Virus record (IMG/VR): IMGVR_UViG_3300031999_000162 | Coordinates: 1-27,689 of that record | Strand: one strand, 5' to 3' | From: a virus | Length of the DNA stretch: 27,689 bases | In this document: piece after piece, positions 1-27,689 of the stretch | Numbering within the stretch: the first letter of the stretch is position 1 | Layout: each line of letters opens with the position of its first letter | The notes under the pieces: generated by a model | Databases searched by the model: none | Told to the model about the DNA's origin: nothing | Seen by the model: only the letters and a program-made list of their open reading frames with translations | Made by a program: the position numbers and the translations under genes

Positions 1-1
1 C

Positions 2-811
2 TACCATCCCCCCCGCGGCAGTCGCTGGGCCTACTCCACCGTCCAGAAGATGATGGCCAACGACGTCTACGCCGGCTTCCCCCACTTCGACCACGTCGAG
101 CCCGAGTACCCCAGCCCCCACTACCCCGCCCTGTGGGATCCCGACACCCACGCCGCCGTCATCCGCGAGCGCAACCGCCGCCGCCGCGATCGCTACAACA
201 AGACCGCCGGTTCCCCCCTCGCCGGCGTCGTCTTCTGCGCACGCTGCGGCCACCAGATGTCTCGCCAACTCGCGCACCACAAACACTGGTGGCTACGGTG
301 CACCAAGCACGCCCACCGTTCCCACACCGGCCAGTCCTGCCACCGCAACTACATCCGCGAGGACCGCGTCGTCGAGCGCATCGCCGCCTACCTGGCCGCC
401 CTGGCCACCCCCGCCGCCCTCGATGCCGCCCTGATCATCACCGACGACACCACCCAGCTACACCAGGAGATCGCTGCCCTCGGTGACCACCTGGCCGAAC
501 TCGAAGTCCGTCGCCAGCGCCTGGCCCTCGCCCTGGCTGCCGGGCAGATGGACCCCCAGGTCTACCGCTCCGCCGACGACCTGCTCCTCGCCGACGTCGT
601 CGCCACCCGTTCTCGCCTCCTCGACCTCCAGGTCCTCCTGGCTGCTGCCCCCGATCCTGCCCAACGGCGCGCCGCCCTCGAAGCCCTGGCCGCCATCTTC
701 CCCGACCTGGTGGCCACCGCCCCGCCGGTGCGTACCCGCACCCTCCTCCAGAACGCCGGCCTGCGCGTCGAGATCGAAGCCGGCGCCATCACCTCCACCC
801 GCCTAGTGTGA
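2..811 (+). CDS. Large serine recombinase/integrase, C-terminal part (5' end outside window)
   Basis: The reading frame is open from base 2 and lacks its N-terminal catalytic domain, which would lie left of the window. The visible part starts with the end of a 'recombinase' domain (a W-x-Y-S-T-V-Q-K-M stretch followed by N-D-V-Y-A-G). A zinc ribbon follows: counting from the Met codon at base 50, Cys63 and Cys66 form a CxxC and Cys84 and Cys97 complete four ligands. A long helical/coiled-coil segment (about residues 135-205) and a short C-terminal beta region end the protein. This order is typical of large serine integrases that insert phages or ICEs. It is the only plus-strand gene here and converges on the tail fibre gene across a 44-bp gap, as expected for an integrase next to a late module. 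Whether the catalytic Ser domain is intact cannot be judged. Confidence 0.88.
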   Translation, partial: YHPPRGSRWAYSTVQKMMANDVYAGFPHFDHVEPEYPSPHYPALWDPDTHAAVIRERNRRRRDRYNKTAGSPLAGVVFCARCGHQMSRQLAHHKHWWLRCTKHAHRSHTGQSCHRNYIREDRVVERIAAYLAALATPAALDAALIITDDTTQLHQEIAALGDHLAELEVRRQRLALALAAGQMDPQVYRSADDLLLADVVATRSRLLDLQVLLAAAPDPAQRRAALEALAAIFPDLVATAPPVRTRTLLQNAGLRVEIEAGAITSTRLV

Positions 812-855
812 TTCCAGCGGCCACAGCATACTAGTGCCGTAGCCACCAGAACTAC

Positions 856-3210
856 CTACGCGATCCTCACCAGCCAGCCATTAGCAACGTGTTGGCCGGT
901 GGCACTCCCAGCGATAGTGTCCAGGTTCCCGCCAGAGTTCTGGTAGACAATGATCCTAATGTACTCGCCGGCCGCCATGTAGAACATTCCTGTCGTGACC
1001 AAGAGCACAGAGATCTGGTTCTCCGCAAGGACAAACTCAGAGTCAGCGAGATAGGTTGTACCTTGGTACTCCACGAGACACGACAGTTTCCTGATCCCAT
1101 TGAATGCTGCCCAGCCCACGCCGCCGCCCGCCATGTAATATCCCGCGTGCCTCGCATACAGTTTCGTCGGATCGCCGATCGCCCAACCTGTCAGGTCAGT
1201 ATCATTCACCTCGTCACTGAAACTCAGTGCTGTCAGCGTGTTGTGAGCGATGGTCTGCGCTGAATCCCGATACACTCGGCAGCCGAGCGCTGTGCTCGCG
1301 TTGACCGAGCCATCTATGTGCACATCGTTGTCATCCGGGTCACTGGCCGTGGACCCAACCCACAGGCCAGCCCCAACCCGCGCGTCTGCGCTCAGTCGAA
1401 TCTCCCCCGTGGCCGCCGACGTCGCCGAGCCTACATTCAGGCCGGTGTCGACAGTGACCGAGTCAGGAGTCCTCCAGAGGTTGGCCGACATCCTGTACCA
1501 CTGCACGTCGGTTCCGCACAGGAGCCCGAGAGTTGAGCCCGAGCCAGAGAGTTTCAGTTGGGCGGCAAAGGACGCGTTCCCATTCGAGTCAACGTACGCC
1601 ACCTCTACCTCGGAGCTATCCTGGATCACTATCTTGTTCGCCCCGGCAGCATCGAACAACTTGTGGACGATGTTTCCTCCGCTGTTCCACGTAGTCTTCG
1701 GCCGCACCACCGTCGCTGGCCCATCCCACACGCCCACCACAGCGTACGTTCCGGCTGCCGACCTGAGCCCTGACCAGCCGGATGTTGACAGGTATACCTC
1801 GCTCACGGTCTCTACGGTGGCGGCCGGCCCCTCGGCCGTCAAGCTCGTAGTCGCAGTCGTATAGGTTGCCGTGGCTGCGCGGTTGCGCAGAGAGAACTTG
1901 TATGCCGAGCCACTTGCATAGGTCCACAACATCGCCCAGAAATCGTAGGTGGCGTCAAAGTCCTCGAAAATAACCCTTCCCGAGGAGGGTAACGCCCCCT
2001 CGATGTCTATGTGGACCCCCGTATTGTCAATGATGACCTTCCCGCCACCGGCTACCAGGTCGCCCTTGAGATAGGCATTGTCCGAATAGAACCCGTACCC
2101 CGTCGGATTCAGGTCCGCGTCCACAATCCCCGCCAGATTCCCCACTCTTACTTTCGTCGTCAGCGTCGTCCATGGCGCGCCCGCGTGTGTGAAGATGTCG
2201 ATGAACGGCCCGTTCGCCGTCACCGCATCCAGCACGATCCCCCCCTCACCCGACGCCCCGTACCCCACCACCGCCGTCCCCGCCCTGAACACCGTCCCCG
2301 CCACCGACCCACTCTGCCGGGAATAGTTGTAGGTGCCATCCCCGTTGTCAGCGGTCACCTTCAACCACACGTCCCCCGTCCCATCCTTCAGCCGCACGAT
2401 GTCATTGACCCCGAACCGCCCCGCCTCTCCCACGTTGAACGATCCCGACGCGGCGATGGTCAGATCCTCATCCAACTTCGCCGCGTTCGGCGTCACCAAC
2501 AACTGCCCCGCCTGCGCGTGGATTTCCCCGTACTTGAACACCGCCGTCCGAATCTCTCCCCGCGCCGTAATGTTCCCGAACTCTGCCTCGGTTGGCGTGA
2601 TCCTCCACCCCTGCGTCCCGGAGGTGAACGGGTTCGACGTCAGATATCCCGCCCCGCCCACCGTGATGATCCCCGCGCTATCCAGCAGCACGACGTCGCC
2701 CGTCGCCTGGATCTGCGTCGCCGTAATGTCCCACCCGCCGATCGTCCCCGACGTCGCCGTGATCGTCCCCGTAATCGTCGCACTGGTGGCCACCAGCGCC
2801 CCCGCCGCCGTCACCCGGAATGGAGCGGCTGCCGGGTTCTCTGCCCCTGCGTAGAACGGATAGTCCACCGGCCGTAGACCCACCCGTCCCGCCCCCGTCC
2901 CCGCGTACAGGTGGCCGCTCGCGATCGTCCACCCCGCGATCTCCCCGGCGCTGGCGTAGATCGTCCCCCGCACCACCACGTCGTTGAATTCCGCCGACCC
3001 ATCCGCCTCGATCTGCCAGCCCGCCGATCCCGAGACGAAGTTGGGCGAGCGCGTCAGCCCCATGTTGATCTGGGGGATGGTGGTCGTATGGACGTGCGTC
3101 TCCCGCTGCGCTCGCGCGTACGGCGACTGCGGCTCCCAGCCATCCCCCATCCACACCAATGTATCGCCCATCTGGGGCGCCCGGGCGTGCACCGAGAACT
3201 GAATCTCCAT
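856..3210 (-). CDS. Tail fibre / receptor-binding protein with C1q/TNF-like C-terminal head
   Basis: This 784-residue protein is the last gene of the late operon. Residues about 50-100 contain a phage tail-tip motif (SAEFNDVVVRGTIYASAGEI followed by AGWTI), and the 'GGW-I/GGWDI' pattern recurs to about residue 200, suggesting short beta-repeat units of a trimeric fibre. The last ~145 residues look like a C1q/TNF-type jelly roll, with segments such as YYMAGGGVGWAAFNGIRK and GEYIRIIVYQNSGG, a fold often found at receptor-binding tips. ATG at 3210 lies 1 nt after the stop of the upstream gene, with a GAGGGGG site just before it. The DNA for the C-terminal half (about 856-2000) looks less GC-rich than the N-terminal half, which hints at exchange of the tip. 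I infer host recognition; the receptor is unknown. Confidence 0.8.
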   Translation of the reverse strand: MEIQFSVHARAPQMGDTLVWMGDGWEPQSPYARAQRETHVHTTTIPQINMGLTRSPNFVSGSAGWQIEADGSAEFNDVVVRGTIYASAGEIAGWTIASGHLYAGTGAGRVGLRPVDYPFYAGAENPAAAPFRVTAAGALVATSATITGTITATSGTIGGWDITATQIQATGDVVLLDSAGIITVGGAGYLTSNPFTSGTQGWRITPTEAEFGNITARGEIRTAVFKYGEIHAQAGQLLVTPNAAKLDEDLTIAASGSFNVGEAGRFGVNDIVRLKDGTGDVWLKVTADNGDGTYNYSRQSGSVAGTVFRAGTAVVGYGASGEGGIVLDAVTANGPFIDIFTHAGAPWTTLTTKVRVGNLAGIVDADLNPTGYGFYSDNAYLKGDLVAGGGKVIIDNTGVHIDIEGALPSSGRVIFEDFDATYDFWAMLWTYASGSAYKFSLRNRAATATYTTATTSLTAEGPAATVETVSEVYLSTSGWSGLRSAAGTYAVVGVWDGPATVVRPKTTWNSGGNIVHKLFDAAGANKIVIQDSSEVEVAYVDSNGNASFAAQLKLSGSGSTLGLLCGTDVQWYRMSANLWRTPDSVTVDTGLNVGSATSAATGEIRLSADARVGAGLWVGSTASDPDDNDVHIDGSVNASTALGCRVYRDSAQTIAHNTLTALSFSDEVNDTDLTGWAIGDPTKLYARHAGYYMAGGGVGWAAFNGIRKLSCLVEYQGTTYLADSEFVLAENQISVLLVTTGMFYMAAGEYIRIIVYQNSGGNLDTIAGSATGQHVANGWLVRIA

Positions 3211-3211
3211 C

Positions 3212-3769
3212 CTACCCCCTCAACCCCACTCCCATCTCTGCCGACTCGAACACGCGAGGATACTTCTGATACACATCGAGCTCCCAGAGATCGACCACCC
3301 CCACCACCGGCACCCCCCCGATCTTCAGGTGGAGCAGCTTCTGCGCCTGCGTAAAGTCCTTCATCTCCACGTCCGGCCCCTGATGCCAGTATTCCCCCTG
3401 CACGCGCCAACAATAATACCCATTAGACGATAGGTTGTACAGAACAAAGTCCACCACCGCCCCGCCGCCGCCCGCCGCCCGTCCCCCCATCTGGTGCGAC
3501 TGGAACTCAAACTCCAACTTCCGCTTCTCCAGCCACACGTACGTGCACAGTTCCGGCAGCGTCCCCACGATTCCCTTCTGCTGCAGGTCCCACACCTCAC
3601 GCGCCCGCGTCTCCCCCACCACCCGCGCCCACACCCGCAGCGCCTCCGGCACCAGGCTCATTTGCAGCGATGCCCCCGCCTCCCGCCCCCCTCCCACCAC
3701 CGGCTTGTACGCGCGCGTCGGCCCCGTCCGCCCGATCTTCGCCACCTTCCCGATCCGCGTCAGCTTCAT
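3212..3769 (-). CDS. Vsr/DUF559-like restriction-endonuclease-fold protein
   Basis: A 185-residue protein. The C-terminal half has the order of a PD-(D/E)xK-type fold as in Vsr and DUF559 proteins: a helix with Glu81, a glycine-rich turn, a strand ending VVDFVL (Asp107), a strand ending VQGEYWH (Glu126, His129; compare the 'DGxFWH' of Vsr), then a helix and a strand 'VVGVVDLWELD'. The N-terminal 70 residues are basic then helical and I do not recognise them. It sits between the XhlA-like gene and the tail fibre, an odd place for a nuclease. It may be a virion-delivered nuclease, a DNA-processing factor, or an inactive structural use of the fold. The start ATG at 3769 is preceded by two tandem copies of an 11-nt unit, each carrying GGAAG. 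The fold call comes from motifs only. Confidence 0.5.
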   Translation of the reverse strand: MKLTRIGKVAKIGRTGPTRAYKPVVGGGREAGASLQMSLVPEALRVWARVVGETRAREVWDLQQKGIVGTLPELCTYVWLEKRKLEFEFQSHQMGGRAAGGGGAVVDFVLYNLSSNGYYCWRVQGEYWHQGPDVEMKDFTQAQKLLHLKIGGVPVVGVVDLWELDVYQKYPRVFESAEMGVGLRG

Positions 3770-3770
3770 A

Positions 3771-3792
3771 GATACTTCCAGGATACTTCCAA
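3771..3792. repeat. Tandem 11-nt repeat covering the ribosome binding site
   Basis: Two copies of the unit GATACTTCCAR (plus strand) lie head to tail directly upstream of the nuclease-like gene. On the coding strand each copy supplies a GGAAG, so the Shine-Dalgarno region is duplicated. Confidence 0.6.
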
Positions 3793-3797
3793 CTGCC

Positions 3798-4007
3798 TCA
3801 CCTGACCGCCAGGTTGATCCCCAGCATCACCGCCGCCGTCGCAAACGCCAGCGACGCCCCGACCAGCGCCTGCGTCATCTTGTCGATCTTCCGCCCCACC
3901 GCCTCCATCTGCTGCTCCAACCTGTCCACCCGCTCCTCCACCCCCTGGCCAAACAGACAGCCGTTGCGATCCAGGCAGCGTGGGTAACCGTTCTCCTCAG
4001 GAGTCAC
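3798..4007 (-). CDS. Small one-span membrane protein, XhlA/holin-like
   Basis: I place the start at the GTG at 4007, which overlaps the stop of the upstream gene by one base (TAGTG) and has GGAGG six to seven bases before it. Longer in-frame starts would lie deep inside the upstream gene. The 69-residue product has a polar N-terminus with two Cys, an amphipathic coiled-coil segment (about residues 22-46, VEERVDRLEQQMEAVGRKI) and one hydrophobic helix (about 47-66) with a short basic end. This matches the layout of XhlA-type phage membrane proteins, which assist holins, and of other phage 'coil plus one span' proteins. A lysis role is inferred; a virion membrane-contact role is also possible. 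Confidence 0.6.
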   Translation of the reverse strand: MTPEENGYPRCLDRNGCLFGQGVEERVDRLEQQMEAVGRKIDKMTQALVGASLAFATAAVMLGINLAVR

Positions 4008-6904
4008 TAGCCTACCTCCACCAGGTTGATCGAATACACCGACCCGTACCGCACCGCCCCTGCCCCCTGCTCCCGCTGGTATCCGCCCTCGCCGACCGAG
4101 ACTACCTTCACCGTCTGCGCCGTTCCGTCCGGATCGTACAACGTGAATTGGCACGCCCGCTTCACCCACCCATCGAGCGCAGCGCGCAATTCGGCCGCCG
4201 AATGTGGGTACGGATTCCCGGCCAGATCCACCATCGCGTCCGCCGCCCGTACCTGCAAGGCATAGATGAACCGATCCAGCACGTTGTTCTGGTACCGCAC
4301 GAACATCGCCTGCACCTTCGGCGTCAGCGTCTTATCGTCCGTGCTCAGCACCAGCTTGAACCGGAACTCCCGCCCCGCCGCCCGGCTCGCGTACACCACC
4401 ACGTCTGCCTCCGGCGCCTCCGAGAGTGCCGTCTCCAGCACGAACGTATCGCTGTCGGTGATACTGGCCACCTGGCGCACCTCCGTATTGATCCGCACCC
4501 AATCCCCCGCTGCCATATCCGTCGTCACGCTACCCGAGGCCAGCTCGATCGTCGTCGTCGTGCAGCCCGTCGTCGTCACCTTCGCCGCAAAGGTGGACGA
4601 TGGGAACACCAGCCCCTGCCGCGGCCCGTTCGTCACCCGCCCCAGGAACGTCCACTGCCCGCTGCGGTCCACCTCGTAGAACACGTCCACCACCTGGCTG
4701 GACGTCACCCCCTCCGCCCGAATCACCAGCTCGTGCAAATCCTTCACCACCTCCAGCAGCTCGCTCCCGATCCACGACGTCTCCAGCTCACCCGAGGCGT
4801 TGAACTCGTAGCCCGTGTACTGGTACGGGTTGTCGCTGTAATCCGGCAGTAGCAGATAGCGCGTCTCGCTCCCCATGCCATAGTACAACCGCGAGGGCGA
4901 GCTCAATGTCTCGAACCCCAGCGCCTGGATCACCTGCCCCGTCTGCTCGCACCGTTGCATCTCGTGCCAGCCCCCCTGGCCACCGTAGCCCAGGATGCTA
5001 CTATACCCACTCGCCCCCGCATCCACTGCCGCGAACAACCAGTTGCACGTACCCACCAGCGCCTTGATCTTCCCTGCCCGCGTCGCCGGCAATCCCATCC
5101 CCTGCTCCGGCCCCACCGCCGCCATACTATCCCCATTCCAGCGATACAATCCGAACGACAGAGGAATGTACATGCAGCCCGTCTTCGACCACATCATCAT
5201 CCCCTTCCCGTTGTCCGCGCTTTCCTGCGTCGCCCAGCTCAGCAGCGGATACGCCATGTCCGCCGTCATCCCCCACAACCGCACCGCCGTCGCGCACACG
5301 ATCATATCCCGGTACCACTCCATCGCCGTGATCTCGTAATCCCCCGACCCCACCTCGATCTCGCTCGACCAGGTCGTCCCATCCGCCGTGTAGTACAGTT
5401 TGTGCCGGCTGCCCGCTGTCGGATTCGTCCGGTGCAGGTATCCTCCCCCCGCCTTCAACAGATTCGCCTTGACCGGTCCCGTCGCATCCACCCACGGCGG
5501 CGTCCCGTTGAAAATCCGCACGTCGTCTTCCGTCCCCCGCGCCACCCACAGATACCCCCCCCACACCTCCATCGCCGTGACCTCCGCATCCGTCACTGCC
5601 TCCGAGACCGTCCACGTGGCCCCGCCCGAGTCCCACACGTACACTGTATCCCCCGCCGCGCAGTACCACTTACCGCTGAACCGCGCGAACCCCACCACCC
5701 TATCCTCGAGTAATTCCCGGTTCACCCGGAAGAACAAGTCATCCGTCCGCGCCGACCACGACCCGCTATCAATCTTCCGGCTCGCGTTCCCCGTCGCGTA
5801 CGCCGCCGCCGTGCCCCCCCACACCACGTAACAGCCCTTCGCGTCCGCCGTCGCCGGTCCCTCCACCGTCACGTGATACGTCGCCGATCCCGTCAGCGCC
5901 TGGCTGCTCGACCACACCACCTCGATCCACCGGAAGTCCTCCGCCAGGCTGGCGTTCATATCCACCGTCGTCGTCTTCAGCACCCCGGCCGGCAGTCCGC
6001 CGCCGCTATCGTCGCACAGACTCACCGTGTACGTCCCCGGGTGCCCCACCTTCTTCAAATACAACTGCACCAGCGTGCACGTCATCCCCGCTACCGGTGC
6101 CTGGAAACTCATCGCGTACCCGATCTTCGAGAACACCACCTCGTACAGGCGCCGCGGCTGCCCACCCCCGATGGCCCACTCCACCTCGTACGATCCCACC
6201 GTGCAGGTGGACGACACCCGCACCCAATACATCGTGCTCGCCGCCACCGCCAGCGTCGTGGCCAGCGTGAACGTCACCCACGCGTACGACGTCCCCACGC
6301 TCGCCGCCGCCACGTCCACCCCCGATAGTTCCGCCCCCACCGTCCCGTTCACGTTCGCGTGGATGCCCAGCCGCACCACCGCGTTCGGGCTCCCCGTCTT
6401 CTTCACCCGCACCTTCACCGACGTCACCCGGTTCGTCATCCCCGGGTTTCCCACCGTCACGTAGAAGGTATAGTTCCCCCCACCCGAGATCGTGGAACCC
6501 ACCGTCGCCATCGTTCCCGGACTCAGCAACAGGCTGCCCGGATACCCCAGCCCGTACTCCTTCGCGCTCCCCGGCTGATACTTCGGGTACGTTCCCGCCG
6601 GGTCTTGCGGCAGTGGGCCCAGCGTCAGTTGTCCCTCGATGCGCGATTCCACATTGTGCGAATCGAAGTAAGCGGTCGCGTCCTCCAACCGTTCCTGCCC
6701 CCGCCCGGCGCGCCAATCTCGCTGGCTGAGCAGTGACCACTCCGTCAGGTCCTGATCCTGCGTCGCCCCCTTCGATGCCTTCGCCGCGTACGGATTGATC
6801 AGCCGCCGCGAGAACCCCAGCGCCGGCGACTCCGTCAGCAGCAACCCCAGCTCCTCCCCGCTCTCCGGATCCGCGAACCGCACGTGATATCGAGCATCAG
6901 CCAT
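4007..6904 (-). CDS. Large virion protein, beta-rich with propeller-like central region
   Basis: A 965-residue protein. After an N-terminal ~120-residue region come two similar beta-sandwich-like domains (about 125-250 and 255-385) of the 'V-x-V-R-V-K-K-x-G-x-P' type, each ending with a strand about a wall of W/Y residues, as in carbohydrate-binding or anchor modules of secreted proteins. The middle (about 390-690) has repeated blades such as 'VVGFARFSGKWYCAAGD', 'VTAMEVWGGYLWVARG' and 'EITAMEWYRDMIVCATA', which suggests a beta-propeller. The C-terminal ~270 residues are mixed. The position between an adaptor-like gene and the tail fibre genes suggests a tail, spike or baseplate-like component that binds the host surface. 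ATG at 6904 follows the previous stop by 8 nt, with GAGGTGAGGG directly before it. Exact function unknown. Confidence 0.7.
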   Translation of the reverse strand: MADARYHVRFADPESGEELGLLLTESPALGFSRRLINPYAAKASKGATQDQDLTEWSLLSQRDWRAGRGQERLEDATAYFDSHNVESRIEGQLTLGPLPQDPAGTYPKYQPGSAKEYGLGYPGSLLLSPGTMATVGSTISGGGNYTFYVTVGNPGMTNRVTSVKVRVKKTGSPNAVVRLGIHANVNGTVGAELSGVDVAAASVGTSYAWVTFTLATTLAVAASTMYWVRVSSTCTVGSYEVEWAIGGGQPRRLYEVVFSKIGYAMSFQAPVAGMTCTLVQLYLKKVGHPGTYTVSLCDDSGGGLPAGVLKTTTVDMNASLAEDFRWIEVVWSSSQALTGSATYHVTVEGPATADAKGCYVVWGGTAAAYATGNASRKIDSGSWSARTDDLFFRVNRELLEDRVVGFARFSGKWYCAAGDTVYVWDSGGATWTVSEAVTDAEVTAMEVWGGYLWVARGTEDDVRIFNGTPPWVDATGPVKANLLKAGGGYLHRTNPTAGSRHKLYYTADGTTWSSEIEVGSGDYEITAMEWYRDMIVCATAVRLWGMTADMAYPLLSWATQESADNGKGMMMWSKTGCMYIPLSFGLYRWNGDSMAAVGPEQGMGLPATRAGKIKALVGTCNWLFAAVDAGASGYSSILGYGGQGGWHEMQRCEQTGQVIQALGFETLSSPSRLYYGMGSETRYLLLPDYSDNPYQYTGYEFNASGELETSWIGSELLEVVKDLHELVIRAEGVTSSQVVDVFYEVDRSGQWTFLGRVTNGPRQGLVFPSSTFAAKVTTTGCTTTTIELASGSVTTDMAAGDWVRINTEVRQVASITDSDTFVLETALSEAPEADVVVYASRAAGREFRFKLVLSTDDKTLTPKVQAMFVRYQNNVLDRFIYALQVRAADAMVDLAGNPYPHSAAELRAALDGWVKRACQFTLYDPDGTAQTVKVVSVGEGGYQREQGAGAVRYGSVYSINLVEVG

Positions 6905-6912
6905 CCCTCACC

Positions 6913-7788
6913 TCACCCCCTGGCCCTCGCCCACCGTGCCCCGTGCACCGTCCCCGCCGGCTGCCAACGCGCCGCCCTCGCTCGAAACCGCTCCGCGATC
7001 TCCATATAGTACTGCGCCTGCGTCAGATGCGCCCGGTACCCCGCCGACTCGGGCGCCCTACTCGCTGCCATATCGTGCAGCCAGTACAGCGCCCACGACG
7101 TCACGAACTCCACCGCCTCCCGCTCCGCCGGCTCCCCGATCCCCAGGCTGCTACTGTCCGCGGCCAACTCACTCAGCCTGGCCAGGTAATCCAGCCGCAG
7201 ATCGTCGTCGCTATCCACCCCGTCCAGGCTGTCGAAGTACAACACCTGCGGCGCGCCCGCCGTCCCCGCCACACGCCAGTTCCTGCCCGGCACCTGGCGC
7301 CAGGCCTCGTCGCTCGCATTCCTCACCCACACCGCCAGCACCCGCACCAGCCCCGCCGGCAGATTGTACTCGTAATCGTCGGCCACCAGCGTCACCGTCG
7401 TCGTATCCACCACCTGCGTCAGCCACGTCTCCCCCGCCGCCCGGATCCCCGCGTTGACCGCGGCGATGACGTCCTCTCGTTTCGCCGGCAGCAGCTCGTA
7501 CGTGTCCCCACTGGCCGGCGCTGCCGTGAACGCCGGGTCCACCGTCAGCGTCGCCGTGCTCTGCACGAAATCCGTCACCGGCCGCTCCTCCGCCTCCGGC
7601 GCGGCGTGCGCTCCACCGGCGTCCGTCACAATGTACAGGTGATGCCCGATCCAATAGTCGTTTGGCTCGTACAGTTTCGCCGTGTCAGCCAGCGTCGTCG
7701 TGCTCCCGCCGGTGGCCGTCGAGCGCCGGTACATCCCGAACCGTCGCGCCACCTCTCCCACCAGGTCAGCCCGTGTCTTCGCGGTCAT
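6913..7788 (-). CDS. Virion structural protein, possible head-tail adaptor
   Basis: A 291-residue protein with a short N-terminal helix (residues 1-25), a beta-rich region (about 30-100, including 'YWIGHHLYIVTDAGG' and 'TLTVDPAF'), a helix (about 103-122), a second beta region (125-200) and a helical C-terminus (about 225-285). I have seen this general make-up in phage adaptor or connector proteins, but I cannot assign a named family. It lies between a metalloprotease and the 965-residue virion protein. The start at 7788 has GGAGG about ten bases upstream and overlaps the metalloprotease gene by 23 bp, so the two are probably translationally linked. The overall virion role is fairly safe; the adaptor role is a guess from context. 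Confidence 0.55.
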   Translation of the reverse strand: MTAKTRADLVGEVARRFGMYRRSTATGGSTTTLADTAKLYEPNDYWIGHHLYIVTDAGGAHAAPEAEERPVTDFVQSTATLTVDPAFTAAPASGDTYELLPAKREDVIAAVNAGIRAAGETWLTQVVDTTTVTLVADDYEYNLPAGLVRVLAVWVRNASDEAWRQVPGRNWRVAGTAGAPQVLYFDSLDGVDSDDDLRLDYLARLSELAADSSSLGIGEPAEREAVEFVTSWALYWLHDMAASRAPESAGYRAHLTQAQYYMEIAERFRARAARWQPAGTVHGARWARARG

Positions 7789-8116
7789 AGTTGTATCGCC
7801 TCCAATCCAGCAGGTCCCCGTTGTCTCGCATCACCCCCAGCAACCCGTAGGCCAGGACATTGACCAACTGCTCATCGTCCTTCTTATCCAACTCCGCTTG
7901 ATTCATCAGCGTGTGGATGATCTCGTGCCATAGGGTGTGGTACTGCTGCTGGTAACCAAGGTTTGCCTCGATCTCGATCCGGCATGGGCCGTGTAGCACC
8001 TGCCCCCACATCTGCTTGCCGTCTTCGTCTCGCAGGCCCGTCACCTCGATGATGGTGTATGTCACCGGCCCGATCCGGATCGCCTGCGGTAGCCTTCTCA
8101 CGTCATCTGTTGACAT
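7766..8116 (-). CDS. Small HExxH zinc metalloprotease-like protein
   Basis: A 116-residue protein. The N-terminal half is a small beta sheet ('IRIGPVTYTIIEV', 'CRIEIEANLG'). Residues 64-68 form HEIIH, followed by 'TLMNQAELDKKDDEQLVNVL', in which Glu82 or a nearby acid could be the third zinc ligand. The size and the helix-HExxH-helix order resemble compact phage/ImmA-like (M78-like) or SprT-like peptidases. ATG at 8116 has GGAGG nine bases upstream. The gene appears less GC-rich than its neighbours, so it may be a late arrival in the operon. It could mature or release a virion protein, or act on a host protein; neither can be decided from sequence. The start codon overlaps the -35 box of an opposing promoter. 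Confidence 0.7.
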   Translation of the reverse strand: MSTDDVRRLPQAIRIGPVTYTIIEVTGLRDEDGKQMWGQVLHGPCRIEIEANLGYQQQYHTLWHEIIHTLMNQAELDKKDDEQLVNVLAYGLLGVMRDNGDLLDWRRYNYDREDTG

Positions 8117-8138
8117 AAACGCTGACCTCCGTTATAAT
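8110..8138 (+). promoter_or_regulatory. Perfect-consensus sigma70 promoter facing right
   Basis: TTGACA lies at 8110-8115 and TATAAT at 8133-8138, separated by exactly 17 bases. Both hexamers match the consensus at every position. Transcription would start near 8145 and run against the late operon. The -35 box covers the start codon of the metalloprotease gene (minus strand), and its Shine-Dalgarno site lies in the spacer. No real plus-strand gene follows, only a structured gap and then the antisense of the sulfotransferase gene. Confidence 0.8.
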
Positions 8139-8144
8139 GAACAC

Positions 8145-8260
8145 GGTACCACGCGAGGATGACCCGCGCGCGTGAGGGATAGCCCGGCCATTTGGAACCC
8201 TACCCGCTGAAGGGTTGTGGCCCCGACAGGCCCGCCGGTAAATCCCCCGGGTCACTCCTC
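8145..8260 (+). ncRNA. Candidate structured small RNA downstream of the consensus promoter
   Basis: This gap folds by hand into nested Watson-Crick stems: 8155-8166 with 8248-8260 (12 pairs, one bulged C at 8255), 8176-8180 with 8242-8246 (5 pairs), 8186-8190 with 8218-8222 (5 pairs) and 8196-8201 with 8211-8216 (6 pairs, 9-nt loop). A competing 6-bp hairpin, 8150-8155 with 8169-8174, would break the outer stem. A seven-codon micro-ORF (8159-8182) sits at the 5' end, but its GAGG is too close to the ATG to be convincing. I do not recognise an RNA family, and I see no U-tract terminator, so the 3' end is unknown. Because all pairs are Watson-Crick, the structure could also form in the late mRNA; the promoter is what points to the plus strand. 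Confidence 0.45.
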
Positions 8261-8969
8261 ATCTCACCACCACCTGCTCGACCGCACCTTCCACCAACCC
8301 GGCGTCTGCCTCGACGAACTCTGCCAACCCGCTGACCACTTTCCGCGTCGTCTCTGCCCGCACCAACTCCTCGAACTCCACCGTAATGCACGGCACATCC
8401 GGGTGATCGCCCAAGAATTGCAGCGCTCTCAGCTCGTACTCGTGGATCAACGCCGCCCACCGGTCGTTCGCCCACGTGGCCATCTCCGCCAGGCCCGCGT
8501 CTTCCTCCCCCGTCTCCACCGCCAGCGCCGAGGCCTCCCGCGCCCGCTTCGCCAGCGACTGCAGCATCCCCCACTGCGAGCGCACCGTCCGCACGATCCG
8601 CACGTCCTGGACCCCTACCTGCCGGATCGCCTCCCACCACACCGGCATCGTGATCGCCGTCCGTGGATCCTTCCACCCCCACACCCCGCGCGCCCGCTCC
8701 TTCCACCTCACGATCTGCACCATCTGTGGAATGAACCACGCCCCCACCTCCCTGATCCGCGTCGCCTCGGGTGGATCCCCCCAGTGGCCACCGGCTGCGT
8801 GCACCAACTCCACGTTCACGTCGAAGAAATCCACGTCCTCATAGTACCCCTGCGGATTCCACTGGTTGGCCTCGAATAGGCGGTCCCCCATGTTCACACC
8901 CAGGTGGTGCAGCACGTTGGCCACCGCACTCGTCCCCGAGCGGTGCATCCCCAGCACGACCACGATCAT
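8259..8969 (-). CDS. Sulfotransferase family protein
   Basis: A 236-residue protein starting at the ATG at 8969, which overlaps the stop of the upstream gene (ATGA) and has AAGGTGG upstream. It opens with the PAPS-binding P-loop-like motif GMHRSGTS (residues 7-14). KDPR follows at 100-103 and 'RTVRSQWGMLQSLAKR' at about 127-142, the usual place of the 3'-phosphate-binding R...S and following Arg. 'VEFEELV' at about 197-203 matches the conserved 'YEDL' region. These are standard features of PAPS-dependent sulfotransferases, which move sulfate to sugar or other hydroxyl groups in the cytoplasm. It shares a cassette with a glycosyltransferase and a methyltransferase, suggesting modification of a glycan on the virion or the host surface. 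The acceptor is unknown. Confidence 0.85.
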   Translation of the reverse strand: MIVVVLGMHRSGTSAVANVLHHLGVNMGDRLFEANQWNPQGYYEDVDFFDVNVELVHAAGGHWGDPPEATRIREVGAWFIPQMVQIVRWKERARGVWGWKDPRTAITMPVWWEAIRQVGVQDVRIVRTVRSQWGMLQSLAKRAREASALAVETGEEDAGLAEMATWANDRWAALIHEYELRALQFLGDHPDVPCITVEFEELVRAETTRKVVSGLAEFVEADAGLVEGAVEQVVVR

Positions 8970-9328
8970 CCCGCCACCTTGCGCTCGCTCATCGCCGCCG
9001 CCACCCCCTCCGGCGCCCGCACCGTCAGCACCCTGTGCCAGGGGATGAACGTATACTCGGGATCCTGCCCCTGCCCCTTCAGCCAGAACCCTTCCTCGAT
9101 CACCGACCTTACGAACTCCGCTGCCTCTGCCGCACCCGGGAGATGGAACACCTCCTCCCGGATCGCCGACGCCAGCCCCCACTCGAACGCCACCGTCACG
9201 GCCACCGTCGCCAGCGCCACCGGCTTCAGCAAGAGCTCCTTCTGTGCTCGAGTCAAACCCGGCTCCCTCTTCGGCTTCACCACCACCACCCGCGGTCGGC
9301 TGTCTGCCGTCGCCTTCTCGTCACCCAT
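8966..9328 (-). CDS. Small protein of unknown function in the modification cassette
   Basis: A 120-residue protein. I chose the ATG at 9328, which has GGGGAG before it and lies 10 nt after the upstream stop; an earlier in-frame start (9355) would run into the upstream gene. The N-terminus is basic, the middle has a hydrophobic Ala/Val/Leu-rich helix (about residues 37-62), and the C-terminus has 'EYTFIPWHRVLTVRAPE', which reads like a small beta-domain. I recognise no family. Its stop overlaps the start of the sulfotransferase gene, so the two are probably translated together. The N-terminus contains KATADSR, encoded by a 21-nt element also found near 11144-11164. Confidence 0.6.
   Translation of the reverse strand: MGDEKATADSRPRVVVVKPKREPGLTRAQKELLLKPVALATVAVTVAFEWGLASAIREEVFHLPGAAEAAEFVRSVIEEGFWLKGQGQDPEYTFIPWHRVLTVRAPEGVAAAMSERKVAG
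9297..9317. repeat. Dispersed 21-nt element, copy 1
   Basis: The plus strand here reads CGGCTGTCTGCCGTCGCCTTC. A copy with one mismatch lies at 11144-11164 in another gene. Both are in the same reading frame of their genes and encode KATADSR. The sequence has the CNGCNGT-like rhythm also seen at 15120-15147. Confidence 0.5.
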
Positions 9329-9338
9329 CCCTCTCCCC

Positions 9339-9614
9339 CTACTCGTACGCCACACTGACCGTCGCGCCCGACCCGCTCAGCGTCGCATAGATCCCCACCG
9401 CGAAGTAGATCGGCGGATCGAACGTCACACTGTCCCCCCCGCCGGTGGGCGCTGCCATCTTCCACTTGTTCGTCCCACTCCCCGCCACGCTATCGTCCAG
9501 GATCACCGTCCCCGCCGCTGCCGCCCCGCCGGCCAGACTGATCGCGTGCACGAACCCGGGCCCCGCCTTCACCGCCCCCGTCGCATCCAAGTACTTTGCT
9601 ATCGCACTACGCAT
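9339..9614 (-). CDS. Small beta-rich phage protein, unknown function
   Basis: A 91-residue protein. I chose the third in-frame ATG (9614) because AGGAGG lies 6 nt upstream; the ATG at 9620 is directly against that site, and the one at 9629 has nothing comparable. It overlaps the end of the methyltransferase gene by 8 bp. The sequence is Gly/Ala-rich with alternating polar and hydrophobic residues ('GTVILDDSVAGSG', 'DSVTFDPPIYFAVGIYATL'), typical of a small beta-sandwich. Proteins like this often appear among phage structural genes, so a minor virion or decoration role is possible. Nothing links it directly to the enzymes on either side. Confidence 0.6.
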   Translation of the reverse strand: MRSAIAKYLDATGAVKAGPGFVHAISLAGGAAAAGTVILDDSVAGSGTNKWKMAAPTGGGDSVTFDPPIYFAVGIYATLSGSGATVSVAYE

Positions 9615-10161
9615 CTCCATCCTCCTCATCTTTCTTATCGTTCATTTCCCTATCCGTGGTTTTCACCCCCACCACGTACACCTGCCGGGCGATCACCTCG
9701 TGCTCCTTCCCCGCCCCATCCGTCCCCACCATTCGATACGGCCCCAGCCGCGCCATCTTCGCCTTCAGCCCTGCCGCGGCTAGCACACTGCGCAGCAGCC
9801 CCACCGTGAACCCGCTGCGGTGCACCCGCTCTCCCTGGCCGTAGATCACCCCAAGGGTGAACCGGTCTGCCTCGTGCTGCTTCGCGATCTGCTCACACGC
9901 CCAGGCCAGGTCCGGCACCACCAGGTGCAGCTCCCCCCCCTCCCGTAGCCAGCCCACCCAGCACCGTACCGCTTCCACCACCTTCGCCCCCTCCACCAAC
10001 TGCAGCACGTGGCTGGCCAGCACCGCATCGTATGGCGCTTTTCCACTGGCCTCACTGATCGGTTCGTCTACCGCCCAGCCCACGATCTCGGCCCCGGGCC
10101 ACACCTCACCCGCCACCCCCTCCTGCCCCCCGCCTGGCGCGACGATCTCCAGCACCCTCAT
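9607..10161 (-). CDS. SAM-dependent methyltransferase-like protein (COG4627-like)
   Basis: A 184-residue protein. ATG at 10161 comes 1 nt after the glycosyltransferase stop. The class I methyltransferase outline is visible. The N-terminal 'MRVLEIVAPGGG' takes the place of motif I but is degenerate (no G-x-G-x-G). 'GWAVDE' gives the acidic residue after motif I, 'YDAVLASHVLQLVEG' matches the 'YDxIxxSHVLEH' of this family, and 'WLREGGELHLVVPDL' is the motif V region. A later 'YGQGERVHRSGF' matches the family's conserved 'G....H..GF'. Such enzymes often travel with glycosyltransferases in phage and polysaccharide clusters. The weak motif I means binding of SAM should be tested. A heptamer repeat just upstream could bring this gene into frame with the glycosyltransferase. 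Confidence 0.65.
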   Translation of the reverse strand: MRVLEIVAPGGGQEGVAGEVWPGAEIVGWAVDEPISEASGKAPYDAVLASHVLQLVEGAKVVEAVRCWVGWLREGGELHLVVPDLAWACEQIAKQHEADRFTLGVIYGQGERVHRSGFTVGLLRSVLAAAGLKAKMARLGPYRMVGTDGAGKEHEVIARQVYVVGVKTTDREMNDKKDEEDGDA

Positions 10162-10162
10162 C

Positions 10163-11029
10163 CTACCGTTCCCCTTGCTCATTCTCCATTCTCCATTCTC
10201 CATCCTCGCCCATCTGCGCCCGCACCGCCGCGTAACTCCCCAGCGTATCCTTCACGTCCTGGAACCGTTGCCGCGTCGTCGGCTCCGTCCCCACGTGCTG
10301 GCACTCCACCGCCGTGTCCACCGCGATCCTGAACCCACACCGCAGCGCCATCTCGCAGAAGAAATGATCCTCCGTCCGCCCGTGCTCGAACGCATAGAAC
10401 GGCCACTCCTCCGGCTCCACCGGCCCGGCGATGGGCTCCACCACGTACCCCCGCACCTGGCCCGGCCCCATCACCACCCCAGGCTGGAGCGGCTCGCCTT
10501 CCCGCATATCCTCCCGGTGCACCGCCACGAACGTCCCGTTGCTCACCCGGCCGTATACCCGGTACTGCTCCTGGATCGTCGAGAACACCCGCTCCCGGAT
10601 CAGCGTGCACCCCATCCCCACACTGTCCACGTACACGATCTCCCCCGGCTCGAACCTGGCCAGCGGAATGTACAACCCGTTCGGCCTGCGCTGATAGGCG
10701 ATCGGATTGAACGGCGCGCTGCGCGAGTAATAGATCCCCGCCGCCACCTCGCACGCCCCCACCTCCAGCAGGTCCACCAACCACTCCACCGCTCGCGGAG
10801 GTGGAATCGTATCGTCGTCAATGAACCACAGCGCCTCACTGTCCCCGGCATCCAGGAACGTGGCCACCACCTTGTTGCGGTTATAGTCCGTCAGCGCCGA
10901 CCCGATCACGATGAACCGCTCGATCTCCACCTTCCCCCGCCGCTCCAGCGCCAGCAGCTCCGGCATCAGCGTGGACCACCACTTCTGCTCCTGGTTCTTA
11001 TTCGCTGCGATCCCGACGTCAATCTTCAT
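10163..11029 (-). CDS. GT-A fold glycosyltransferase (family 2-like)
   Basis: A 288-residue protein from the ATG at 11029, 2 nt after the upstream stop. It begins with a short strand and 'IAANKN'. The metal/nucleotide-binding DxD is 'WFIDDDTIPP' (Asp71-73). 'VDSVGMGCTLIRE' (about 134-146) is the usual acceptor-side glycine motif, and 'TEDHFFCEMALRCGFRI' (Glu220, Asp221) holds the likely catalytic base. 'ECQHVG' (His245) fits the third metal ligand of GT-A enzymes. It should transfer a sugar from a nucleotide-sugar to a cell-surface or virion acceptor. With the adjacent methyltransferase and sulfotransferase it forms a small modification set. The last residues are encoded by a triplicated heptamer, so the C-terminus may vary. 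Confidence 0.8.
   Translation of the reverse strand: MKIDVGIAANKNQEQKWWSTLMPELLALERRGKVEIERFIVIGSALTDYNRNKVVATFLDAGDSEALWFIDDDTIPPPRAVEWLVDLLEVGACEVAAGIYYSRSAPFNPIAYQRRPNGLYIPLARFEPGEIVYVDSVGMGCTLIRERVFSTIQEQYRVYGRVSNGTFVAVHREDMREGEPLQPGVVMGPGQVRGYVVEPIAGPVEPEEWPFYAFEHGRTEDHFFCEMALRCGFRIAVDTAVECQHVGTEPTTRQRFQDVKDTLGSYAAVRAQMGEDGEWRMENEQGER
10181..10201. repeat. Triplicated heptamer at the glycosyltransferase/methyltransferase junction
   Basis: The plus strand carries three exact copies of ATTCTCC in tandem (GGAGAAT on the coding strand), followed by a degraded fourth. The tract lies in the last codons of the glycosyltransferase gene. Because 7 is not a multiple of 3, a change of one unit changes the frame. 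Loss of one unit removes the present stop from the frame and joins the two genes; gain of one unit leads to an early TGA. Confidence 0.75.
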
Positions 11030-11031
11030 CT

Positions 11032-11379
11032 CTAGTCCACCGCCGGCGTACCGTCCCCCTCCACCACCTCGACGCTGTCCGCCCCGATCCGCTCCCTCAA
11101 CTGCTCCAGCGTCAACCCCGGTTCTTCCTCTGCCGCCGGCTGCCGGCTGTCCGCCGTCGCCTTCAGCAGGTCCTCGCACAACTGCAGCGCCCCGCTCACC
11201 GCGTTCAGATTCGCGATCACCTGGCCGCGCTCCTGCTGCAACTGCTGCCCCTGCCGGTCAATCTCCACCAGCCGCCGGTCCAACTCCTGCCCCTGCCGCT
11301 GCAGCGCCGCCTTCCTCTGCTCGATCACTCCGCTCTCCACCCCTGCCATTCTCCGCCTCGCCTTCCTCCGCTTCCTCAT
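11032..11379 (-). CDS. Coiled-coil protein of unknown function
   Basis: A 115-residue protein. I chose the ATG at 11379, which has GGAGG at a spacing of five bases; the ATG at 11349 (MAGVESG) is a weaker alternative. The N-terminus is strongly basic (RKRRKARRR). Residues about 15-65 form a Gln/Arg/Leu-rich coiled coil (QRQGQELDRRLVEIDRQGQQ), and the C-terminus is acidic, with 'TLEQLRERIG' as a further helix. It resembles small phage assembly or tail proteins in character, but no family is recognisable. It precedes the glycosyltransferase gene by 2 nt. Confidence 0.6.
   Translation of the reverse strand: MRKRRKARRRMAGVESGVIEQRKAALQRQGQELDRRLVEIDRQGQQLQQERGQVIANLNAVSGALQLCEDLLKATADSRQPAAEEEPGLTLEQLRERIGADSVEVVEGDGTPAVD
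11144..11164. repeat. Dispersed 21-nt element, copy 2
   Basis: Identical to the element at 9297-9317 except for one base, and again encodes KATADSR, here in the linker between the coiled coil and the acidic tail of the host gene. Confidence 0.5.
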
Positions 11380-11433
11380 CCGTTCCTCCGATCCACATCG
11401 CATGGGGGCAGGCGTCACCGCCCGCCCCCTCTC

Positions 11434-11628
11434 CTACACGTCCTTCTCGATGACACGCACACTCACCGTCACCGTCCACACCTTTCCCGTAGGGACGATC
11501 GCATCCAAGATCTCCTCACCCTTAGGTGACGTTTCGATCTTCAGATGCTTCCCCGCCGTCACTTGGAACGTGCCATCTCCGTCCTTCCGTACCTCGTGCA
11601 GCGTCGAGTCCACCAGCGTAATTGCCAT
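11434..11628 (-). CDS. Small beta-rich phage protein, unknown function
   Basis: A 64-residue protein with alternating hydrophobic residues throughout ('GTFQVTAGKHLKIET', 'KVWTVTVSVRVIEKDV'), as expected for a small beta barrel or sandwich. ATG at 11628 has GGGGGTGAG before it and follows the upstream stop by 15 nt. The position shortly after the capsid and decoration genes suggests a minor head or head-completion protein. No family is recognised. Confidence 0.6.
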   Translation of the reverse strand: MAITLVDSTLHEVRKDGDGTFQVTAGKHLKIETSPKGEEILDAIVPTGKVWTVTVSVRVIEKDV

Positions 11629-11643
11629 CGCTCACCCCCGCCC

Positions 11644-12447
11644 CTACTCGTTCGTCACCTTCGCCGCCGTAAAGATCGGGATATAGTACGTCGTGCCGCC
11701 CACGTCCAGCTTCAGCAGCCCGTCTGCGTTCACGTCGTGCGACGTCTCTCCCGCCACCGTCGAAGTGATCTTGACCCCGTCCTCGTAATCGGTGCCGCTG
11801 CCGAACCCGATCACCACGTCGCAGCCGTCCACGTACAGCGCCATCGGCCAGTTCGCCCGCGTCGGGTGCGAAGCGTTCACGTGCGCCACGAACGCCGCGA
11901 TCTTGCCGTTGTTCGTGAACCCGCTGGTCAGTATGCTGTCGGCAACGAACGCGCCCATGATCCCCGTGTTGGTCACCGTATCCGCGTCCGACATCAGCGT
12001 ACCCACCACCGACCCCATATAGCTGCTCGTGCTGGCCGGCCCCGTGAACGTCCCCGCGATCTCGATGTGTCCCCACACCGCCCCGGCGTTGCCCGTGCCC
12101 AGTGCCGTGGTCCCGGTAAAGTACAGCTCGTTCCAGTTCGCGAACACACTCACGTTCCCCGTCTGCGCCGCCGTGCACGCCAGTTGATGGTAGGCCGCCG
12201 CGTACGCACCACTCCCCAGCGCCGCGTTGATCCGCCCCGCCACCTGGAACACCATATCCGGGTCCGTGCCGTTCAGCAACACGCCCGTTGCGCCCACGCC
12301 CCAGTCGTGCGCCCCAAACCGCGCCTTGCTCTGCAGGTAGAACTCTGCCACGTCCGACCCCAGCCCCGTCGCCGCCTCCCCACGCAGGCGTTTCACCCAG
12401 GGACAGAAGTCAGCCGGGTCATACTTCGATCTCGTTCCGCTACCCAT
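11644..12447 (-). CDS. Probable head-decoration or head-fibre protein
   Basis: A 267-residue protein that follows the major capsid gene. The N-terminal ~60 residues are charged ('YDPADFCPWVKRLRGEA', 'AEFYLQSKARFG'). The rest is rich in Gly/Thr/Ala/Asn with beta-strand periodicity, and the C-terminus ends in 'DGLLKLDVGGTTYYIPIFTA', a pattern common at the ends of phage surface and tail proteins. The start ATG (12447) has AGGAGG eight bases upstream. The position right after the capsid gene supports a role on the capsid surface. This is inferred from place and composition, not from a recognised family. Confidence 0.55.
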   Translation of the reverse strand: MGSGTRSKYDPADFCPWVKRLRGEAATGLGSDVAEFYLQSKARFGAHDWGVGATGVLLNGTDPDMVFQVAGRINAALGSGAYAAAYHQLACTAAQTGNVSVFANWNELYFTGTTALGTGNAGAVWGHIEIAGTFTGPASTSSYMGSVVGTLMSDADTVTNTGIMGAFVADSILTSGFTNNGKIAAFVAHVNASHPTRANWPMALYVDGCDVVIGFGSGTDYEDGVKITSTVAGETSHDVNADGLLKLDVGGTTYYIPIFTAAKVTNE

Positions 12448-12471
12448 CTCTGTATCCTCCTGGTTGATTCA

Positions 12472-12497
12472 GAGGGCGATCCACGTGGACCGCCCTC
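12472..12497 (-). terminator. Hairpin between the capsid and decoration genes
   Basis: GAGGGCG (12472-12478) pairs with CGCCCTC (12491-12497) around an inner palindrome TCCACGTGGA, with one mismatched pair between them. There is no U-tract in the late mRNA after it, so it may be a partial terminator, an mRNA-stabilising 3' end or a processing site that keeps capsid message high. CCACGTGG occurs again at about 12507-12514, which allows a competing pairing. Confidence 0.45.
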
Positions 12498-12518
12498 GTC
12501 ATCCACCCACGTGGTTCA

Positions 12519-13646
12519 TCAGCTCGTCGTGCTGATGGACTTCATAAACCCGTGCGCCTTCCCGTTCTTCACCACCAGGCCATACTCCCCTACCACCTGG
12601 CCCTTGGTCGAGTCGCCCGTCTTGGCCAACTCTTCCTGGAAGAAGGGATCGAACGCCACGAACCCGATGTACTGGCTCTCCACCACGTACAGCTTCGCGC
12701 TCGGGCACCACCGGCTCATCAAGATCTTCAACACACCGAACTCCGTCTCGACCTCGCTGATGGTCACCCCGCCGCGCTGCTCGTCCCGCGTGGTCCGCAC
12801 ACTGTCCGCGTAGAACCCGCTGATCTTCCGCTTCACCCACGAATTGCAGATGATCAGGTCCGGATTGCCTCCGTCGCTCCAGCAGTCCTGGACCAGGTCC
12901 TCGAGATCCTTCTGCACCAGCGCCGCGCTGGCACCCGACTTCGTGTTGTTCGTCGCGAACGTCTCCAGCCCGCCGAACGCCCGCGGCGCCGTCGCACTGC
13001 CGCTCTTGCGCTGGCCACGGAAGAACGCCTTCTCGATCAGCCGGCTCAGCTCCGGGATCTTCTTCGCTGCCTGATAGTCGAACTCCTCGGCGATCCCGTA
13101 CTGGCTGATCTTGTTCCCCGACCGCGTCACCTTCACGTCGTCCTGGAAGATCTGCGTGTGATTGTAGGGGGCCACGATGTCGCTGAACGCCCGCTCGTAG
13201 TCCGCGTCCGCCCCTTCCAGTCGCGCGTGGTTGATCAGCGTGATGGTGGCCGCCGAGGCGTGCGTCGCCTGCGTCCCGCCAAAGTTGCGGGTCACCGTCA
13301 CCTTGTTGTCCGTAGCCGAGGCGTCGCTGATCCACATCATCTCTGCGTCAATCTCGATGATGTCCCCCGTCTTGTGGATCGAGCCGTCCGTCACACTGAG
13401 CGACGTCGCGTTCGTCGTGCAGCTCGCCGCCAGCGTATCCGTCAGCCCGGCCAGCGTATCCTCCAGCCACTCGATTTTGGTTCCTGGCCAGTTGACCAGC
13501 CGGAACTTGCCGCTGTCCCCGTCCAGGCCAAAGTACGACACCACCGGCGTGTCACGCGGATCTATGATGTCGATCAGATCCGCGATGACCCGCTTCTGTG
13601 CAGTCGTATCCGAATACGTAGTCTTGGGTTGATCTGAAACTGCCAT
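12519..13646 (-). CDS. Major capsid protein, SU10/DUF5309 type (HK97 fold)
   Basis: A 375-residue protein. The N-terminus 'RVIADLIDIIDPRDTPVVSY' is the characteristic start of the SU10-like major capsid family. Residues about 70-140 form the inserted beta domain ('SLSVTDGSIHKTGDIIEI', 'KVTVTRNFGGTQATHASA'). 'IFQDDVKVTRSGNKISQYGI' and the following 'EFDYQAAKKIPELSRLIEKA' helix give the long spine region, and the C-terminal part ends with the axial-domain-like strand 'GEYGLVVKNGKAHGFM'. The gene follows the scaffold gene by 53 nt, with GAGGTG upstream of the ATG at 13646. Order scaffold then capsid is the usual one. It forms the icosahedral shell; no protease is visible nearby for a maturation step except the HExxH gene downstream. 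Confidence 0.88.
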   Translation of the reverse strand: MAVSDQPKTTYSDTTAQKRVIADLIDIIDPRDTPVVSYFGLDGDSGKFRLVNWPGTKIEWLEDTLAGLTDTLAASCTTNATSLSVTDGSIHKTGDIIEIDAEMMWISDASATDNKVTVTRNFGGTQATHASAATITLINHARLEGADADYERAFSDIVAPYNHTQIFQDDVKVTRSGNKISQYGIAEEFDYQAAKKIPELSRLIEKAFFRGQRKSGSATAPRAFGGLETFATNNTKSGASAALVQKDLEDLVQDCWSDGGNPDLIICNSWVKRKISGFYADSVRTTRDEQRGGVTISEVETEFGVLKILMSRWCPSAKLYVVESQYIGFVAFDPFFQEELAKTGDSTKGQVVGEYGLVVKNGKAHGFMKSISTTS

Positions 13647-13699
13647 CTCACTTCACCTCGTAAGAGTGTGTGTGACGGCTGTCTCCTCGCATCCTGCTA

Positions 13700-14449
13700 C
13701 TAGACATCCAACCCCTGCTTGCGGTACTTGGACTTCAGCCGCGCGTACGCGCCGACGTCACCCGTATGCCGCAACTTCGCCTTCTCCGCCTCGAACTCTG
13801 CCCGCAGGTCCCGAGGCCCAGCCGTCCCCGTTGCCGTGCTGACCTTCGTCACGCCGGCCTGCGTCAACGCTTCCGTCTTCGCCGCCTGCGTCGCGTCCGC
13901 CACCACGGACTGTTGTTGTTGTGTCAACACCTGGGCCTGCAGCGCCTTCACCTTCGCTGCGCTCGTCGCCAGCCGCACCAACCCTTCTGCCGATGGCTCG
14001 TCCCCCCAGTCCAGCCCGGGCGTGTTCGGCTCGATCCCCAACTCCTGCAGCAACTCCTGCGCCTTCGTCACACACCGTTCGCGCTCGCTCATCGCTGCCT
14101 CGCGTTGGCGGGTCTCCGCCTGCAACCGTCCGATCTCAGACTGATAGTACTGCGCCACCTGCTCCGGGTCTGCGTCCTTCAACTGCGCCTGCGCCATCTG
14201 GCGCTGCATCTCCTGCATCTGTCGCTGCGTCTCCGCCATCTGCTGCCGCAACTGCTCCGCTTGCCTATCGCGGGCAGCCTGGTACTGGCGAAACTCCGGT
14301 AACTGCGACAGATCAACCTTCTTCTCCGCCGGGGCTATCGGCTGCGGAGTCTCGGCTGTCGGCTGCTGGCCGGCAACGGCTCCCTCGCCTGTCGCCTGCC
14401 CTGCGCCAACTCCTGCACCCTGCTTGTCCAACTCCTCGGTCATCTTCAT
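13700..14449 (-). CDS. Capsid scaffolding protein
   Basis: About 249 residues. I use the ATG at 14449; a GTG at 14455 and an ATG at 14443 are alternatives within six bases. The N-terminal ~50 residues are disordered (Gly/Ala/Gln/Pro). Residues about 55-145 form a Gln-rich coiled coil ('RQMQEMQRQMAQAQLKD'). The C-terminus is a short basic helix 'VGAYARLKSKYRKQGLDV', the pattern scaffolds use to bind the capsid protein. It lies directly upstream of the major capsid gene, as expected. It would form an internal core during head assembly and then leave. A structured gap of about 130 nt separates it from the preceding gene. Confidence 0.75.
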   Translation of the reverse strand: MKMTEELDKQGAGVGAGQATGEGAVAGQQPTAETPQPIAPAEKKVDLSQLPEFRQYQAARDRQAEQLRQQMAETQRQMQEMQRQMAQAQLKDADPEQVAQYYQSEIGRLQAETRQREAAMSERERCVTKAQELLQELGIEPNTPGLDWGDEPSAEGLVRLATSAAKVKALQAQVLTQQQQSVVADATQAAKTEALTQAGVTKVSTATGTAGPRDLRAEFEAEKAKLRHTGDVGAYARLKSKYRKQGLDV

Positions 14450-14464
14450 CCTCACTTCCTACGC

Positions 14465-14545
14465 GCTCCAGGAAGCCTTCTGACAGTGAAGCTCCCTCAG
14501 TTGGGGCTCGGGCCCCTATTCAGTTGTAGGAAAGCCTCCTGGAGC
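14465..14545 (-). promoter_or_regulatory. Long imperfect stem-loop upstream of the scaffold gene
   Basis: Bases 14465-14479 pair with 14531-14545 over 15 positions. On the plus strand there are two A/C mismatches (14474/14536 and 14477/14533), but on the minus strand these become U-G and G-U pairs, so the stem is complete only in the late mRNA. Inside, GGGGC (14503-14507) and GCCCC (14512-14516) close a four-base loop. It lies shortly before the scaffold start, so it could affect translation, processing or termination before the scaffold-capsid message. Confidence 0.5.
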
Positions 14546-14547
14546 AT

Positions 14548-14577
14548 CGTAGCCTGGGTGCCTCAGGCACCCCTACG
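14548..14577 (-). terminator. Strong hairpin just after the lipoprotein-like gene
   Basis: CGTAG (14548-14552) pairs with CTACG (14573-14577), and GGGTGCC (14556-14562) with GGCACCC (14566-14572) around a three-base loop, with a three-base bulge between the stems. It begins 6 nt after the stop codon of the minus-strand gene. No U-tract follows, so it is a terminator-like or mRNA-end structure rather than a textbook terminator. It could also be a repeat-derived palindrome. Confidence 0.45.
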
Positions 14578-14583
14578 CCAGCC

Positions 14584-15078
14584 CTACGCCTTGTAGCGCC
14601 GGGCCTCGACTCGCTTCGCCCGCACCGCCTTGCTGATCACTGTGTAGGTCACCTGCGATGCAAAGTAAGCCACGAATCCCAGACGGATCGCCATCACGAC
14701 CCCGTCCTTGCCACACGCCGGGGGCTTCACGCCCAGAGTGATACCCGCGCATCCCAGCCCCACCAGCGCCAGCGGAATCAGCAGGCAGCCGACCAGGAAC
14801 ACCAACCGCTTCCACGTATCCCCGACCGTCTGCCACTTCTGCGCCAGCCCGGGCACCACCTCCAGCGCCAGCGATATGATCCCGGCCATCACCGCCGCGA
14901 TGATCTCCGCCGACAACTCCGGGTCTTCCTCCTGCTGCACCTGTGCTGCCACCACCGGCCCACCACCTGGCGCCGCCAGGGGTGAGACCGTAGGCTCCGG
15001 TCCCTCGCACCCGACCAACACCAGCACCAGGGCGATCAGCACGACCGCCGCCATCACTATGCCTTTCTTCCTCAACAT
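14584..15078 (-). CDS. Lipoprotein-like multi-span membrane protein, holin candidate
   Basis: A 164-residue protein. I chose the ATG at 15078 because AAAGGAG lies at ideal distance and the product then starts with a clean signal: 'MLRKKG', a hydrophobic stretch, and a lipobox LVGC (Cys24). A Pro/Ala/Gly-rich linker with 'SPLAAP' follows. Three hydrophobic segments come next (about 57-75, 92-112 and 126-148), and the C-terminus is basic (RAKRVEARRYKA). The three-span part with a basic tail resembles phage holins. A lipobox in front of it is unusual; it could be a real lipid anchor or simply a first membrane helix with a Cys. Its position between the giant virion protein and the scaffold gene is uncommon for lysis genes. 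Confidence 0.6.
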   Translation of the reverse strand: MLRKKGIVMAAVVLIALVLVLVGCEGPEPTVSPLAAPGGGPVVAAQVQQEEDPELSAEIIAAVMAGIISLALEVVPGLAQKWQTVGDTWKRLVFLVGCLLIPLALVGLGCAGITLGVKPPACGKDGVVMAIRLGFVAYFASQVTYTVISKAVRAKRVEARRYKA

Positions 15079-15095
15079 CTCGAACTCCTTTCCGT

Positions 15096-15119
15096 AAGTG
15101 TATCGGACCTGATATACTT
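15096..15119. other. 9-bp hairpin in the gap upstream of the lipoprotein-like gene
   Basis: AAGTGTATC (15096-15104) pairs with GATATACTT (15111-15119) around a six-base loop. One position is G-U on the plus strand but a C/A mismatch on the minus strand. It lies just upstream of the Shine-Dalgarno site of the lipoprotein-like gene. Its function is unclear. Confidence 0.35.
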
Positions 15120-15147
15120 CCGCCGTCCGCCGTCTGCGGTCAGCGGT
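15120..15147. repeat. Four tandem degenerate heptamers
   Basis: CCGCCGT, CCGCCGT, CTGCGGT and CAGCGGT follow one another (consensus CNGCSGT). The tract overlaps the last codons and stop of the small coiled-coil gene. It resembles short repeat tracts I associate with GC-rich environmental bacteria, but this cannot be tested here. Confidence 0.5.
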
Positions 15148-15331
15148 CACTCCCTCTACTCAGCAGCCCACTCAACAAATTGCCCAGTCGCTCCATTAGG
15201 CCCGCCGTCTCGGTACTATCCCTCAGCATCTTCTCCGCCCGCGCGATGTGCTGCTGCGCTCGCTCCACCCGCTCCGCCGCCCCCGCCCGATCCGGCTGCT
15301 CCTTCTGTTGATCCTGCCTCTCCTCGCTCAT
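15140..15331 (-). CDS. Small charged helical protein, unknown function
   Basis: A 63-residue protein that is almost all helix: a Gln/Glu/Arg-rich start (EERQDQQKEQPDRAG), then an amphipathic segment 'AERVERAQQHIARAEKMLRD' and a short Leu-rich helix 'LMERLGNLLSGLLSRG'. ATG at 15331 has a purine-rich G tract upstream. Placement after the giant virion protein and before the holin candidate does not settle a role. It may be a small assembly factor or a lysis accessory. Confidence 0.55.
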   Translation of the reverse strand: MSEERQDQQKEQPDRAGAAERVERAQQHIARAEKMLRDSTETAGLMERLGNLLSGLLSRGSDR

Positions 15332-15351
15332 CCCCTACATTCCCCCATATC

Positions 15352-15406
15352 CATCCGCGTTCATCTGCGTTTGTCACCCGGTGTACTCACCGGCTTCATC
15401 CGCGTT
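15352..15406. repeat. Three decamer repeats around a hairpin
   Basis: CATCCGCGTT occurs at 15352-15361 and 15397-15406, with the variant CATCTGCGTT at 15362-15371. The second and third copies flank a short perfect hairpin. The whole cluster fills the gap between the giant gene and the small helical gene. Confidence 0.55.
15378..15393 (-). terminator. Short hairpin downstream of the giant gene
   Basis: CCGGTG (15378-15383) and CACCGG (15388-15393) close a four-base loop, about 22 nt after the stop of the giant gene in the late mRNA. There is no U-tract, so this is at most a weak or partial terminator. Confidence 0.35.
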
Positions 15407-15414
15407 CCCGTCCC

Positions 15415-18400
15415 CTAATACTTCGTCCGCCACTTCCCGACGATCCATGGCACTCCCTGCGCCCGGTACGGCTTCGCGTACTCCTTCTTCGGCCCCCACG
15501 GCGACACCCGCTCCATGAACACCTTCGGCGTCCATTGCGCCTGCCTCTCGAACGCCCACGGCACCAACCCCTTCTTCTTCCCCTTCCCCTTCTTCTTGTA
15601 GTACCGGCGAGGGCGTGGCACGTACGCCGCCCGCGCCTTCTTCCCCCCCGTCGTGTACGTGGCCACCGCTGCCCCGCCCGTCCCCTTGCCCTGATAAAAG
15701 TACGCCCACACCTCGTGTCCCCGCGCCGCACCCCACTCATCCCGCAAGTCAAAGTACTGCCCGATCTCCGGATGCTTCAGCTTGAACGTCTTCCGCTCCC
15801 CGGAGGACAGCGCATAATACCGGTCGAGCAAATCCTGCACGTTCTCCCCCACCTGCTCCTTCACCGCCTGGTTGAACGCATCGTTCTGCTCCCGCGCCTG
15901 TGTCCAATCCGCTGCCGACAGCCACTTATCCGGGTCCTCGTTCTCCGCCCGCCACTGCTCCAGCCACTCCAACGCCTTCTGGTACTGCTCCGCCGTCGCG
16001 GTGCCCCGCGTCTCCGCATCGAGCGCCAGCTTCACCAGCGTATTCTCGCGCGCCCCCTGCCCCATCCGCCCCGGTGGCAACTGCTCGTTCAAGAAATCCC
16101 AGAACGCAGAAGAGGCCTCCGACAGTGCCCGCTCCTCCGGCGGCTTACGCAACGTCGCCGCCTCCGCCACACCCGGGAACGTCATCCCCGCCACCGCGGC
16201 GCGCAACTCCTCCGCCGTCCACCGGCCCGGGTACATCTTCTCGATCTGCCCCACCAGGTCGGCCCCCTTCACCTCACCCGCCCCCTCCACGTACCGCTCG
16301 TACGCCTTCCCCTTCTCCATCCCGCCCTCGACCGCCTGATTGTACGCCTCCCACGCCGGCCGGTACACCGTCTCCTCCCACACCCGCTGCGCGGCCTGCG
16401 TCGGCCGGTCGTTCCTGCGCCAATACTGCTGCACCGCCGCCTGGTCCACCCCCGCCAGCAACTCCGCCGGCGTCGCCCCCATCTTCCCGGCGATGGCCAC
16501 CAGCGCCGCGTTCCCTTCCATCCGCGCCGGCAACTCCTGGAAAAATGCCGCCACCGCCGCGTTGTATGCCTCGTAATCCGGCTGCCCGTTCGCACCTGCG
16601 AACTGCGCCACCCGTGGCATCGCCCCACTCACCGCACCGAGGACCTCTTGCTGCCGGATCTGCGTCACCTCTTCCGGCCGGGCCCCGTACACACTGCGCG
16701 GCTGGTACCCCGCCCCCTCCTCCGCCTGCTCCGTCAGCCCCATCCGGTCCCGCAACTGCTCCAACTGCGCCCGCTGCTGATCCTGCAGCTCCTGGATGCC
16801 CGCCCGGTTCCACGGCTCCCGCCGTGCCAGATCGTCCATCTCCTGCGCGTATTCCCCCTGGATGCGGTCCCGCTGGGTACGATACTCGTTGTAGCGCGCT
16901 TGCTCCCCCGGCGTCGTCCCCGTGAACTCCGCCGCCCCGGGCAGTGCACTCCCTGCCAGCCGCCGCGGTACCGTCTCCGGATGCGCCGCCCGCCACGCTT
17001 CCAACCCGGCCCGGCTGCCCATCCCCGTCAACGGCGAGTACTGCGTCCCCCGCTGCTCCCGCTCCAACTCCAACTGCCGTCTCTCTCCGGAGGGGAACAT
17101 CGCCAGCGTCACCCCGCCCGCGAACGACGACCCCGCCCGCAGCCCGCGCTCCAACCCCGCCCGCTGCACCGCCGTCTGCAGCAGCGTCTGCGCCTGCAGC
17201 ACCTGCGGCTCCGACCAGCCCTGGTCCCGCGCGATTCTCAGCACCGCGTCGCTGGCCACCGGTGGACCTACCCGCCCGCTCTCCCAGCCCATCGCCTCGT
17301 TCAAGCGCAACTGCCCCGCCTCCACCAATCGCTGCAGTTCCTGTGCTCGGAGTGCATCCTGCGAAATCTCCGGGTTGTCCGCGGACATATTGGCCAGCAT
17401 CCGGTTCACCCGGTACGCCTGGTACGGTTCCTGCTCCGGCATCCCCACCATCCGTCTCACCGGCGCCTCGATGTTCACCCCACCCGGGGCCCCAATCCCT
17501 GCCGCTGCCGTCGCCGCCTGGATCGCCCCCGTGTGCGGCAACACGAACCCCATCTCCTCCCGCTTCCCGATCCAGTTGAAATACTGGAGTGGCCACTCGA
17601 TGAACCCATACGGCCGTAGTCCCACCTTCTGCCCCACCCGGTACAACATCTCCACCAGGTTGCGCGCCGGCTCCTGATCCTCGATCTCCGTCCCCATCCC
17701 CGGCAACTGCGAGAACGGCAACAACAACCGCGTCGGATCGAAGAACAACGCCTGCCCTGTCCAGGCCGGCATCCCCTTCACCGGCACCTCCACCATCCCT
17801 TCGAACCGCGCCCGGTAGCCCCGCTCCGCGCTCGTCCGTTCGATCGCCTGCCGGTACCGTGCATACTGCGCGATCACCCCCGGCCGTTCTGCTGCCCGCA
17901 ACGCCCAGTTCCTCGCCGAGCGGGTCATCCAATACGAGTACGGGCACACCGTACTCAGCCAATTGTCGAACCGCTTCCGCCCGCCGGCATAGTCCAGCAC
18001 GCTAAAGTCCGCCCCCTGCCGCGCCATATCCACCGCGACGGTCCGTGCCTCCGACCACTGCCGGGTCAGGTCTGTCTTCGCCCAGCGCTCCAACTGCGCC
18101 TGCACCTGTGGCGGTACCGGCCCCGCCTCCCCTGCCACCGCCCACTCCGTCCGTCCCCACGTCCGCACGTCCTCCAGCGCTGCCAGCTCGCGCTCCGCCA
18201 TCACCTGCGCCATATCCGATAGAGTGGGGGGCATCGCGTATCCGCCCGCTGCCGCTGCCCGCCGGTCCGCCCGGGCGACGTCGTCCGTGTGCCAGGCCGA
18301 CCACGCCGTGTCCACCATCGCCTTCTGCCCCTGCGTCCCCGCTTCTATCACGGACCGCGCCTCGTCCCGGGCGCGCCGTGCCGACGTCCAATCGTCGTAC

Positions 18401-21400
18401 CAGTACGTGCGGAGGACCTGGTTCTGCTCGTCCAGCAGATTCACCCCGTACATCCCGGCTGCCCGTTCCGTCGTCGCCGTCACCACCCCCACCGGCACAT
18501 CCACCGTCTCGCCCAATCGCCGGCCGTCCTGGAGCAACCCTCCTCGCGCTCGCGCCATCTCCTCGATGTCGGCATACCGATCGGCCAGCGTCGCCTCCCG
18601 CTGCTCGAACCCCACCATCGCCCGCCCCCGCCCCAATCGCTCCGCCTCCGGCACCATCTCCTCCGCCCGCTCCACGATCCGCGCCGGCGCCGTCATCCGT
18701 GGCGCTTCCCGGGTCATCGGGAACCCTGCCGCGTCGTACATCCCCGGTGCCTGGATCACCGGTTTGCTTCCTTCCGCCCTCCGCCGTGCCTCGGTCGCCA
18801 CCTCCTGCCACCGGTACCCCCCCGCCGCCTCCGGCTCCATCCCCACACCGAACGCCGCTTCCTGCACCTGGCTGGGCAACTGCTGCAACAACTCAGCCCG
18901 CCGCTCCACATCAATCGCGTCAATCTTGACCGGCCTGCCCGCCCCGGTCTTCAGCAACTCACCCTGGCCGATCTCCTCCACCAACTTCTGCTGCTGCTGC
19001 CAGTTCAGCCCGGCCATCTCGTCGGCGCTGAACCCCGCCTCTCCGAGCACCCACTGCACCGTCTCTTCTGCGGTCCCGCGCGCGGCCTGCGCCAACTCAC
19101 CGACCCGCCCCTGCTCCTGTGCGAAACTCAAACGGCCGCGCCTCACTATCGCTTCCTGCCCACCCATCTGCCCCCACTCGGGCAAACGTTGCGCTTCCTG
19201 GGCAGCCATCCCGGCCCGGCCCGCTTCCGTACCCAGCACCTGGGCCTCACGCCCACGATTCTCCGCGTACTCAGCAACCCGTGCCCAATCCTCAGCTGAG
19301 GCCCCCTGTGGTCGAATGCCCATACTACGGGCGACGTCGTCCACACTCTGTGGCCACTGGATGTCCATCCCTGCGCTGACCGTCCGCGGCCCCACCTCCG
19401 CCGCGGCCGCCGCCTCCTCGATCGCCCCCATCCCCATCCGCCCCGGCATACTCGCCCGCGTCCCCGCCTGATCTGCCAACGTCCGCGCCTGCTCCTGCAC
19501 CTGGCGCCACTCGTCCACTCCCCAGTCCGCCGAGCGCGTCAGGTCCAACCCCGCCTGCTGTGCCACGTCTACTAGCGTCCCTCGCATCGCCTCTTCGATC
19601 GGCATCGCCGGCGCGTTCATCAACATATCCCAGTGCACGTTCCCCCCCAGCACCGCCTTGATCTCCTCTGCCCCCAGCCGCCCCGCTTCCTCCACCGGCC
19701 AGCCCAGCGCCTGCAATGCCCTGCTCTGCGCCCCGGGTGACAACGGCAACTGCGCCAACTCCCAGCGTGCCAGGTCCCACCCCTGGCTCGCGTCCCGGAA
19801 GAAGCCCTGCCACAGCTCCTGCCCGATCTCCGCGTACTTCTTCTTGTTGATCCGCCCGTGCAGCATCATCTCCCGTACGCGCGCCATCTCCTCCGCCGTC
19901 CCCCGCGCCATCCGGTCCACCGCGTCCTGTGTACTCATCACGACGTCCAGCCCGTCCCGGTTCGGATTCATCCCCATCATCCGCCAGGCCTCGGCCTCCG
20001 CCGTGTCCACCGTGAGCCTCTGCGCATCGAGCATCTCATCGAAGTTCACAAAGTCCTCGAGACCCATCCGCCGTAACCGCTCCTGCCTGCCGGCCACGTC
20101 CCCGGCCAGCGCCCGCAGTTGCGCCAGGCTCTCCTCCACGATCTCCCGCGTCCCCCGCCCCGTCACCACCTCCAGCGTCTCCCCCGCCTGCAGGCGCTGC
20201 ACCTGCTGGATTCCATCCTCCAGCCTGGCCAACACCTGCGCCTGGTTATCCGCGTGCACCTTCTCCACCATCTGGAAGTAGGCCGGCCAGATCACCTGCG
20301 CGTCTTCCCCTTCCCGCACCCGTCGCCAGGCATCCGCCCGTATCCAGTCCGCCGAGGCCCGCGCCTCCATCGTCATGCGCCCCGTCTCCGCCCGCACCTG
20401 CCGCACCAACGTCGCCTGGTTCTCGTCGAACTGCCCGCCCACCGTCGCCGCCAGCGTCTCCTCCGCCTGCCGGATCCCCGCCTCCCCCGGCGCGAGCGCG
20501 TCCGCCAGGTGCTGTTGCGTCTGCGCGATCTCCGCCTCCTCCACCCCCAGCGTCCGCCCGAACGCATCCAGGTAGCCTTGCTCCTCCCGCAGATCCTGCA
20601 CCGCCTCCACGTCGCTCCATATCCTACGCCCTGGAGGTGTAGGGTCTGCGGCAAAAGCCCGCCCCACGTTGTCCTGCACCATCGCCCGCGCGCTGTCCAC
20701 CACCTCGTCTATCTCGTCAATGTCCTCGACCTTCCCTAACTCCCCCTCCAGGAACAGGCGCATCCCCACACTCAGATCGTCCGGGTTCTCCAACAGCGTC
20801 GCCAGGTTCAGCATTGGCTTCGGCCCCGTCGCGGCGCGCACCGCGTCCACGAACTCGTCCGCGTTCATCCCCTGCGCCAGCCGTGCCTCCAGCGCCCGCA
20901 CCGTATTCGCGTCCAGCATGCTGGCCAGCTCCTCCGGCAACGTCGGCGCCCACACCTGCGATACCGCCTTTTTCAGCCCGGCGTAGAACGCCCGTGTGTA
21001 CCGCCCCTCCTCCTGGCTGCCGATCCACGTACCCAACTGCCCCGAGACCTCCCCCAGCAATCCCGGCAGCTTACTGCCCGCGATCTCCGCCTCTGCCCCT
21101 GCCGCCGCTGCCTCACTCACCCGGCGCGTCGTCGGCCCGAATCGCGTCATAAAGTCATCGATTGCCCCCCGCCCGTCCAGCGTCGCCACCCCATCCCACG
21201 CCATCGTCATCAGGTCACCGGCCGCGTTCCGGATCGCGTAGCCCGGCGTGCGCAGATAGTACTCACTCATCGTCGAGCGGAAGCCGTTGGCAAACTGCTG
21301 GTACCTGGTCGGCGTCTCCGTCGCCGCCCCCGTCATCTCCAGCGCCCGCTCCGCCATCGCCGTGTCCAGGTCCGCCAGGAACCCGAACCGGTCGAACTCC

Positions 21401-23262
21401 GGCGCCACCAGGCTGGGGAACTTCTTCGCATCGTCCAGGTCTCCCACCACCTGCGCCAGTAACGGCCGGGCATCTTGCGCCGCCTGGCTGAGTGGCACGT
21501 TGCCCAGCGTGCCCGTCAGCGCCTGCGGATTCTCCACCATCGCCCGCACCATCGCCCGCGCCTCGTCCGCGCTCTCCACCTGCATGATCGCCGGTGTCAC
21601 CACCTGGTACGCCGTCCCGGCCATCGTCTCCGCTGCCGCCCGAGGTGTCGCCGCGAACGGGTTATATTTCTCCCACAGCTTACTCAGCCACGAGCCCTGC
21701 CCCGCGTCCGCCCGCCCCACCGCCTTCGCTGCCTCGTCCGAATGATCCAGCACCAGCCGCGCCCCATCCGCCACCTCGTCCGCGTACTGCGCCACGTCGC
21801 CCGCTACCTCTGCCACCTCGGCCGCACCCGCGAACCTGGCCGCCGCTCGCGCCTCGCGTAACTGCGCCCCTCTCTGCCACGCCCCGATGTCCAGCAGGTT
21901 CAATGGATCCAACCCCACCTGGAAGATCAGCTCGTTCCACGTGTCGCTCTGCCCCGGGATCATCCCCGTCTGCTGCACCTGCTGCGCTGCCGCCGCTGCC
22001 GCGTCCTCCCCATCCCGCTGCCGGATCCCCTCCACGTACGACCGGAACGCCTGCATATCCTCCGGCGTCGGCTGCATCACGTTCACCTGCCGGCCCGACG
22101 TCACGTCGTTCAGGTCCTCCCCCGCCATCAGCCGGTCCAGCCCTGCCACCTGTGCCTCGTGGCTCGAGTACCCCAACCCGTACGCCACCCGCCCCAGCGC
22201 CTGCTCCACCTGCGCCCCCTGCCCGTACCGCTCAGCTGAGTACTCCCGCAGGCTTTGCGCTCCCCGGCGCGCCGCGGCCAGCACCCCTTGCTGTGCCACG
22301 TACAGGGGGATGTGCGTCTGCTCGCTGATCTTCTGCGCTTCCGCCTGCTGCTCGGGCGTCATCTGCCGGGCCGGCGTCAGTGGCGGCAACCCCATCCCGC
22401 CGGGCATCGTCTGCCCCGCCTTCCCCAGCATCTCCTCTATTGCCTTCGCCGGCGTACTCAGCACCTCGATCCCCGTCGCCCCCGCCGCTTCGATCGCGCG
22501 TGGGATCATCCCTGCTACCGGCACCTGCTTCCCCGCCTGCCAGGCCGCCCCCGCCACCTCCCCGACCCTGCCCAGCGCCCCGCCCAGAATCTGCCCTACC
22601 ATCTCCGGCCGTGCCTCACCTGCCGCCGGCGCGCCCGCTCCCAACCGCGATAGTGGACCCGCTGCTACAGGCCCCGCCGCTGGACCCGCACCCGCTCCCA
22701 TCGCCAGCATCGTCGGACCTGCCATCATCTCCGCGAACGAGCGCGGCCGGCTGGGTTGCGCCTCTCCCATTCCCCGCTCCAGCACCGCCCCCAACATCCC
22801 CGCCTCGCGTGGCGCTACCACCTTCCGCCACGCCTCCCCGATCCGCTGAGCCGCCGTCTCCATCGCCGTCACCGGGCCCCAACGCCGCAGGCCTCGCGCC
22901 ACTGCCGTCGCCCCCGGCAACGTCGGCAACCCGCGCTCCTCCTCCGCCGGCCGTAGCACAGTCGGCAGCATCGGCCCCCTGGCTGCCAGAGGCGACGGCG
23001 CCGGCGCCACCACCACCGGCCCTAGCGGTGCCGGGCCCCAGGGCCCCACCCCGACGTCCATCCACGGCCTGCCCCGCGAGGGCGCACGTGCAGGTGCAGC
23101 CGCAGGTGCCGCCACCGGCGCAGCCGCTGCAGGTTCAGGCTGGCGCCACCACTGCCCCCGTCCTGCCGCCGGCGCAGCCGCCGGCGCTGGCGTTGGCCGT
23201 CCCCGCTGCCGCTCCTGTTCTTCTAACCGTCGCTCCCGCTCGCGCACTGCGTTCGTTGGCAT
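15415..23262 (-). CDS. Giant virion protein (2615 residues), probable internal/ejection protein
   Basis: The first ~230 residues are Pro/Ala/Gly-rich and look disordered. 'DPLNLLDIG' at about residue 445 and 'YYLRTPGYAIRNAAGD' at about 670 resemble motifs I have seen in very large phage internal and 'polyvalent' proteins. Residues about 880-1080 and parts of 1100-1500 are long, charged, coiled-coil-like helices. A segment near 1765-1830 (CPYSYWMTRSARNWAL, then ERPGVIAQYARYRQAIE) is aromatic and may touch membrane. The last ~90 residues are strongly basic (YYKKKGKGKKKG), suited to contact DNA. The start overlaps the previous stop (TGATG), with GAGGG upstream. The position between portal and scaffold fits an inner-core or DNA-ejection protein. 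I see no clear catalytic motif such as a lytic transglycosylase. The virion role is likely; the ejection role is inferred. Confidence 0.7.
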   Translation of the reverse strand: MPTNAVRERERRLEEQERQRGRPTPAPAAAPAAGRGQWWRQPEPAAAAPVAAPAAAPARAPSRGRPWMDVGVGPWGPAPLGPVVVAPAPSPLAARGPMLPTVLRPAEEERGLPTLPGATAVARGLRRWGPVTAMETAAQRIGEAWRKVVAPREAGMLGAVLERGMGEAQPSRPRSFAEMMAGPTMLAMGAGAGPAAGPVAAGPLSRLGAGAPAAGEARPEMVGQILGGALGRVGEVAGAAWQAGKQVPVAGMIPRAIEAAGATGIEVLSTPAKAIEEMLGKAGQTMPGGMGLPPLTPARQMTPEQQAEAQKISEQTHIPLYVAQQGVLAAARRGAQSLREYSAERYGQGAQVEQALGRVAYGLGYSSHEAQVAGLDRLMAGEDLNDVTSGRQVNVMQPTPEDMQAFRSYVEGIRQRDGEDAAAAAAQQVQQTGMIPGQSDTWNELIFQVGLDPLNLLDIGAWQRGAQLREARAAARFAGAAEVAEVAGDVAQYADEVADGARLVLDHSDEAAKAVGRADAGQGSWLSKLWEKYNPFAATPRAAAETMAGTAYQVVTPAIMQVESADEARAMVRAMVENPQALTGTLGNVPLSQAAQDARPLLAQVVGDLDDAKKFPSLVAPEFDRFGFLADLDTAMAERALEMTGAATETPTRYQQFANGFRSTMSEYYLRTPGYAIRNAAGDLMTMAWDGVATLDGRGAIDDFMTRFGPTTRRVSEAAAAGAEAEIAGSKLPGLLGEVSGQLGTWIGSQEEGRYTRAFYAGLKKAVSQVWAPTLPEELASMLDANTVRALEARLAQGMNADEFVDAVRAATGPKPMLNLATLLENPDDLSVGMRLFLEGELGKVEDIDEIDEVVDSARAMVQDNVGRAFAADPTPPGRRIWSDVEAVQDLREEQGYLDAFGRTLGVEEAEIAQTQQHLADALAPGEAGIRQAEETLAATVGGQFDENQATLVRQVRAETGRMTMEARASADWIRADAWRRVREGEDAQVIWPAYFQMVEKVHADNQAQVLARLEDGIQQVQRLQAGETLEVVTGRGTREIVEESLAQLRALAGDVAGRQERLRRMGLEDFVNFDEMLDAQRLTVDTAEAEAWRMMGMNPNRDGLDVVMSTQDAVDRMARGTAEEMARVREMMLHGRINKKKYAEIGQELWQGFFRDASQGWDLARWELAQLPLSPGAQSRALQALGWPVEEAGRLGAEEIKAVLGGNVHWDMLMNAPAMPIEEAMRGTLVDVAQQAGLDLTRSADWGVDEWRQVQEQARTLADQAGTRASMPGRMGMGAIEEAAAAAEVGPRTVSAGMDIQWPQSVDDVARSMGIRPQGASAEDWARVAEYAENRGREAQVLGTEAGRAGMAAQEAQRLPEWGQMGGQEAIVRRGRLSFAQEQGRVGELAQAARGTAEETVQWVLGEAGFSADEMAGLNWQQQQKLVEEIGQGELLKTGAGRPVKIDAIDVERRAELLQQLPSQVQEAAFGVGMEPEAAGGYRWQEVATEARRRAEGSKPVIQAPGMYDAAGFPMTREAPRMTAPARIVERAEEMVPEAERLGRGRAMVGFEQREATLADRYADIEEMARARGGLLQDGRRLGETVDVPVGVVTATTERAAGMYGVNLLDEQNQVLRTYWYDDWTSARRARDEARSVIEAGTQGQKAMVDTAWSAWHTDDVARADRRAAAAGGYAMPPTLSDMAQVMAERELAALEDVRTWGRTEWAVAGEAGPVPPQVQAQLERWAKTDLTRQWSEARTVAVDMARQGADFSVLDYAGGRKRFDNWLSTVCPYSYWMTRSARNWALRAAERPGVIAQYARYRQAIERTSAERGYRARFEGMVEVPVKGMPAWTGQALFFDPTRLLLPFSQLPGMGTEIEDQEPARNLVEMLYRVGQKVGLRPYGFIEWPLQYFNWIGKREEMGFVLPHTGAIQAATAAAGIGAPGGVNIEAPVRRMVGMPEQEPYQAYRVNRMLANMSADNPEISQDALRAQELQRLVEAGQLRLNEAMGWESGRVGPPVASDAVLRIARDQGWSEPQVLQAQTLLQTAVQRAGLERGLRAGSSFAGGVTLAMFPSGERRQLELEREQRGTQYSPLTGMGSRAGLEAWRAAHPETVPRRLAGSALPGAAEFTGTTPGEQARYNEYRTQRDRIQGEYAQEMDDLARREPWNRAGIQELQDQQRAQLEQLRDRMGLTEQAEEGAGYQPRSVYGARPEEVTQIRQQEVLGAVSGAMPRVAQFAGANGQPDYEAYNAAVAAFFQELPARMEGNAALVAIAGKMGATPAELLAGVDQAAVQQYWRRNDRPTQAAQRVWEETVYRPAWEAYNQAVEGGMEKGKAYERYVEGAGEVKGADLVGQIEKMYPGRWTAEELRAAVAGMTFPGVAEAATLRKPPEERALSEASSAFWDFLNEQLPPGRMGQGARENTLVKLALDAETRGTATAEQYQKALEWLEQWRAENEDPDKWLSAADWTQAREQNDAFNQAVKEQVGENVQDLLDRYYALSSGERKTFKLKHPEIGQYFDLRDEWGAARGHEVWAYFYQGKGTGGAAVATYTTGGKKARAAYVPRPRRYYKKKGKGKKKGLVPWAFERQAQWTPKVFMERVSPWGPKKEYAKPYRAQGVPWIVGKWRTKY

Positions 23263-23561
23263 CAGTTACCCTCTAGCTCCGCTCCCGTATCCGGCAGCAA
23301 CACAACCGGCGTCGCGCTCGGTGCCGGCTCGGGCGTGCCCCTGACCTCCTGGGTGGCCACTGGCTCCGGACCAGTCCCGATGCTCACCCTCGGCGTAGGC
23401 GTAAACCCCGTGGGTACTCCCGCACGAGTGGGCAGTAGCCCCGGCGTTTCCACCGGCGAGATGGGAGAATCCGCGATCCCTGCTGACACACCGGACACAC
23501 CTGCCAGCACGACCATCACCAACGCCATGCACATCAGCGCAACGATCCATCTGGCCTTCAT
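23262..23561 (-). CDS. Small exported Pro/Thr-rich protein with C-terminal LPDTG
   Basis: A 99-residue protein from the ATG at 23561, which overlaps the previous stop (TGATG) and has GAGGTGG upstream. Residues 5-27 are a strong hydrophobic segment after a basic start (MKAR), so it is either secreted or anchored. 'DSPISPVETP' follows, then a Pro/Thr/Gly-rich low-complexity region. Near the end stands LPDTG (residues 89-93), the form of a sortase signal, but there is no hydrophobic segment or basic tail after it, only AELEGN. The composition is like exported Chloroflexota proteins. Its place next to the giant virion protein suggests a link to DNA entry or assembly at the membrane. No family is recognised. 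Confidence 0.6.
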   Translation of the reverse strand: MKARWIVALMCMALVMVVLAGVSGVSAGIADSPISPVETPGLLPTRAGVPTGFTPTPRVSIGTGPEPVATQEVRGTPEPAPSATPVVLLPDTGAELEGN

Positions 23562-24172
23562 CACATCCACCTCGTATTCGGAGCCCATCTCCTGCCGAAT
23601 GCCGCCACGTTCGCCTGCCGCCCTTGCTCTGCCAACTGCTGCTGCTGCATCCCCTGTCCCCAGACATCCTGTGCCTGTTGGTGCTCGAACTGCGCCTGCT
23701 GGAATTGCTGGTTGAAGAGGTCCTGCGCACGACGCCAATCAAATTCCTGACCCCACTGCTGCCCCTGGGCCTGTTGCTGCATCCATGGGAGCACGACATT
23801 CATCCACGCCTGCTGCTCCTGCGCTCGCTCCGTCGGCACGTTCGCCCACGGCGCCGTCTGCCAATCCTGCCACGGCAACCAACTGTACTGCCCCGCCTGA
23901 CCCGGCACTCCCCAGGTCACCGGAGCCGCTGCCGCCGCCGTCCCGCCTCCCCCTCCACCACCGCCCTGCTGCTGCCCCCACGTCTGCCCCCACTGTTGAG
24001 CCTGCTGCTGGCCGGCCTGCTGCGGGTATGGCTGCTGCCCGGTCGCCGTTGGTTGCGTATACCCATACCCGGCATACGGCGGATAGGTCCACCCCACACC
24101 GCCTGGCGCAACCGGCCACTGCGTCGCGCCTACCCCTGCCCCACCACCGCCTGTTCCCTCTGCAAATGCCAT
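23561..24172 (-). CDS. Gln-rich low-complexity protein, probable virion or assembly protein
   Basis: A 203-residue protein. The ATG at 24172 has AGGAGG at good distance and lies 4 nt after the upstream stop. The N-terminal half is Gly/Gln/Tyr/Pro-rich and disordered ('AGQQQAQQWGQTWGQQQ', then a run of glycines). The C-terminal half keeps the Gln bias but is helical, with Trp/Phe at intervals ('WGQEFDWRRAQDLFNQQF', 'FEHQQAQDVWGQGMQQQQ'). The bias makes homology hard to judge. It sits between portal and giant protein, so a role in the portal-proximal core is possible. No function can be assigned. Confidence 0.6.
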   Translation of the reverse strand: MAFAEGTGGGGAGVGATQWPVAPGGVGWTYPPYAGYGYTQPTATGQQPYPQQAGQQQAQQWGQTWGQQQGGGGGGGGTAAAAAPVTWGVPGQAGQYSWLPWQDWQTAPWANVPTERAQEQQAWMNVVLPWMQQQAQGQQWGQEFDWRRAQDLFNQQFQQAQFEHQQAQDVWGQGMQQQQLAEQGRQANVAAFGRRWAPNTRWM

Positions 24173-24176
24173 CTCA

Positions 24177-24440
24177 CTATCCTCCTGGTGCCTTGGGCAC
24201 CCGCTTCTGCCAGAGCTTCTCCATCTCCCCCTCGTACCTGAGCGCCTCACCCAGCACGTCCCCACCCTGCGGTACCTGCTGCTGCGCGAACTGCATGATC
24301 GCGAACGGATTCCCCCGCTGCCCCTCGTACCTGGCCAGCACCTCGTCGTCCGTCAACTGCGCTTCCTGCCGCAGATCCGTGACCACCTGGCCGATCATCT
24401 CCCGCGCCCCGGCCATCGCATCGTGCACGATACTCCTCAT
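24177..24440 (-). CDS. Small helical protein after the portal gene
   Basis: An 87-residue protein. Its ATG (24440) overlaps the portal stop (ATGA), with GCAGGA upstream, so translation is probably coupled. The sequence is mostly helical: 'VHDAMAGAREMIGQVVTDLR', 'TDDEVLARYEGQRGNPFAIM' and a charged C-terminal segment. It may be a portal-associated or head-completion factor. I recognise no family. Confidence 0.6.
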   Translation of the reverse strand: MRSIVHDAMAGAREMIGQVVTDLRQEAQLTDDEVLARYEGQRGNPFAIMQFAQQQVPQGGDVLGEALRYEGEMEKLWQKRVPKAPGG

Positions 24441-26512
24441 GGTCCTGCTTCACCCATCCCCGGCACCGGCTCACCCTGCATCGCCATCATCCGCGCCAAC
24501 GCCTCCGGCCCGCCCGCCCCTACTGCTTCGGGCAAACCCTGCGGCGCAACGACGCCCGGTGGCATCCCCATCATCGGCCCCTGTCCCGGAGCTCCTGGAG
24601 GACCTGGCGGCATACCCGGCCCGGGTCCACCCGGCCCCATCCCCGGTGGCATTGGTGGCATCGGAGGCGCTGGCGGCTTCGGCCCCAGCCCCATCGCCGT
24701 GGCCAGCTCCTCACTCCATTCGCTCAGCACCACCTTCGCCAGCGTCTCCGCCGTCGGCCCCTCGAACAACAACTGGTCGCGCAGGATCCGCTTCATCTCA
24801 TCCTGTGGACTCTGCCCCGCCAGGTGCTTGATCCGCTGCAACTGGTCCAGGAACGTCTCCCGGCTGATCAGCTTCTGCCCCACCAGGTTGGCCAACGACA
24901 TCACCTCGCCCGCTTCATCCTTCGGCAGCGATGCGCTCAGCTCCACCCGGTTCCGGTGATACCCGCCGATCTCCGCCGGCTTCAAGCGCAACTCCAACAC
25001 CCCGCCCAGCCGGTCCTCCCCCCACACGTACCACCCATCCGCCGGCGCGTACTCCTCCGTCAACTGCAGGATGATCTCGTTCAACTCCTCGTAGGCCCGC
25101 TCCCGCACCTGCTGCCTGTGCGCGATCCGCATCAGCACCGGGTTGTTAATCGCGCTCATCATCAGGCCGCTCATATCCCCCTGGTACCGGCCCATCATCG
25201 AGGCACTGACCGTGGCGTCTTGCACCATCCGCTCCATCAACCCCATCTGCTGATCCACTGCCGGGTGTGGCCCTGGTGGCATCAAGAATGACCACTGTGC
25301 CCCCTTCCGAATATAGTTGATCGAGCCTGGGGTAAAGTCCAACGTCAGGCTTTCGTCGTCTGTCATAATGGCGCCGTTAGCAAACATCTCGATGATCCGC
25401 TGCTTCATCGCCAACAGCTCGTTCATCGCCGCCGCCAGTCCCACCGCCCCGTTCTTCCGCGTCCCCCCGGTGATGGCGAACAACACGCTCAGCGCCCCGT
25501 TCTCGTCGGCCAGCGGCGTCGAGATCCCGGGGTACCGCACGAATGGCAGCCGCCCGTACCCCGGCATCCGCACCGGCTCCTTGACCATCTTGTCTTCCAC
25601 GACCACACAGTTGGTCACCACCCGCCGGCGCACCGTCCGCCGCGTAGGCTGGGCTGCTTCCTTCCCCTTGCGTTTCCCCTTCCCCTTCCCCTGCTCCTCC
25701 GCTTCTACCTCTGTCCCCGCCTCTGCCCCCGCCCCCTCCTGGCCCCCCGCCTGCAGGGGGAAGGGGGGTGCACCCGCTCCCAGCGCCTTCTTCGCTGCCG
25801 CCACCAGCCTGGCCAGCGTCCCTACCGGCTCCTCCTTCTCCTGCCCCTTGTCCGTGGACAACTCCTCCGTCACCCGCTCCACGTCCACCCGCCAGTAGTC
25901 GATGAACTCCACTTCCTCGTCCAGCCATTCCTCCACCGACATGTCCGCCTTCGATGGCCGCGCCAGCTCCACCCCCCACTCCGCTTCGATCTCCCGCCGC
26001 GATCGCTCCCACGAGTGCACCACCTCCAGGTCCTGACCCGCCCGGCCAGACGGCGTGGCATATACCGTGCGTGGATCCAACGCCTGCACCACCAGCGCGA
26101 ACTCATCCTCCACCGTCTCCGGGTCATAGACGCAGCGCAGGACCCCCTCGCCCAGGCAACTCGCGTGCCACTCGGCCAGGTGCAGCGCATCCGACACGTG
26201 TGCCTGGTGCCACGCCCCGTACAAGTACTTCTCGATCTGGTCTGCCCGGTCCGTCTCTACTGCCTTCACCTCCGACGCCGGCACGCTGATCACCGGCGGC
26301 CGCGTCAGCAGCAGCGTCCTGAAACTCTCCACGATGTTCCAGCACACCGGCGCGCTGATCCTACGCTCGTCCGGCTCCGGCGCATCCTGCCACATATCTA
26401 GGAGATATAGGCGCTCCATCTCGTCCATCCTGCTATTGCGCTCGCCCCACCTGCTCTTCAGCGCCTCGAACCTGCTGTGCACGAACGTCGTCGTGATGTC
26501 CCCTGGCTTCAT
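24437..26512 (-). CDS. Portal protein
   Basis: A 691-residue protein directly after terminase (stop to start gap 3 nt, GAGG before the ATG at 26512). The N-terminus 'RMDEMERLYLLDMW' then 'ISAPVCWNIVESFRTLLLTRPPVI' is typical of large portal proteins, as are 'GEGVLRCVYDP' (about 121-131) and the clip/stem-like central part with 'GYGRLPFVRYPG'. C-terminal helices ('RIAHRQQVRERAYEELNEII') form the wing/crown region. Two low-complexity parts are unusual. Residues about 220-292 are a Gly/Glu/Lys-rich insertion ending in a very basic stretch (KGKGKRKGKEAAQPTRR). The last ~80 residues are Pro/Gly/Met-rich. The protein forms the twelve-subunit ring through which DNA enters and leaves. Confidence 0.85.
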   Translation of the reverse strand: MKPGDITTTFVHSRFEALKSRWGERNSRMDEMERLYLLDMWQDAPEPDERRISAPVCWNIVESFRTLLLTRPPVISVPASEVKAVETDRADQIEKYLYGAWHQAHVSDALHLAEWHASCLGEGVLRCVYDPETVEDEFALVVQALDPRTVYATPSGRAGQDLEVVHSWERSRREIEAEWGVELARPSKADMSVEEWLDEEVEFIDYWRVDVERVTEELSTDKGQEKEEPVGTLARLVAAAKKALGAGAPPFPLQAGGQEGAGAEAGTEVEAEEQGKGKGKRKGKEAAQPTRRTVRRRVVTNCVVVEDKMVKEPVRMPGYGRLPFVRYPGISTPLADENGALSVLFAITGGTRKNGAVGLAAAMNELLAMKQRIIEMFANGAIMTDDESLTLDFTPGSINYIRKGAQWSFLMPPGPHPAVDQQMGLMERMVQDATVSASMMGRYQGDMSGLMMSAINNPVLMRIAHRQQVRERAYEELNEIILQLTEEYAPADGWYVWGEDRLGGVLELRLKPAEIGGYHRNRVELSASLPKDEAGEVMSLANLVGQKLISRETFLDQLQRIKHLAGQSPQDEMKRILRDQLLFEGPTAETLAKVVLSEWSEELATAMGLGPKPPAPPMPPMPPGMGPGGPGPGMPPGPPGAPGQGPMMGMPPGVVAPQGLPEAVGAGGPEALARMMAMQGEPVPGMGEAGP

Positions 26513-26515
26513 CTT

Positions 26516-27688
26516 CTATCCTCTGGCCGGCTGCCTTCTCTTCCCCGGCGTCGGCTCTCTCTTCACCCGCTCCACCAACCCATAGCGCTCGACCAACCAG
26601 TTCCTCAGCGCATCGAGCACGTCGTTGTGCTTATCCTCTGGCTGCTCCGTCACCACGTTGCCCCGGCTGTCCACCTTCCGGCTGTACGCCCCGAACTCTG
26701 CCTGTGTCCCCGTGCATCCCGTCCCGATCCGTAGCCTGGCCTTGCCCGTCGCCGGGTCCTTCAGGAACGTCTTCACCCGCACAACCCCGTCGAGTACGTG
26801 CCCCGCGTCGAACACCTCGAAGTGGAAGCGCTTCGGATCGCCGTCCTCCTGGCCCACCAGGTTCTCCCACACTTCCTGCGTACTTTCCGCTGCCTGATGT
26901 TGCTTCGCCTCGTGTCCCCCCACCGCCCGCGTGACCCGTGGCCACCACTCCCGCTGCCGGCACAATCCCACCACCTCGTAGTGCGTCAGGTGATGCTCCC
27001 ATATCTCGTCCACCACGTGGACGATGTCAACCCCGCCCGTGCTCACCACCTGCAGCGCCAGCACCGCGTAGTGGCTGGGATAGAAACCCGCATCCACCGC
27101 CAACTCCACCGGCAGGTCCGCGTCGTACCCCACCTCCGCCACGTGGACGGGGAACGAGAACTCGGGATAGATGCGCGCCGGGCTGGGCAACACCTGCGCT
27201 CCCACCGTGCGAGCAAAGTCATCCGCCGGCAGAATCTTCTCCAGGCGCACGATCTCGGGATCCTCGCGGCCTCCCGGGAATATGTCTTTGTTAACCCAGG
27301 CGGGGAAACTGAACCGTTCCCCGCCGAACACGTTCGGCCCCTCGAAACTGGTATAGAGATTCGCGTACCAGCCTACGTTGTCGCGCAGTGTTCCACTCAG
27401 GAGCACCACCCCGCGCGTCTCTGCCACTCTGCGCGTGGCTGCCAGGTATGCATCGTAGCGGATGCCCCCGGCCTCCACCAGGGCGACGACGTCGTAGGGC
27501 AACCCGCGCTGCGTCAGCTCCTCCGGCCCCTCTGCCAGGCTGATCGTCTCGATCTCGATCCCGCCCCTGGCCGTCGCTCTCCACTTGCCCTGCTGCGGTG
27601 TGCTCCTGCGCTCCAGTCCGCCCAGCATCTGCAGGCCATTGATAACGTACTCCATCTCGGTCTGGCACTCGTCGTACTCTTGCGCCGC
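26516..27688 (-). CDS. terL: Terminase large subunit (5' end outside window)
   Basis: The frame is open to the right edge; the ATG at 27655 is internal and not the start. The visible part contains the end of the ATPase: a Walker B-like 'YDVVALVEAGG', then 'GVVLLSGTLRDNVGWYANLY', which carries the coupling motif ('SGT'). The RNase H-like nuclease follows, with 'ELAVDAGFYPSHYAVLAL' (first Asp at about residue 188 counted from the Met at 27655), 'IVHVVDEIWEHHLTHYEV' (second acid) and 'HNDVLDALRNWL' (third acid). The Walker A part lies outside the window. The motor packages DNA into the head and cuts concatemers. It heads the late operon and is followed at once by the portal gene. The nuclease residues look intact. 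Confidence 0.9.
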   Translation of the reverse strand, partial: AAQEYDECQTEMEYVINGLQMLGGLERRSTPQQGKWRATARGGIEIETISLAEGPEELTQRGLPYDVVALVEAGGIRYDAYLAATRRVAETRGVVLLSGTLRDNVGWYANLYTSFEGPNVFGGERFSFPAWVNKDIFPGGREDPEIVRLEKILPADDFARTVGAQVLPSPARIYPEFSFPVHVAEVGYDADLPVELAVDAGFYPSHYAVLALQVVSTGGVDIVHVVDEIWEHHLTHYEVVGLCRQREWWPRVTRAVGGHEAKQHQAAESTQEVWENLVGQEDGDPKRFHFEVFDAGHVLDGVVRVKTFLKDPATGKARLRIGTGCTGTQAEFGAYSRKVDSRGNVVTEQPEDKHNDVLDALRNWLVERYGLVERVKREPTPGKRRQPARG

Positions 27689-27689
27689 C

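Follow-up and report, generated by a model that had tools for sequence, protein, structure and literature searches.

Phage noncoding RNAs are mostly known from enterobacterial model phages. The packaging RNA of phage phi29 has paired ends and a three-way junction. For the c4 antisense RNA of phages P1 and P7 (RF01695), function depends on secondary structure (PMC12197685, PMC2864571). The put RNA of phage HK022—a folded RNA located just after an early promoter—suppresses intrinsic and Rho-dependent termination in cis (PMC9378689), and STnc6030 of the Salmonella prophage BTP1 is antisense to late genes and excludes the same phage (PMC7067206).

Here, comparative genomics, including an out-of-sample check, points to a compact structured RNA that fits no known family and occurs in uncultured phages, probably of Chloroflexota. 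The window—the whole stretch of DNA that was analyzed, 27.7 kb—is the virus record IMGVR_UViG_3300031999_000162. Its virion genes, which encode an SU10-type major capsid protein, a terminase-like protein, and tail proteins, lie on the minus strand throughout, and a promoter-plus-RNA cassette is carried in reverse within this operon. The locus bears the following features:

7766–8116, minus strand: 116-aa late gene (phrog_1233) encoding an HExxH motif and overlapping the −35 box with its start codon
8110–8138, plus strand: sigma70-type promoter, TTGACA at 8110–8115, 17-nt spacer, TATAAT at 8133–8138, 12 of 12 hexamer positions
8145–8260, plus strand: putative structured noncoding RNA of ~116 nt, its start placed from the −10 box and its end from conservation
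8259–9182, minus strand: sulfotransferase-like late gene, whose end abuts the RNA

The gap between the two minus-strand genes spans 8117–8258 and holds the −10 box of the promoter and most of the RNA. The 116-aa HExxH protein (7766–8116) looks zinc protease-like; phrog_1233 is of unknown function, and a search against Pfam gave no significant match for the protein.

As the preliminary description had stated, the promoter is exact at 12 positions on the plus strand. It is the sole TTGACA-17-TATAAT match in the window, and a chance match is very unlikely: shuffled sequences hold 0.01 such matches on average, and only one in 100 had any. The earlier impression that no plausible plus-strand gene starts at this promoter was also borne out. 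From the position of the −10 box, the RNA is predicted to start at ~8145.

Protein-based scans of viral contigs yielded three related records that share the phage backbone of the window: IMGVR_UViG_3300031669_000110 (L002, L004, L008, and L012), 3300031539_000513 (L007 and L011), and the more divergent 3300013130_000001 (L005 and L014). The element at window positions 8101–8271 is 88.8% identical in the first and 81% in the second. For L005, the element appeared absent at first, and a promoter scan then revealed a divergent copy of the RNA after an exact TTGACA-16-TATAAT, which has a different spacer and sits in the same interval and orientation. Hence, taking TTGACA, 16–18 nt, and TATAAT as the definition of a sigma70 promoter, all four genomes (window, L012, L011, and L005) carry one with 12 of 12 hexamer positions, and in all four records it points opposite to the late genes. 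The L012 and L011 promoters keep the 17-nt spacer length with 7–8 of its 17 bases changed. Since the −35 box of L005 does not overlap a coding start, the conservation of this box is not a by-product of coding.

The flanking genes behave differently. The metalloprotease-like phrog_1233 gene is replaced by other genes in 3300031669_000110 and 3300031539_000513, and the gene on the other side also differs in the latter—the sulfotransferase-like gene is absent from the corresponding place in L007 and L005. This indicates that the element is kept independently of its neighbors. More generally, the genes between capsid and tail adaptor (window 8259–12500 and the counterparts in L007, L008, and L005) are exchanged among relatives; the exchanged genes—sulfotransferase, glycosyltransferase, epimerase, and metalloprotease-like—form an island of cargo genes in the late operon that surrounds the RNA.

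The structure was predicted by RNAalifold from the three close sequences, without information from L005, and consists of five helices on the plus strand:

8145–8154, plus strand: unpaired 5′ leader GGUACCACGC, of which the part GUACCACG is invariant in all four sequences
8155–8166, plus strand: 5′ strand of helix P1 (12 bp), pairing with 8248–8254 and 8256–8260 around a bulge at 8255
8176–8180, plus strand: 5′ strand of helix P2 (5 bp), pairing with 8242–8246; two covarying pairs
8184–8188, plus strand: 5′ strand of helix P3 (5 bp), pairing with 8234–8238; two covarying pairs
8196–8216, plus strand: hairpin P4 (6 bp), 8196–8201 with 8211–8216; two covarying pairs
8202–8210, plus strand: P4 loop, the conserved 9 nt ACCCG[C/G]UGA
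8219–8232, plus strand: hairpin P5 (4 bp), 8219–8222 with 8229–8232; two covarying pairs
8248–8260, plus strand: 3′ strand of helix P1

P1 connects both ends of the conserved stretch; three of its pairs are changed on both sides and one is changed to U·G. The stems that had been folded by hand (12, 5, 5, and 6 pairs) are P1–P4 of this comparative structure, whereas the fifth hairpin P5 had been missed. As P5 adds to P1–P4, the RNA forms a three-way junction. In the P1–P5 fold, the ACCCGCUGA loop is predicted to be unpaired. Besides the leader and the P4 loop, a junction GU belongs to the conserved unpaired parts.

L005 provides the out-of-sample check. Fitted to its sequence, the structure has all 32 pairs canonical, seven of them with both letters absent from the other three sequences; when an equal number of changes was placed randomly, at most 28 of the 32 pairs were kept in 20,000 trials. 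Across the four members, which amount to two or three independent lineages, all 128 paired cells are canonical and 11 of the 32 pairs are changed on both sides, at least two in every helix. None of 500 shuffles reaches this, and sliding the partners by 1–3 columns leaves 0–1 such pairs. A covariance model built without L005 finds the L005 copy at 69 bits with an E-value, rough as such values are here, of ~2e-14, the next match having an E of 4; in the three related whole records, a covariance search returns one copy each. The preliminary description had named uncompensated changes of hexamers and paired bases in related phages as grounds against the RNA, and the outcome is the opposite: the promoter is kept and the pairs are compensated. 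Comparison of the four phage genomes thus confirms an RNA fold preserved by matched mutations.

This covariation also bears on whether a small protein gene or a DNA site, such as an origin or a packaging site, explains the conservation in place of an RNA gene. The element is indeed conserved at the sequence level, and one minus-strand frame is open across it in all four genomes. Its codon changes among the three close sequences are, however, mostly nonsynonymous (6:2, 10:1, and 9:3), no minus-strand ORF of at least 50 aa is listed at the element in L005, and stops in the plus frames fall at differing places among the sequences. There is no skew change at the element that would speak for a DNA site. 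A small ORF on either strand was hence rejected, as the changes follow pairing and not coding; the protein or DNA-site explanation is largely refuted by the covariation and very improbable, and the RNA is apparently noncoding.

The strand on which the structure acts calls for a separate consideration, since the complement folds about equally well, and 126 of the 128 cells are pairable on the minus strand too, compared with 128 of 128 on the plus strand. The structure might then work within the late mRNA as a leader controlling the next gene, with the plus-strand promoter being incidental or serving interference only, and such a role would suit the place of the element shortly before a ribosome-binding site in the window, L008, and L007. 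Against this stand the 12-of-12 promoter in four genomes—in L005 even without a coding-start overlap—two wobbles that are compatible with the plus strand only, and a downstream gene that varies (116 aa, 74–75 aa, and 80 aa). We regard a minus-strand leader as distinctly improbable and favor the plus strand because the promoter and the two L005 wobble pairs fit it; the strand call rests on these two features. The 80-aa protein that adjoins the RNA in L005 (15860–16102, plus strand) shows a weak match to a RyR domain (E 0.01).

Thermodynamic stability does not single out the element. For a 124-nt stretch, the folding energy of −49.2 kcal/mol corresponds to a z of −1.31 (17 of 200 shuffles are as good), and its complementary strand gives a nonsignificant z of −0.85; on neither strand is the fold more stable than that of shuffled sequence. 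The minimum-free-energy comparison with shuffles, which had been proposed as a check, is thus unremarkable, and support for the structure comes from covariation and not from energy, as the single-sequence fold is no better than chance. The minimum-energy folds of the window and L012 depart from the consensus inside P2. For L005, an alternative fold is predicted to be 9 kcal/mol better than the conserved fold, which may be an artifact of prediction or reflect a genuine switch in the L005 phage; in this copy (15682–15797, minus strand), the alternative corresponds to a GAGUGG/CCACUC hairpin inside P1. A competing hairpin had also been noticed in the window, between CACGCG (8150–8155) and CGCGUG (8169–8174). 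Its six pairs are possible in three of the sequences, but it is poorly conserved: L005 has a G·A mismatch and a U·G pair inside it, and none of the four sequences shows a compensatory change in it.

Further members were sought well beyond the four records. Rfam 15 gives no match at gathering thresholds, in agreement with the earlier remark that no known RNA family is recognizable; its models—c4 RNA, phage pRNA, ribozymes, and riboswitches among them—yield sub-threshold matches only, on the minus strand. Neither seven more distant phage records nor Chloroflexota prophage loci gave a detectable copy above chance in covariance searches. The viral motif scans returned the same records and three chance matches, the motif pattern in GTDB genomes returned 22 matches that are all chance-like, and blastn of the phage collection and a pattern search of 400 genomes of the probable host phylum (that of an Anaerolineae MAG) returned none. 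The RNA model found no copy in four whole bacterial genomes among 150 candidates scored per genome, which constitutes weak evidence of absence because of that number of candidates. Within the phage, no convincing base-pairing target of the P4 loop or the leader was seen.

The phage group is probably temperate, since a large serine integrase is encoded in a related record; it matches phrog_95 (E 5e-56) and has Resolvase, Recombinase, and Zn-ribbon domains. The integrase lies at 14870–16438 (minus strand) of L077, and the phage collection gave no match for it. The related records hold two more near-perfect promoters, at L079 19025 (minus strand; 12/12) and at L077 17395 (plus strand; 11/12), near the record end and away from the virion genes; the one at L077 17395 precedes a short reading frame for a helix-turn-helix-like protein. 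The hosts are probably Chloroflexota, as judged by the distribution of the tail adaptor and by the capsid neighborhood of L100. Of 400 genomes in the phylum of the Anaerolineae MAG, 20 match the tail-adaptor profile, versus 0 of 396 in the phylum of Actinokineospora, and L100, one of the 20 positive genomes, encodes a 40% identical capsid protein in the same neighborhood. This prophage relative (L100 ~9700–14400) bears the capsid protein, the adaptor, and a glycosyltransferase.

Sequence conservation stops at the P1 end (8260) or shortly after, and for kilobases beyond the element, the RNA strand shows no terminator-like site above chance. C is abundant and G scarce in the RNA that follows (C 62–72 and G 25–35 per 150 nt), and Rho acts on RNA of such composition. 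With moderate confidence, we favor a temperate-phage gene for a discrete noncoding RNA that host RNA polymerase transcribes during lysogeny or early infection and that is then trimmed to its closing helix; transcription, 3′ end, timing, and partner are what we infer within this best explanation. Host RNA polymerase would initiate at the consensus promoter near 8145 without needing a phage factor, which would place its synthesis in lysogens or at an early stage of infection. The transcript would then fold through the long closing helix P1, followed by P2, P3, and the three-way junction with P4 and P5. Given the C-rich, G-poor composition downstream and the lack of an intrinsic terminator, transcription would probably end in a Rho-dependent manner, with 3′ exonucleases trimming back to P1. 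The leader part GUACCACG, the P4 loop ACCCGSUGA, and the junction GU are likely contacts of a protein or RNA partner. Since the RNA gene lies in reverse within the late operon, its full complement is part of late mRNA, and the RNA should thus be neutralized once late transcription begins.

Antisense control of the neighboring genes, one of the initial ideas, fares less well. Gene-specific control of the metalloprotease is ruled out by geometry: the RNA start lies beyond the ribosome-binding site and start codon of this gene, and transcription runs away from it, so that it cannot be the target. The sulfotransferase is unlikely to be a conserved target, since a different gene occupies its place in L007/L011 and L005 with the promoter and RNA remaining.

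A covariance model, a start-site prediction, and defined base pairs come with the discrete RNA that we favor. It also suggests that RNA genes can hide on the opposite strand of late operons, in which usually only proteins are looked for. Among known systems, the packaging RNA of phi29 resembles it in size, paired ends, and three-way junction, and differs in that our RNA has no Rfam match and the window phage has a terminase-like large subunit; conserved loop–loop complementarity is not seen by eye. The c4 and lambda OOP RNAs are likewise small phage RNAs (PMC12197685, PMC2864571), with known antisense targets and a location in immunity regions, in contrast to the late-operon location, the lack of a found target, and the lack of an Rfam match here.

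The lack of a terminator keeps two further explanations alive. Resembling STnc6030, the RNA would run against late genes, starting at a predicted site of its own in a probably temperate phage; with no terminator seen, it could extend over these genes. The element might then make up the 5′ portion of an antisense RNA that would base-pair with late mRNA and shut out superinfecting relatives, the fold serving only as a stabilizer. STnc6030 is, however, predicted at >700 nt, seen at ~500 nt, and pairs with late mRNA, whereas here a compact intergenic fold is conserved and the antisense part is not, neighboring genes change, and 11 covarying pairs seem more than a simple stabilizer needs. This makes an exclusion RNA rather unlikely.

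The other explanation, also unlikely, places the structure at the 5′ end of a long antisense transcript as a cis-acting module. By analogy to put, it would bind its own polymerase, suppress termination, and drive transcription for kilobases through the head genes, keeping the late operon silent in the lysogen. If true, this would be a new phage RNA class acting in cis on RNA polymerase—an antiterminator structurally unrelated to put. In both systems, a folded phage RNA directly follows a promoter and possibly acts on RNA polymerase (PMC9378689); no intrinsic terminator lies downstream, and transcription points against the late genes in every relative, though this orientation is one inherited fact in the four. 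Yet, nothing is conserved downstream of the element, and put, which belongs to early operons, has two stem-loops within ~70 nt, whereas the RNA described here is a ~116-nt three-way junction, closed by a 12-bp helix and set against late genes.
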